Source: Chitinophagales bacterium
GTDB lineage: Bacteria > Bacteroidota > Bacteroidia > Chitinophagales > LD1
Assembly: GCA_025057415.1 (NCBI GenBank)
Contig: JANWXI010000005.1
Location: forward strand, 1-56,847
Reading direction: 5' to 3'
Length of the DNA stretch: 56,847 bases
The translations under genes and the position numbers were made by a program. The notes below the pieces were generated by a model that did no database searches, had not been told where the DNA came from, and worked only from the letters and a program-made list of their open reading frames with translations. Each line of letters begins with the position of its first letter. Positions within the stretch are counted from its first letter, which is position 1. Of this stretch, positions 1-56,847 are shown in pieces.

Positions 1-139
1 ACATATACATAACATTATATATATAATTTTAGTTTTATTTGTTTTGTTGTATTCCGGGCTACAATGAAAAAACTGGCGTAAATTGTAAGTGAAAACTGCA
101 ACGCTTGTGGCGTAGTTTTTTATTTTCGCGCACGTTTTT

Positions 140-3100
140 ATGGTTAGGAAGAATGCTCAACAGCCGGATTTGTATCCGGAATATGACCAACTGCACCTGC
201 CCACTATTGACCGTGAGATTCTGGCATGGTGGGATGCGAACGGGATTTTTGAAAAGAGTGTGAGCAGCCGGCCCGAAAGCAAGCGGTTTGTGTTTTATGA
301 GGGTCCGCCAAGCGCCAACGGCATGCCGGGGATACATCATGTGATGAGCCGTACGATTAAGGACCTCTTTTGCCGTTTTAAAACGTTGCAAGGGTACCGG
401 GTGGAGCGCAAGGCGGGCTGGGACACACACGGGCTACCGGTGGAGTTGGGGGTGGAGAAGCAACTCGGCATCAGGAAATCAGATATTGGTGTGAAGATAC
501 CGGTGGCAGAGTTTAACCGCCTTTGCCGCGAAGATGTGATGAGGTACACCCACGTGTGGAACGAACTTACGCGCCTGATGGGGTACTGGGTGGACATGGA
601 TAACCCATACGTCACCTACGAAAACGCATACATCGAAAGTTTATGGGCGCTCATCCGAATGTTGTATGACAAAGGATTATTATATGAGGGTTATACCATT
701 CAGCCCTATTCACCGGCTGCCGGCACCGGTCTCAGCTCACACGAACTGAACCAGCCCGGCTGCTACCGGAATGTAAAAGATGTTTCGGCTGTGGCAATGT
801 TTCGCATTAAACGCGATGAGCGATCGCAGTTTTTGTTTGTTGATAATGCTGATGCGGTTTATTTTTTAGCGTGGACTACAACGCCCTGGACGCTCCCTTC
901 TAATACGGCGCTTGCAGTAGGCAAAGACATAACGTACAGCTTAGTAAAAACCTACAACGTTTATACACATCAGATAGTTTATGTGGTGCTTGCGCAGGAG
1001 TTGATGCAACGGTATTTCACCGATGAAGGCGCCACCATGCCTTTTGATGAGTACAAAAAGGGGGATAAGAAAGTTCCTTACCGAGAGGTGCTGACCTGCA
1101 AGGGCGCAGCGCTGGAAGGGATACGGTATGACCAACTGCTGCCCTACGCACAACCCAAGGACGGAGACGCATTTAAAGTTGTGACGGGAGATTTTGTGAC
1201 CACTACCGATGGCACCGGCATTGTGCACATAGCCCCATCTTTTGGCGCAGACGACTTTAAAACGGCTAAACAGCACGGGTTGGGGTCGCTTACCCTGGTG
1301 GATAAGCAAGGTAAATTTACAGAGGAGGTGAATGACCCGGTGTTTCCGCTGCAAGGGCGCTACGTGAAAGATGCCTATTACACCGAGGCAGAAAAACAGG
1401 CAGAGTTTGAAACGCAAAAGCGGATACTTAAAGAGAAAAACATCATAGCCGACCTGCGTTCGTTTATGAGCGTAGATGACCTCATCGTATTGAAACTGAA
1501 ACTGGAAGGCAAACTTTTTCTCACCGAAAAATACGAACACAACTATCCGCATTGCTGGCGCACCGATAAGCCGGTGATATACTATCCGCTGAACAGTTGG
1601 TTTGTGCGTACCACTGCTATTAAAGACCGCCTGATTGCCCTGAACAAAACCATACGTTGGAAACCGCCGCACACAGGCGAGGGGCGTTTTGGGCAGTGGC
1701 TTGAAAATTTGGTGGACTGGAATTTATCGCGCTCGCGTTTTTGGGGCACTCCGCTGCCGATATGGAAAACTGAAGACGGCTCAGAGGTGAAATGCATCGG
1801 TAGTTTAAAGGAGCTGGAAGATGAAATCCATAAAGCCATCCGTGCCGGCTTGATGACGGGTAGCGAAAATTACCGCAACGAAAAAGGTGAAATAGAACTG
1901 CACAAACCTTACGTGGATGCGATAGTGCTCGTATCTGCAAAAGGGCAAAAGATGTATCGGGTTCCGGATTTGATAGATGTGTGGTTTGATAGCGGCGCCA
2001 TGCCTTACGCGCAGTGGCACTACCCGATAACCAACGAAGATGTTTTCCGGCAGAACTTTCCTGCCGATTTCATTGCCGAGGGGGTTGACCAAACACGCGG
2101 GTGGTTTTTTACTCTGCATGTGTTGGCTGTTGCGCTGTTTGACAGCATCGCATTTAAAAATGTGGTATCGAACGGACTACTGCTCGATAAAAACGGCAAT
2201 AAAATGAGCAAGCGGCTCGGCAATGTGATTGACCCGTTTGACACTATCCGTAACCACGGTGCCGATGCCACACGCTGGTACCTTATCCGCAACAGCGACC
2301 CCTGGGAGAACATGAAGTTTGACATCAACGGTTTGCAGGAAGTAGTTCGGTCATTTTTTGGTACACTGTACAACACTTATAGTTTTTTTGCCCTGTATGC
2401 CAACATTGACCATTGGAAGCCGGCATCCGATAAACTTACAGCCAAAGGGCAGTTGCAGGAGTTAGACCTATGGATTATCTCGCGCCTGCATACCCTTCTG
2501 CAAGAAGTGACGGAGTACTATGACCAATACGAGCCCACCAGGGCGGCTCGCGCCATTGAAAAGTTTGTGGATGAGGATTTGAGTAACTGGTACGTGCGTC
2601 TTAACCGCAGGCGCTTCTGGAAGGGCGAGATGAGCGAAGACAAAGAGGCGGCATACAGCACGTTGTATGAATGCCTTATTACAGTGGCGCAACTCATCAG
2701 CCCTATAGCGCCTTTTTTTGCAGAGTGGCTGTACAAAAATCTGAAGGGTCCCGGTATTTCGGTACATCTCTCCTACCTGCGGGTAGCCGATACAAAGTTG
2801 ATTAACAAGGAACTGGAAGAGCGCATGGAACTTGCGCAGCGGGCCTGCTCGCTTATCTTATCGCTTCGCAAAAAGGAAAAAATAAAGGTGCGACAGCCGT
2901 TGAGCCGTGCGCTCATCCCGGTCCTGAATGAGCGACAAAAAAACCTTTACCGAAGCGTAGAGGCATACATTATTTCAGAAGTGAATGTGAAAAAAATAGA
3001 ATATGTGGACGATACATCGGGTATTATCCGCAAAAAAGTAAAACCCAACTTTAAAGAGCTGGGTAAACGAGCCGGACCTAAAATGAAAGCCATACAACAG

Positions 3101-3553
3101 GCGCTGGCTAATTTTACGGATGCGGATATACGCCGTTTTGAGCAGCAAGGCAGCTATACCCTTCAGTTAAACGGTGAGCCGTTTGAACTGCAACCACACG
3201 AGGTAGAAATCCTTACCGAAGATATTCCCGGCTGGTTAGTGGCTACGGAAGGTGGCATTACTGTTGCATTAGACATAACGTTGAACGATGAGCTGCGCCA
3301 TGAGGGGAACGCCCGTGAGTTTGTAAACAAGGTGCAAAACCTCCGCAAAGACAAAGATTTTCAGGTTTTAGACCGTATTAAAGTATCGGTATTGAAAAAT
3401 GAAACTTTTGCGCGCACCCTGGCGGCACATCAACAATACATAGCCAACGAAATTCTCGCCCGCGAAATCGTACTCGTGGATCAACTCAGCGATTACGATG
3501 AGGTAGAGATGAATGACGAAATTTTAAAAGTAAAAGTAGAACGCTGTTCATGA
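140..3553 (+). CDS. ileS: Isoleucyl-tRNA synthetase
   Basis: 1137 aa; class I motifs PPSANGMPGIHHVMSRTIKD (HIGH-like region) and KMSKRLGN; DQTRGWFFTLH; full-length IleS architecture. Confidence 0.97.
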   Translation: MVRKNAQQPDLYPEYDQLHLPTIDREILAWWDANGIFEKSVSSRPESKRFVFYEGPPSANGMPGIHHVMSRTIKDLFCRFKTLQGYRVERKAGWDTHGLPVELGVEKQLGIRKSDIGVKIPVAEFNRLCREDVMRYTHVWNELTRLMGYWVDMDNPYVTYENAYIESLWALIRMLYDKGLLYEGYTIQPYSPAAGTGLSSHELNQPGCYRNVKDVSAVAMFRIKRDERSQFLFVDNADAVYFLAWTTTPWTLPSNTALAVGKDITYSLVKTYNVYTHQIVYVVLAQELMQRYFTDEGATMPFDEYKKGDKKVPYREVLTCKGAALEGIRYDQLLPYAQPKDGDAFKVVTGDFVTTTDGTGIVHIAPSFGADDFKTAKQHGLGSLTLVDKQGKFTEEVNDPVFPLQGRYVKDAYYTEAEKQAEFETQKRILKEKNIIADLRSFMSVDDLIVLKLKLEGKLFLTEKYEHNYPHCWRTDKPVIYYPLNSWFVRTTAIKDRLIALNKTIRWKPPHTGEGRFGQWLENLVDWNLSRSRFWGTPLPIWKTEDGSEVKCIGSLKELEDEIHKAIRAGLMTGSENYRNEKGEIELHKPYVDAIVLVSAKGQKMYRVPDLIDVWFDSGAMPYAQWHYPITNEDVFRQNFPADFIAEGVDQTRGWFFTLHVLAVALFDSIAFKNVVSNGLLLDKNGNKMSKRLGNVIDPFDTIRNHGADATRWYLIRNSDPWENMKFDINGLQEVVRSFFGTLYNTYSFFALYANIDHWKPASDKLTAKGQLQELDLWIISRLHTLLQEVTEYYDQYEPTRAARAIEKFVDEDLSNWYVRLNRRRFWKGEMSEDKEAAYSTLYECLITVAQLISPIAPFFAEWLYKNLKGPGISVHLSYLRVADTKLINKELEERMELAQRACSLILSLRKKEKIKVRQPLSRALIPVLNERQKNLYRSVEAYIISEVNVKKIEYVDDTSGIIRKKVKPNFKELGKRAGPKMKAIQQALANFTDADIRRFEQQGSYTLQLNGEPFELQPHEVEILTEDIPGWLVATEGGITVALDITLNDELRHEGNAREFVNKVQNLRKDKDFQVLDRIKVSVLKNETFARTLAAHQQYIANEILAREIVLVDQLSDYDEVEMNDEILKVKVERCS

Positions 3554-4236
3554 AACCATACAAAGCTGTATTGCTTATCCTTATAATTATTTTACTGGAC
3601 CAAGCCCTCAAAATATGGGTAAAAACCCACATGATGATTTGCTACGGTTGCCCCGAAGGGGAGTTTAAGGTATTGGGGTTGGATTGGTTTCGCATACACT
3701 TTACCGAAAACCCCGGAATGGCTTTCGGCATGTCACTGCCCGGTATATATGGTAAAATTTTTTTAAGCGTTTTCCGCCTGGGGGCTGTGGGTTTCGGGAT
3801 ATGGTACTTGCGCAAGATTATCCGCGAAAATGCCCATTGGGGTTACATTACTGCTGTGAGCATGATACTGGCAGGCGCTATCGGTAACATGATTGACGGT
3901 ACGTTTTACGGAGTAATTTTTTCTGACAGCAATTTTAAGATAGCGAAACTCTTTCCGCCCGAAGGTGGATACGCCGGCTGGATGCAGGGCTTGGTGGTGG
4001 ATATGTTGTGGTTTCCGATTTACCAGGGCTACATACCCGAGTGGGTGCCGATATGGGGAGGCCAGCATTTTGAGTTTTTTAAGTTTATTTTCAACATAGC
4101 CGATGCTTCAATCACAATAGGGGTATTCATTATTCTCATATTCCAGAAATGGTTTTTCCCTGATAAAAAAGAAAACGTATCTGACGGTGCGCACTCCACA
4201 TCCGCTGCATCCCCGCCTACCGATGCTGCGGTTTAG
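3550..4236 (+). CDS. lspA: Lipoprotein signal peptidase (signal peptidase II)
   Basis: ATGA overlap with ileS stop; multi-TM; motifs ENPGMAFG, GAIGNMIDG and FNIADASITIG. Confidence 0.95.
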   Translation: MKPYKAVLLILIIILLDQALKIWVKTHMMICYGCPEGEFKVLGLDWFRIHFTENPGMAFGMSLPGIYGKIFLSVFRLGAVGFGIWYLRKIIRENAHWGYITAVSMILAGAIGNMIDGTFYGVIFSDSNFKIAKLFPPEGGYAGWMQGLVVDMLWFPIYQGYIPEWVPIWGGQHFEFFKFIFNIADASITIGVFIILIFQKWFFPDKKENVSDGAHSTSAASPPTDAAV

Positions 4237-4325
4237 GGTTATTTACAAGGTGTGCGCGTGAAATATTTTTATCAGCATATTTCGGATGCAGCACCCGAAT
4301 AAGTTGCGCGCTCCGTTTTTTCTGC

Positions 4326-6662
4326 TTAATCTCTGTCTTCTTTCCATCTCAGGCGATTATCAAAGGCGCCGGCGTGATTTGATTTCTTTTTAAAAAATGC
4401 GCCCAGATGCAGTTTAATGCCTGCGTTAAACAGACGCCCCTCAAGAGGACCATACACCTCTCTGAAAAGCGGTTGAGAAAAGGTGGGGTTAGGGGTGACC
4501 AAGGCGCCATAAGAACTCTGCCTTATATCAAAAATATTTTCTATATTGGCAAAGAGCAAAAAGTACCTGTGCGCATATTGCGATACGATTCCCAACTCCC
4601 AAATCCCGCTGCCCGTAGTGCCGTTACTGAGTTTTACGGCACTGTAGTAGTATGCGTCCACACCTACGGTAAATTGCCTTACGGTGTATTCTGCTTGTAA
4701 CGACACAATGTGTTTTGAAGTGAGCGGAGCCAAACTCTTTACCCCGTTTACTTTAAAGTCGTTATCGGTGAGCACGTATGCAACGCCTGCCGCCGCGCCG
4801 CGGTATTGTATCCTGAGCGAGGTTTCAACGCCTCTTGTTTGCTGGTAGCCGTTGCCGTTGTAGTAATTGAGGTATGTGCACTCTGCACCGGAGCATGACC
4901 ACAAGGGCTCTTGGCCGGCAAAAAGTGGACGAATAAGGTGTGTAAGGAAATAAAGCTGGCGCAGGGTGATGACCAAACCCACTTGTGTTGGTACGCGAAG
5001 GTACAAATCGGCTGTACCACCCAAACTTAACTCGGGCCTTACACTATCGGCTATACCGTTTATGCGCACAAAGCGCGCTTCTTCAGTTTCATCCTGAAAG
5101 ATAGTGGGCAACTTGTAGCCCATACTGAAATTAAACCGGGAACTGAAATACTGGTTCCACTTTTGCAGCAACCCTGCCTGCGGCAACACAAACAAGCGAT
5201 AGCGGTTGTTGTAATCTAATCGTATGCCTCCCTGCAAATTTGTTTTGGCGCTTGCCTGTAAAATGTACTGCGCAAATAATCCTGCCGTATAATAGGTATA
5301 GTCAGGTTTTACACTTCCGGTGACTTTGTTTACGCGAAGGCGGTCAGTGCGCAAATCAGTGCCGACCACCACATCGTGTTTACCTCGTATAAAGTGGTAA
5401 TTAATTTCAGTAAACGTACCGAGTTGGCGACCTTCAAAAACATTATCGGGTATTGATACATGGCGCAGGTAGCTATTGGTGGCGTGCTTCACGGTGAGTT
5501 TACCGTGTCTGCCCCAGTCAAATTGCCATTTGGTATGTGCGATGGACTGAGCAGTTTTATTTTTTTCAAAGTAATTGAACAGGGTATCGGTCTTGTTTTG
5601 CAAATACGGCATGGCGCCACCAATACGGTATTCGTTTGTGTAGGTAAAACCCACTTCAGCGGTAATCCCTTTGTTTAAAAACAAAAACAACTGTGGCGCT
5701 GCGTAATAACGCTGCATGTAGGGGGTTTCAGAGAAATTGTCTTTATTCCAGTCCACTTCGCTCTGATAGCGGTACAAACCGGTAACAGAAAAGCCAAACA
5801 CACCAATACGCTGGCTGAGCCATACCCCGGCATCGGCAGCGCGGGCGCTTTCTGCATTGATGAGCAAGTCGTACACCGGCTCATCGGTGGGCTGCCTGGT
5901 GATGATATTAATCACGCCGGCTATGGCATCACCACCGTACAAAGTTGATGAGGGACCTTTGATAATCTCTATGTGCTTAATATCTAAAGGCGGAATTTGT
6001 GTTATGCCGATTACATTGCTCAAACCTCCAAAAACCGGAAATCCGTTGCGAAGTATTTGTACGTACTTTCCCCGTAAACCTTGCAGGCGCAAGTTGAAAG
6101 TACCACTCGTAGAGGAAGTGCGTTGCAACTGTACGCCCGCCTGCTCGCGCATAATGTGCGATACATCCGAAGGTTTATCGCTCATTTTCTCACCTACTTC
6201 TTCCTCGCTCACCACATCTACACGGGTCGGCAGTTCATCTGCTTTTTTTTCGTTGCGGGTGCTCATTACGATTAGTTCCTCCAGTTCCGCATACATAGGT
6301 TCAAGGGTTATGAATGTAGTGTCTGACACAGGCAGAGGAAATTTCAGTTTTACTTTTTTTCGGAAGTAGCCAGTGAGTGAAGCGTACAAAGTGAAATCTG
6401 TAACACCTACGGCTTCCATACATACCAAGCCATTGCTATCAGTGTAGCGCGTGCTGCCGGTATCAGATAGCTGCAGTGCCACAAACTCCAGTGGCTCTCT
6501 GGTTGTTTCATCCAACACACGGACACACAAACTCTGCTGCGCAACGGCAAGACCCGTTAGCACAAGCGCAATAAAAATGCAGAGCCATCTATGCAACATA
6601 CACGCAACAAAATAAATCTTTAACTTGTAACTTGCGCAGAGCGCGTGATAAGAAATGTGCAC
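4326..6662 (-). CDS. TonB-dependent outer membrane receptor with N-terminal carboxypeptidase-regulatory-like domain
   Basis: Signal peptide, CarboxypepD_reg-like domain, plug motif (LRGKYVQILRNGFPVFGG...IEIIKGPSSTLYGGDAIAGVINIIT), beta-barrel C-terminus. Confidence 0.93.
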   Translation of the reverse strand: MHISYHALCASYKLKIYFVACMLHRWLCIFIALVLTGLAVAQQSLCVRVLDETTREPLEFVALQLSDTGSTRYTDSNGLVCMEAVGVTDFTLYASLTGYFRKKVKLKFPLPVSDTTFITLEPMYAELEELIVMSTRNEKKADELPTRVDVVSEEEVGEKMSDKPSDVSHIMREQAGVQLQRTSSTSGTFNLRLQGLRGKYVQILRNGFPVFGGLSNVIGITQIPPLDIKHIEIIKGPSSTLYGGDAIAGVINIITRQPTDEPVYDLLINAESARAADAGVWLSQRIGVFGFSVTGLYRYQSEVDWNKDNFSETPYMQRYYAAPQLFLFLNKGITAEVGFTYTNEYRIGGAMPYLQNKTDTLFNYFEKNKTAQSIAHTKWQFDWGRHGKLTVKHATNSYLRHVSIPDNVFEGRQLGTFTEINYHFIRGKHDVVVGTDLRTDRLRVNKVTGSVKPDYTYYTAGLFAQYILQASAKTNLQGGIRLDYNNRYRLFVLPQAGLLQKWNQYFSSRFNFSMGYKLPTIFQDETEEARFVRINGIADSVRPELSLGGTADLYLRVPTQVGLVITLRQLYFLTHLIRPLFAGQEPLWSCSGAECTYLNYYNGNGYQQTRGVETSLRIQYRGAAAGVAYVLTDNDFKVNGVKSLAPLTSKHIVSLQAEYTVRQFTVGVDAYYYSAVKLSNGTTGSGIWELGIVSQYAHRYFLLFANIENIFDIRQSSYGALVTPNPTFSQPLFREVYGPLEGRLFNAGIKLHLGAFFKKKSNHAGAFDNRLRWKEDRD

Positions 6663-6995
6663 AGATATATTGCAAATATCAATGGAACTCCTTGTTCAAC
6701 ATACCAGCCCAAGATAGATTGCGATGTGATAACAAACAACTAATCCGAGCAGAAAAGAAATTATTCAACAAACAAATGATACAGTGTAAAGGCAATGAGT
6801 TTTAAGCGCACGAGGGTTTACAAACTGTTTCATGCTAAAGAAATTGAGTTTAAAATTTTATTCAGTCACATAAACACCTCGTAAAAATACCGATTGTCAC
6901 AGGCATTGCTTGAACTTTCGCATGGTTCATATCCATTGTGTTTTACTAAAAAATAAATCATTACTGAGCAATAATTTGCGTGATTGAATTATCAT

Positions 6996-7155
6996 GGGGT
7001 GCCCCCGCTGCTGCGCTTCGCAGGGCTACGCGCTGCAGCGGGGTCGGGCTGGCTACGGGGTACGCTTCGCTCCCGCCGCGCCCGCACATGGGTTGTATTT
7101 CAACGGCGCGGGCGCGGCCGCTTCGCTGCGCTTGCGCCCTACGCATCCCTCACCC
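6996..7155 (+). repeat. GC-rich multi-hairpin intergenic repeat, copy A
   Basis: Starts ggggtgcccccgctgc; hairpin 1 7003-7043 (ccccgctgc/gcagcgggg), hairpin 2 7076-7117 (ccgcgcccgc/gcgggcgcgg); ends gcatccctcaccc as in copy B (reverse complement). Confidence 0.85.
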
Positions 7156-7259
7156 AAACAGACGCTCCGGCAGGCCTCGTTTTTTGCAAAGCAACACACG
7201 GTGAGTAGGTGTGGTTGTAATAATTTGTATAATGAATAAATCTAATGTGATAATTGAAT

Positions 7260-7479
7260 TTTCTGGGCGCGCGCCTTTGGCGCGCGCCCAGAAATCTTCA
7301 TTCAACCAAACCTTACAGCAACTGCCCTGCGTGCCGCCTGTGGCGGCTCGCAGGGTCACGGCTAATATCCCCATTCAGTTATAATCCTACGCTCGCGCTA
7401 CAGGCGCAGACACGGAGAAATATCGCACCGTTAAAACTCTGAACAACCTCACGGGTCGCCCGCCCAAGGGCGGGCGACC
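7260..7479. repeat. Run of additional strong GC-rich inverted repeats downstream of copy A
   Basis: Hairpins 7260-7294 (tttctgggcgcgcgcc/ggcgcgcgcccagaaa, loop ttt), 7325-7355 (ccctgcg t gccgcc/ggcggc t cgcaggg, loop tgt), 7454-7479 (ggtcgcccgccc/gggcgggcgacc). Confidence 0.8.
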
Positions 7480-7850
7480 AGCCATCAACCATATTCAATC
7501 AAACACATAAATTACTTTTCATAATACCTACCACCCAAATACACTGCGCTAAAACCGCGCATTTCATCAACTTTAACTGTTTACTTCTAATACATTTTTT
7601 TCTAACGAACGCTCCAAACAATCAGGCATGCTGCGAATACTTATATCGTTTACGATGGCAAAATACTCTCTATAGCCCTCCAAGCAAATATAACGACTGG
7701 CGTTAAACACTATTCATCAGGAAATGCAATTGTACTAATGATAATATAAAAACATAAAAAATGAAGCAACTGATCGCCTACTTCAAAGTACTATGTTCAA
7801 TTATAATATTTGATTGTCTAAACGTAGTTTGCCGATAAAATATTTCTGCA

Positions 7851-10376
7851 CTAAAAGCGTGGCGAAATGGCAAACTTAATACCCCAGTTGGGGCCGCCCA
7901 TGTTTCTGTATGTGAGCCGCCACAGGAAATCCAGGCGCATGATGTAGGCAATATTTTCAATCCCAAAACCCATTTCTACGTAAGGCACGGGTCCGGGATT
8001 TCCCAACTCTTCCGGCACGCGAAGTACAGAACGATTTTTTTCGCTGAATGTACCTACCAGCGATCGCATGAAAACCACCTCTCTGAAACGCAGTTTTTTC
8101 ATGTAAGGTATTTTGTTGAAAAAGAAACCATTGAAGTGATGCGCCACCCAAACGGACAGGTACTGGTCGCTGACAAATTCGAACTGACGCAACAGGTTGT
8201 AGTTAAACTTATCTAACAATATACCCAAGTTACCCTGCGTAAGGTAAGCTGCTGTGTAGGGAACTCTGCCAAATATTTTTGCAGCCCGTATCGTGTAGTA
8301 TGTATAACCCACGCGCGTGGATACCCGCTGGCGAATAGTGAAATGAAAATTGTGATAGTTGAAATAGTCCCTGTCCATATTCACCAAACCGGCGGTATAA
8401 CGCAGCATGAAAACCGGCCATCGGGAATTTTGAAAGTAACGGTAAAAAACCCCTACGACGTACTGATCGCGGTAGCTGTAACGTGTATCAATAAAAAACT
8501 CCGTTACGTTGAATGAACGGATAGGTTTCCATACGTCACCGCGCTTTACGGCAAAATCGAGCACACCGGGTATGTTGTGAAACACTTTTTCGCTGAAACC
8601 GGTTATTGCCGAAAAGCCACGGAAATACTCTTTTTCATAGCTGATTTGAAAATTGCTTACTTTCATCACCTTGCTCAGGATTTGCCCGCTTATAATCGTA
8701 ACAAAGTTATCAAAGGTGAGCAGCGTATTGTTGGGGTCCTGTCCGGGCACCACCATGTCGTAGCGATACATAAACTCCAGCGATTGCCACCGGTTGTTTC
8801 TGCGCGGCAAATTGATACGCGAAAGCACCATGTATTTCAGGTCTCGGTCTTTCAGCCCGTACGCCACATAACCGGTAAAGTAAAATTTACGCAAAAAGCG
8901 GTTGCGGTCCTTCCATCCAAAATACTTGTATGCAGAGTTCGTTTCAATGCCGAAGCGCAGGCGCCAACCTTCTACATTGTTGCGGCTTACGAAATTCAGC
9001 AGCTTTCCGATACTTATCGGTCCTGCTGTCGCGTAAGCGGTGGTGAGTAAAATTGCCGTCCATTGATACATCTTCCATGCCGGCACCAGGCGAATTGTAT
9101 CAGAGATGTGCCACACTTCATTTTCCTGTGGAGTAAGCGGCTCAAAACGCGTGGTATCGAAAAACGGTTTGCGGTTAATACGCAACGTATCCAGCATTAT
9201 TTTTTCATCGGGTCCCTTGAATACACTATCGGGTATAGCAATATTTATATCTATGTTGCGGCGGTTCATGACTTTATTGACAAGAATGCTTAGCTTGTTT
9301 CGCTCTTTTTTAAACAGCGACCCTACACCGTACATTTCATCGCGATTTAATATCCAATACCGGTTATTGACAAGGGTAAAATCCTGCTTTACTGAATAAT
9401 CAGCCACAAAGTTGAGATTAGATTTTTCATTGGGACGGAAATAGATACTGCGGATTGCCCAGGTTGCCGAGTCAATCCAGGCATACCCTTTGAGCGCAAG
9501 ATCTTCTTTTACCTTGCCCACGAAATGCAGTTTGTAACTGATGCGGCCATCTAACAACACCGTGTCGGTAAGGTAATAGAAGTAGGTAAGAATGGCTGTA
9601 TTGGAAAAGGGCGCTATAAAGGGTGTGTTGGCAACTGTGATGATGTTGCCATAAACGTCCTGTTCTTCCAGTTGAAATGTAGCTAGTTCCAGGATACTCG
9701 GTTCATCTATACCGGTCATTACATCGGCTTTCACGAAGCGTTTGACGGACTTTGGATTTCTCCGGTAATACACCTCGCTTACTGTTTCGCGCACAACGCC
9801 CGGAATAAATATGTTGCCTTGTTCAGTGGTATCGGTATTCCTGAAAGCAAAACTAAATGGCCTGAAAATGCGCTTGTTGAGAAATTTTTGCGGAGGGTTC
9901 AGCAGGGAGATGCAAAGTTTTTCATATGCTTCGTAATGATAACTATTCACAGCACCTTCGCGGTTTTGGTCTTTGTGTTTCAGAACCTGGTAGTAAACGT
10001 AGTTAGCAGTGGTGTCAATTACGCGTTTTCGTTTCTTTTCTTTGGCGCTGATAGTCACCTCTTTTAGCTGCAACCCTTCAGAACCCATCTCTACGTTGAG
10101 TTCCTGCACCGCACCGCGTTTTACGGGTATGACGCGTGTTTTGTAACCGATGTAAGAAAAAACTATAGTGTCTGCCTTTTCGGAGGCGCGCAAGCGATAC
10201 TCTCCTTTGTGGTCGGTTAGCGTGGTGCGGGTAGTACCCTTAAACTGTACATTTACATAATCCATCGGCTCTTTGGTGGATGCGTCTACCACCTTGCCAA
10301 ACACCTCTGTATAGTTTTGTGCTACAACTGATGTTACAGCCCAACAGTTCAGTACAATCAACCAGCAATAACGCAT
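7851..10376 (-). CDS. DUF5686-like outer membrane protein with carboxypeptidase-regulatory-like domain
   Basis: Signal peptide; N-terminal GKVVDASTKEPMDYVNVQFKGT domain; long beta-rich C-terminus typical of Bacteroidetes DUF5686 proteins. Confidence 0.8.
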   Translation of the reverse strand: MRYCWLIVLNCWAVTSVVAQNYTEVFGKVVDASTKEPMDYVNVQFKGTTRTTLTDHKGEYRLRASEKADTIVFSYIGYKTRVIPVKRGAVQELNVEMGSEGLQLKEVTISAKEKKRKRVIDTTANYVYYQVLKHKDQNREGAVNSYHYEAYEKLCISLLNPPQKFLNKRIFRPFSFAFRNTDTTEQGNIFIPGVVRETVSEVYYRRNPKSVKRFVKADVMTGIDEPSILELATFQLEEQDVYGNIITVANTPFIAPFSNTAILTYFYYLTDTVLLDGRISYKLHFVGKVKEDLALKGYAWIDSATWAIRSIYFRPNEKSNLNFVADYSVKQDFTLVNNRYWILNRDEMYGVGSLFKKERNKLSILVNKVMNRRNIDINIAIPDSVFKGPDEKIMLDTLRINRKPFFDTTRFEPLTPQENEVWHISDTIRLVPAWKMYQWTAILLTTAYATAGPISIGKLLNFVSRNNVEGWRLRFGIETNSAYKYFGWKDRNRFLRKFYFTGYVAYGLKDRDLKYMVLSRINLPRRNNRWQSLEFMYRYDMVVPGQDPNNTLLTFDNFVTIISGQILSKVMKVSNFQISYEKEYFRGFSAITGFSEKVFHNIPGVLDFAVKRGDVWKPIRSFNVTEFFIDTRYSYRDQYVVGVFYRYFQNSRWPVFMLRYTAGLVNMDRDYFNYHNFHFTIRQRVSTRVGYTYYTIRAAKIFGRVPYTAAYLTQGNLGILLDKFNYNLLRQFEFVSDQYLSVWVAHHFNGFFFNKIPYMKKLRFREVVFMRSLVGTFSEKNRSVLRVPEELGNPGPVPYVEMGFGIENIAYIMRLDFLWRLTYRNMGGPNWGIKFAISPRF

Positions 10377-10459
10377 ACAGTAAAACGCGCGCGAAGGTAA
10401 TATTTATGTAAGCGCAGGCAATAAAAGTGCCGGAGTGTATTTTTAAGAGAAAGTTAACA

Positions 10460-11122
10460 CTATACGTTCAGATAGCGCATTAGCGCTTCATAGTGTTCGC
10501 GGAGGTCACCGGAGTACTCTACATCATTGTAAACATTGATGATTTCATAGTTGTATCGCTCCAGCGATGCAACAATAGCAGATACATCCGTTCTGCTCAG
10601 TTTGAGGGTGATATTAACCAAGCTGTTGTGCGGATGGCGCGAGACGTAAAAACATTGTATTTCCGTGTTGTTTTCCTCAGCAATGCGCGCAATATCACTC
10701 AGTTGATAATCTTTCTTTTCAGATTGCAACTCCAATATGCAGCCGGGTTCGAGGATAGAGTTTGCAATCGTAAATGCCCGCATACAACTTTCGGCAGTTA
10801 TCCAACCCAGATATTCGTGCTCTTCGTTAACTACCGGTACAACTTTAACGTTCCAGTCAATAGCTGCTTTCATCACATCAAAAATATGAGCGGTATTCAG
10901 CACTTTTGGTTGGGACAGTTTGGTGAATATTTCGCGAAGCGGACGTTGCAGTTTTTTCACATGCATCAATTCCTCAATGCTAACCAGACCAGCATAGGTT
11001 ACCCCTTCATTAACCGGCAGGTGTGTAAGGTTATACTCCTGCATACGCAGCAGAGCCGCCTCTCCGCTATCGGTAACCTGAAGCGGTTTTACGGTATTTG
11101 ATATAATGCCGGTTGGTAGCAT
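10460..11122 (-). CDS. CBS-domain protein with C-terminal ACT-like region (AcuB-like)
   Basis: Two CBS-like halves (LQVTDSGEAALLRMQEYNLTHLPV; VLNTAHIFDVMKAAIDWNVKVVPVVNEEHEYLGWIT) then ACT-like tail. Confidence 0.75.
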   Translation of the reverse strand: MLPTGIISNTVKPLQVTDSGEAALLRMQEYNLTHLPVNEGVTYAGLVSIEELMHVKKLQRPLREIFTKLSQPKVLNTAHIFDVMKAAIDWNVKVVPVVNEEHEYLGWITAESCMRAFTIANSILEPGCILELQSEKKDYQLSDIARIAEENNTEIQCFYVSRHPHNSLVNITLKLSRTDVSAIVASLERYNYEIINVYNDVEYSGDLREHYEALMRYLNV

Positions 11123-11187
11123 ACTTTACTTACTTAGACGTAAATTTTAATGAAAAGTTGTGTCAGGTTCTTCACAAATTTGTAAAA

Positions 11188-12003
11188 TCATGGATTGTGT
11201 TTTTTTAAAAACTGTTCCAAAATGTTGTTAAACTTCTCAGGATGCTCCATCATGGGTGCATGCCCGCAGCCATCCAGAAGGTGTAATTCTGACATGGCTA
11301 ACAATTTGTGAAATTCCTCTCCTACGTATGCGGGTGTTATGGTGTCATTTTTCCCCCAAATTAAGCATACCGGCATGTTAATCTCTGGTATTTGTTCGCG
11401 CAAATTATGTCTTATAGCGCTTTTAGCCAAAAGAACTATCCGCAGTGCTTTTTGGCGATTATTCACTATATCATACACTTCCTGAATTAACTCCTGCGTG
11501 GCATGTTTTGGGTCATAGAATGTTGCCTCAGTTTTTTTCTTTACATACTCATAGTCACCCTTACGCGGATATGTATCGCCTAATGAATTTTCAAACAAAC
11601 CCGAGCTTCCGGTGAGTGTGATGGTACGGACGCGGTCAGGGCGCCGCAAGGCATACATCAGGGCGATGTGCCCGCCAAGAGAATTGCCTACAATGTTTAC
11701 TTTATTATACTGGCGATATTCCACAAAGGCATCAACATAATCTAACATACCTGTTATGTTGGTATCTTCCGGTTCCAGATCAAACAGCGGTAACAGGGGC
11801 ACCGAAACCAAATACGAATGGGAAAAATGGCTGATGATGTGATTAAAGTTACTCAACGCACCAAACAATCCATGCAGTAGCATTACAGGAGTTCCTTTGC
11901 CTTGCTCGCAAAAGGAAAAACCGTTTTCTTTAATCACCGGATACACCATACAAATGTATTTTTCAAAAATAGAACTGCCTGCTGCTATTATATTACAGAT
12001 CAA
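11188..12003 (-). CDS. Alpha/beta hydrolase fold protein
   Basis: Oxyanion motif LLHGLFG, nucleophile elbow GNSLGGH, C-terminal GCGHAPMMEHPEKFN; start may be internal near 11949 (MVYPVIKENG). Confidence 0.88.
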   Translation of the reverse strand: MICNIIAAGSSIFEKYICMVYPVIKENGFSFCEQGKGTPVMLLHGLFGALSNFNHIISHFSHSYLVSVPLLPLFDLEPEDTNITGMLDYVDAFVEYRQYNKVNIVGNSLGGHIALMYALRRPDRVRTITLTGSSGLFENSLGDTYPRKGDYEYVKKKTEATFYDPKHATQELIQEVYDIVNNRQKALRIVLLAKSAIRHNLREQIPEINMPVCLIWGKNDTITPAYVGEEFHKLLAMSELHLLDGCGHAPMMEHPEKFNNILEQFLKKHNP

Positions 12004-12057
12004 AAACGCGTTTTACACAATTTACAAAATACTGTACGTAAAAAAGGAATATAGTTT

Positions 12058-13674
12058 TTATGAAACCACTGCTGTCTCTAAATTATATACATCCTTATAG
12101 AAACGAAGCGCTCCGTACTCATCCACATCGGCCGTCATGTAAAATATCAGTACGGGTATTTTGCGCGACAATTTAAACGTAGAGGGTTTTTCGTTTTCAA
12201 GACACTGATTGAGTTTGGCTCTAGTAACGGAGTCCAGTCCGTTGTCCAATACATAATTTGCCAGCTCCATTGGTTTTTCAACGCGCACACAGCCATGACT
12301 TAAAAACCGGTCTTTCTCCTGAAAAAGGTCTCTGCGGTTAGTATCATGCAGGTAAATGCTGAACGGTGAGTTAAGGTCAAATTTCAATATGCCGAGCGCA
12401 TTATCGCACCCGCTGGCCTGACGGAATTTATAAGGTAAGTTTTTAGCCGTAATAGCAGACCATCTTATCAACTTATGATTTACTACCCTTCCGTTGCGGT
12501 CCAATACCTGGAAGTTATTTTCATCCAGGTAGGCGCGGTTGCGTTTGACGGCAGGAAGTATTTTGCTGACAGCAATACTGTGCGGCACTGTCCAGTACGG
12601 ATAAGCAATCACTCCGGTCATATAGGCGGTAAATTGTGGGGTACGGGTAGATGGTTTTCCTACAATAACCCGCATACTCAAATCCACTGCGCTATCATGA
12701 AGCACTATTTGCAGGCGAGCGGCAGGTATGTTCACTAATATGAACTCTTTTTCGGCAAGCCGTCCCGTCCAGCGCCAGTAATTCAAACTTTCGCGAATAC
12801 GCGTAACACTTTGGGTGAGTGGTTGATTGAGCAAAGCTACTGTTTTGGCGTCCAACGCGCCGGTAGTATCAATACCGTGCATGCGCTGAAAACCGTGCAA
12901 CGCTGCGCGCATGCGCTCTACATCCGATGTATCACCTGTGAGCGAATCGGCAATAAATCCATAAAAACGCAATTTAATGGCAGCAGCCATTCGTCCCGCA
13001 TCAGTATTACTCACCCGCAGGGTATCGGCTTCCGGAAAATCGCGTAAAAAAGCAACTGTGTACGAAAGGTACTTTTTCAACAATTGGTATTGGGGTACTT
13101 GCGGCTCTAGTTCATCCAGCACGCTGCGCCAGTTTCTGTGTTGAACTAAATTATTGTATGCCTGCACAATCCGTCCGGTGTCAATTCTTAAATCCACTCC
13201 GTTGTACGCAAGCGGTATGTCGCGTCCGTATGCTACATGGAACAGAAAAGATATGGCGGCATCGCTGAATATCACTTCATTCTCCGTTACAAAGCTATCC
13301 GGATTGAATTTGCCGTTATTGACCAGCGAGTCATATTTGATAAGGTATGAGGCATGGTAATCGTTCCGGTTGAGTCCTAAGCTATCGGCATACCGGAGCA
13401 TGCTGAGCAGCATGTAGCGGTAACCCGTAGCTGATGTATCGCTCCAAAGGTTATCATATCCGTATTTTTCATAATATCGTTTGAGCAGATCTGGACTTTG
13501 CACCTGTTCGCTGTCGTTTTTCACTACTACGGGCTTTTCGGTATTTAATAACCTGTTAAACTGCGCCCGAACTTTATTTAACCTTGCGTAACGATATGCC
13601 ACAACACCTCCTGTTACAAGCATTGCCAACACGGGTATCAGCCAAAACTTATTTTTGTAGTAACGGGCTACCAT
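12058..13674 (-). CDS. L,D-transpeptidase (YcbB-like) with peptidoglycan-binding-like domain
   Basis: Catalytic motif SHGCVRVEKP; upstream GFQRMHGIDTTGALDAKTVALLN PG-binding-like segment; N-terminal TM. Confidence 0.9.
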   Translation of the reverse strand: MVARYYKNKFWLIPVLAMLVTGGVVAYRYARLNKVRAQFNRLLNTEKPVVVKNDSEQVQSPDLLKRYYEKYGYDNLWSDTSATGYRYMLLSMLRYADSLGLNRNDYHASYLIKYDSLVNNGKFNPDSFVTENEVIFSDAAISFLFHVAYGRDIPLAYNGVDLRIDTGRIVQAYNNLVQHRNWRSVLDELEPQVPQYQLLKKYLSYTVAFLRDFPEADTLRVSNTDAGRMAAAIKLRFYGFIADSLTGDTSDVERMRAALHGFQRMHGIDTTGALDAKTVALLNQPLTQSVTRIRESLNYWRWTGRLAEKEFILVNIPAARLQIVLHDSAVDLSMRVIVGKPSTRTPQFTAYMTGVIAYPYWTVPHSIAVSKILPAVKRNRAYLDENNFQVLDRNGRVVNHKLIRWSAITAKNLPYKFRQASGCDNALGILKFDLNSPFSIYLHDTNRRDLFQEKDRFLSHGCVRVEKPMELANYVLDNGLDSVTRAKLNQCLENEKPSTFKLSRKIPVLIFYMTADVDEYGALRFYKDVYNLETAVVS

Positions 13675-14894
13675 ACCTTTTTAAGCTGATAATCGCTTAC
13701 CATGAAAACGTGTACGTGTTTTGTTTCGTAGTAATTAATGCGTGTGTCCGGGGCAATATTTTTCTGAATATCGAATACGTAGCCCATTCCCTTGTAACGC
13801 GATGAAGGCAACGCCTCCAGAAATTTAGCCCCGAATTGCTTGAGTACCTCCGCCACAAACCGCGCCACATCAAATCCCAGTACAGCATATCTGTTAATGG
13901 GTGTTTTGTATCTGGTTTCGTAATCTTTAACGAACTCACGCACCGGGGCTAGGGTGGTATCTAAATAGTATGCATCAGTAAGCCGCACCTGAAAATGATT
14001 GAAATAATCCAGGCGGGTATTTTCATGTAGTAACCAGTTAGGCATACCATATACCACCATATCATAGCGGTAGCGGTTGTCATACATCACCCGCAGGTTG
14101 CCGTTGATAGTGTTCTCGTCAAATGTTGTAAGTATCCAAATATTTTTCCTGCCCGGGCGCAGTTGCTCTGCAGCAGAGGTCTTTTTGCCGTCAACAGTCA
14201 TAAACTTAGTGTTGATGGTCACTACCCGAAAAGGATTTTTGGCAGTGGAGTTGTAATGTTTAAAGAGTGAGTCCAGGCGATTTGCCACCAACAGATTGAT
14301 ATCAGCGTTAGGTGTATAAATGATAACGTTTGCCCCGGGAAACGAGTCAACAATCGAGAGAAAGATATTATCCGCGTGGGTTTCAATGGTGGGGGTAAGT
14401 TTCAGGTGAAAGGGATTATGAGTGGTTAAACTTTTCTTTTGCACAAAAGGTTGAATGTTTACGATATTGTTCTGACGACAAAAATCTGCAACATGAGCGG
14501 CATCGGCAGCCCCTGCCGAACCTACCAACACATGCATGTTTTTCATCTCAGGTAACTGTAGTAACTCCAGCGTTATGGAGTCGTCTCCTTTATTGTCGTA
14601 AAAATACCAACGTATGGAAGGTGATGAAATTCTGCGAGTAGCCATTTCAACGCCCCGGTAAAACTCAAGCGACAGAATACTCTCATCATGTAACCGGATT
14701 TTGTTGGCAGTAGTTACATCGTGCGCAGTGAAGAATTCGTTCATTCGCTGAAAAGCAAGTCCCGAGCGAAAAGGTAAAATACACGCTACGTTGTAAACTG
14801 AATCTGCTTGAGCTCCTGCCTGGTGCGAAGCAACTATCAGTAAAAAAAACAACGCTCTTTTCATTTCGCTGTAATTAAACAAAAAACCGGCCAA
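13668..14894 (-). CDS. Periplasmic-binding-protein-like (ABC substrate-binding type) secreted protein
   Basis: Signal peptide; VACILPFRSG start and VLVGSAGAADAAHVADFCRQNNIVNIQPF pattern resembling Peripla_BP_6-like proteins; overlaps start of next gene. Confidence 0.65.
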   Translation of the reverse strand: MAGFLFNYSEMKRALFFLLIVASHQAGAQADSVYNVACILPFRSGLAFQRMNEFFTAHDVTTANKIRLHDESILSLEFYRGVEMATRRISSPSIRWYFYDNKGDDSITLELLQLPEMKNMHVLVGSAGAADAAHVADFCRQNNIVNIQPFVQKKSLTTHNPFHLKLTPTIETHADNIFLSIVDSFPGANVIIYTPNADINLLVANRLDSLFKHYNSTAKNPFRVVTINTKFMTVDGKKTSAAEQLRPGRKNIWILTTFDENTINGNLRVMYDNRYRYDMVVYGMPNWLLHENTRLDYFNHFQVRLTDAYYLDTTLAPVREFVKDYETRYKTPINRYAVLGFDVARFVAEVLKQFGAKFLEALPSSRYKGMGYVFDIQKNIAPDTRINYYETKHVHVFMVSDYQLKKVW

Positions 14895-14895
14895 T

Positions 14896-16437
14896 TTATT
14901 CCCATTCTATCGTTGCAGGCGGCTTACTGCTTATGTCATACACCACACGATTCACCCCCCGCACCTGATTGATAATGTCATTTGAAGTTTTTGCTAAAAA
15001 ATCATAAGGCAGTTGGCTCCAATCGGCTGTCATACCATCGGTAGAGTTCACTGCCCGCAGAGCTATTACATTTTCGTATGTGCGCTCATCCCCCATCACA
15101 CCCACACTGCGTATAGGTGTAAGAATCGCACCTGCCTGCCATACTTGATTATACAACCCGTACATTTTGAGGTTTTCGATAAAAATATGGTCAGCTTCCT
15201 GTAACAACTGTACTTTTTCTGCTGTAACTTCGCCTAGAATGCGCACAGCTAATCCCGGTCCCGGAAAAGGATGTCGGTACAATATCTCCGGCACAAGCCC
15301 CAGCTCCTTACCTGCCTTGCGCACCTCGTCTTTAAACAAATTTCGCAACGGCTCTACTATTTTGAGCTTTAAACGCTCGGGCAATCCTCCTACATTGTGA
15401 TGCGATTTTATGGTTGCCGATGGGCCTTTTACCGAAATACTCTCAATCACATCAGGATAAATGGTACCCTGTGCCAGCCACTTCACTTCAGGGTGTTTAT
15501 GCGCTTCATGTTCAAACACTTCAATAAACACGCGCCCGATGATTTTTCGTTTTGTCTCAGGATCTTCCACCCCCTTTAATTCCTGTAGAAAGCGATGCGC
15601 AGCCCTCACACCGGTTACCTGAAGCCCCATTTCTTCATATAACCGCATCACGGTTTCAAATTCGTACTTTCGGAGTAGTCCGTTGTCCACAAATACGCAA
15701 ATTAAATTTTCGCCTATTGCCTCTTCGAGCAGTAAAGCCGCCACCGATGAATCCACTCCACCGCTAAGCGCCAGTATCACTTTCTCATTACCAATTTTTG
15801 CCCTCAACTCGCGCACAGTTTGCTCTACAAACGAACCGGGCGTCCAGGTTCGTCCACATCCGCAGATTTTGAAAAGGAAATTGTTTAATATTTTGTGACC
15901 TTCGGTAGAGTGATACACCTCCGGATGAAATTGGAGCGCATACACCTGATTGGCAAATACACCTGCCTTTGAACGAAAGGCAGCGATGGGGATGTTTTCT
16001 GAAGTAGCAATAGTTTCAAATTTATCTCCAACAGATTGTATGGTATCGCCATGGCTCATCCACACCTGGCACACATCCTGTACATCGTTAAACAGGACAT
16101 CATCTTTTTGAGTGATGTGAAGCTGTGCCCTGCCGTATTCGCGTATCCTACTCTTTTCCACCACTCCTCCCAGATTGTGCGCCAGCAATTGAGCTCCGTA
16201 ACACACCCCCAGTACCGGCCTGAAGGCAAGCAGTTGCAGTACGTCCACCGTAGGTGCGTTTTTATCCTTAACGCTGCTGGGTGATCCGGAAAGAATTACA
16301 CCCTTAATGTCTTCGGTGAGTGAAGGGAGGTGATGATAAGGGTATATTTCACAATATACTTCACTCTCTCTGATACGACGCGCGATAAGTTGCGTGTACT
16401 GCGAGCCAAAATCAATAATCAGGATTCTCTCTGTCAT
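14896..16437 (-). CDS. guaA: GMP synthase (glutamine-hydrolysing)
   Basis: GATase motif [13 protein letters not shown]-loop [16 protein letters not shown]-terminal [19 protein letters not shown]. Confidence 0.97.
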
Positions 16438-16475
16438 GGCGTGAAAATAACAATCGCCATGAATGATAGGTGTGG

Positions 16476-17900
16476 TTACACTTTGTGAATTTGAGTAGAG
16501 CAGGGGTAGTCAAACAGGCATTTTTCTTTAATAACCTCAGCCACGGTAGGCGGTACCATTTTCTCCCACCCGGGTTCACCGGTTTTTATCATCTGAATAA
16601 CACGCGTAGATAGTATGTGCAACACATCACGGTCAACATTGGGAATATCTATTAAAAAACCATTCGATTTCAGGTGTTTGAATAGATATTTGAGTGATTC
16701 GGGAATTTTGAGATTATCTGTTGTAATAAGGTCAAGACCCTCATCTGATAGACAAGGATAAACGTACATGTGCGTATTGCGCATGAAAATCTCACCAAAG
16801 TAATGGAGCAATTCACCAGCAGCATTCTTGTAATGCTTTTCATTGAACAACTCTACTAAGTTCAGCACACCCAAGATAATACCGATACTTTTTGGCTTAC
16901 AGCGGTCCAAAAAGTTAATCAACATGTCGTGTTTGTGGCAATTAGAGATCATAACCGTGTGGCCCAGCGAGCAGAGAATATCAGCCCTATCCAGAAAATC
17001 TTTGTTGTCAAACTCATTATCACCGGCAAGATTGTTTAAGGTAATTTCTGAAAGTACAAGAATATTATCAGGATTCTCTACGTGTTTTCGATAACAATCT
17101 AGCCCTCGCTTCAACATGTCTTCGTTAACCAGTGTAACCGGCCTGAAACGACCTCGCAAACAGAGAATATCCTTTTTGTAAAGCATGTCCTTGGGTTGGT
17201 ACACCTCCTTGTTGGCACCAAAAATGGTTGCGTCAGTATAGCCTTTACGTACAAGTTTTAATGCCAGCAAACGATTATCAACATTGGCAAATAGTGGACC
17301 TTTCACGCGTATCATATCAATCTCGGCCTGGTCTGTATCCATGTTGTCCAGCAACGAGTCAATAAAATCATCCATCTGATCATAGTACCAGTAACAGGCA
17401 AAAAGCAAGTTAGTACCTATACCGCCAATCGTGCGCTGCTGATACAGCGCATCGGTACCCTTTAAGCGTACGTGTATCACCACTTCATTTGGTTCCTCAC
17501 CGTGATGAAGTTGAAATTTCACTCCCATCCAGCCGTGCGGGTCATTAGATTTAAAGTAATTAAGCGTAGTGCAGGTATTCGCGAAAGCAAAAAAACGCTT
17601 ACGGGCGTACTTCTCGTCTGTGAGCCGCTCTTGCAGCAAAGCATACTCGTGCTCTAGCATCTTCATTAGGCGCTGCTCACTCACGTATCGTCCTGCATTA
17701 TCGCTACCGTATATCGCATCCGAAAATGTCATGTCATAGGCGCTCATCGCTTTTGCTACCGTTCCTGATGCGCCTCCCACCTGAAAGAAATTTCTCACTA
17801 CTTCTTGTCCAGCGCCTATCTCGGCAAAGGTACCGTAAATGGTATCGTCTAAATTTATCCGCAGGGCTTTGCGTTTGATAGAGAGCACTTCGCGTTCCAT
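16476..17900 (-). CDS. Conserved protein of unknown function (474 aa)
   Basis: Long ORF with good coding character, soluble; family recalled from Bacteroidetes genomes under misleading names (e.g. 'TonB-dependent receptor') but no barrel or plug features visible. Confidence 0.75.
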
Positions 17901-17998
17901 AGTACAAAGTTAGAAACCCCGTTTAAATTCTTCAACGAGTCATAACTGACAATGTTTTACTAAATGATTAATTTTTACTTTTTTCGCAACTGCTTTGC

Positions 17999-18072
17999 GG
18001 CCCCGTAGCTCAGCTGGATAGAGCAACAGCCTTCTAAGCTGTGGGTCATTGGTTCGAATCCAATCGGGGTCA
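17999..18072 (+). tRNA. tRNA-Arg (anticodon TCT)
   Basis: Cloverleaf: ggccccg/cggggtc acceptor (one G:T), anticodon stem acagc-cttctaa-gctgt, T arm attgg-ttcgaat-ccaat; CCA not encoded. Confidence 0.95.
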
Positions 18073-18348
18073 CTCTCCTTGCTGCGATAATTTTCAAATC
18101 CAACGTAACACATCATTTTCCGCGCCGTGAAGTTTCCGCTTACGATACGAACAGACTTTTGCTGAAATCTTATTTTTTAACAGGAAGTAAACACATACAT
18201 CCGGGCGCTGCAAGCCAACATGATTCGAAGGCTTGTGGCAGTCAATGCCCGGTTCGCCCCTCCAACTGATTTTACGTATAAGACATCCTCGCATGGAGTA
18301 TTTTCTATAACATAACATCCTACAGGATATTTGTGCTAACAAGGCAAT

Positions 18349-18380
18349 AAAAAAGCCCCGCTATGCAACGGAGCTTTTTT
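18349..18380 (-). terminator. Intrinsic terminator for rplU-rpmA
   Basis: Inverted repeat aaaaaagccccg...cggagctttttt; minus-strand reading ends in a T-run just downstream of rpmA stop. Confidence 0.75.
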
Positions 18381-18402
18381 GAGATGATAAGCCATGAAAA
18401 TC

Positions 18403-18675
18403 TTACGCAGTTGCTTGGGATGCATCGGGTATTACGTGTACATACCGACGGTCGTTTTTGCCACGTGTAAACTTCACTATCCCCTCGGTTATGGCAAATA
18501 TAGTATGGTCTTTGCCCATATCCACACCTTTACCCGGATGAAATGCAGTGCCGCGTTGGCGTACGATGATGTTTCCCGGTATGGCCTTTTGACCTCCAAA
18601 AAGTTTTATGCCCAGGCGTTTGCTGTGCGATTCGCGCCCGTTCTTTACTTTACCTTCACCTTTCTTGTGTGCCAT
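18403..18675 (-). CDS. rpmA: 50S ribosomal protein L27
   Basis: [21 protein letters not shown]...[28 protein letters not shown]. Confidence 0.96.
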
Positions 18676-18696
18676 ATATGTTAATTTTTAAGTTAT

Positions 18697-19005
18697 TTAT
18701 CCGATTGACTCAATTTCAATTTGTGTATAACTCTGCCGGTGTCCATAAGTTTTTTTGTACCCCTTTCTGCGTTTCTTTTTAAATACGAGAGTTTTATCAC
18801 CTTTGATATGCGCCAAAATTTTTGCCTTAACGTTTACGCCATTCACCACAGGAGTACCAACAGAAACATTTCCGTTGTTATCGGTCAGCAGAACTTTATC
18901 AAAAGTAACTGTGTCGCCCTCATTACCGGCCAAGCGGTGAACATAGAGTTTTTTACCTGGTTCGGCTTTGAATTGCTGACCGGCTATCTCTACTATTGCA
19001 TACAT
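18697..19005 (-). CDS. rplU: 50S ribosomal protein L21
   Basis: MYAIVEIAGQQFKAEPGKKLYVHRL...KKRRKGYKKTYGHRQSYTQIEI. Confidence 0.96.
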   Translation of the reverse strand: MYAIVEIAGQQFKAEPGKKLYVHRLAGNEGDTVTFDKVLLTDNNGNVSVGTPVVNGVNVKAKILAHIKGDKTLVFKKKRRKGYKKTYGHRQSYTQIEIESIG

Positions 19006-19083
19006 GGTTTAAATTTTGGGGTTGCAAATATAATCTCGGTGCTCAAAATACCAAAGTACTATTAAGTTTGAACAAGTTTTCTT

Positions 19084-20586
19084 ATGGGTATCCGTTCCGC
19101 AATAGCCGGCAAGGCAGCATATTTCATTGCCCGGGCAGTTTATCGCGCCCAGCAACAAGCCGTACCGCTACAACAACGTTTGTTCAGCGAGTTGGTCAGG
19201 GTGGGTGCAGGTACTAAGTTTGGCAGGCAACGGGGCATAACCGCCCGTATGCGTGTTGCTGATTTCCAAAAAGCAGTTCCTGTAACGGATTACGAAGCAT
19301 TGACGCCTTACATACAGGAAATAGCCGACGGTCGCCCCGATGTGCTCTGGTGGGGTCTGCCATTATATTTCTGCAAATCGAGCGGTACTACCTCGGGCAC
19401 AAAATACATACCGGTGAGCAAGGAGCAATTAGCAGCCATGATCCGCGCAGCGCGCGATGCGCTAATGCTCTACGTAGCCAAAACCGGCCGCAGCCGCTTT
19501 TTTGACCGTAAAATGATATTTCTGCAAGGGTCACCGGCGCTTGAAAAATACGGAGCAATACCCGCTGGCCGGCTCAGTGGCATCGTATATCATCACGTAC
19601 CCTTTTACGCCCGTGCTAATCGCATGCCCTCTTACCAGGTAAACTGCATAGAGGACTGGGAGGAAAAAATTACCGCCATAGCCCGCGAAACTCTTCCTGA
19701 GCCGATGAGCGTCATCAGCGGCATACCCCCCTGGGTGGTGATGTACTTTGAAAAACTGCGGGAGCTGAGCGGAAAAAAGTTTATCAAAGACATTTTCCCG
19801 CACTTTGAGTTGTTTGTTTACGGGGGTGTAAACTATGAGCCGTACCGGCAAAAAATTGAAGAGCTCATCGGTTGCAACATTCCCTCGGTTGAAACCTACC
19901 CTGCCAGCGAGGGTTTCATCGCATATCAGGACTCCCAACAGCAAGAGGGTTTATTATTAAATGTAAACGGTGGGTTGTTCTTCGAATTTGTTGAGCCACA
20001 CCAGCTCGATAACCCTCACCCGGAGCGTTTAACGTTACAGGATATTGAAACCGGTAAAAACTACGCGGTGATTTTGACCACCAATGCCGGTCTATGGGCT
20101 TACAATTTAGGCGATACCGTGAGGTTTGTCTCCAAAAATCCCTATCGCCTTGTAGTAACCGGTAGGGTAAAACACTTCATCAGCGCATTCGGAGAGCATG
20201 TAATAGCTGAAGAGGTGGAGCAGGCAATGCAATACGCCATCCGGCAGACCGGCTGCACTGTAGTAGAATTTTCCGTGGCACCGCAGGTAAACCCTCCAGC
20301 CGGCACTGCTCCCCATCACGAATGGTGGGTCGAATTTGGCAGAGAGCCATCCGATATCAGTAGGTTCTCGGCCCTGCTGGATGAATATATGCAAAACCGC
20401 AACCCCTACTACCGCGATTTGCGACAAGGAAACATCCTGCAGCAGGCAAGGGTTATATCCCTGCCACCCGGCGCTTTTGCCGCTTATATGAAAAGTATAG
20501 GTAAGCTGGGCGGGCAAAACAAAGTGCCTCGCCTCAAAAACGACCGTAGCATTGCGCATACTTTAGAGAAGATGTTCATCCCTTAG
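19084..20586 (+). CDS. GH3-family acyl-acid-amido synthetase-like protein (adenylate-forming)
   Basis: KSSGTTSGTKYIPVS P-loop-like adenylation motif, YPASEGFIAYQD, YNLGDTVRFVS; 500 aa GH3 architecture. Confidence 0.87.
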   Translation: MGIRSAIAGKAAYFIARAVYRAQQQAVPLQQRLFSELVRVGAGTKFGRQRGITARMRVADFQKAVPVTDYEALTPYIQEIADGRPDVLWWGLPLYFCKSSGTTSGTKYIPVSKEQLAAMIRAARDALMLYVAKTGRSRFFDRKMIFLQGSPALEKYGAIPAGRLSGIVYHHVPFYARANRMPSYQVNCIEDWEEKITAIARETLPEPMSVISGIPPWVVMYFEKLRELSGKKFIKDIFPHFELFVYGGVNYEPYRQKIEELIGCNIPSVETYPASEGFIAYQDSQQQEGLLLNVNGGLFFEFVEPHQLDNPHPERLTLQDIETGKNYAVILTTNAGLWAYNLGDTVRFVSKNPYRLVVTGRVKHFISAFGEHVIAEEVEQAMQYAIRQTGCTVVEFSVAPQVNPPAGTAPHHEWWVEFGREPSDISRFSALLDEYMQNRNPYYRDLRQGNILQQARVISLPPGAFAAYMKSIGKLGGQNKVPRLKNDRSIAHTLEKMFIP

Positions 20587-20602
20587 TAACAACAACAAAC
20601 AA

Positions 20603-20923
20603 TCAGGGCTTCACTTCAATTTCGCGGATGGTTGAAGCCGTTTTTCCGTAACCCGCTACCATCAAAAATACCTTCTGCTTGCCGGGCGTGTAAAATGTAT
20701 GCTGTATGGAGTATCCAAAATAGGAGGAATCAGGATTGTCATAAAATTCCCAAAAGTACTCGTTGCTGTTTACACTGCACGATGCATAAAATGTTACCGG
20801 CACATTTACCCGTATGGAGTCCTCTGGCGGTTGTGTGCGAAAACATGCGTAGGGCCTGCGGGTGCAGCCGGCTACTAATGACATAACAAAAATTACAAAT
20901 ATGAAAAACTTACTATACATCAC
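20603..20923 (-). CDS. Small PKD-like domain lipoprotein
   Basis: Lipobox VMSLVAGC; FYASCSVNSNEYFWEFYDNPDSSYFGYSIQHTFYTPGKQKVFLMV PKD-like; start abuts tyrS stop. Confidence 0.65.
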   Translation of the reverse strand: MMYSKFFIFVIFVMSLVAGCTRRPYACFRTQPPEDSIRVNVPVTFYASCSVNSNEYFWEFYDNPDSSYFGYSIQHTFYTPGKQKVFLMVAGYGKTASTIREIEVKP

Positions 20924-22278
20924 GTAGCTACCAGAAGGTAATAGTTTTTTTTGCCCTTTTGCACTAAAAGGTACTTGTTATGTAATAAAGTAGCCGGTGT
21001 GGGTTTGTAATCGATATTGATTTTTTGTTTGTTAATACTCACGGCATGGCTTTGCAGCGCTTTACGCGCTTCACCTTTTGATGGATAAATGCCGGTTACA
21101 ACAGAGAGCAAGCTCACCGCATCGCATGTTTCCAGTTCTTTTGCCGGTACCCGAAATATAGCATCCTCATCAAAGGCATCCTCAATCTCTTGCGGGCTTA
21201 ACTGCTTAAATGCCTCAAACGAAGTACCAAAAAGTATTTCTGTTGTTTGTTTAGCGCGCCGCAGGTCATCGGCTGAATGAACACGCTCCGTCACTTCTTC
21301 AGCAAGGGCTTTTTGCAGAATACGCAGGTGCGGCTCTCGAGCATGCGCCTGCTCAAGCGCTTCTATTTCTTCGCGGCTTTTTAAAGAGAAAATCCGGATG
21401 TAGTTCACCACATCCTCATCCGAAGCGTTTATCCAAAACTGGTAAAAGCGATAGGGTGAGGTACGCCGGGCATCTAACCATACATTTCCCTTTTCGGTTT
21501 TGCCAAATTTTGTACCATCGGCTTTTTTGATGAGCGGAGTGGTGATGGCATGCGCCTCTCCGCCCTCTTTTTTGCGTATCAGTTCTGTACCAGTTACGAT
21601 ATTGCCCCACTGGTCGCTGCCGCCCATCTGCAATTTCACACCGTAGTTTTTCCACAGATAATAAAAATCGTACCCCTGCATAAGTTGGTACGTAAACTCC
21701 GTGAAACTCATCCCCGTCTCAAGCCGACTTTGCACAGAGTCCTTCGCGTACATGTTGCTTACGGTAATGTTTTTGCCTACCTCGCGCAAAAAACGAAGCA
21801 ACGAAAAATCCTTAAACCAATCGTAGTTATTGACGATTTCAGCAGAAATTTCACCGCAGTCAAAATCCAGAAAACGCTCCAGTTGTTTGCGCTGGCAGGC
21901 GAGGTTGTGCATCAGGGTGTCTTCGTCCAGCATGCTGCGCTCATGACTTTTACCGGAGGGGTCCCCAACCATGCCGGTGGCACCGCCTACCAGCGCGATG
22001 GGCTTGTGGCCGCATTGCTGAAAATGCAGCAAGGTCATCACTTGTACCAGGTTCCCCACACCAAGCGAGTCAGAAGTGGGGTCAAAACCGATATAACCCT
22101 TCACCGTTTCGCGCTGCAGCAATTCGGCAGCGCCCGGAGTGATGTCGTGCAGCATGTTGCGCCATTTCAGTTCTGCCACAAAATCCTTCTTCGGCATAGG
22201 AGCTGCAAACGTATGTGATTTTGGTGGCTTAAAAAACGTGTACATCACTTTATTACTGCCACCTAAGGGGGTTGTCAA
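20920..22278 (-). CDS. tyrS: Tyrosyl-tRNA synthetase
   Basis: FDPTSDSLGVGNLV, QMGGSDQWGNI, KFGKTEKGNVWLD, C-terminal S4-like domain; probable true start near 22197 (MPKKDFVAELKWR). Confidence 0.95.
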   Translation of the reverse strand: MTTPLGGSNKVMYTFFKPPKSHTFAAPMPKKDFVAELKWRNMLHDITPGAAELLQRETVKGYIGFDPTSDSLGVGNLVQVMTLLHFQQCGHKPIALVGGATGMVGDPSGKSHERSMLDEDTLMHNLACQRKQLERFLDFDCGEISAEIVNNYDWFKDFSLLRFLREVGKNITVSNMYAKDSVQSRLETGMSFTEFTYQLMQGYDFYYLWKNYGVKLQMGGSDQWGNIVTGTELIRKKEGGEAHAITTPLIKKADGTKFGKTEKGNVWLDARRTSPYRFYQFWINASDEDVVNYIRIFSLKSREEIEALEQAHAREPHLRILQKALAEEVTERVHSADDLRRAKQTTEILFGTSFEAFKQLSPQEIEDAFDEDAIFRVPAKELETCDAVSLLSVVTGIYPSKGEARKALQSHAVSINKQKINIDYKPTPATLLHNKYLLVQKGKKNYYLLVAT

Positions 22279-22525
22279 AGTTTTTCAGGGCTGGTAGTAA
22301 TATATCCTGACGCAAGAAACCCAAAAAAACAGTCAAAGCACAAAGAGTAAACTGAAGTATGCAAGCCATCTTGCAAGCGGGTCAGGCATCGTGGCAGTTC
22401 GCCTGCCTGCGGTAGCCGAGCAGCTGCGTAAAAATTCTTTGCCCAAAGCCCAAAACATGCGAAAAGTTGAGATCAGTGACCAACCCGATGCGTAATCCGA
22501 TACACGATAATACAACAACTGTCCT

Positions 22526-22834
22526 TTATGCCTGAGCCGTAGGACCAAAATTCATGGGCATTACCGGAAAATCTTTCTCCTGTATTACCCCAAACTGTGC
22601 CTCGTATTTTTTGATGTTGTCAGCCATGGCTTTCATGAGGCGCTTGGCGTGCTCCGGTGTGAGCAATATACGGGCTTTCACCTTTGCTTTGGGCACTCCG
22701 GGCAATATGCGAATAAAATCCACTACAAACTCCTGAGGAGAGTGAGATATGATAGCTAAATTTGAATAAATGCCCTCCGCAATGTCTTCGGGCAACTCTA
22801 TATTGATTTGGTTTTGATTGTCCTGTGGGTTCAT
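22526..22834 (-). CDS. DUF3467 domain protein
   Basis: INIELPEDIAEGIYSNLAIISHSPQEFVVDFIRILPGVPKAKVKARILLTPEHAKRLMKAMADNIKKYE matches the recalled DUF3467 pattern. Confidence 0.85.
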   Translation of the reverse strand: MNPQDNQNQINIELPEDIAEGIYSNLAIISHSPQEFVVDFIRILPGVPKAKVKARILLTPEHAKRLMKAMADNIKKYEAQFGVIQEKDFPVMPMNFGPTAQA

Positions 22835-22886
22835 ACCGATTGTATTTAACGTAAAAATAATGCGCTTTTGTTAAACGGTCGTAAAT

Positions 22887-25800
22887 TTAGTTGCCCGCCC
22901 TGCGTTTGGCAATGTCAACCATGATGGGCGAAGCTATGAAGATAGAGGAGTAAGTACCGATTATCAACCCTATGATGAGAGCAAATGAAAAACCGCGCAA
23001 CGTAGCTCCGGCAAATAGGAACATAATAACCGAAACTATCATTACGGTAAATACCGTCATGATGGTACGGCTTAGCGTGGAGTTGATAGAATCGTTCACA
23101 TTCCGCTCAATGGAGTGAGCGGGGTACAGTTTCATGTATTCACGTATACGGTCAAATACCACCACGGTATCGTTTACCGAATAACCGATCAGCGTGAGTA
23201 CGGCTGCAATTATGTTCTGGTCTATTTCTAATGAAAATGGCATAATGCCTTTGAACAGCGAAAAGATACCGAGTACGATGATAGGGTCGTGTGCCAGCGC
23301 TATGATTGAGCCGGCGGCAAATTCGATTTTGCGGAATCGTATAAATATATAGATAAACACACCTAGCAAGCCAAAAAGGATGGCCTTCCACGAACTGTTG
23401 CGTATGTCATCAGCAATAGCCGCCTCTATTTTAATGGAGCTCTTCACATTTTTAGCTCTGAAGTCGTCAAAAGAAGGAGTAATATCGTATAAACCTTTAA
23501 CACGTTCGTATATTTTCTGCTCAATAATACTGTCAGCGTTCACGCCGGTGGCATCTATCAGGTAATCGGTGGTTATGGATATCTGGTTATTGCTGCCATA
23601 GGTCTTTACCTGCGGAGCTCCCTCCAGATCTTTCTCAAGCATAGAGGCGATTTGCGCAGTGGTAACCGGCTTATCAAACTGTATCACGTAGCTTCTACCG
23701 CCTTTAAAATCAACTCCCAGGTCAAAACCAAAAATTATCATAGAAGCAATGGAAATAACCACCAGAATGCCAGATATGAGGTAAGTGATTTTGCGCTTGC
23801 CGTAAAAGTCAAAGTTGGTGCCTTTAAACAGGTTCATGGTAAATTTGTTACCAAAGGCAATATGGAAACCCTTGTCAAACGCCCAGTCGAAAATCAGGCG
23901 CGAAACCAGCACGGCAGTAAACAAGGAAGTGAGAATACCGGCAAAGAGCGTAAAACCGAAACCATATATAGGTCCTAAGCCGAATACCATCAGTACAATG
24001 CTCACCACCATGGTAGTGAGGTTGCCGTCAATGATAGCACTGTACGAGTGCTGATACCCCTCATCCACCGCAAGGCGAAGACCTTTGCCGCGTTTTACTT
24101 CCTCGCGGATGCGCTCATTGATAATCACGTTAGCATCCACCGCCATAGCCAGCGTGAGTAATATACCCGCCATAGCCGGCAGCGTAAATGCAGCGCCAAA
24201 AGATATGAGAGCCGACACAAGAATAAACACGTTTAGCAACATGGCTGCATTGGCTATCAAACCGGATGTACTGTAATACGCCACCATAAAAAGGAAAACC
24301 AACACAAAACCTGCAATCAGAGATATCAATCCTGCTCTTATGGACTCCTCGCCAAGCGAGGGTCCTACAATCTGCTCTTCAATCACTACGGTGCGCGCTT
24401 CCAGTTTACCGCTCTTCAACACATTGGCTAAGTCAATGGCCTCTTCCTGCGATCGCTGCCCGGAGATACTGGAACGGCCTCCTGAAATTTTTTCCTGCAC
24501 CACAGGCGCTGAGAGCACACGGCCATCCAACACAATTGCTATGCTGCGTTTAAAAGGAGTGCCGTTAGGCAACTTTGCTTTTACGGCTTCTTCAGTCATC
24601 GCCTCCCACTTGGCAGCGCCCACATTGTTCATGGTAAGATTTACGGCAAAAGACCCTTTTACCGGGTCAAACTCCGAATATGCGTCTTTTACTACCGAGC
24701 CGGTAAGTGGCGCCTCGGGCGATGAAGGATTGGTTGAAATAGCGTACAGATAGTATGCCGGCTGAGGGCCATCGGCGGGGTTCATAGACCACATCAGGCG
24801 CAGATTGCTCGGAAAAATGTTCCGTATGGCAGGCATAGACATTATCCGGTTCACCTCGGCTGTGTCTTTCCCATAAGCAACCCCTATGGCAGGACCTTCG
24901 GCAGGCAAACCGTTTTCCCTGTAATATAGTGGTTGCAACACCTGGAGCAACGGGCTTACTTCATCACTAGCTTTGGTTGTGTCCTTTTTGGCAGCGGTTG
25001 TATCCACTAGCCCGGCGAGGAGGTCTAACGTGTCAACACTGGCTGTGCTGCCTGCTTTCGCAGTGTCTGATTTCTGTTCAGCTTTCAGGACCTTGGCAGC
25101 ATCGTACGCCTTCATGAGGTAATCCCACAACTCGCGGTTGTCATACGTATTCCAAAACTCTAACTGTGCGGTTTGCTGCAAAAGTTTTCGCACCCGCGAG
25201 GGATCCTCTACGCCTGGCAGTTCTAAAATTATCCTGCCCGTACTTTTTTGCAGTGAAATATTGGGCGAAGCCACCCCAAACTGGTCAATACGTTTCTTTA
25301 ATACCTGAAAGGTATTGCTCACAGCCGCCTCCATATCCTGGCGCACAACGGCTATCACCTCATCATTGGTAGAGTTGAAATTTATTTTGCCTGAGTACGC
25401 TTCGACCGTGGCAAAAATTGCGGCTAATTTTGCGTTGGGGTCTAATGCCTCAAACTCGCGTTTAAACAGCGTGAGAAAATCAGACCCCACGTCCTTGGCT
25501 TGTGCCTTTTTGGCGTTTTCTATGGCTTTGTTGAATAGCTCGCTACGATTGTTTTGCGCGAGGGTCCTGAGCAGTTCATCTTCGTTTATTTCGAGCACCA
25601 TGCTCATACCGCCTTTCAGGTCAAGACCTAATTTCAATGAGTTATCACGGCAAAAACGGTAATCCAGCGAGCGGATGAGCGGTAAGTCAATCACCGGCTT
25701 GCCCGCCACTGAGTCAAGAAAGTTCCGGCGGTATGTCTTATAAAGCTGGTCAACAGAGTCGTTGTACTGAATAAGAGCCGCTCCGCTCAAACCGGCCGGC

Positions 25801-25943
25801 GCTTTGCGATTTACAAGGGACGATGCATAACGGTCAGCTCTTTTTTCTACTACACGGGCTAATAGCGTAAACGATATTTGTATAACCCCTATGACCACTA
25901 AAATGATGGCAAAGGTTTTAATAACACCCTTTAAATTCTGCAT
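22887..25943 (-). CDS. secDF: Fused protein translocase subunit SecDF
   Basis: SecD motif LGLDLKGGMSMVLEI, SecF motif LGVDFKGGRSYVIQF, MAVDANVIINERIREE, GYSVNDTVVVFDRIRE. Confidence 0.96.
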   Translation of the reverse strand: MQNLKGVIKTFAIILVVIGVIQISFTLLARVVEKRADRYASSLVNRKAPAGLSGAALIQYNDSVDQLYKTYRRNFLDSVAGKPVIDLPLIRSLDYRFCRDNSLKLGLDLKGGMSMVLEINEDELLRTLAQNNRSELFNKAIENAKKAQAKDVGSDFLTLFKREFEALDPNAKLAAIFATVEAYSGKINFNSTNDEVIAVVRQDMEAAVSNTFQVLKKRIDQFGVASPNISLQKSTGRIILELPGVEDPSRVRKLLQQTAQLEFWNTYDNRELWDYLMKAYDAAKVLKAEQKSDTAKAGSTASVDTLDLLAGLVDTTAAKKDTTKASDEVSPLLQVLQPLYYRENGLPAEGPAIGVAYGKDTAEVNRIMSMPAIRNIFPSNLRLMWSMNPADGPQPAYYLYAISTNPSSPEAPLTGSVVKDAYSEFDPVKGSFAVNLTMNNVGAAKWEAMTEEAVKAKLPNGTPFKRSIAIVLDGRVLSAPVVQEKISGGRSSISGQRSQEEAIDLANVLKSGKLEARTVVIEEQIVGPSLGEESIRAGLISLIAGFVLVFLFMVAYYSTSGLIANAAMLLNVFILVSALISFGAAFTLPAMAGILLTLAMAVDANVIINERIREEVKRGKGLRLAVDEGYQHSYSAIIDGNLTTMVVSIVLMVFGLGPIYGFGFTLFAGILTSLFTAVLVSRLIFDWAFDKGFHIAFGNKFTMNLFKGTNFDFYGKRKITYLISGILVVISIASMIIFGFDLGVDFKGGRSYVIQFDKPVTTAQIASMLEKDLEGAPQVKTYGSNNQISITTDYLIDATGVNADSIIEQKIYERVKGLYDITPSFDDFRAKNVKSSIKIEAAIADDIRNSSWKAILFGLLGVFIYIFIRFRKIEFAAGSIIALAHDPIIVLGIFSLFKGIMPFSLEIDQNIIAAVLTLIGYSVNDTVVVFDRIREYMKLYPAHSIERNVNDSINSTLSRTIMTVFTVMIVSVIMFLFAGATLRGFSFALIIGLIIGTYSSIFIASPIMVDIAKRRAGN

Positions 25944-26039
25944 GAGTTATGATGAGGTTTTAAAAAACGAGGCGGCAAATATAGAAGAATAGCCAAAACC
26001 TGAAACTTAAACACCGCCATACTGTAAGCGCCCCCCTGC

Positions 26040-27017
26040 CTATACGGCACCTCCATGCAAAAATTCCTCACACCGTTTTACATTCTCTGCGCTGCCAATG
26101 TAAATGGCAGAACGCTCGTGTATCTCTGCCGGTATTATATCTAATATGCGCACTTTGCCATCCGTAGCCCGCCCGCCTGCCTGCTCCACCAGATAGCTCA
26201 TGGGTACACACTCGTAAAGCAACCGCAACTTGCCTTTCGCCTCACCCTTATTGGCAGGGTATATAAAAATACCGCCTTTCAGTAAAGTGCGGTGCAGGTC
26301 GCCAACCATAGAACCAATGTAACGAAGCGAGTACGGCCGCCCTGTATCCTTATCGCTCTGTATGCACCACTCTAAATAGCGCTTCAACCCCTCGTCAAAC
26401 TTTGCCGAATTTCCCTGATTTACAGAGTAAATTTTACCGGCAGCAGGTATTTTTACACCGTTGTAAGTGAGGTAATACGAATTGTCTGCAGCGTGAAAGG
26501 TGAACCCATACACCCCCTCGCCCACACTCAACATCAGAACAGTACTGCTGCCGTAAACAACATACCCCGCGGCCACAGCATCCCGCCCCGGCTGCAAAAA
26601 ATCTGCCTCGCTCACTTGCCCCGAGGCGCTGAGCCGGCGGTGAACACTAAAAATGGTCCCGATAGGCGCTGCCACATCAATATTTGACGAGCCGTCCAGC
26701 GGGTCCACAGCCACCACATACTGCCCCCCCTCCTGCAGGGTAACTACCCCCTCATTCTCTTCACTCAAATAGCCCGCACACGCACCGCCCGCGCGCAAAT
26801 AATCCATCAGCATCCGGTTGCTCAACTCATCAAGCTTTTGCACCGTTTCGCCCTGAAAATTGACTGTACCCGTAGCGCCCAAAATATCGCTGATGCCTGC
26901 CTGGCTCACCAACCGCGAAATCATCTTCGTACATTCGGCAAGTGAGAGGAGTACGTTCGTCAGACCTTGGTCTGCACGCGTTGCTATAAAATCGTTGAGG
27001 TTGGTCCCTTTCGCCAT
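26040..27017 (-). CDS. fbp: Fructose-1,6-bisphosphatase class I
   Basis: VVAVDPLDGSSNIDVAAPIGTIFSV; GGIFIYPANKGEAKGKLRLLYECVPMSYLVEQAGG. Confidence 0.96.
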   Translation of the reverse strand: MAKGTNLNDFIATRADQGLTNVLLSLAECTKMISRLVSQAGISDILGATGTVNFQGETVQKLDELSNRMLMDYLRAGGACAGYLSEENEGVVTLQEGGQYVVAVDPLDGSSNIDVAAPIGTIFSVHRRLSASGQVSEADFLQPGRDAVAAGYVVYGSSTVLMLSVGEGVYGFTFHAADNSYYLTYNGVKIPAAGKIYSVNQGNSAKFDEGLKRYLEWCIQSDKDTGRPYSLRYIGSMVGDLHRTLLKGGIFIYPANKGEAKGKLRLLYECVPMSYLVEQAGGRATDGKVRILDIIPAEIHERSAIYIGSAENVKRCEEFLHGGAV

Positions 27018-27344
27018 ATGCGCTCATTAAACAGAGCGAATATAATCGCTTTCGGCTTAATCTGTTTTACTCGCTGATTCCACACAACACTTCACGATGC
27101 AAAATCAACCACTTCAAAACATTAAAAAATATACACATATATAATTTTTAATCTTTACGGGTTTGGGGCGCCTCCGCTGCGCCCCTATTTACCTCGCGAG
27201 CCTCATCGGTGAGCAGCAAGGGGTAGCCAAAATACATTTACACTAAAAGTTATTGTGAGTAATTTCGATGAGTGGTGTAGTGGGGCGCGTGCGGCAACAA
27301 ATTTTCGGAAAGTGCGTTTATATTCGCGCACTTAACGCGATGTC

Positions 27345-28565
27345 ATGAAATTTCTTTTTGCTTTGCCGATGCTTGCTTTGGCGCTTGCCGCATGTAACGG
27401 CGCTAAAAAAAATGCCGTAACCGATGAGCAGTTTGAGAAAGAACTTCAGGCGAAATTTATCAATGCCAAAGAGGGTGAAGTGATAGAACTGCCCGAGGGT
27501 ACTTACCACCTGAGCCGTTCGCTCATTCTGGACGGTGTGCGCAACGTAACCATCCGGGGCAAGGGCAGAGAGAAAACGATACTATCGTTTAAAAACCAGA
27601 AGGATGGCGCAGAAGGCATACGCGCCACGGCTGATGGAGTTGTTTTTGAGGATTTTACCATACTGGATGCTAAAGGCGACTGCATTAAGGTGCAGGATGC
27701 CAATAATGTCGTTTTCCGCCGCCTGAAAGTGGGGTGGACTTCGCTGCACGACACGAAAAACGGATCATACGGCACTTACCCGGTGGGCTGCAACGGTGTT
27801 TTGATTGAGGACTGTGAGGTATTTGGCAGCAGCGATGCCGGCATTTATGTGGGGCAGAGCAAAAACATCATCGTGCGCCGCAATTATGTGCACGACAACG
27901 TTGCCGGTATTGAAATTGAAAACAGCACCGATGCGGATGTATATGAGAACACCTCTACGAACAACACCGGTGGTATGTTGGTGTTTGACCTTCCCGATTT
28001 GCCCGTGAAAAACGGGGCACGGTGCCGGGTTTACAATAACAGGTTTACTAACAACAACGTGCGAAACTTTGCCGTAAAGGGTACCACTGTGGCTGAAATA
28101 CCCGCGGGCACGGGCGTAATCATTATGGCTACGAATGATTGCGAAATATTTAACAACGAGATTGCAAACAATAACTCTGTCTCTGTGGCGATTGTTAGTT
28201 ACACATCGCTTAATCGCCCTACCAAAGACACGCTGTACGACCCTTACAGCGGCGGTATATATGTGCACGATAACCGCATTACGCGCGGTACCGGTAAGCC
28301 GGATAATACTGTACTTTTCGGAAAACTATTTGCAGCGCTCTTTGGCGACAAAGTACCTGATATACTCTATGATGGCGAGGTAAACCCGGCATATCGCTCC
28401 TCAAACGGGCAAGTGAAAAACGAATACCGGATTTGCCTGCGCAACAACGGCAACGTTACCTTCTGCAACATGGATTTAGCCAATAAAGGCAAGAACAAAT
28501 CTTATGATGTATCAAAGTTTGACTGTGCGCTGCCGGCATTAAATCCGGTGAAGCTGAATTTGTAG
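27345..28565 (+). CDS. Parallel beta-helix repeat lipoprotein
   Basis: Lipobox LALAAC; repeated beta-helix units (VIEDCEVFGSSDAGIYVGQSKNIIVRRNYVHDNVAGIEIENSTDADVYENT). Confidence 0.85.
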   Translation: MKFLFALPMLALALAACNGAKKNAVTDEQFEKELQAKFINAKEGEVIELPEGTYHLSRSLILDGVRNVTIRGKGREKTILSFKNQKDGAEGIRATADGVVFEDFTILDAKGDCIKVQDANNVVFRRLKVGWTSLHDTKNGSYGTYPVGCNGVLIEDCEVFGSSDAGIYVGQSKNIIVRRNYVHDNVAGIEIENSTDADVYENTSTNNTGGMLVFDLPDLPVKNGARCRVYNNRFTNNNVRNFAVKGTTVAEIPAGTGVIIMATNDCEIFNNEIANNNSVSVAIVSYTSLNRPTKDTLYDPYSGGIYVHDNRITRGTGKPDNTVLFGKLFAALFGDKVPDILYDGEVNPAYRSSNGQVKNEYRICLRNNGNVTFCNMDLANKGKNKSYDVSKFDCALPALNPVKLNL

Positions 28566-28597
28566 TTTTGTTAACTCTTACAGTTAAGATAAGGCGG

Positions 28598-29122
28598 TTA
28601 TTCGTCTTTGTCAAACTCATTTCGGTAGCCCGCAATTTTTACTTCGCGCACGTGGTGCAACACATTGTTTTCTAACTCCTCTTTGTAAGAAGCGAGTTTG
28701 AGAGCCACCTCATTATGGGATGTGGCGATGATTTGCGCAGCGAGGATACCGGCGTTTTTGGCGCCGTTGAGGGCAACGGTGGCTACGGGCACGCCAGCGG
28801 GCATCTGTAATATGGAGAGGACGGAGTCCCAGCCATCAATAGAGTTGGATGATTTGATGGGCACTCCGATAACGGGTAAAGTGGTGATACTCGCCACCAT
28901 ACCGGGCAGGTGAGCCGCGCCACCGGCGCCCGCGATGATGACTTTTAATCCACGTTCGCGGGCAGTGGATGCGTACTCCATCATGCGCCGGGGCGTGCGG
29001 TGTGCGCTAACTATGGTCAGTTCATACGCTACGCCCAGGCGTTGCAGGATTTCAGCGGCATCTTGCATGACTTTGAGGTCGCTTTCGCTGCCCATGATGA
29101 TGCCTACAAGCGGTTTGCTCAT
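28598..29122 (-). CDS. purE: N5-carboxyaminoimidazole ribonucleotide mutase
   Basis: [44 protein letters not shown]. Confidence 0.96.
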
Positions 29123-30270
29123 ACGGTTGCGTTTTGTGTTTCGGAAATAACTTTTACGTGCTTTCTCAATTGCTCTGCAGTGGCAATCAACTCCTGGTAC
29201 GTGTTGCCGAGAATGGTGATGTGCCCCATTTTGCGCCCGGGTTTGGTGGTAGATTTTCCGTAAATATGCACATACACGTTTTTCATTTCAAGCGCCTTGT
29301 GCAATCCGGTGTAGCAGACCTGCCCGCTGTGATTCGGCTCGCCAATTAAGTTGAGCATCAGCGAGGGCTGCACAGTGGCGGTATTGCCCGGGGGCAGGTT
29401 GAGCAACACACGCATTTGCATGTCGTATTGAGAGCAGTAGTTGCCCTCGATACTCTGGTGGCCGCTGTTGTGCGCCCGTGGGGCTGTTTCATTAACAAGA
29501 AGGTTTCCGTTTTTATCCAGAAACATTTCGATGGCAAAGATACCCGATGAACCAAAAGCATTTACGGTCTGTAAGGCGATTTGCTGTGCCTGCCGGGTTT
29601 GCGCCTCGGTGAGGCGGGCAGGTGATAGCAGGTAATCCACTAAATTATAGCGCGGGTCGAACACCATTTCAACAGGTGGGTAAACAGCCGTTTCACCGCG
29701 GTCGTTGCGCGCCACGATAACTGCAATTTCTTTGTCAACTTCTACGAGTTTTTCCAATACACAAGGGGCATCAAAAGCGCGTTGTAAATCTGCTGCGGTG
29801 TGCAGTAGTTGCACTCCTTTACCATCGTAACCGCCCTGGCGCAGTTTAAGAGCGGCGGGCAAAAACTGCGCCTGTGTGTGTAAGTGTTCTTTCTTGTCAA
29901 TAAGCATAAAAGGCGCGGTGGGAATACCATGCGAGTGGTAAAATTCTTTTTGCAGTCCCTTGTCTTTAATGGTGCGCAGGGTATCGGGGTTGGGGAAAAT
30001 TTTCACTTTCTCGCGCTGCAGGGCGTACAAGGCATCAATATTTACGTGTTCTATCTCAATGGTGAGTACATCAACAGATTTACCAAAGCGATAGACGGTT
30101 TCAAAGTCGCGAATGTCGCCCTGTACAAAGTGATGGCACAGATGAGCCGCGGGGGCGCCGGGGTCATTTTCCAGTACGTGCGTAATCACCGGGTAGTCGG
30201 CTGCAGCTTGTAAGAGCATGCGACCCAGTTGGCCGCCGCCCAGGATGCCGATGCGCAGTTTGGAATTCAT
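29119..30270 (-). CDS. purK: N5-carboxyaminoimidazole ribonucleotide synthase
   Basis: [47 protein letters not shown]; 4-bp overlap with purE. Confidence 0.96.
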
Positions 30271-30878
30271 TGTGATGGGTCGCTGCGCAAACCTACGAGT
30301 TGGCGGTGAATTTCCATTACTTTTTTTTGCAAATCGTTCAGGTTGCCCGTGTTTTCAATCACATAATCGGCAAATTTGATTTTTTCCTCGTCGGGCAGTT
30401 GATGCGCCATGCGCTCGCGAACGGCTTGTTCGGATGTACCGTCGCGCTGCATTACTCTGCTCAGGCGAACTTCCGTAGGAGCTGTAACCACAATCAGTTT
30501 GTCGAGTTGCCGGTATGCGCCGCTCTCGATAAGCAAGGCGGCTTCTTTCAGAACGTAGGGCGGGCTTTTGGCGGCCTGTTCGTTTATCCAACGCTCCGTA
30601 TCGCGAAAAACCGCAGGATGTACGATACTGTTTAGCAGTTTCAGTTTCTTTTCATCGCCAAATACCATTTTTGCCAGATAGGCGCGGTTCAGTTTGCCGT
30701 TGTCATATATTTCCTCTCCGAAATTTTTTTTCAGTTGCTCAATCAGGTAGTGCTCATGCTGCATCAGGTACCGCGCGCGTTCATCGGCATAGTAAACCGG
30801 AATGCCGAGCGCTTCGAAAAAACGGCATGCGGTGGTCTTACCACTGCCGATGCTGCCGGTGATACCCGCCTTTATCAC
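30267..30878 (-). CDS. coaE: Dephospho-CoA kinase
   Basis: AGITGSIGSGKTTACRFFEALGIPVYYADERARYLM; proposed GTG start at 30878 (open frame extends to 31040); 4-bp overlap with purK. Confidence 0.92.
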   Translation of the reverse strand: MIKAGITGSIGSGKTTACRFFEALGIPVYYADERARYLMQHEHYLIEQLKKNFGEEIYDNGKLNRAYLAKMVFGDEKKLKLLNSIVHPAVFRDTERWINEQAAKSPPYVLKEAALLIESGAYRQLDKLIVVTAPTEVRLSRVMQRDGTSEQAVRERMAHQLPDEEKIKFADYVIENTGNLNDLQKKVMEIHRQLVGLRSDPSQ

Positions 30879-31194
30879 GTTGCCTTTAGGATATGTAGTT
30901 ATACGGCGCAAGTAATATATTTTTATTGTGTAACGAAACTCATATTTCCGAAATTGTGTGCGCAGTGCTGCGCGTGTTTTCTCACTTGCAGTCACATCGC
31001 TACCTGTGTTTTGGGAATAGATAGCGCCGGCAGCGTACACGTGACTGCACTGCTGTTTTTATCAGCGTAAAAAATTGTTCATATTAGGTACACTCCCGTA
31101 TCCACATGAAATGTGGATTGTTTTTTGGAAAAGGGAGCAAGGATGCAGAGATTAAGTTGTAAATTTGTGTTTTATGCAGAGTTGAAACAACGAC

Positions 31195-33834
31195 ATGTCA
31201 TTGTTTCCAACACTTACTGCCAAACCCGAAAACGACACCGAAACCCCGCTCATGAAGCAGTACAACAGCTTCAAGGCGAAGTATCCGGATGCCGTGCTGT
31301 TATTTCGGGTGGGTGATTTTTATGAGACCTTTGACGAAGATGCGCGTATTGCCTCATCGGTGCTGGGCATTGTGCTCACCAAGCGAAGCAACGGCAAGGC
31401 AAGCGAAGTGGACTTAGCGGGTTTTCCGCACCATGCACTGGATACCTATTTGCCCAAACTGGTCCGTGCGGGGTATCGCGTGGCGGTATGCGACCAGATA
31501 GAAGACCCGAAATTAGCCAAAGGAATTGTAAAGCGCGCCGTGACGGAAATGGTAACGCCCGGCGTGGCGCTTACCGATAACATCCTGCAAACCAAAAACA
31601 ACAATTTTCTCGCCTCGCTGTATGCCGAACGCGACTGGTACGGCCTGGCACTGATTGACATCAGCACCGGTGAGTTTCTGATGGCAGAGGGCAAAATTTC
31701 TTACATAGATAAGCTGCTGCAAAGTTTATCACCTGCCGAGGTGCTGTATCCGCGCTCGCGCTATAAAGATTTTGAACAACAATTCGGCAACCGCTACTAC
31801 TCCTACAAGCTAGATGACTGGATATATACTTACGAGCACGGGCTGGAAACCCTGCTGAAACTTTTTGGAACCAACTCGCTGAAAGGTTTCGGTATTGAAG
31901 AGGAGCATGCGGGCATAATCGCTGCCGGAGCTGCTATTCAATACCTGAAGGATACGGAGCATCACCAACTGTCACATATTACAAAAATTACTAAATTATG
32001 TGACGGAGAGTATGTTTGGTTAGACCGTTTTACCATTCGCAATTTAGAAATGGTGCAAGCCAATCATCCGGGCGGTAAATCGCTGTTGGAGGTATTAGAC
32101 CACACCACCACCCCCATGGGCGCCCGTCTGCTGCGCCGGTGGTTGGTGATGCCGCTCAACGACCTGCAGAAAATTTCAGAGCGGCAGTCAGCAGTAGAGT
32201 ATTTTGTACTGCATCGCGATGAAGCGGATGCCCTGAAAGCAATCTTACGACAGGTTGGGGATTTAGAGCGCCTAACTTCTAAAATCAGTTTAGAGAAAAT
32301 AAATCCGCGCGAGATGCTGCAACTGCGGCGTGCCCTGATGACGGTACCGCAAATCCGCCAGACGCTGCATGCCACCGGCAATCCGGCGCTTGATGCCCTG
32401 AGCCGCAACCTCTATGACACTACACCTCTTACCGACAAAATATACCGCGAAGTTGCCGATGATGCAAGTCCGGTAATTGCCAAAGGCAACTTCATCAAAA
32501 GCGGTTTTCACCCCGAGCTGGATGAGCTTCGCACCATTAAAAATGCAGGTAAAGAGTACATCAGCCACATCCAGATAAAAGAACAGCAACGAACCGGTAT
32601 CACTTCGCTGAAGGTGGGTTTTAATAACGTGTTTGGTTATTATCTGGAAGTTACCAACACGCATAAACACAAGGTTCCTCCTGAGTGGATACGCAAGCAA
32701 ACGCTTGCCAATGCGGAGCGTTATATCACCGAGGAACTCAAAGAATACGAGCAGAAAGTACTTGGTGCGGAGGAGAAAATTCAACATCTGGAAGAGCAGA
32801 TTTTCCGCGCATTGATAGTATTCGCCAAAGATTACGTGCTGACCATTCAGAAAAATGCCGGAGCGCTGGCTTACCTGGATGCGCTACTTTCGCTGGCAGA
32901 TGCGGCAGTGAAGTATCAATATTGCAAACCCGAGGTAAACGATACATACCGTATTGATATACGCGAAGGCAGGCATCCGGTCATAGAGCGGCAACTGCCT
33001 GCCGGTGAGGCGTACGTTGCCAATGATGTGTTGTTGGACGCTGATACGCATCAGATACTTATTATCACCGGCCCGAATATGAGCGGCAAAAGCGCGCTCT
33101 TGCGGCAAACAGCGCTCATCGTGCTCATGGCGCAAATCGGCAGTTTTGTACCGGCTGCATCGGCATCCATCGGTCTGGTAGATAAGATATTTACCCGGGT
33201 AGGTGCGAGCGATAATCTCAGCGCAGGGGAGTCCACATTTATGGTAGAGATGAATGAAACAGCCAGCATCATGAACAATCTCTCTCCGCGCAGTTTGATA
33301 CTACTGGACGAAATCGGGCGAGGCACTTCTACATACGATGGCATTTCTATTGCCTGGTCTATTGCGGAGTATCTGCATCAACATTCGCATGCACACCCAC
33401 GCACTCTGTTTGCCACGCACTATCACGAGCTCAACGAACTTGCCGAATTATACCCGCGCATCCACAACTTTCATGTGAGTGTGAAAGAAGCCGGCAACAA
33501 AGTGATATTCCTTCGCAAATTGGTGGAAGGTGGCACCGAGCACAGTTTCGGCATACACGTGGCACGCATGGCAGGCATGCCTGCAGAAATAATTGCCCGA
33601 GCCGAAAATATGCTGCGCGAACTGGAGAGCCAGCGCGGACACCGGCAGGACGACAAGCCCGCTACGAAAGATAGCGCCACGCGCCATTACCAGTTGCATT
33701 TGTTTGACCTGAACGACCCGCTCATTAAGAAATTTGCCGAAGAACTTGAAAAAACAGAAATTAATTCCCTCAGTCCTATTGAGGCGTTGATGAAACTACA
33801 CGAGTGGAAAAAAATGTTATCAGAAAAAAAATGA
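31195..33834 (+). CDS. mutS: DNA mismatch repair protein MutS
   Basis: Walker A TGPNMSGKSALLRQ, LLDEIGRGTSTYDGISIAWS, N-terminal LLFRVGDFYETFDEDA. Confidence 0.97.
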   Translation: MSLFPTLTAKPENDTETPLMKQYNSFKAKYPDAVLLFRVGDFYETFDEDARIASSVLGIVLTKRSNGKASEVDLAGFPHHALDTYLPKLVRAGYRVAVCDQIEDPKLAKGIVKRAVTEMVTPGVALTDNILQTKNNNFLASLYAERDWYGLALIDISTGEFLMAEGKISYIDKLLQSLSPAEVLYPRSRYKDFEQQFGNRYYSYKLDDWIYTYEHGLETLLKLFGTNSLKGFGIEEEHAGIIAAGAAIQYLKDTEHHQLSHITKITKLCDGEYVWLDRFTIRNLEMVQANHPGGKSLLEVLDHTTTPMGARLLRRWLVMPLNDLQKISERQSAVEYFVLHRDEADALKAILRQVGDLERLTSKISLEKINPREMLQLRRALMTVPQIRQTLHATGNPALDALSRNLYDTTPLTDKIYREVADDASPVIAKGNFIKSGFHPELDELRTIKNAGKEYISHIQIKEQQRTGITSLKVGFNNVFGYYLEVTNTHKHKVPPEWIRKQTLANAERYITEELKEYEQKVLGAEEKIQHLEEQIFRALIVFAKDYVLTIQKNAGALAYLDALLSLADAAVKYQYCKPEVNDTYRIDIREGRHPVIERQLPAGEAYVANDVLLDADTHQILIITGPNMSGKSALLRQTALIVLMAQIGSFVPAASASIGLVDKIFTRVGASDNLSAGESTFMVEMNETASIMNNLSPRSLILLDEIGRGTSTYDGISIAWSIAEYLHQHSHAHPRTLFATHYHELNELAELYPRIHNFHVSVKEAGNKVIFLRKLVEGGTEHSFGIHVARMAGMPAEIIARAENMLRELESQRGHRQDDKPATKDSATRHYQLHLFDLNDPLIKKFAEELEKTEINSLSPIEALMKLHEWKKMLSEKK

Positions 33835-34409
33835 AGACCCCGCTTCGTGAACTTCCCATTGATAAAACCTGGACCTTGTTTTTAGACCGCGATGGTGTCA
33901 TCAACCTCCATTATCCCAATGATTACGTAAAAAGCTGGGAGGAGTTTTTCTTTCTGGAGGGAGTATTGGATGCGCTCAAAGACCTTGCGCTTGTTTTTCG
34001 CAGAATTATTGTGGTGACCAATCAACAGGGAGTGGGTAAGGGTTTGATGAGCCGCGATGATCTGGATCACATTCATGCAGAAATGCTCCGCGAAGTGCGC
34101 AAGTACGGGGGAAGAATTCACGCCATATACGCAGCCACCGACCTGGCTGAGGCAGACACACGCCATCTGCGAAAACCCGCCACCGGTATGGCTAAGCAAG
34201 CCAAACGTGATTTCCCTGAAATTACATTTGCCAAAAGCATTATGGTGGGCGATAGCGCTACTGATATGCAGTTCGGAAAAAATGCAGGCATGATAACCGT
34301 TTACGTTGGTGATGTTCACAAACTCCAATCGCATGAATTATCTCTGGTTGATTACTACTGCGAATCGCTGTACGATTTTGCCAGGCAGGTTGCCAATGTG
34401 CGCCGTTAA
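33831..34409 (+). CDS. HAD-family phosphatase, histidinol-phosphate / GmhB-like
   Basis: LFLDRDGVINLHYPNDYV, VTNQQGVGKG, MVGDSATDMQFGKNAGM; ATGA overlap with mutS stop, so start 33831 rather than 33804. Confidence 0.9.
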   Translation: MKTPLRELPIDKTWTLFLDRDGVINLHYPNDYVKSWEEFFFLEGVLDALKDLALVFRRIIVVTNQQGVGKGLMSRDDLDHIHAEMLREVRKYGGRIHAIYAATDLAEADTRHLRKPATGMAKQAKRDFPEITFAKSIMVGDSATDMQFGKNAGMITVYVGDVHKLQSHELSLVDYYCESLYDFARQVANVRR

Positions 34410-34484
34410 TGAACCGGCATATTGATATTGTCAATGTTCCGAATATTTGTTACAGCACGATTAGGGGTACAGGTGGATTGTCTT

Positions 34485-35057
34485 TTACGTTTTGATGTCT
34501 TGTTGTTTACCTATGTTTCCTTTCAGGCGCAGCCACCACCCGTACAGCAGTGCGATAAAAAATACTGCAACGCTCAGCCACTTGATGACCGTAAAGGCAG
34601 ATGCCAGCGCTACATCGCGCTCCTGTAATGCCGGATAGCTGCGCAGTACGTTTCGTATCAGATAATTTTCTGCTAAGTCAATGGCGATGATCCACAAGGG
34701 ATATAGATACAGGTAGCGAAAACCGGGGGTTTTGATTGGTATATCTTTAAAAATATATGCCAGCAGCGCCACAAACAGCAGGCCGTACGATATCGGAAAT
34801 GCCGTATCGGTAACAGCGCTGAAGTGCAACGTTTGTGCAATGGCTTCGGGTGTATATTCAGCGAGTATGGCGCGGACCTGTGTAATATCGTAGCCGAATT
34901 GTACATCCAGTAATTTTACCTGCTTGCCGGCGCGGTTTTCAATTTCTTTCAGACCGGCAGGAAGAATAAAAAGCACAAAAGCCGCATTAAGCAGAAACAG
35001 GGTAATCAAAAACGGCAAATTGCCGGTTCTATATAATAACTCTGCCAAGCGTCTCAT
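34485..35057 (-). CDS. Hypothetical multi-TM membrane protein
   Basis: 190 aa with about four hydrophobic helices; no recognised family. Confidence 0.65.
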   Translation of the reverse strand: MRRLAELLYRTGNLPFLITLFLLNAAFVLFILPAGLKEIENRAGKQVKLLDVQFGYDITQVRAILAEYTPEAIAQTLHFSAVTDTAFPISYGLLFVALLAYIFKDIPIKTPGFRYLYLYPLWIIAIDLAENYLIRNVLRSYPALQERDVALASAFTVIKWLSVAVFFIALLYGWWLRLKGNIGKQQDIKT

Positions 35058-35078
35058 GTAAAACGAATGCTTTATTTG

Positions 35079-37007
35079 TCAGTTGATTTGATTGTTCAGT
35101 TCTTCCCAGCGCTGCAGGTAGTTCTCTAACTGCTGTTTCATGGAGTTGTAACGTTCAAAAACATCGGGTTGCTTGCTAAGCTCCTGGTACGTATCGGGGT
35201 TAGCGAGGTCGTTTTCCAGTTTATGAAGGGATGCTTCCAGTTCTTCAATCGCCTGCTCGCATTTCTGAATTTCCGCTTTGATTTTTCTGATGTTTTTTTC
35301 AGTAGGTGTATGGTTCCGGGCTGGAGTAGATACAGGTTTAGGCGTTTTACTGACGGGTGGTTCATCATCGTGTTTCATTTCCAGCGAACGCATGTCGTCA
35401 ACGGCTTTGCGGTAGAGGAAGTCCTGAATAGAGCCGAGGTGCTCTTTGATGCCCTCGCGGGTAAACTCATAAGTTTTGTTGGTGAGGCCCTGCAGGAAGT
35501 CGCGGTCGTGGCTCACCACTATCAGTGTGCCCTCAAATGCGTTGAGTGCGTTTTTGAGAATTTCTTTTGATACCATATCTAAGTGGTTGGTCGGCTCGTC
35601 AAGCACCAAAAAATTATGCGGTTCCAGAATGAGTTTGCACAACGCAAGACGACCTTTTTCACCGCCACTCAGCACTTTTACTTTTTTAAACACATCGTCA
35701 CCTCTGAAGAGAAAGCAGCCGAGTAAATCGCGCAGTCGGGTGCGTATTTCGCCTGTAGCTACCCGGTCCACCACGTCTAAAACCGTGTCGTTGCCATCCA
35801 TGCTGTCGGCAGCGTGCTGCGCATAGTACCCTATGCTAACGTTATGGCCATAGGTTATTTCTCCTTCATCATAAGCCAGGTCACCAACGAGCATGCGCGA
35901 GAAGGTAGTTTTGCCCATGCCGTTTTTACCCACAAAAGCGATTTTGTCACCGCGGTCAATTTGCACGCTTTGCCGGTTAATGACAGTATTATCACCATAG
36001 CGTTTGGTGAGGTTGCGGGCGGTGAGCACTACTTTACCGCTTGCCGGCGCCGGCGGAAAGCGCAACTGCATGGCCGATACATCTTCCTCTTCAACTTCAA
36101 TCAATTCTATCTTATCTAATTTTTTGATGAGCGACTGCGCAAAACTCGCTTTGCTCGCCTTGGCACGAAAACGCTCAATGTTGCGCTCCATGCGTGCAAT
36201 TTCGCGCTGCTGATTTTTCTGTGCATTGAGGAGTTGTTCACGCCTTTCGCGGCGCAGTTCCGTGTAGCGGGTGTAAGGCACGGGGTAGTCCTCTATATTA
36301 CCCTGTGTTATTTCAAGGGTGCGGTTAGTGATATTGTCTAAAAACGTACGGTCGTGGCTTACCATCATAATGGCGCCCGGATAATCTTTCAGAAATTTTT
36401 CCAGCCACAGAACCGAGTCCATATCCAGATGGTTGGTAGGTTCATCCAAAAGTATCAGGTGGGGTTTTTGCAAGAGTATTTTTGCCAGTTCAACACGCAT
36501 TTGCCAGCCGCCGCTCAGTGTATGTATGGGGCGGTGAAAATCGTCTGCCTCAAAGCCCAGCCCTTTCAACACGCGCTCTGTTTGCTCGTCAATGGCGTAT
36601 CCATCGTGCAATTCGATTTCATGCTCTACTTCGCCTAAGCGTTCAACCAACTGCATGTAATGTTCGCTTTCGTAGTCGGTGCGGGTTTCCATTTTGTGCA
36701 GAATACGCTCTTTTTCGTTTAACAGTGAAAGAGCGTAGGAGAAAGCCGAGCGCGCTTCCTCAATGACCGTGAGCGGGCTTTGCGTTTGCAGCTCCTGCGG
36801 CAGATAACCGATGATAGTGCCCCGGGGATACATGATTTCGCCTCCGTCAACAGGTTGCATGCCCTTGAGCACTTTCAGCAAGGTGCTTTTCCCCGCGCCG
36901 TTACGGCCGGTGAGACCGATTTTGTCGTTTTCCTGTATTAGGAAGGATATTTTATCAAAAATTACCCTGCCGCTGAAGTACAGTTCTATGTTCGATACGG
37001 CAATCAT
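35079..37007 (-). CDS. ABC-F family ATPase
   Basis: Two ABC cassettes: GRNGAGKSTLLKVL/LSGGWQMRVELAKILL and GKNGMGKTTFSRML/LSGGEKGRLALCKLIL; no TMs; C-terminal coiled coil. Confidence 0.95.
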   Translation of the reverse strand: MIAVSNIELYFSGRVIFDKISFLIQENDKIGLTGRNGAGKSTLLKVLKGMQPVDGGEIMYPRGTIIGYLPQELQTQSPLTVIEEARSAFSYALSLLNEKERILHKMETRTDYESEHYMQLVERLGEVEHEIELHDGYAIDEQTERVLKGLGFEADDFHRPIHTLSGGWQMRVELAKILLQKPHLILLDEPTNHLDMDSVLWLEKFLKDYPGAIMMVSHDRTFLDNITNRTLEITQGNIEDYPVPYTRYTELRRERREQLLNAQKNQQREIARMERNIERFRAKASKASFAQSLIKKLDKIELIEVEEEDVSAMQLRFPPAPASGKVVLTARNLTKRYGDNTVINRQSVQIDRGDKIAFVGKNGMGKTTFSRMLVGDLAYDEGEITYGHNVSIGYYAQHAADSMDGNDTVLDVVDRVATGEIRTRLRDLLGCFLFRGDDVFKKVKVLSGGEKGRLALCKLILEPHNFLVLDEPTNHLDMVSKEILKNALNAFEGTLIVVSHDRDFLQGLTNKTYEFTREGIKEHLGSIQDFLYRKAVDDMRSLEMKHDDEPPVSKTPKPVSTPARNHTPTEKNIRKIKAEIQKCEQAIEELEASLHKLENDLANPDTYQELSKQPDVFERYNSMKQQLENYLQRWEELNNQIN

Positions 37008-37079
37008 CTGCTATAAGTACAGTAAAATGAAAATAAGGTGTAACTGGAGATAGCAAATTTGAAACCTCGCAAGGGGCGT

Positions 37080-38051
37080 TTACCACTTAAGCACATACGC
37101 AAAAATGAGCGGGGCAACTATGGAGGCATCGCTTTCTATGATAAATTTTGGGGTGTCAACACCGAGTTTACCCCAAGTAATTTTTTCGTTCGGCACCGCA
37201 CCGGAGTATGAGCCGTAGGATGTTGTGGAGTCGCTGATTTGACAGAAGTAACTCCAAAATGGTACATCGTGCCAGCCGAGGTCCTGATACATCATGGGTA
37301 CTACGCAAATCGGGAAGTCGCCTGCAATGCCACCGCCAATCTGAAAAAATCCCACTCCTTTGCCGGCGCTGTTTTTTCTGTACCAGTCGCTTAACCAAAT
37401 CATGTACTCAATTCCGTTGCGCACGGTATCGGGCTTCAGCTCTCCTTTGATGCAGTATGAAGCAAAGATGTTACCCATGGTGCTGTCTTCCCAGCCGGGC
37501 ACTACAATGGGTATATTTTTCTGTGCCGCAGCGAGCACCCAACTATCTTTAGGGTCTATTTCGTAATACGGTTCCAACAGACCGCTGAGCAACATTTGAT
37601 ACATGTATTCATGCGGAAAATAGCGCTCCCCTTTATTTTCGGCATTTTTCCAAAGTTCAAAGATATATTTCTGCAGGCGGCGGAATGCCTCTTCTTCGGG
37701 GATACAGGTGTCGGTAACGCGGTTGAAGCCGTTTTCGAGCAGTTCCCACTCTTGCTGCGGAGTGAGGTCGCGGTAGTTTGGTACGCGCTTGTAGTGCTTG
37801 TGTGCTACTAAATTCATCAGGTCTTCTTCCAGGTTAGCACCGGTACAGGAAATAATATCCACTTTATTTTGCCGAATCATCTCAGCCAGAGAAATACCCA
37901 ACTCGGCTGTACTCATGGCGCCGGCCAGAGTAATCATCATTTTTCCGCCTTCGTTGATATGTTTTTCGTAAGCACGGGCAGCATCCACAAGCGCTGCTGC
38001 GTTGAAATGGCGGAAATGGTGTGTGATGAAGTCGCGTACAGGGCTATTCAT
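37080..38051 (-). CDS. Deoxyhypusine synthase-family protein
   Basis: MITLAGAMSTAELGISLAEMIRQNKVDIISCTGANLEEDL, VPGWEDSTMGNIFASY, ITWGKLGVDTPKFIIESDASIVAPLIFAYVL; WGK motif matches DHS active-site lysine region. Confidence 0.93.
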   Translation of the reverse strand: MNSPVRDFITHHFRHFNAAALVDAARAYEKHINEGGKMMITLAGAMSTAELGISLAEMIRQNKVDIISCTGANLEEDLMNLVAHKHYKRVPNYRDLTPQQEWELLENGFNRVTDTCIPEEEAFRRLQKYIFELWKNAENKGERYFPHEYMYQMLLSGLLEPYYEIDPKDSWVLAAAQKNIPIVVPGWEDSTMGNIFASYCIKGELKPDTVRNGIEYMIWLSDWYRKNSAGKGVGFFQIGGGIAGDFPICVVPMMYQDLGWHDVPFWSYFCQISDSTTSYGSYSGAVPNEKITWGKLGVDTPKFIIESDASIVAPLIFAYVLKW

Positions 38052-38093
38052 GCTGTAAGGATTTAAAAGTCCGGCAAATATAGCAGATACAAA

Positions 38094-39512
38094 TTAGCGG
38101 CTGATATCAGAGCTGAATTGTTTAAGGTCTTTCATTATCTGCTCGGCAATGTTGTTGGCAGTGGTTTCGGAATGGCTCTCGGCATAGATACGGATGATGG
38201 GCTCTGTGTTGCTGCGGCGCAGATGTACCCAGTCGTTTTCAAATTCGATTTTTACGCCGTCTTCAGTGTTGATGGGGTACTTCTTGTATTTATTTTCTAT
38301 TTTATCAAAAAGCAGTTCGATATTGGCGCCAAAGTCCAGTTCAATTTTCTTTTTGGCGATATAGTAGTTGGGATATGTGGCGCGCAACATACTTGCGCTC
38401 TTTTTACTTTTGGCGATGTAAGTGAGAAACAGAGCTATGCCCACGAGGGCATCGCGTCCGTAGTGCAACTCGGGGTAGATGATGCCTCCGTTTCCTTCAC
38501 CTCCAATCACAGCTTTCACTTCTTTCATTTTCTCAACTACGTTTACTTCGCCTACGGCAGAGGCAAAATAGCTGCATCCGTAGCGTTCGGTAACATCACG
38601 CAGGGCACGGGTGGATGAGAGGTTAGAGACCGTGCTTCCTTTCTTTTTGCTTAGCACGTAGTCGGCTACAGCCACCAGTGTGTATTCTTCGCCAAACATG
38701 CTACCGTCTTCGCATACGAGCGCCAGGCGATCTACATCGGGGTCAACCGCGATGCCGAGGTCGGCATTTTGGCGCTTGACTACCGATGACAGTTCGTGGA
38801 GGTTCTCTGGGAGCGGCTCGGGGTTATGAGCAAAGAGTCCGTTTGGCTCGCAGTTGATTTCAATGATTTGTTGCACACCGAGGGCGCGCAGCAGGCGCGG
38901 TACGGCAATACCGCCGGTACTATTGACGGCATCTACGGCTATTTTGAAATTGCGCGCTGCAATGGCATCGCGATCTACTAATTTTAGTTTAAGTATTTTT
39001 TCAATATGTCGATCTATGTACTCATCGGTAAAGGTATAGCTGCCGATGCCGTTGATGTCTTCGAATTCAATGGTTTTATCTTCGACAATACGGAGCACCT
39101 CTTCTCCGGCGCGAGCCGAGATGAACTCTCCGTGGCTGTTGAGCAATTTCAGGGCGTTCCATTGCTTGGGGTTGTGTGAGGCGGTGATGATGATGCCGCC
39201 TCCGGCTTTTTCTTCGTGTACGGCAATCTCAACGGTGGGCGTAGTGCTGAGTCCCAAATCCACAACATCCATACCGATGGACTGCAAAGCGCCTACTACG
39301 ATGTTGCTTACCATTTGTCCGCTTACGCGCGCATCGCGGCCGACCACTATTTTGCGGTTACCCTCCTGCTCGCGCACCCAGTAGCCAAATGCGAGAGAGT
39401 ATTTCATAATGTCAACAGGGGTGAGATTAGCGCCCGGAAAACCTCCAATTGTGCCGCGAATGCCGGAGATAGATTTTATTAAACTCAATGTTGCTTGTTT
39501 TTGGGGTGGCAA
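38094..39512 (-). CDS. glmM: Phosphoglucosamine mutase / phosphohexomutase
   Basis: Active-site TASHNPKQWNALK, VDPDVDRLALV metal-binding loop, GEGNGGIIYPELHYGRDA, RRSNTEPIIRIYAES. Confidence 0.92.
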   Translation of the reverse strand: MPPQKQATLSLIKSISGIRGTIGGFPGANLTPVDIMKYSLAFGYWVREQEGNRKIVVGRDARVSGQMVSNIVVGALQSIGMDVVDLGLSTTPTVEIAVHEEKAGGGIIITASHNPKQWNALKLLNSHGEFISARAGEEVLRIVEDKTIEFEDINGIGSYTFTDEYIDRHIEKILKLKLVDRDAIAARNFKIAVDAVNSTGGIAVPRLLRALGVQQIIEINCEPNGLFAHNPEPLPENLHELSSVVKRQNADLGIAVDPDVDRLALVCEDGSMFGEEYTLVAVADYVLSKKKGSTVSNLSSTRALRDVTERYGCSYFASAVGEVNVVEKMKEVKAVIGGEGNGGIIYPELHYGRDALVGIALFLTYIAKSKKSASMLRATYPNYYIAKKKIELDFGANIELLFDKIENKYKKYPINTEDGVKIEFENDWVHLRRSNTEPIIRIYAESHSETTANNIAEQIMKDLKQFSSDISR

Positions 39513-39660
39513 AAATATATTTTCAGCGCGTAAGTTGTATGTAAGTATGTTAATATACTGAAAATGAATTGTGTAATGTTACTGCAACATGGCAGCGGAA
39601 AACACTAAAATTATATTTTTTGCAATTACATTTTTGTTGTGTTCTGCAAGTTGATGTAGG

Positions 39661-39795
39661 AGCGCGTATGCCGGGTGAGGGATGCGAGCGGAAAGCCCGC
39701 AGCCGCGCCCGCGCCTGTGGCGCGGGCGCGGCGAGGACTTGGAGCGGGTCAGCCCGACCCCGCCGCCAGGCATCGCCCGGCGGGGGCACCCCCTA
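39661..39795 (-). repeat. GC-rich multi-hairpin intergenic repeat, copy B (reverse orientation)
   Basis: Reverse complement shares 42 identical nt with copy C (ggggtcgggctgacccgctccaagtcctcgccgcgcccgcgc); hairpins 39703-39731 and 39758-39785. Confidence 0.88.
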
Positions 39796-39854
39796 AAAAC
39801 ATAAAAAAAAATTGTTATGTATAAAAGTTGCGTGACTTCACGTATTAAATATTA

Positions 39855-40994
39855 TTAATATACATATTGCCACCCCAATCTGAACTGGTGCCGCCATTTG
39901 AGCGGGTCGGTGCCGGGTACATTTTCTTCTTCGATAACGTACGTGTAATTGAAGCGGAGCATGTTTTTGGTGCCGTTGAGCATGAAGCAGTACGATGCTG
40001 TGAGGTTGCGCAGGTATCCTTTTACTAAGTCGTTTTGGTTCATCTCATCGTAGCGCAAGGCGAGGTTGCTCTTTATCCATTTGCAGTAGTAGCCGATTTG
40101 TGCGTAGTAGCCGCCGGCTCTGAAGAAGGTGGTGTTGTAGTTGAAGAGGCGCGTGGTGTCGTTGGGTGTGATGTGCATTTGGTGTATTTCGCTCTGGAGC
40201 GAAAGTCCTTGCCACATGAAGCTGATGTCGGCACCATACACAAGTTTGCTGCCGCCTACTACGCGCAGAAAGATTTCATCGTTGATGGTGTTTTGTTTTT
40301 TCATGTAGCGCGCGTTTATACCGCCGGTGAAGATGGGCAGCGGTACGCTGTTGAGATCAATATCTATGTAGCGGCCGCGGACGGGGTAAGATATGTCTAA
40401 GCGGCCGATGTATTCGAAACGACCACTCGGGTCGTTGTTACTGCGCAGGATGCTTTCGCCCTGGCCGGAGTAAAATCCGAAAGATAGGTTGATGAGTTGC
40501 CTCCAGAAACTTTGCGTGAGGGTGATGCCGATGTCGCGCCTGGAGAAGGAGTTTCCGTTGGTGAGAAAGGGGCGCTGCACAAATGGCGAAACGAGAAAAG
40601 AAACGAGGTTGCTGCGCGAGTAACACACTTTGCCGTATCCGAGGCGTATTTCGGTAGAGGTTTGCGGTATTTTGAAACCGAAGTTGGCTTCGCGTATGGC
40701 GGGGTTGTCTAAATCGCTGGTGCGCGCCAGTAATTGTGCGATGTCGAATTGCAATTCACAGGAGCTGTACCTGCCAATCCATGCTTTTAGCTCTAACTGG
40801 GCGTTGCGTACTTCAAACAGGTTGTTGGATTTGTTTTCGCCCGGTTTGTAAATCCTTCCTTTGAAATAAGCTGTTACGTTGCCGGATAGCTGCAAAGTGG
40901 AACGACCATTGCCCAGAGTAAACTGCGCGTACGCTGCCCTGTGGATATATAGCAGAAAAAAAAGATGTATCAATAAAGCACTTCGGGGTGTCAT
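39855..40994 (-). CDS. Porin-like outer membrane beta-barrel protein (OprO/P-like)
   Basis: Signal peptide; GNGRSTLQLSGNVTAYFKGRIYK...ELKAWIGRYSSCELQFDIAQLL; barrel-like alternation ending in MLRFNYTYVIE...HQFRLGWQYVY. Confidence 0.7.
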   Translation of the reverse strand: MTPRSALLIHLFFLLYIHRAAYAQFTLGNGRSTLQLSGNVTAYFKGRIYKPGENKSNNLFEVRNAQLELKAWIGRYSSCELQFDIAQLLARTSDLDNPAIREANFGFKIPQTSTEIRLGYGKVCYSRSNLVSFLVSPFVQRPFLTNGNSFSRRDIGITLTQSFWRQLINLSFGFYSGQGESILRSNNDPSGRFEYIGRLDISYPVRGRYIDIDLNSVPLPIFTGGINARYMKKQNTINDEIFLRVVGGSKLVYGADISFMWQGLSLQSEIHQMHITPNDTTRLFNYNTTFFRAGGYYAQIGYYCKWIKSNLALRYDEMNQNDLVKGYLRNLTASYCFMLNGTKNMLRFNYTYVIEEENVPGTDPLKWRHQFRLGWQYVY

Positions 40995-41722
40995 GGATTT
41001 AGATTGTAGCGAAAAATCATTTGTAAATCGTCACTCAATACGAGCATTTCTCCCTGGTTTGTAAAGCAAAGCCCTTCCGGGTTTAGTATGCCGCGCAGGG
41101 TGTAGGTGGCTTCTATGCGGTATGTTTCGGGATGCAGGCGATACACTACCCGTTTTTCATCGCTGAGAGCATATATAAAATTATTGTAATATGTAAGCGA
41201 AGAGATATCGCCTTTGTTTTTAAGGTTGACTTCGCGGAGTTGCACAAACTGGCGGTCAAATTCCACCAGTCGGGTCGGGTCTTTTTCAATCGCCATCACG
41301 AAACAGTTTCGGGCAGGGTTCCACGTTATGCTCTCGTAGCCCAGGTTGCGACCACCATGGTAGGGCACCGGGCGGACTTCTTCCTGCTGTAGTGTGCGCA
41401 CGTTAAGAGCAAACACCCTTCGCATGGTTTCGTCACACACATATACTTTGTTGCTATCAGCATAAACGCCTTCAAAATCATACCCAGCGAGATCTGCCTT
41501 ACGCACAAAGCGGAGATTTGTGTCCACTTCGTAGAGTACGCCTTTGTCGCTAACGATGAAGTAAGATTGTGTAGATGGTGAATAGCATATATCGCTTGGC
41601 TCGGGGATGGGGATGTGTTTTTTGTAAGTTACGTGTAGTATATCTGTGCGATGGCTGCAGAGCAAGATTGCGCACACAAGGGATAAATTAACCATAATGC
41701 GAGGAAAGATGTTGGTATTCAT
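40991..41722 (-). CDS. SdiA-regulated (YjiK-like) beta-propeller domain protein
   Basis: PEPSDICYSPSTQSYFIVSDKGVLYEVDTN...GYDFEGVYAD...EGLCFTNQGEMLVLSDD; 4-bp overlap with downstream porin gene. Confidence 0.8.
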   Translation of the reverse strand: MNTNIFPRIMVNLSLVCAILLCSHRTDILHVTYKKHIPIPEPSDICYSPSTQSYFIVSDKGVLYEVDTNLRFVRKADLAGYDFEGVYADSNKVYVCDETMRRVFALNVRTLQQEEVRPVPYHGGRNLGYESITWNPARNCFVMAIEKDPTRLVEFDRQFVQLREVNLKNKGDISSLTYYNNFIYALSDEKRVVYRLHPETYRIEATYTLRGILNPEGLCFTNQGEMLVLSDDLQMIFRYNLNP

Positions 41723-41727
41723 GTGTA

Positions 41728-42282
41728 TTATTGATTAGTAGCGCCCGGGGTGGGAGATGAGATGATTTGCCAGTTAGAAGAACCATCGGGAACGCGCCCG
41801 TAACTTTCTCCTTCGGGGATAGGGCCGAAACGCACTGAGTCGATGAAGATGAATTGACCGGCGCTGTCTTTGGTACACAGGGCCACTTCTTCGCCTGAAG
41901 AACTGAAGTTAAACGATACGTACATCACACCATTTACAATGGCGCCCGCCTGGCCACCGCAGAGGATTTGCGTGTAACTTTTGGGCGGAAAGGTAAACGC
42001 CGGAAGTGTGTTTTTACTGAGATTGCCGAAATCGTCAGTGGCAAATAACTCACCACTGTCAATTGTAACCGCAAAACTATTTGGGTTGTAAATTTCAAAC
42101 CAATCGGGGTCACTGCCTGCACCTTTACTCAGCAACTCATTGATAAAAAGGATGCCGTTTTTAACCTGTCCGGTGTCGGTATTTGTGTTAGAATGATTGT
42201 TCTTTTTATCTAAACTGTCAACCCGGTCCTTGGTGCAGGCGTACAGCAAGCAGAGAATTGATATAACGACAAAAAAACGCAT
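41728..42282 (-). CDS. Lamin-tail domain lipoprotein
   Basis: MRFFVVISILCLLYAC lipobox; ILFINELLSKGAGSDPDWFEIYNPNSFAVTIDSGELFATDD matches lamin tail domain; proposed start 42282 avoids overlap with upstream gene. Confidence 0.82.
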   Translation of the reverse strand: MRFFVVISILCLLYACTKDRVDSLDKKNNHSNTNTDTGQVKNGILFINELLSKGAGSDPDWFEIYNPNSFAVTIDSGELFATDDFGNLSKNTLPAFTFPPKSYTQILCGGQAGAIVNGVMYVSFNFSSSGEEVALCTKDSAGQFIFIDSVRFGPIPEGESYGRVPDGSSNWQIISSPTPGATNQ

Positions 42283-42293
42283 GTTAAATATAT

Positions 42294-44984
42294 TTAATGA
42301 GTGATAATTATTTTTCTGCTCCAGCACCGGTTGTCATTCAGTATGGTAAGTATGTACAGCCCTGATGTTATTTGCCCGGTTTCTATCTGATGCAGATGTA
42401 CATCGGGGTTCAGCGTTTTGTGTGCGAGAATTTGTCCGTTAACGCTTGTAAGACAGGCGATGGTGTTGGGGAAGGGAACAGGTGTTGCGATTGTAATTTG
42501 ATGGTTGTGAACATAAGCGACTATATTTTGCATATCGCCTGTTTCTGAAATGCTTACGGTTTCATCTACCTGAAAGCAAAGAGATTTTGTGCAGTTAGCC
42601 GCATCGGTAATGGTAACACAATAATTGCCCTCAGCCAGGTTGGTGATAGTAGAGGTGTTTGCACCGTTATCCCATAAATATGTGTAGCCCGGAGTGCCGC
42701 CGGTAACGGTGAGCGCTATGATGCCGTTTCCTGTGCCCGGACTGGTGGGCGTTATGTTGGCGCTGATACTGATTGAGTCGGGTGATGTTAGGGTAACGCT
42801 TCCGGTAAACGTACAAGCGTTGTTATCGGTAATCGTGAAGGAGTAGTTGCCGGCGCTTAAATTTTCGTTGTCGGCACTGTTGTTGCCGTTGTTCCAAGCG
42901 TATGTGTAAGGGGCAACGCCACCGTTAACCGTAAGGGTGATTTCTCCGTTATCTGAGCCGAAACATGTGGGGTTGTTTTTACCGATGTTGACTGTAATAG
43001 GCGCAGGTTGCGTGATATCAAAAGAACCGCTGATGACACATCCTACGGCATCCGTCAAGGTTACGGAATATGTACCGGGGGATAAATTCGCGATGGAAGC
43101 TCCCAAAGCGCCATTGCTCCAATTGAAATTATATGGAGCAGTGCCGCCCGTAGGGGTAAGGGTGATAGACCCATTGGCTGTATTGTGGCAGGAAATATTG
43201 TTGACAGTTGCAGTATAATTCAGATTACCTGCCTGCGAAATGTTGAATGTGGCGGTTTGTGTGCAGTTGTTTTGGTCCGTAACAGTAAGGGTGTAGGTAC
43301 CTAAACCGAGATTACTGATGTTTTGAGTAAACGCTCCGTTGCTCCAGGCAAAATTGTAAGGAGCTGTGCCGCCGGTTACATAGATATTGATTGCACCTGT
43401 ATTACCTCCGCCCTGACAAGGAAGGTTTGTCACGTTTGAAGTGATGGAGATGGGAGATGGCTGCGTGATGCTGTACGTTTGTTTTACGGTACATCCGTTC
43501 GCATCGGTGGCAGTTACGCTGTAGCTCCCGGCTGTAAGGTTTGTGCGTGAACTTCCGGCAATACCACCGCCCCAGTTATAAGTGATGGCGCCTGTGCCTC
43601 CGCTTGCGCTGAGGGAGATAGCACCGTTATTTCCGCCGTGGCAAGTTACATTAGTAATAGAAGGCGTGATGTTGATGGGCGCGGGTTGATTGATTTGTGC
43701 AACACCGCTTGCGGTGCAACCGGAAGCATCTGTAACTGTTACATTGTACGAGCCGGAACTCAGGTTAGTGCGCGTAGCAGAGGTGATACCTCCGCCCCAG
43801 TTGTACGTGTAGGGTCCTGTGCCTCCGGAGGGCACCACCGTGGCTACCCCATTGGATTGACCGGTACAGGACACATTGGTAATATTAAATGAAAGCTGAA
43901 GGGCAGCGGGCGCGGTAGTGCCTGGTGTGAATGAAACGCCACGGAAGCGCGTATTGGCACCTGCTACAGCCACGTTTGTCAGATTTCCCGTAATATTTTG
44001 ATTGTAACCCGATACATCCTGCAGGCGAAAGATAGCACTATCGGTTGTAACGTACAGGGTTGCCCCACTGCAGCCGGCAAATCCGGTAATGCCTCTTACA
44101 CCGCGGTTGTTGGTAATGTTTCCGTTAGAAACCCAGGCGCCATTGACAAGGGAAAATTTGTAAATGCCTCCGTCAGGCGCAACCGTGCGGTCATCGCATA
44201 AATACAGCACATCAGAGCCGGGGATGGCCGGGTTCATATCCAGAAACAAGAATGCATAAGATGATTGTGTGGAGCTATTGGGTAAGCCGTTTAATACACT
44301 GGTGGTATTGCCTGTATTGGTAGGTGTACCGCTGCCAACAGATGCTACCGTGTAATATCCTCCGGACGATGATGTGATGTAAAGTTGATTATCAAAAATG
44401 TTTACGCAGCGGGTGTTGGTAGGAGCACTGCTCACCTGCACAGGGTTGGACGATACAGAGCCAAAGGGTATATACCACGTACCGCCGCTGTTGTTTGAGC
44501 CGGCTCCACTCGTCCAAATTCCGGTGCCATCCACGCTGGCAGCTCCTCGTATATTATTTTTTTTGTATGCAACATTGGGGGCAATACCTGTAGTGGTATT
44601 GGGAATACCGTTTACACCTACTACGGCTATTACCTTAATAAGGGTTGTATCGGATGAAACACTTGAAGTACCCGGTGCAGTGCCATAACCTGCCAGCAAC
44701 AACAATTGTCCGTTAGCTGAACGTGTAAGGGCACCCTCAGAGGTAGCAGTACCGCTCATCGTAAGAGGAAGTTGATTACCTACGGCACTGACAGGTAAGG
44801 CAATGCTTTGCACGAGAGTACCTGCTGGAGTGTATTCATCTAAAAACACGGGTTGTGCAGCATTGGTGAGCGCTGCGCTTCCATCACCTACCCGAACAAC
44901 AACAATGTTGCCGGGAGTGAAATTTGCTGAAAATGCAATTGTGTGAATAAATAGAAGGTACAAAGAAATTTTCAGGAATCGCAT
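42294..44984 (-). CDS. SprB-repeat secreted adhesin-like protein with T9SS-type C-terminus
   Basis: Six tandem SprB-type repeats (e.g. NVSCTGQSNGVATVVPSGGTGPYTYNWGGGI...SYNVTVTDASGC), sorting-like C-terminus ending GLYILTILNDNRCWSRKIIITH. Confidence 0.9.
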   Translation of the reverse strand: MRFLKISLYLLFIHTIAFSANFTPGNIVVVRVGDGSAALTNAAQPVFLDEYTPAGTLVQSIALPVSAVGNQLPLTMSGTATSEGALTRSANGQLLLLAGYGTAPGTSSVSSDTTLIKVIAVVGVNGIPNTTTGIAPNVAYKKNNIRGAASVDGTGIWTSGAGSNNSGGTWYIPFGSVSSNPVQVSSAPTNTRCVNIFDNQLYITSSSGGYYTVASVGSGTPTNTGNTTSVLNGLPNSSTQSSYAFLFLDMNPAIPGSDVLYLCDDRTVAPDGGIYKFSLVNGAWVSNGNITNNRGVRGITGFAGCSGATLYVTTDSAIFRLQDVSGYNQNITGNLTNVAVAGANTRFRGVSFTPGTTAPAALQLSFNITNVSCTGQSNGVATVVPSGGTGPYTYNWGGGITSATRTNLSSGSYNVTVTDASGCTASGVAQINQPAPINITPSITNVTCHGGNNGAISLSASGGTGAITYNWGGGIAGSSRTNLTAGSYSVTATDANGCTVKQTYSITQPSPISITSNVTNLPCQGGGNTGAINIYVTGGTAPYNFAWSNGAFTQNISNLGLGTYTLTVTDQNNCTQTATFNISQAGNLNYTATVNNISCHNTANGSITLTPTGGTAPYNFNWSNGALGASIANLSPGTYSVTLTDAVGCVISGSFDITQPAPITVNIGKNNPTCFGSDNGEITLTVNGGVAPYTYAWNNGNNSADNENLSAGNYSFTITDNNACTFTGSVTLTSPDSISISANITPTSPGTGNGIIALTVTGGTPGYTYLWDNGANTSTITNLAEGNYCVTITDAANCTKSLCFQVDETVSISETGDMQNIVAYVHNHQITIATPVPFPNTIACLTSVNGQILAHKTLNPDVHLHQIETGQITSGLYILTILNDNRCWSRKIIITH

Positions 44985-45373
44985 TGCTTAAATTTTAATG
45001 CGCGATGCTATGACCTTACTGTCACCAAAAAGAAAAATGAAATTAAACTTTGTGTTAACAGAGGGTTTTTGAAAATACCGGTGCGGCCGCATGAACACCG
45101 CACCGGCCTCAATTCCCCTAAATGACGATTAAAAAGAACGATAATTTATTAAATGTGTAGTTGAAGTACATGTATTGTTTTTATATCAATTTGGCTATGA
45201 TGAACATGTGCAAATCTTAATATCTTACTTTACGTGAGCTATAACCCAACTTTAAATTTCATGCAAGGAATCGCGCAATTCACATTCTGTTGCCATAGAA
45301 AATGAATAATGATTTAATAACAGTTATATAATAACGCATGCCCACTTTCGCGGCTGAAAAAAATACAACTACA

Positions 45374-48300
45374 ATGAACCGTACATTATTCTTGCTGCTT
45401 TTGTTACACTCATCTGTATATGCACAAACCAATTATTTCTGGAACGGAGGCAATCCATCAGCCAACCCTGCAAACGGAGGCAGCGGACTTTGGACTGCCA
45501 CCAACGCATGGCGACAACCCACCAGCAATGGTTCACAAGCAACCTGGTCAAATGGAAACAATGCCATACTGGAAGGTGTGGCAGGTGTAGTGAGTATCAA
45601 TACTGGTTCTACTGTTACCTGCTCCGCTATAACCGTTAAAACAACCAATTATACGATTACCTCTAACGGTAATACAGCAACAACGCTCAATGGCAACGTT
45701 ACGCTAGACCCGAACGTAGAATTACGACTTAACGATGCAACTACCACAGACAATCGCACACTTTATATAAACTCTGTGAACGGAGGAGCAAACTCCTCAT
45801 TGCGCATACAAGGTTCACAAACGGGCAGTAACGCCTCGCGGGTTGATTTGAATGCTCCGGGTGCATCTATAAACGTACCTGTGATTTTGAACGGTAACTT
45901 TACGAGTGGTACTCCTTTGATAGGTATTGTTGGCCGTCAGCCAAGTACTGCCGTGAATGCTACCATCACAAACAATTCCGGAATTCGCACGATGCTCGGT
46001 TCAACCAGTGGTAACAGTTTAGCTATCAACGGAGCTGTGCAGGGCACAGCGGGCGTTCAATTTTCAGCCGGCTCCAGCGGAGGCGCCGGTACAGTAATTC
46101 TCAACGCACCATCTACATACGGTGGCAACACACTGTTCAATATGTCCACTAATGGAACTGTACGGTTGGGAGTAAACAACGCATTACCAACCGGTACAGC
46201 AGTTACCTTCGGAGCCACTTCCGGAAATGGTGGCATTTTGGACCTGAACGCATTTAACCAAACCATCGCCTCGCTGAGCAGCAATGCCGGCGCAGTAGGC
46301 AGAGTGATAAACAATGCTACGGGTACAAGTACACTAACTATCAACGGCAGTGCAAACACTACTTTTTCCTTACCGATAGAGGATGGTACCGGAAGTGGTC
46401 GCATACTCAAATTAGTTAAGTCAGGCACCGGTGAGCTTACGCTTGCCGGAACGAACACCTTCACAGGTGGATTGGAGATTAACAACGGCAAAATCATACT
46501 CGGAAACGCAAACATCATTGCCAACACCTGTTCTCTCCGTTTAAACGGCGGTACATTCCGTACGGGAGCAACCACAGGTTTTAACGAAACAATGGATATG
46601 TTGCACCTAACCGATAACTCCACCATTGAGCTGGGTACAGGCAATCACACTCTTACGTTTGCCAACAGTAGCTCTGCCACCTGGACATCCGGTAAAACCC
46701 TCACTATCAAGAATTGGGCGGGGGCTCCCCTTACCTCTGGCTTACAAGGCAAAATAGTGGTAGGCCCAAGCGGACTTACGGCTGCTCAGTTAGCGCAAAT
46801 AACATTTGATGGATTTGGCCCGGGTGCAGCCATAATAGCCGGAGGTGAAGTGGTTCCAGTTGCTGCTACGCTCATCATTGACCCGACAAACATTGCGCCG
46901 GGTAACTTTGGAAGTATCAATGCAGGTTTATGCTCTACTGAAAAATCGTTTGATGTTTCCGGTAGCGGTTTGCCATCCGATGTTGTTATTACTCCACCTG
47001 CCGGATTTCAGATTTCTACTACTTCTGGTTCCGGCTTTACCACATCTCCCATAACACTGACAGTAACCGGTGGCATCTTACCCCTTACAACTATCTACGT
47101 AAAATTCTGCCCCACCGCTGCTATTTCTTACTCCGGTAACATTACCGTTACCAGCGGTGTTACACAAAATGTATCTGTGAGTGGTACAGGAGTGATTTCT
47201 ACGTACTACAGCCAGGGCAGCGGCACTGCCGAAACGGATGCGATTTGGTCTTACCTGCCCTCCGGCACACCTCAAACTATTGCTTCGCTGGGCGGTTTCA
47301 GTAATTTGCGAAATGTGCATATACAAACCGGACATCACGTAGTGATTAAAAACTCACTCGCTCTCACCGCCAAAGATTTGGTCATAGAAGCCGCTGCATC
47401 GCTTAAGGGCGCCCCCAATACGCCTGGAGCTTCCATCGCAACACCTTATTATATTAATGTACATGGCAACATCCAGGTGGACGGTGAACTCGGAAACGCC
47501 GGTGGCAACGACAGTTTGGGCTTGAATTATGAGGGACCTTCCGGAAATATCACCGGAACGGGTACCGTCAATTTAGCCCGCATCCGCAAGTCCTCTAATG
47601 TTCCTACCGCTGTGTCAACCTTATCAACCAATATAAATATAAACCTGTATTGGTCCGGCACCGCTCTATACAATAATCAGTCCGGTTCCACATTTAATTT
47701 TACGCAAAACGCCGGCACAATAAATTTTGTAAACAGTGGTGATTTTACCGTAGATGGCACAAATGGTCTAGGCAGCGGAAACCGTAACGGCACATTCACT
47801 TTCAATGGAACAGTGGTTGGTGCTGACACGATTTATGCTTATACCGACAATACATCAGGCACCACGGGCATTACAATCGGTCCTAACGGTGTTGTAAACG
47901 TAAAGCGGGTGATACATGGTCGCGTAGGTGTTACGGGCACATTTAATTTCAACGTGAGTGCCGGAGGCATATTGAATATATTTGACTTTATTGAGTTGCA
48001 AACCGGTACTTTCTCACCTGCAGGGAATGTAATACTCAAATCTACGGCTCAGAACCACTGTGCTTACATCAACAACTTCAGCACGGGTTTCACAGGTGTC
48101 TATAACGGTAATGTAAGGGCAGAGCGATATGTACCTGTAGCCGGAAGCAATCAACACTACACTTCTGTACCTGTAAGTGGTGTTACCTTTGCTGATTTGG
48201 CAGCTTCAGGACCCGATGAGCAGTTCATCATACCCACCTTAGATTGTGATGAAACGAAAAGCCATGTCAGTTCACCGTATGGAACTCATTTTGAGTATGT

Positions 48301-49948
48301 GGACGGGCATCAACCTCCAGGGCAATGCATGATAGGCAACTGGAAGATACAGAGCGCCGGACCATTGGTAACCGGAAGGGGATACTCCATGTATCTGACA
48401 GGTAATGCCTCATTCAGTGTCACCGGACAACCTTTCACAGGCAACACAACCGTACCTACTTTCAACAGTGGTTATCCAACGGTCAATACAAAACAAGGTA
48501 CACCTATCCAGAGCGGTTGGAACTTAGTTGGTAATCCATATCCTTCTGCCATAGACCTGGTGATTGACAGAACGGCTTCCGGATTCAGCAATGAAGTTCA
48601 GGTGTGGCAAACGAGCGGTCCTTACAGCGGAAGCTGGCAATCTTACGTAATTAATGGCACACCGGGAACTGTGGTCATACCTCCGTTTCAGGCATTTTTT
48701 GTTCGACAAACGGTATCAGGCGCAGGTAACTATCCTTTCTATCAGTCAGAGCGAAGCAAAAACGCTAACGTAAATTTCTACGCGCTAAACCAACCCAACA
48801 CTTTGACGCTCGAACTGGAGACACAGAGCGGATTGAAAGACCTTACACGCCTTGTATTCACAGCAGATGCCACTGCGGGATATGACCCGAGGTACGATGC
48901 CACAAAAATGGCAGGAGCACCAGGCCGTCCAACTTTGTTCAGCTACTCTGCTGTTGACCATTGGCTTTCTATCAACACATTGCCTGAGTTAAGTCAGCAG
49001 GTTAGCGTGCCCATTGGACTCCGACCCGAGCAAAACACCACTATGACACTTTCGGTTGCCGGATTGAGCAGTTTTGATCCTACGGTGTATGTTTACTTGG
49101 AGGACAAACTAACGGGCGTTTACCACAATCTGCGCAACGGACCTTACCAATTCACCACATCTGTAACTGATAACTATTACCGGTTTGTGTTGCACCTCAC
49201 GCCGCCGGTACAAATTAACATTACGAATGCCGGTTGTCAGGAAAACAGCGGGAAAATCTCAATTACACAAAACGGTCCGGCGGTGTGGAGTTACACCCTC
49301 ACACAAAACGATGTATCAATCTCGTCCGGAACACTCAGTGAAACAAACAGCATTAACCTCAATGAGGTTGCTGCAGGTATTTACACGCTCACCCTAACCG
49401 ATGCTTTAGGATACAGCGTGGTGAAAAACATTGTTGTAAACGGACCCGAGCTACCAAATGCATCCTTTAAAACCTCTGCAACAAATGCCGAAACCGGCCA
49501 GTGGATTGAATTTACACCCGATATTATTTCAGTTAATCACAACTACATCTGGAATTTTGGTGATGGAACGTATGCCACTACTCCTGCAGCCGTTCACGCT
49601 TATGCATCACCGGGTATCTATCAGGCCTCTCTGAAAGTAAACACACCGGAAGGTTGTGAGCAAATTGCCTCTCAGATTATAAACGTCACCGAAAGTATAG
49701 CAACCCACCTGAACACAACCCAGCAAGATGATATTGCAGTTTGGATGCAAGACAAATCTTTACACATAAAACTATTGGCGGAGAACAACGCTAAGGTTAC
49801 GCTGCTCAACGCTTTGGGTCAGGTGTTGTTGCACACGGAAATCACAGGCAACGAAACCCGCTACGATCTCCGCAACTACGCAGGTGTTGTTTATGTGCGT
49901 ATAAATCATGCAACCGGCGCATTTACACGCACCGTTATTATACAGTAA
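45374..49948 (+). CDS. Large secreted surface protein with autotransporter-type beta-helix repeats, PKD domain and T9SS C-terminal signal
   Basis: Signal peptide MNRTLFLLLLLHSSVYA; PATR-like SGTGELTLAGTNTFTGGLEINNGKIILG; PKD YIWNFGDGTYATTPAAVHAYASPGIYQASLKV; C-terminal AKVTLLNALGQVLL...YVRINHATGAFTRTVIIQ. Confidence 0.9.
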   Translation: MNRTLFLLLLLHSSVYAQTNYFWNGGNPSANPANGGSGLWTATNAWRQPTSNGSQATWSNGNNAILEGVAGVVSINTGSTVTCSAITVKTTNYTITSNGNTATTLNGNVTLDPNVELRLNDATTTDNRTLYINSVNGGANSSLRIQGSQTGSNASRVDLNAPGASINVPVILNGNFTSGTPLIGIVGRQPSTAVNATITNNSGIRTMLGSTSGNSLAINGAVQGTAGVQFSAGSSGGAGTVILNAPSTYGGNTLFNMSTNGTVRLGVNNALPTGTAVTFGATSGNGGILDLNAFNQTIASLSSNAGAVGRVINNATGTSTLTINGSANTTFSLPIEDGTGSGRILKLVKSGTGELTLAGTNTFTGGLEINNGKIILGNANIIANTCSLRLNGGTFRTGATTGFNETMDMLHLTDNSTIELGTGNHTLTFANSSSATWTSGKTLTIKNWAGAPLTSGLQGKIVVGPSGLTAAQLAQITFDGFGPGAAIIAGGEVVPVAATLIIDPTNIAPGNFGSINAGLCSTEKSFDVSGSGLPSDVVITPPAGFQISTTSGSGFTTSPITLTVTGGILPLTTIYVKFCPTAAISYSGNITVTSGVTQNVSVSGTGVISTYYSQGSGTAETDAIWSYLPSGTPQTIASLGGFSNLRNVHIQTGHHVVIKNSLALTAKDLVIEAAASLKGAPNTPGASIATPYYINVHGNIQVDGELGNAGGNDSLGLNYEGPSGNITGTGTVNLARIRKSSNVPTAVSTLSTNININLYWSGTALYNNQSGSTFNFTQNAGTINFVNSGDFTVDGTNGLGSGNRNGTFTFNGTVVGADTIYAYTDNTSGTTGITIGPNGVVNVKRVIHGRVGVTGTFNFNVSAGGILNIFDFIELQTGTFSPAGNVILKSTAQNHCAYINNFSTGFTGVYNGNVRAERYVPVAGSNQHYTSVPVSGVTFADLAASGPDEQFIIPTLDCDETKSHVSSPYGTHFEYVDGHQPPGQCMIGNWKIQSAGPLVTGRGYSMYLTGNASFSVTGQPFTGNTTVPTFNSGYPTVNTKQGTPIQSGWNLVGNPYPSAIDLVIDRTASGFSNEVQVWQTSGPYSGSWQSYVINGTPGTVVIPPFQAFFVRQTVSGAGNYPFYQSERSKNANVNFYALNQPNTLTLELETQSGLKDLTRLVFTADATAGYDPRYDATKMAGAPGRPTLFSYSAVDHWLSINTLPELSQQVSVPIGLRPEQNTTMTLSVAGLSSFDPTVYVYLEDKLTGVYHNLRNGPYQFTTSVTDNYYRFVLHLTPPVQINITNAGCQENSGKISITQNGPAVWSYTLTQNDVSISSGTLSETNSINLNEVAAGIYTLTLTDALGYSVVKNIVVNGPELPNASFKTSATNAETGQWIEFTPDIISVNHNYIWNFGDGTYATTPAAVHAYASPGIYQASLKVNTPEGCEQIASQIINVTESIATHLNTTQQDDIAVWMQDKSLHIKLLAENNAKVTLLNALGQVLLHTEITGNETRYDLRNYAGVVYVRINHATGAFTRTVIIQ

Positions 49949-49963
49949 CGAAACCTACAATAT

Positions 49964-50071
49964 ATGGACATACTAATCTTGCTGGGATTGATCGTAGTTC
50001 TCTTATTTGTGCAGGGTTCGCTTAGTAAAGATCCCGATAAATTCGGCCCTTACCGCAAGTGGACCCGCTAA
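49964..50071 (+). CDS. Putative 35-aa single-TM microprotein
   Basis: ATG...TAA reading MDILILLGLIVVLLFVQGSLSKDPDKFGPYRKWTR, 15 nt after the large T9SS gene; below the ORF-track size cutoff. Confidence 0.5.
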   Translation: MDILILLGLIVVLLFVQGSLSKDPDKFGPYRKWTR

Positions 50072-50143
50072 TTTACTTCAAGGGTGTTGCCGAGAGCAAT
50101 CTTTGTACGAATTACTCGGATTGATAAACTAAAAAAATGTGCT

Positions 50144-50365
50144 ATGTTGACAATACCTACATCGCAGATTCAACGCTACATCTACACCATCAAAGAAAAT
50201 TTGTATGAAATGTTGCCTGATAACGCAAAAGCCCGACTCATGGAAATGGGCGGGCTTATGCGCGAAGACGAGTTAGACGCCTTTGAGAGAACTACCAGCA
50301 AAGAGTTTCTTACCATTTTACGAAATATTGAATCAAATAACAACGCGCAGCAATTTCTGTTGTAG
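50144..50365 (+). CDS. Small hypothetical protein (73 aa)
   Basis: MLTIPTSQIQRYIYTIKENLYEMLPDNAKARLMEMGGLMREDELDAFERTTSKEFLTILRNIESNNNAQQFLL; soluble, helical; start 50144 preferred to 50084. Confidence 0.55.
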   Translation: MLTIPTSQIQRYIYTIKENLYEMLPDNAKARLMEMGGLMREDELDAFERTTSKEFLTILRNIESNNNAQQFLL

Positions 50366-50650
50366 GATAATCAGGTCAATAAAACTCAAATCTATTTCGG
50401 GTTTTTATTGGCTTTTGCACGATGCTCTACGATACCGGTATTCGGTTGTTAACGCAGGTAAACCGGTTTTACGCTACCTTTTAGTATTCATCAGCCAAGC
50501 CCGGTTTTTCAAAGTTAGGATTTACTAACAAACAGCATTAGCTGAATGCTTAGGGTAAAACAACAGAGTGTTTCACTACTTGCTTGGAAATAGTATAACG
50601 TACTTCATAGAAAAAGTTATAAGGCGTGAATCGCTGTTAGTATAGTGACA

Positions 50651-52672
50651 TCAGGGCTTTAGACCCTTTCCTCTTTTTGCAGCAGCTAAATTGTTTTTTA
50701 TCAATTGATTATTCGGGTTGGCGGCTACGCCTTTCTCGCATGCTTCAATCGCTTTATCCCACTCTTTGAGCATATTATACGCGCTGCATATATTGTTGTA
50801 AGCAATGTCGTAGCCCGGTCGTAGTTCCAGCGCTTTCTCTGCGGCTCTCACACAATCTAGGTAGCGCTGCTGATAGTAATACTCTAAGCTCAGGTTAATG
50901 TAATTTTCGGGGGTAGGATTGGTAGCGCATAATTTTTCAAGCATCTCCAACTTGCTTTTTATGTCCTGTGCGTATAGCGGGTTGGTAGTAAGTTCATTTT
51001 TCAGGTTCAGCAAATCAGTGTGTGTGGGGCTTACCTTCAGTCCGTCATTAACCAAGGCATTCGCTTCAGATGAACGACCGTTATTCATCAGAAAATAAGC
51101 GTAATAGTAGTAGGATGCAGGATTTTTCGGATCCAGCTTTAGCGCATATTTGAAATTCTCTTCCGCCTCAGCAAGGCGCGAAGTACGGCTATACAACACC
51201 CCAAAATTGATATAGACGTACGAGTAGTACGGCCACACATTCTTAGCTTTTGTAAAATACTCCTCCGCTCCTTTAAAGTCGCCCTTAGCCATCAGCGCAT
51301 TGGCATAATTCATCAGTCCCCTTCCATTGCGCGGGCTTTTTATGGTTACGTCATACCACAATTTTTCAGGGCTGCTCCACACCTCACAGCGCTGGCGGAT
51401 ACCGTACACGTGTAACGTGAAATAAACAACTACAGCCAGCACTGCTAATGACTTTAAGAAAATGTTAGAGGAAATTATTGATTCATATTTTCTGTATAGG
51501 TTATACAACGTCCACACAACCGCAATAGTTAACCCGATGTACGGAAAAAACACGCGGTGATCATTCAATACCTCGGCAAGGGGCACAATAGATGAGGTGG
51601 GTGCCAGCGCCAGATAAAACCACAGAATGCCGTAAGCGATTGGCCTGGTTAAGGCATTCAATGACGATTTATAGGCGATGTAAAGTGTAAAACCTACGAA
51701 CAAAATACCGAAAGTGACACGCTCATCAAAAGGATTTTGAATCACGTTCCAATCCGTATCGGCACTCAGATTAAACGGGAAAAAATAGTTATTTACATAA
51801 TGAACAATTACAAACGGCTGTGTGCGCAGGTACTCCCAGCGGGTATGGGTGCCCGGTAAAAAGTCGGCAGAAGCCATCACAGAGGAGATGATAAACAGCA
51901 AACCGGCAAGGATAAATGCGGGTAATACCGGCAGTAGGATTTTGAGGGTGTCTTTCCATGAAAACAACTGTTGCAAACCGCGCTGGTAAACAAAAAAATA
52001 CAGATACAAAAAAGCCAGAGGCGCCACCATGATGGTGGGTTCTTTTACGGTGAAACCGATTGCCATCGGGATAAGGTAGAGCTGATACTTGCGCAACTTT
52101 TCGTACGTAAACATCCACAGCGAGATAAGTATCATCAGGGTAGAAAATGAATCACTTCGGGCAATGATGTAGTTGATGGTCTCGGCATTGGCTGTGTGCA
52201 GCATAAAAACACCGGCGGTGAGCAAGGCAATAAACGGATTTACGGAACTTGGTAAACTCAGGTCATAAACTTTTTTAGAGAACAGAAAGATAAAAACCCC
52301 CAACACGATAAAAGAGGTGAATATGGAAACATGAAACCAGAAAGGTGTGGGTGTGCCTTTTTCACCGCTCAGCCAGTAATCGATGGCATTAAGGGTGGTA
52401 ACGCCCGGTCTGTACACCTGGTTGGCAGGCAAAGTGCTGAATGTGCGTGCATCTTTAAAGAACAAAGGGATATTTCGTATATCGCGAATGGCTGTATTGT
52501 TTACGATAGTGTGCGCATCATCAAATTCGAACGGATTGTGAAAATGATCTTTGTAAGCATAGAATAGCGCAGCTAACATCACCAAAGCTATGCCAATCAA
52601 CAAGCCGTATTGCTTTTTGGTAAGCGTGTAGTAACATTTGTTTGATGATACGGAAGCGTTGTGTTTACTCAT
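50651..52672 (-). CDS. GT-C-like multi-TM protein with C-terminal TPRs (TMTC-like)
   Basis: N-terminal FEFDDAHTIVNNTAIRDI first-loop motif, about 10 hydrophobic helices, then TPR repeats (YSYVYINFGVLYSRTSRLAEAEENFKYALKLDPKNPASYYYYAYFL). Confidence 0.82.
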   Translation of the reverse strand: MSKHNASVSSNKCYYTLTKKQYGLLIGIALVMLAALFYAYKDHFHNPFEFDDAHTIVNNTAIRDIRNIPLFFKDARTFSTLPANQVYRPGVTTLNAIDYWLSGEKGTPTPFWFHVSIFTSFIVLGVFIFLFSKKVYDLSLPSSVNPFIALLTAGVFMLHTANAETINYIIARSDSFSTLMILISLWMFTYEKLRKYQLYLIPMAIGFTVKEPTIMVAPLAFLYLYFFVYQRGLQQLFSWKDTLKILLPVLPAFILAGLLFIISSVMASADFLPGTHTRWEYLRTQPFVIVHYVNNYFFPFNLSADTDWNVIQNPFDERVTFGILFVGFTLYIAYKSSLNALTRPIAYGILWFYLALAPTSSIVPLAEVLNDHRVFFPYIGLTIAVVWTLYNLYRKYESIISSNIFLKSLAVLAVVVYFTLHVYGIRQRCEVWSSPEKLWYDVTIKSPRNGRGLMNYANALMAKGDFKGAEEYFTKAKNVWPYYSYVYINFGVLYSRTSRLAEAEENFKYALKLDPKNPASYYYYAYFLMNNGRSSEANALVNDGLKVSPTHTDLLNLKNELTTNPLYAQDIKSKLEMLEKLCATNPTPENYINLSLEYYYQQRYLDCVRAAEKALELRPGYDIAYNNICSAYNMLKEWDKAIEACEKGVAANPNNQLIKNNLAAAKRGKGLKP

Positions 52673-52800
52673 TTTGATATAATGAAAAAATTCGTGCCGA
52701 AAATAGAATTTCAGTTTTAATGCAACGAATTACCCGTGCTATACGTATTTTCAGTTTTTAAACTGAAAAAATTTTATTTGCCGCTCAATCAACGTTGCGC

Positions 52801-55146
52801 ATGGCCGGTAAATTAGTTATAGTAGAGTCGCCCGCCAAGGCAAAAACCATTGGCAAGTTTTTAGGCAAAGAGTACAAAGTTGCATCCTGCTTTGGTCACA
52901 TTCGCGATTTGCCTGAAAGCGGACTTGCCATCAACATTGAAAAAAACTACGAACCGGAGTATGTAATCAGTGATGACAAAAAAGATGTGGTAAAAGAGCT
53001 TAAAAAACTTGCTAAGAATGCCGATGAGATACTACTGGCAACCGATGAAGACCGCGAGGGAGAGGCCATATCATGGCATTTGTGCGAGGTGTTAGGGATT
53101 AAGCCCAGCGAAGCCAAACGGGTTACTTACACAGAAATAACCGAGAAAGCCGTAAAGCATGCAGTGAAACACCCGCGCAAGTTAAATATGGATTTGGTAA
53201 ATGCGCAGCAGGCAAGGCGTGTTCTGGATCGTTTGGTGGGGTACGAAATTTCACCGGTCTTGTGGCGCAAGGTAAAGCCGCAACTTTCAGCCGGTCGCGT
53301 ACAGAGTGTTGCTGTGCGGCTCATCGTAGAGCGCGAACGGGAGATACGGGCGTTTCAGCCGGTAGCCTCGTATAAAATTATCGCACATTTTACAGTAACT
53401 GACCCAAGTGGCAAAAAAGTAACTTTCAAAGCGGAGCGGCCCGTAAATTTCAAAACAGAAAATGAAGCCCTGAATTTTCTTGAAGAAGTAAAAGACGCTG
53501 TGTTTACCGTAAGCGCTATTGAAAAGCGCCCCGGCAAACGCACTCCTGCGGCTCCGTTCACTACTTCCACTTTGCAGCAAGAGGCATCGCGCAAGTTGGG
53601 TTTTCCGGTAGCGAAAACTATGCTCGTGGCGCAGCGGCTCTATGAAAACGGGCACATCACCTACATGCGTACCGACTCCACTACACTCTCTGACTTTGCC
53701 CTCGAAGCAATCGAAAAAGAAGTAAAAAAGCGCTACGGCAAAGAATTTTATCAAAAGCGACAGTATGCTACCAAAAACGAGAATGCACAGGAAGCACACG
53801 AAGCGATTCGCCCATCGTACATAGACCAGGTATCCATCGAAGGAGACGCTGACGATCAACGGCTGTACGAACTGATTTGGAAGCGAACTGTTGCCAGCCA
53901 GATGGCTGATGCCGAAATTGAAAAAACCGTAATAGATATTTCTAACAATAAAAACAGCGAGGTGCTCAGAGCACAGGCCGAGGTAGTACTGTTTGAGGGT
54001 TTTCTGAAAGTTTACAACGAAAGCGTTGACGAAGAAAGCGAAGCCGATGAGGGTGCCGAAGTTATGATACCGCCCGTAAAAAACGGGCAGCAATTACCCT
54101 TAAAGGAGATGGTTGCCATCGAGCGTTTTACGAAGCCGGCTCCCCGCTACACCGAGGCAAGCTTAGTGAAAAAGTTAGAAGAGCTGGGCATAGGACGCCC
54201 CTCTACATACGCGCCTACCATTTCTACCATCCAAAAACGCAATTACGTTGTAAAAGAAAGCCGCGAGGGCGTGGAGCGCAAATACAAGGTGTTTACGCTG
54301 TGCGATAAAAAAATAACCAGCGAAATAAAAACAGAAATCACCGGCGCTGAAAAACATAAACTTTTTCCTACCGACATCGGGCTGCTCGTCACTGACTTTC
54401 TTATGGAAAATTTCCGCGACATCATGGATTACAATTTCACCGCAGAGGTTGAAAAAGAATTTGACGAAGTGGCATTGGGCAAAATGAAGTGGTACAAGAT
54501 GATTGACAATTTCTACAAGCCGTTTCATCAAGTAGTAGAAACCACCACCAAAGAAGCGCAGCGCGTAAGCGGAGAGCGCCTGCTCGGTGAAGACCCCGCC
54601 AGCGGTGAGCCCGTGATAGCCCGCATGGGTCGCTATGGTCCCATGGTACAAATCGGCAAAAGCGAGGAAAGCAGCGATAAAAAACCTCGCTTCGCCCGAC
54701 TCAAAGCCGGCCAGAGCATCGAAACCATCACCTTGCAAGAAGCTCTCGATTTATTTAAGTTGCCTCGTGTGCTTGGGTATGATGATGCCGGCAAAGAAGT
54801 TAAAGTCAACATCGGTCGCTTTGGCCCTTATGTGCAAGTTGACAAAACCTTTGCTTCCATACCCAAAGACAAGGACCCTTATACGATTACTTTAGAGGAC
54901 GCTCTAACACTCATCCGTGAAAAAGAAGATATAAACGCCAACCGCGTTATCCATAATTTTGAAAAAGAAGGCATTCAGGTGTTGAACGGACGTTACGGGC
55001 CGTATATCAAAAAGGGAAACAATAATTACAAAATTCCCAAAGATAAACAGGCCGAGTACCTCACGCTTGAAGATGTACTGATGATAATAGGCGAGCAGGG
55101 GCCAACTAACAAGGGCGGGAAAAGGTTTTTTAAACGAAAACGGTAG
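52801..55146 (+). CDS. topA: DNA topoisomerase I
   Basis: KLVIVESPAKAKTIGKFLG, ATDEDREGEAISWHL, ITYMRTDSTTLS, C-terminal GRFGPYVQ/GRYGPYIKKG repeats; start 52801 preferred to 52795. Confidence 0.97.
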   Translation: MAGKLVIVESPAKAKTIGKFLGKEYKVASCFGHIRDLPESGLAINIEKNYEPEYVISDDKKDVVKELKKLAKNADEILLATDEDREGEAISWHLCEVLGIKPSEAKRVTYTEITEKAVKHAVKHPRKLNMDLVNAQQARRVLDRLVGYEISPVLWRKVKPQLSAGRVQSVAVRLIVEREREIRAFQPVASYKIIAHFTVTDPSGKKVTFKAERPVNFKTENEALNFLEEVKDAVFTVSAIEKRPGKRTPAAPFTTSTLQQEASRKLGFPVAKTMLVAQRLYENGHITYMRTDSTTLSDFALEAIEKEVKKRYGKEFYQKRQYATKNENAQEAHEAIRPSYIDQVSIEGDADDQRLYELIWKRTVASQMADAEIEKTVIDISNNKNSEVLRAQAEVVLFEGFLKVYNESVDEESEADEGAEVMIPPVKNGQQLPLKEMVAIERFTKPAPRYTEASLVKKLEELGIGRPSTYAPTISTIQKRNYVVKESREGVERKYKVFTLCDKKITSEIKTEITGAEKHKLFPTDIGLLVTDFLMENFRDIMDYNFTAEVEKEFDEVALGKMKWYKMIDNFYKPFHQVVETTTKEAQRVSGERLLGEDPASGEPVIARMGRYGPMVQIGKSEESSDKKPRFARLKAGQSIETITLQEALDLFKLPRVLGYDDAGKEVKVNIGRFGPYVQVDKTFASIPKDKDPYTITLEDALTLIREKEDINANRVIHNFEKEGIQVLNGRYGPYIKKGNNNYKIPKDKQAEYLTLEDVLMIIGEQGPTNKGGKRFFKRKR

Positions 55147-55147
55147 T

Positions 55148-56026
55148 ATGCCCCACATGCCCGAAATACAGGCGCTTATCCGTCTGCTTGACGATGACGA
55201 TAAGGAAGTATTTGCTCAGGTGCATGAACGATTGAAAAGCTACGGTCCCTCTATCATCCCCGAACTGGAAAAAGCATGGGCTGAAGAGTCGGACATCCTC
55301 ACCCATACCCGCCTCGAAGAACTTATCCGCGAAATACTACTGGATGACCTCTTTAAGCACTGGGAAAACTGGCTCACCTCCGACCAACCCGATTTACTCA
55401 CCGGAGCGTATCTTGTAGCCCGCTATCATTATCCCGAACTGCAATGGGATGATATTACAAAAAAAATTAATAAAATAAAACAAAGCATCTGGTTAGAACT
55501 CAACTACAATCAAACCCCGCTGGAGCAAATCCACATCTTTAACCAGATTTTTTACGATTACCACAATTTCAGAGGCATACAGGTGAGCGCTGACTATCAG
55601 GACTACTGCATCAACAACGTACTGGAACTGCGCAAAGGCAACGCCATTGGCTTAGGCGTACTGTATCAGGTGTTAGCAAATGAACTGAACCTGCCTGTAT
55701 ATGGTGTCACATTGGCACGGCACTTCATTCTCTCATTTTGCAAACGCAATATCTTCGATTTTTCTCCAATGCGCAACACCGAGAGCGAAGTGATGTTTTA
55801 CATAAATCCTATCAACCGCGGCTCCATCTTTTCGCGTAATGAAATAAACGATTACCTACAAAAAGCCGGCGTGGAACCCAGGCGCGCCTACTTTGCTCCC
55901 GCCGGTGTAAAAAGCATCGTGGCAGAACTACTCAGTAACCTCATGGAAATGTACGAGCAGCAGCACCGCTACGACCGCATGAATGACATGCACAAACTAC
56001 TCGTCAAACTGCAACAAACCGCGTAG
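55148..56026 (+). CDS. SirB1 / transglutaminase-like family protein
   Basis: IKQSIWLELNYNQTPLEQIHIFNQIFYDYHNFRG, NNVLELRKGNAIGLGVLYQVLANELNLPVYGVTLARHFIL. Confidence 0.85.
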   Translation: MPHMPEIQALIRLLDDDDKEVFAQVHERLKSYGPSIIPELEKAWAEESDILTHTRLEELIREILLDDLFKHWENWLTSDQPDLLTGAYLVARYHYPELQWDDITKKINKIKQSIWLELNYNQTPLEQIHIFNQIFYDYHNFRGIQVSADYQDYCINNVLELRKGNAIGLGVLYQVLANELNLPVYGVTLARHFILSFCKRNIFDFSPMRNTESEVMFYINPINRGSIFSRNEINDYLQKAGVEPRRAYFAPAGVKSIVAELLSNLMEMYEQQHRYDRMNDMHKLLVKLQQTA

Positions 56027-56031
56027 CCCCA

Positions 56032-56655
56032 TCACATCTCCAAACGGGGCGATAACTTCTTTTTGCGCTGCTTCCACATATAACCATACAATTTCGGAAA
56101 GTAAAGAATGTACAAAAGCGCTACTAACACCGATACCCATGTAAAAGGCGAAAGCCACACACTTTGCTGAGCAACTGCCGTGGCTATCAACAGCCACTCT
56201 CCGCATACACCCAGCGGATATAGCACAATAAACAGCGAATATCGCAGCCAAGTGAGCCAGCCGGTTTCCCTTTCCAAAAGTTGCATCAGGTAATATGCGT
56301 ATCGCACCACCTCTGTAATACTCCACGCAAGCGAAACGATAAACGTTCCGTACACAAACAACGGGTGAGTCACTTTTTTGTAATACAACCCCAACACAAC
56401 CACTACAAAAATCCGCGATAAAACCTGCGCAGCCACACTCAGCCATGGCGACTTCACCCAGCCCATGCGCGCGTGTAATATTTCAAGCAATGCCACACCC
56501 TGCGCCGCTGCCAGTAAATACATTGCCTCATCATCAAAAACACATCCGCCGCCAGCATACGCCATCACAAACAATCCCCACAGCATCAGCGCCGCCAGGT
56601 TATACCACTTTAAGTAAACATTCACATTCATACAAATCTTACGCTCAACAAACAT
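56032..56655 (-). CDS. HACD/Phs1/PTPLA-like 3-hydroxyacyl-CoA dehydratase
   Basis: LEILHARMGWVKSPWLSVAAQVLSRIFVV, SLAWSITEVVRYAYYLMQLL, WLRYSLFIVLYPLGVCGEWLLI, LYFPKLYGYMWKQRKKKL; multi-TM; Y-x6-E catalytic spacing. Confidence 0.9.
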   Translation of the reverse strand: MFVERKICMNVNVYLKWYNLAALMLWGLFVMAYAGGGCVFDDEAMYLLAAAQGVALLEILHARMGWVKSPWLSVAAQVLSRIFVVVVLGLYYKKVTHPLFVYGTFIVSLAWSITEVVRYAYYLMQLLERETGWLTWLRYSLFIVLYPLGVCGEWLLIATAVAQQSVWLSPFTWVSVLVALLYILYFPKLYGYMWKQRKKKLSPRLEM

Positions 56656-56731
56656 AAAACAAATTTAATATGTATCATGCGCTAAATATGGACGAAAAAA
56701 TATATTATATTATTAACTAATGTATTTTTTT

Positions 56732-56847
56732 GGGGGTGCCCCCGCTGCATCGCTTCGCGCAGCTACGCGCCGCAGCGGGGTCGGGCTGACCCGCTCCAAG
56801 TCCTCGCCGCGCCCGCGCTTTTGGCGCGGGCGCGGACTGCGGGCTTT
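56732..56847 (+). repeat. GC-rich multi-hairpin intergenic repeat, copy C (truncated by window end)
   Basis: gggggtgcccccgctgc...; hairpins 56740-56780 (ccccgctgc/gcagcgggg) and 56807-56835 (ccgcgcccgcgc/gcgcgggcgcgg). Confidence 0.88.

Follow-up and report, generated by a model that had tools for sequence, protein, structure and literature searches.

A large, phylum-wide family of folding repeats with covarying ends in Bacteroidota, sister to Flavo-1

The three GC-rich hairpin repeats (copies A, B and C) that an initial annotation had marked in a 56,847-nucleotide stretch of a Chitinophagales genome, here called the window, are confirmed as members of a large dispersed family, at a copy number far above chance. 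The genome, a 3.22 Mb draft of 196 contigs in which the window is contig C152, carries about 250 copies, which make up about 1% of its length. The ends of the element are complementary and covary, structured relatives occur across the Bacteroidota, and the family overlaps with the Rfam family Flavo-1. We consider it rather probable that the element is a non-autonomous, structure-forming mobile repeat that is recognised as a folded single strand and has burst to about 250 copies here.

Re-reading the sequence upheld what had been said of the three copies, namely their sequences and the order of their parts, as well as the 42-nt identity claimed between B and C. The initial annotation had also given them one shared layout. 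Both ends, hairpin 1 and the GTCGGGCT linker are indeed common to all three, but the middles differ, copy A representing one subtype and copies B and C another. In addition, GGGGTG and CACCC, the sequences at the ends, pair with each other as one terminal helix, which had been missed. The parts lie as follows:

6840 to 6995, + strand: AT-rich left arm of copy A, kept in about 20 copies, with TTATTAT/TTATCAT where the core begins
6996 to 7155, + strand: core of copy A, long form of the A subtype, with GGGTG/CACCC terminal strands, hairpin 1, the GTCGGGCT linker and inner hairpins
7156 to 7291, + strand: right arm of copy A, including the GGGCGCGCGCC..GGCGCGCGCCC hairpin at 7266 to 7291
7262 to 7291: this perfect GC hairpin, 107 nt 3' of copy A, which recurs within the long-form right arm
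39673 to 39793, - strand: core of copy B, B subtype, with terminal helix GGGTG/CACCC, hairpin 1, core repeat 1, hairpin 2 and core repeat 2
to 39662, - strand: tail of copy B, GGCATACGCGC, after the core
39787 to 39791, - strand: 5' strand of the copy B terminal helix, GGGTG (inside GGGGGTGCCCCC)
39673 to 39677, - strand: 3' strand of the copy B terminal helix, CACCC
39702 to 39731, - strand: hairpin 2 of copy B (CCGCGCCCGCGC..GCGCGGGCGCGG)
56732 to 56847, + strand: core of copy C, a B-subtype middle with an A-kind hairpin 1, cut by the contig end

Copies B and C have a common stretch of 64 nt at 92% identity (I1), and A and C one of 56 nt at 89% (D2). When copy A is folded as DNA, the GGGTG/CACCC helix closes, and the fold of copy B beats shuffled sequences both as DNA (z -4.1) and as RNA (z -4.8). 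The neighbours are ordinary genes at all three loci: a TonB receptor and a DUF5686 protein around copy A, a porin and a phosphomannomutase around copy B, and a PTPLA protein beside copy C.

A genome-wide search with GGGGTGCCCCCGC, the first 13 nt of the element with one mismatch allowed, gave 256 matches (118 on the + strand and 138 on the - strand), against 2 for the reversed control pattern. A single copy used as query retrieves dozens of full-length copies at 85-95% identity, and copy A alone has 40 copies in the genome at 85% identity or more. Among 84 copies, nearest-neighbour identity has a median of 93% and a maximum of 98.8%. The flanks of different copies are unlike each other, the copies lying at unrelated intergenic sites. 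Numerous copies sit at contig ends, so that the assembly breaks inside the element. The initial annotation had considered the case of just three copies with no conserved structure in relatives; what we found instead was about 250 copies, a covarying structure and relatives throughout the phylum.

The family consensus reads GG[GCGTG]-hairpin 1-GTCGGGCTwTCCGCTnCAAGTCCTCG-hairpin 2-GyGGGCTTTCCGCTnCTATCCCT[CACGC], and elements range from about 70 to 185 nt. Two main subtypes occur in this genome, with a common start (GGGGTGCCCCC), hairpin 1, GTCGGGCT and a common end (GCATCCCTCACCC). The B type, of about 107-135 nt, has the middle ...GACCCGCTCCAAGTCCTCGC-hp2-GCTGCGGGCTTTCCGCTC..., and the A type, of about 126-184 nt, has ...GCTACGGGGTACGCTTCGCTCCCG...GCGCCCTACG... 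in its place. Hairpin 1 comes in three recurrent forms, which each subtype uses, and the hairpin arms are free to vary in sequence, with palindromy retained. Some A copies, including the one in the window, take a long form with conserved outer arms, the left one about 110 nt long and the right one about 115 nt; a search of the genome for these arms without the core gave nothing except a partial left-arm match (L155). In two Tannerellaceae MAGs, element copies are tandem or closely repeated (L320, 2811-2999; L219, 5941-6363). On the 5' side the flank is T-rich (TTWTTWK in this genome, WTTT in other Bacteroidota), a preference present in both the own-genome set and the phylum set. The strongly AT-rich flanks described earlier are found 5' of the element (74% AT over 40 nt in 25 copies) but not 3' of it (49%). 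By eye, the flanks are T-rich 5' and A/G-rich 3' with no direct repeat, as judged with no empty site for comparison.

In the fold, a 5-bp helix pairs both ends, followed by a side hairpin (hp1), and hp2 stands at the tip; two nested helices form between the tandem core repeats GGGCTw..CAAGTCC and GGGCTTT..TATCCC. The terminal helix and the two nested internal helices are strongly backed by compensatory change. At 107 loci the five bases after GG are complementary to the last five, through at least 10 different sequences: GCGTG/CACGC, GCGTT/AACGC, GGGTG/CACCC, GCATG/CATGC, GCGCA/TGCGC, GCGCG/CGCGC, GCGCT/AGCGC, GGCTG/CAGCC, GCATT/AATGC and GCGGC/GCCGC. When all column pairs of a 72-copy alignment were ranked, unsupervised, by corrected mutual information, those near the top included the terminal helix and the hp2 base as well as pair 107-187. 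A 20-pair structure leaves 96.2% of the cells of the 72-copy set paired, with 75 double changes against 13.4 after shuffling, and pairing collapses when the structure is slid by one column. Relatedness of the copies weakens the shuffle as a probability, but the slide control preserves relatedness. A set of 89 model matches, which takes in copies outside the core-pattern selection and whose alignment, being fitted to the structure, leans towards it, is 97.2% paired with 171 double changes against 32.7 shuffled; the unfitted 72-copy set agrees with it.

This is an old family, present throughout the phylum. The pattern GGTCGGGCTN{2,3}CCGCTNCAAGTCC matches more than 116 stretches, nearly all from Bacteroidota (Flavobacterium, Algibacter, Taibaiella, Tannerellaceae, Cytophagaceae and others) and two from Spirochaetes MAGs, as well as three viral contigs; blastn against plasmid and phage collections gave no match to the element. 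The core is present in 39 of 396 genomes of the phylum, against a handful of control matches. A covariance-model search of relatives, a step the initial annotation had proposed, recovered structured relatives across Bacteroidota. With this model (R1), 12 genomes of the same genus gave 0 to 35 copies each, counts that are lower bounds, as scoring covered at most 150 candidates and R1 misses the A-type copy of the window. Copy B scores 48 bits against R1, a score that is not independent, as B is one of the model's 72 rows.

A literature search for the element sequence itself returned no relevant paper, and nothing in Rfam matches the window at the gathering threshold. To our knowledge, no function has been assigned since 2010 to Flavo-1, the Rfam family that the element most concerns. 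Flavo-1 (RF01705; Weinberg et al. 2010) was described as a candidate RNA family (PMC2864571) and is counted as one of the most abundant small-RNA families annotated in bacteria (PMC9029176). RF01705 matches 16 of 17 loci with hybrid elements, found by the core pattern or by flank, and it does so at the element and on the opposite strand; copy B gives no match to it even at E 10. Both are hosted by Bacteroidota in many copies per genome, and they have in common the inner core GCTnTCCGCTnnAATC..GGATnnCCGCTnCTATC, complementary ends and the nested inner helices H1, H2 and hp2, which are supported in R1 on the opposite strand. They differ in that Rfam models the strand opposite to the element's, and in that Flavo-1 proper ends in TAGC..GCTA, without side hairpin 1 and without the GGTCGGGCT linker. 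Across 400 kb of a single chromosome from Flavobacterium (G450), Flavo-1 proper reads TAGC..TCCyGCTnTCCGCTnnATC-hairpin-GGATnCCGCTnCnATCrGGGCTA, with complementary, covarying ends of its own, and R1 detects 1 of the 10 Flavo-1 matches read there. Hybrids such as L548 and L348 match both models. Given these separate ends, the failure of R1 to find most Flavo-1 matches and the hybrids that join the types, the element and Flavo-1 are overlapping sister types rather than an identical family. Flavo-1 itself occurs in 39 of 41 genomes but in none of 14 controls. The family described here, a sister to Flavo-1, is new as a family of folding repeats at such divergence and copy number.

Could the element instead be a much-duplicated structured noncoding or UTR RNA family, in which selection maintains a fold that serves to bind a protein or to control mRNA ends? 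The strong compensatory change, the overlap with RF01705 and the phylum-wide conservation of the core would all suit such an RNA. So would the one syntenic locus that we found: when the flank of one element (L296) was searched in 250 Flavobacterium genomes, a single relative had the locus, and the same place holds a diverged element (about 20% divergence), which suggests that some copies persist vertically and would also fit a selected function. The initial annotation had looked to orthologous intergenic regions for empty sites; neither this flank nor the arms in the own genome yielded a clean one. Evidence on the folding strand is mixed. In the phylum set, elements lie in minus-strand co-orientation with genes (94:57, p=0.003), in favour of an RNA, but this genome has no orientation bias (54:68), and G-U versus A-C mismatches do not consistently indicate one strand. 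No intrinsic terminator, which would be a GC-rich hairpin with a run of T after it on the strand being transcribed, was found at copy B; on the + strand the T run lies ahead of the element, and on the - strand it reads as an A run. The published data on Flavo-1 as a transcribed noncoding RNA are equivocal: in F. psychrophilum RNA-seq, several matches coincide with 5' transcribed regions, but matches lie without distinction on either strand relative to transcribed regions, and many show no transcription (PMC9723704), a pattern that favours DNA-level repeats over a dedicated RNA. Against an RNA there are also the swing from 0 to 250 copies between relatives and the subtypes that replace the whole middle. 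Weighing these points, we regard the RNA explanation as unlikely.

The reading that we prefer is a mobile repeat moved as a folded single strand, and it is consistent with copy numbers that differ sharply between close relatives, both for R1 within the genus and for Flavo-1 within Flavobacterium (0 to at least 86 matches per genome). Our model suggests that a lineage-specific burst gave rise to the roughly 250 copies of this genome. Each copy would be a directional unit that folds as a single strand, and an enzyme supplied in trans would recognise this folded strand, most probably as single-stranded DNA, cut at the paired ends and paste the element 3' of the T-rich target. The core repeats and paired ends would be retained for recognition, and the hairpin arms, along with the whole A-subtype middle, would be free to change while folding persists. 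Transcription of the copies would be incidental. An HUH-type nuclease is the first candidate enzyme, though nothing here points to one. C5 methyltransferase frames with an element behind them are truncated at different points, which is what insertion or recombination at elements would be expected to produce:

L261, 1492 to 2652: element behind a truncated C5 methyltransferase frame
L234, 2340 to 3502: the same arrangement
L485, 1195 to 1511: the same arrangement
L498, 2286 to 2371: the same arrangement

The elements at these four loci are of Flavo-1 type and fused in frame, with the stop codon close to where a small ORF or an HNH gene begins. At two other loci (L276, 63-1122; L317, 4878-5937) an element lies between an SBD/HNH-like gene and a dndD-like 3' part, a setting that resembles a Dnd phosphorothioation locus, with gene names assigned by eye.

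For the enzyme, the initial annotation had looked to a RAYT/Y1-type transposase, and the element might accordingly be REP-like and moved by a RAYT (Y1 HUH) enzyme, for example of the Bacteroidetes subclass 2.6. That subclass is largely confined to Bacteroidetes, its cognate repeats have atypical secondary structures without GTAG, and copies of the atypical flanking structures occur elsewhere (PMC6006769). Genes with subclass 2.6 motifs occur in the same genus, and one genome (G007) has a RAYT-type gene at a distance of 141 nt from an element. We searched 21 genomes with PF01797 and a RAYT profile, and then 68 Y1/RAYT loci with the element model; only the G007 gene and one in G010 (about 1.2 kb away) have an element within 1.5 kb, and neither is flanked by it. 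The G007 gene is bracketed by inverted repeats of its own (GGCGCAAGAATGAAGC..), and we take its proximity to be coincidence. This gene (L184, G007:C1, about 1450-2090) has a degenerate HuH motif (SHAH), and its own repeats are about 45 nt long. Seen from the element, Y1 genes lie near 2 of 119 loci. With about 250 copies, the genome studied here nevertheless has no strong RAYT-profile match. Its transposase genes of Y1 kind are one decayed IS200 and one intact RAYT-type gene (NHIH, YIHQNP; L189, G000:C122), which carries another repeat, with GGTCTGACC..GGTCAGACC palindromes on either side, and no Y1 gene was found in the readable short contigs, considered as possible collapsed transposase units. 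The GGTCTGACC..GGTCAGACC repeat, unrelated to the element, was seen at about 1320-1350, at 1985-2005 and near 2800-2900 of L189, one copy being inside the neighbouring aldehyde-dehydrogenase-like frame. A RAYT is therefore an improbable mobiliser of this family. More improbable still, to the point of being scarcely credible, is that the solitary copies are mobilised by a larger HNH-endonuclease unit (element, small ORF, HNH, inverted element) whose end the element forms. At 5 of 119 element loci an HNH_2 restriction-type gene has its stop codon 3-15 nt from a reverse-orientation element, and the HNH operons of L261 and L234 have a second element ahead of them, but just 2 of the 30 HNH loci read in Flavobacterium have an element nearby, and the matches of the HNH proteins are PADLOC defence and restriction enzymes. 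The 28 loci without an element largely refute the HNH gene as mobiliser.

Of the label "REP/MITE-like or structured-RNA" given earlier, what stands is a dispersed, covarying, phylum-wide repeat with a counterpart in Flavo-1; the element is neither a defined REP nor a classical TIR MITE. Like REPs and REPINs with their RAYT (TnpA_REP), it is short, hairpin-forming and intergenic, with hundreds of copies and no gene of its own. It differs in having no GTAG/GGAG at the 5' foot, starting with GGGCGTG/GGGGTG and then hairpin 1, in its longer composite fold of two hairpins and closing helices and, compared with a REPtron, in that RAYT genes are not flanked by it. Unlike the termini of a TIR MITE moved by a DDE transposase, its complementary ends have different sequences in different lineages, the changes compensating each other. 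On a general comparison, the element resembles miniature elements derived from IS200/IS605 in being directional, in folding as a single strand and in its T-rich 5' target, and by eye its flanks show no obvious target duplication; the 5' end, ahead of hairpin 1, can pair with the 3' end in a way reminiscent of IS200/IS605 guide and cleavage sequences. Unlike IS200/IS605, no matching IS ends were seen, and the genome holds only the decayed IS200 gene. Single-strand transposition often shows a replication-strand bias, but Flavo-1 in G450 has none (8 leading versus 7 lagging, a small test on a sampled half chromosome plus the listed matches, with the origin inferred from GC skew); the GC skew of the present genome is too weak for such a test. 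Streptococcal BOX elements are dispersed, non-coding and built of modular hairpin units in mixed combinations, and the element is like them in these general respects, but its sequence is unrelated and its terminal and internal nested helices are specific to its family.

We tentatively suggest, as a possibility to which we give somewhat less than even credence, that Flavo-1 and the element form one ancient superfamily of non-autonomous mobile DNA, moved as a folded single strand by a kind of enzyme not yet linked to such repeats (neither RAYT nor IS200 TnpA). Model R1 and the end rule GNNNN..NNNNC permit the annotation of the family across the phylum. The repeat helps explain breaks in assemblies such as that of this genome, and it marks truncated restriction-modification genes. 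Once Flavo-1 is placed within a mobile-like repeat that spans the phylum and has covarying ends, as one of its branches, the question of its function becomes testable. If the superfamily reading is true, a widely annotated "small RNA" of Bacteroidota would be a DNA parasite, and this genome would have been caught after a 250-copy burst.

Follow-up and report, generated by a model that had tools for sequence, protein, structure and literature searches.

A HACD/Phs1-family dehydratase homologue in Chitinophagales and its probable place in a CoA-linked acyl cycle

Animals, plants and fungi use a HACD-type membrane enzyme for very long fatty acids. The preliminary description of a 56,847-nucleotide stretch of DNA from a Chitinophagales bacterium (contig JANWXI010000005.1, hereafter the window) placed a homologue of this eukaryotic-type enzyme at 56032..56655 of the minus strand, which raises the questions of whether the gene really belongs to the family and what it would do in a bacterium. 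Taken as its longest ORF, the gene encodes 207 amino acids. The profile search that had been proposed as a check gave a clear match to PF04387 (PTPLA), scoring 140.6 bits (cut-off, 27 bits) at an E-value of 4.6e-41, and residues 52-202 were aligned with positions 1-161 of the 162 in the profile. A single-sequence search identified Caenorhabditis elegans HPO-8 (PDB 22of_B) at E 2e-22, and the same chain matched the profile of the window protein's relatives at E 1.1e-38. HPO-8 was the only homologous PDB chain found; it is 35% identical to the window protein (75/214) over an aligned span of about 193-214 residues. All motifs previously quoted were present in this minus-strand ORF. The window protein is thus a member of the PTPLA/HACD family, as had been claimed. 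In an alignment of 33 relatives, the equivalent of Met9 (base 56631) is the start used by most of them; the true start of the gene is therefore probably Met9, and the first eight residues are probably untranslated. A match to the Bacteroidota -7 promoter consensus TAnnTTTG (TAAATTTG, 56660..56667, minus strand) fits this start, although it is a weak one because chance matches to the consensus are common.

The residues expected of an active enzyme were examined in the same relatives. Tyr146 (codon 56218..56220, minus strand) and Glu153 (codon 56197..56199, minus strand), which lie seven residues apart in YPLGVCGE as first noticed, were retained in all 33 homologues from the order and are aligned with the corresponding residues of HPO-8. 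They belong to a set of 18 positions invariant across all 33 relatives, also including E115, R118 and Y119, and this set was retained even at approximately 30% identity. We take Tyr146 and Glu153 to be the counterparts of Tyr149 and Glu156 of yeast Phs1, a pair whose catalytic role is said to go back to work by Kihara in 2008, a study that PMC4141788 cites, and by analogy propose a catalytic role for them in the window protein. The TExxRY and YPxGVxGE blocks are also conserved between the window protein and eukaryotic HACDs.

An AlphaFold2 model based on the 33-sequence alignment predicted six helices (pLDDT 92.9, pTM 0.87), each with a hydrophobic core, in agreement with the six-TM HACD fold that had been expected. 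Full-length homology, six helices (predicted here) and a Tyr/Glu pair seven residues apart are thus common to the window protein and eukaryotic HACD1/2, Phs1, PAS2 and HPO-8. A search of the PDB fold library with this model returned no match under E 0.001, and HPO-8 (22of) was not among the results. The best match in the viral fold library (BFVD) was a 544-residue Yasminevirus protein (A0A5K0U8K6; E 1.9e-5, TM 0.68) named for its steroid-dehydrogenase (TECR-like) C-terminal domain. The remaining part of this protein may be a HACD, in which case it would be a natural HACD-TECR fusion of two enzymes of the elongation cycle.

To what extent the window's own genome provides a setting for such an enzyme was judged from its other lipid genes. 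FabZ is present in this genome, whereas neither a MaoC hydratase nor FabG4 was found in it, so that a FabG4 gene beside the dehydratase gene was not found there either; nor was there a match to ELO (PF01151), in a bin about 94% complete and by a search run without a positive control. Since FabZ is present and MaoC, FabG4 and ELO were not found, the PTPLA gene is no replacement for FabZ, and its product may be the sole R-specific hydratase for CoA substrates in this genome. FabZ and FabA, which are hotdog-fold dehydratases, carry out the same chemistry on (3R)-hydroxyacyl groups but are soluble, ACP-linked and of a different fold from PTPLA. In addition, eight acyl-CoA dehydrogenase and 13 SDR matches were found in the window's genome; acyl-CoA dehydrogenases occur in all genomes of its family, whether PTPLA is present or not.

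More information came from the gene neighbourhoods of the relatives. Six genomes of the window's genus carry a gene for a long-chain acyl-CoA synthetase (PF00501) closely downstream of PTPLA, and the linked synthetase was found in ten genomes of the genus, every one of which bears PTPLA; this synthetase is absent from the window's genome. In two other families of the order (f67 and f73), the partner of PTPLA is a high-molecular-weight FabG (PRK08261, 482.9 bits against a cut-off of 410), whose closest PDB chains include mycobacterial FabG4, and the loci also encode a regulator (MarR or TetR) together with an acyl-CoA dehydrogenase of Bacillus FadE/VLCAD type. The most complete arrangement was observed in locus L036, in which the genes for acyl-CoA dehydrogenase, PTPLA and FabG4 are consecutive and overlapping and a thiolase gene is divergent. 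The PTPLA-FabG4 pair was also present in six further loci (L039, L040, L041, L043, L046 and L048). In f73 genomes without PTPLA, the MarR gene directly adjoins FabG4 with nothing between them. Within genus g192, the FabG4-MarR locus occurs both with PTPLA between the two genes (L041, L046 and L048) and without it (L059-L062), which is a clean gain/loss comparison for PTPLA. In genus g3, a gene for a membrane-anchored hydrolase of the metallo-beta-lactamase fold overlaps the start of PTPLA in five genomes (L020:7881-8741, L016-L018 and L021), and a DUF5723 gene follows PTPLA; the hydrolase might act on acyl-CoA in a thioesterase-like manner. The neighbouring acyl-CoA synthetase, acyl-CoA dehydrogenase, FabG4 and thiolase genes support the earlier idea of a non-canonical acyl-CoA pathway, and the position of PTPLA beside fatty-acid-degrading enzymes suggests a different use in these bacteria than in eukaryotes.

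A comparable locus is known from mycobacteria, where the gene adjoining that of FabG4, an NADH-specific enzyme that acts on CoA substrates and has been solved in complex with hexanoyl-CoA, encodes the dehydratase HtdX (reviewed in PMC6008564). By this comparison, PTPLA occupies the place of HtdX in the relatives' loci. Both arrangements have a FabG4-type reductase beside a hydroxyacyl-CoA dehydratase gene, and in L036 an acyl-CoA dehydrogenase and a thiolase are also nearby. The dehydratase differs, however, being the unrelated membrane protein PTPLA and not a hotdog-fold MaoC protein, and FabG4 is missing from the window's own genome.

We also analyzed the co-occurrence of these genes across the 399 genomes of the order, counting as FabG4 only full-length N-terminal matches of at least 117 bits (background, about 50 bits or less). 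FabG4 was confined to families f67, f73 and f75 (21 genomes) and was present in 10 of the 13 PTPLA genomes outside f1 (Fisher p 8e-12 overall; p 0.03 within bearing families only, kinship being ignored in both values). Of the 34 PTPLA genomes, 5 had MaoC, compared with 246 of the 365 genomes lacking PTPLA; within the bearing families the corresponding counts were 5/34 and 19/37 (p 0.001, kinship ignored). Among the 21 FabG4 carriers, 20 had PTPLA and/or MaoC (five PTPLA only, ten MaoC only, five both), and one had neither. It should be noted that the FabG4 and MaoC tests were post hoc, chosen after the data had been seen, and are uncorrected for kinship.

On this basis, it is very likely that the window protein catalyses the (3R)-3-hydroxyacyl-CoA/enoyl-CoA step. 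We favour, with some reserve, the reading that it is a membrane (3R)-3-hydroxyacyl-CoA dehydratase/hydratase whose substrates are long chains bound to CoA and which probably belongs to a beta-oxidation-like cycle; activity, stereochemistry, chain length and direction are all features that we infer. The enzyme would be an integral membrane (3R)-3-hydroxyacyl-CoA dehydratase/trans-2-enoyl-CoA hydratase of the HACD/Phs1 family, a six-helix bundle in which Tyr146 and Glu153 would hydrate or dehydrate a long, CoA-bound acyl chain across C2-C3. In this order, PTPLA most likely carries out R-specific hydration or dehydration within a CoA-linked beta-oxidation-like cycle, a job done elsewhere by MaoC-type hydratases such as HtdX. 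The cycle would run from acyl-CoA synthetase through acyl-CoA dehydrogenase, PTPLA and FabG4 (or a different SDR) as R-specific ketoacyl-CoA reductase/dehydrogenase to thiolase. Extending the relatives' pathway to the window's organism would be an extrapolation, as the PTPLA copy there stands alone. Against this pathway are the lack of a pathway neighbour for the window copy, whose upstream side is lost at the contig end, the lack of FabG4 and of the linked synthetase in the window's genome, the presence of acyl-CoA dehydrogenases throughout its family irrespective of PTPLA, and the five genomes that carry PTPLA and MaoC together.

The same enzyme could also work in reverse, dehydrating (3R)-hydroxyacyl-CoA as part of an acyl-CoA elongation cycle that builds the very-long-chain acyl groups of membrane lipids; condensation would then fall to an enzyme other than ELO, and reduction to a FabG-type protein. 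Eukaryotic HACDs are established to work in this direction (PMC10864336), FabG4 reportedly shows fourfold higher activity as a reductase (PMC6008564), and an adjoining acyl-CoA synthetase is compatible with both directions. However, no ELO protein was found in the window's genome. In addition, the redox enzyme encoded beside PTPLA in the relatives is an acyl-CoA dehydrogenase rather than an enoyl reductase, and a thiolase adjoins in L036, both of which favour oxidation. Because of these two partners, oxidation is the better of the two directions, and we consider elongation unlikely. The ER-elongase-type setting suggested at first was likewise not borne out: eukaryotic HACDs differ in this respect from the window protein, whose genome gave no ELO match and whose relatives have partners that look catabolic.

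A non-catalytic role is suspected for some PTPLA family members, and a diverged protein with such a role or another one, for example in lipid binding or as a scaffold in the membrane, would agree with a window copy that is solitary and on one of the longer branches of its family in the tree. Nevertheless, none of the 18 invariant positions, Y146 and E153 among them, is lost even where identity falls to approximately 30%, and the relatives' neighbours are acyl-CoA enzymes, which makes such a role rather improbable for the window protein.

The position of the gene on its contig bears on its source. The contig ends 192 bases upstream of PTPLA, and the upstream side is cut off there. On the other side, a convergent gene for a SirB1-like transglutaminase-core protein (PF13369; 55148..56026, plus strand), which is in conserved synteny and outside the pathway, is preceded by topA for DNA topoisomerase I (52795..55146, plus strand). 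The same topA/SirB1-like/PTPLA order was found in a relative (L019), and this synteny shows that PTPLA is located on a bacterial chromosome. Eukaryotic contamination of the metagenome bin, which the eukaryotic type of the family and the place at a contig end might bring to mind, can be rejected for practical purposes and has a negligible probability, given topA on the same contig, the similar GC content (47.3% for the gene vs 46.8% for the window), the lack of introns, the L019 synteny and the presence of the gene in 21 of 30 genomes of the window's family. Two further features of the contig were observed. Its end (56720-56847) is a GC-rich (70%) stretch, a 28-base piece of which is repeated exactly, in inverted orientation, at 39730-39757; it is probably a dispersed repeat that stopped the assembly. 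At 45338-49948, a predicted secreted protein of 1536 amino acids is encoded; it has autotransporter-like repeats and, close to its C-terminus, a PKD-like region.

Within a sample of the phylum and the genomes of the order, which were covered by profile searches, the distribution of PTPLA was narrow. In the order Chitinophagales, 34 of 399 genomes were above the PF04387 cut-off, in five families (f1, f67, f70, f73 and f75), and in a 396-genome sample of the phylum no genome except the window's own passed it. Two further Bacteroidota genomes gave sub-threshold matches, which are interrupted by stops and were taken as chance. No homologue was found in 14 control genomes, and a scan of the whole genome collection by exact peptides, which is too narrow a method, found one relative. 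An origin from a virus or plasmid was discarded, as plasmids, phages and three viral-contig scans contained no homologue. No report of a bacterial HACD was found in the literature searched. In contrast with eukaryotic HACDs, the window protein is bacterial and its kind confined, among the genomes searched, to a single order, with acyl-CoA synthetase, acyl-CoA dehydrogenase, FabG4 and thiolase genes as neighbours among the relatives. In a phylogenetic tree that took in one eukaryotic sequence and is unrooted against eukaryotes, family f1 formed one clade (support 100/97), and the labels could be placed with the minimum possible number of changes. This pattern agrees with long vertical inheritance, with losses, of a gene that is old in the order. 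Horizontal transfer from a eukaryote is plausible, the narrow bacterial distribution being what suggests transfer between eukaryotes and bacteria.

A conserved bacterial PTPLA beside acyl-CoA dehydrogenase, FabG4 and thiolase would show this membrane enzyme serving another CoA-linked cycle. Bacterial members would also provide small proteins suited to studies of structure and mechanism, and would bear on the direction of exchange, that is, whether the eukaryotic gene came from bacteria or passed to them. More tentatively, a branch of Bacteroidota may possess a membrane-bound, R-stereospecific acyl-CoA cycle with a eukaryotic-type HACD in place of MaoC/HtdX as the result of cross-domain exchange, either from eukaryotes or with bacteria as the source of the eukaryotic gene. 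If true, an exchange between domains of life would have rewired a core lipid step.
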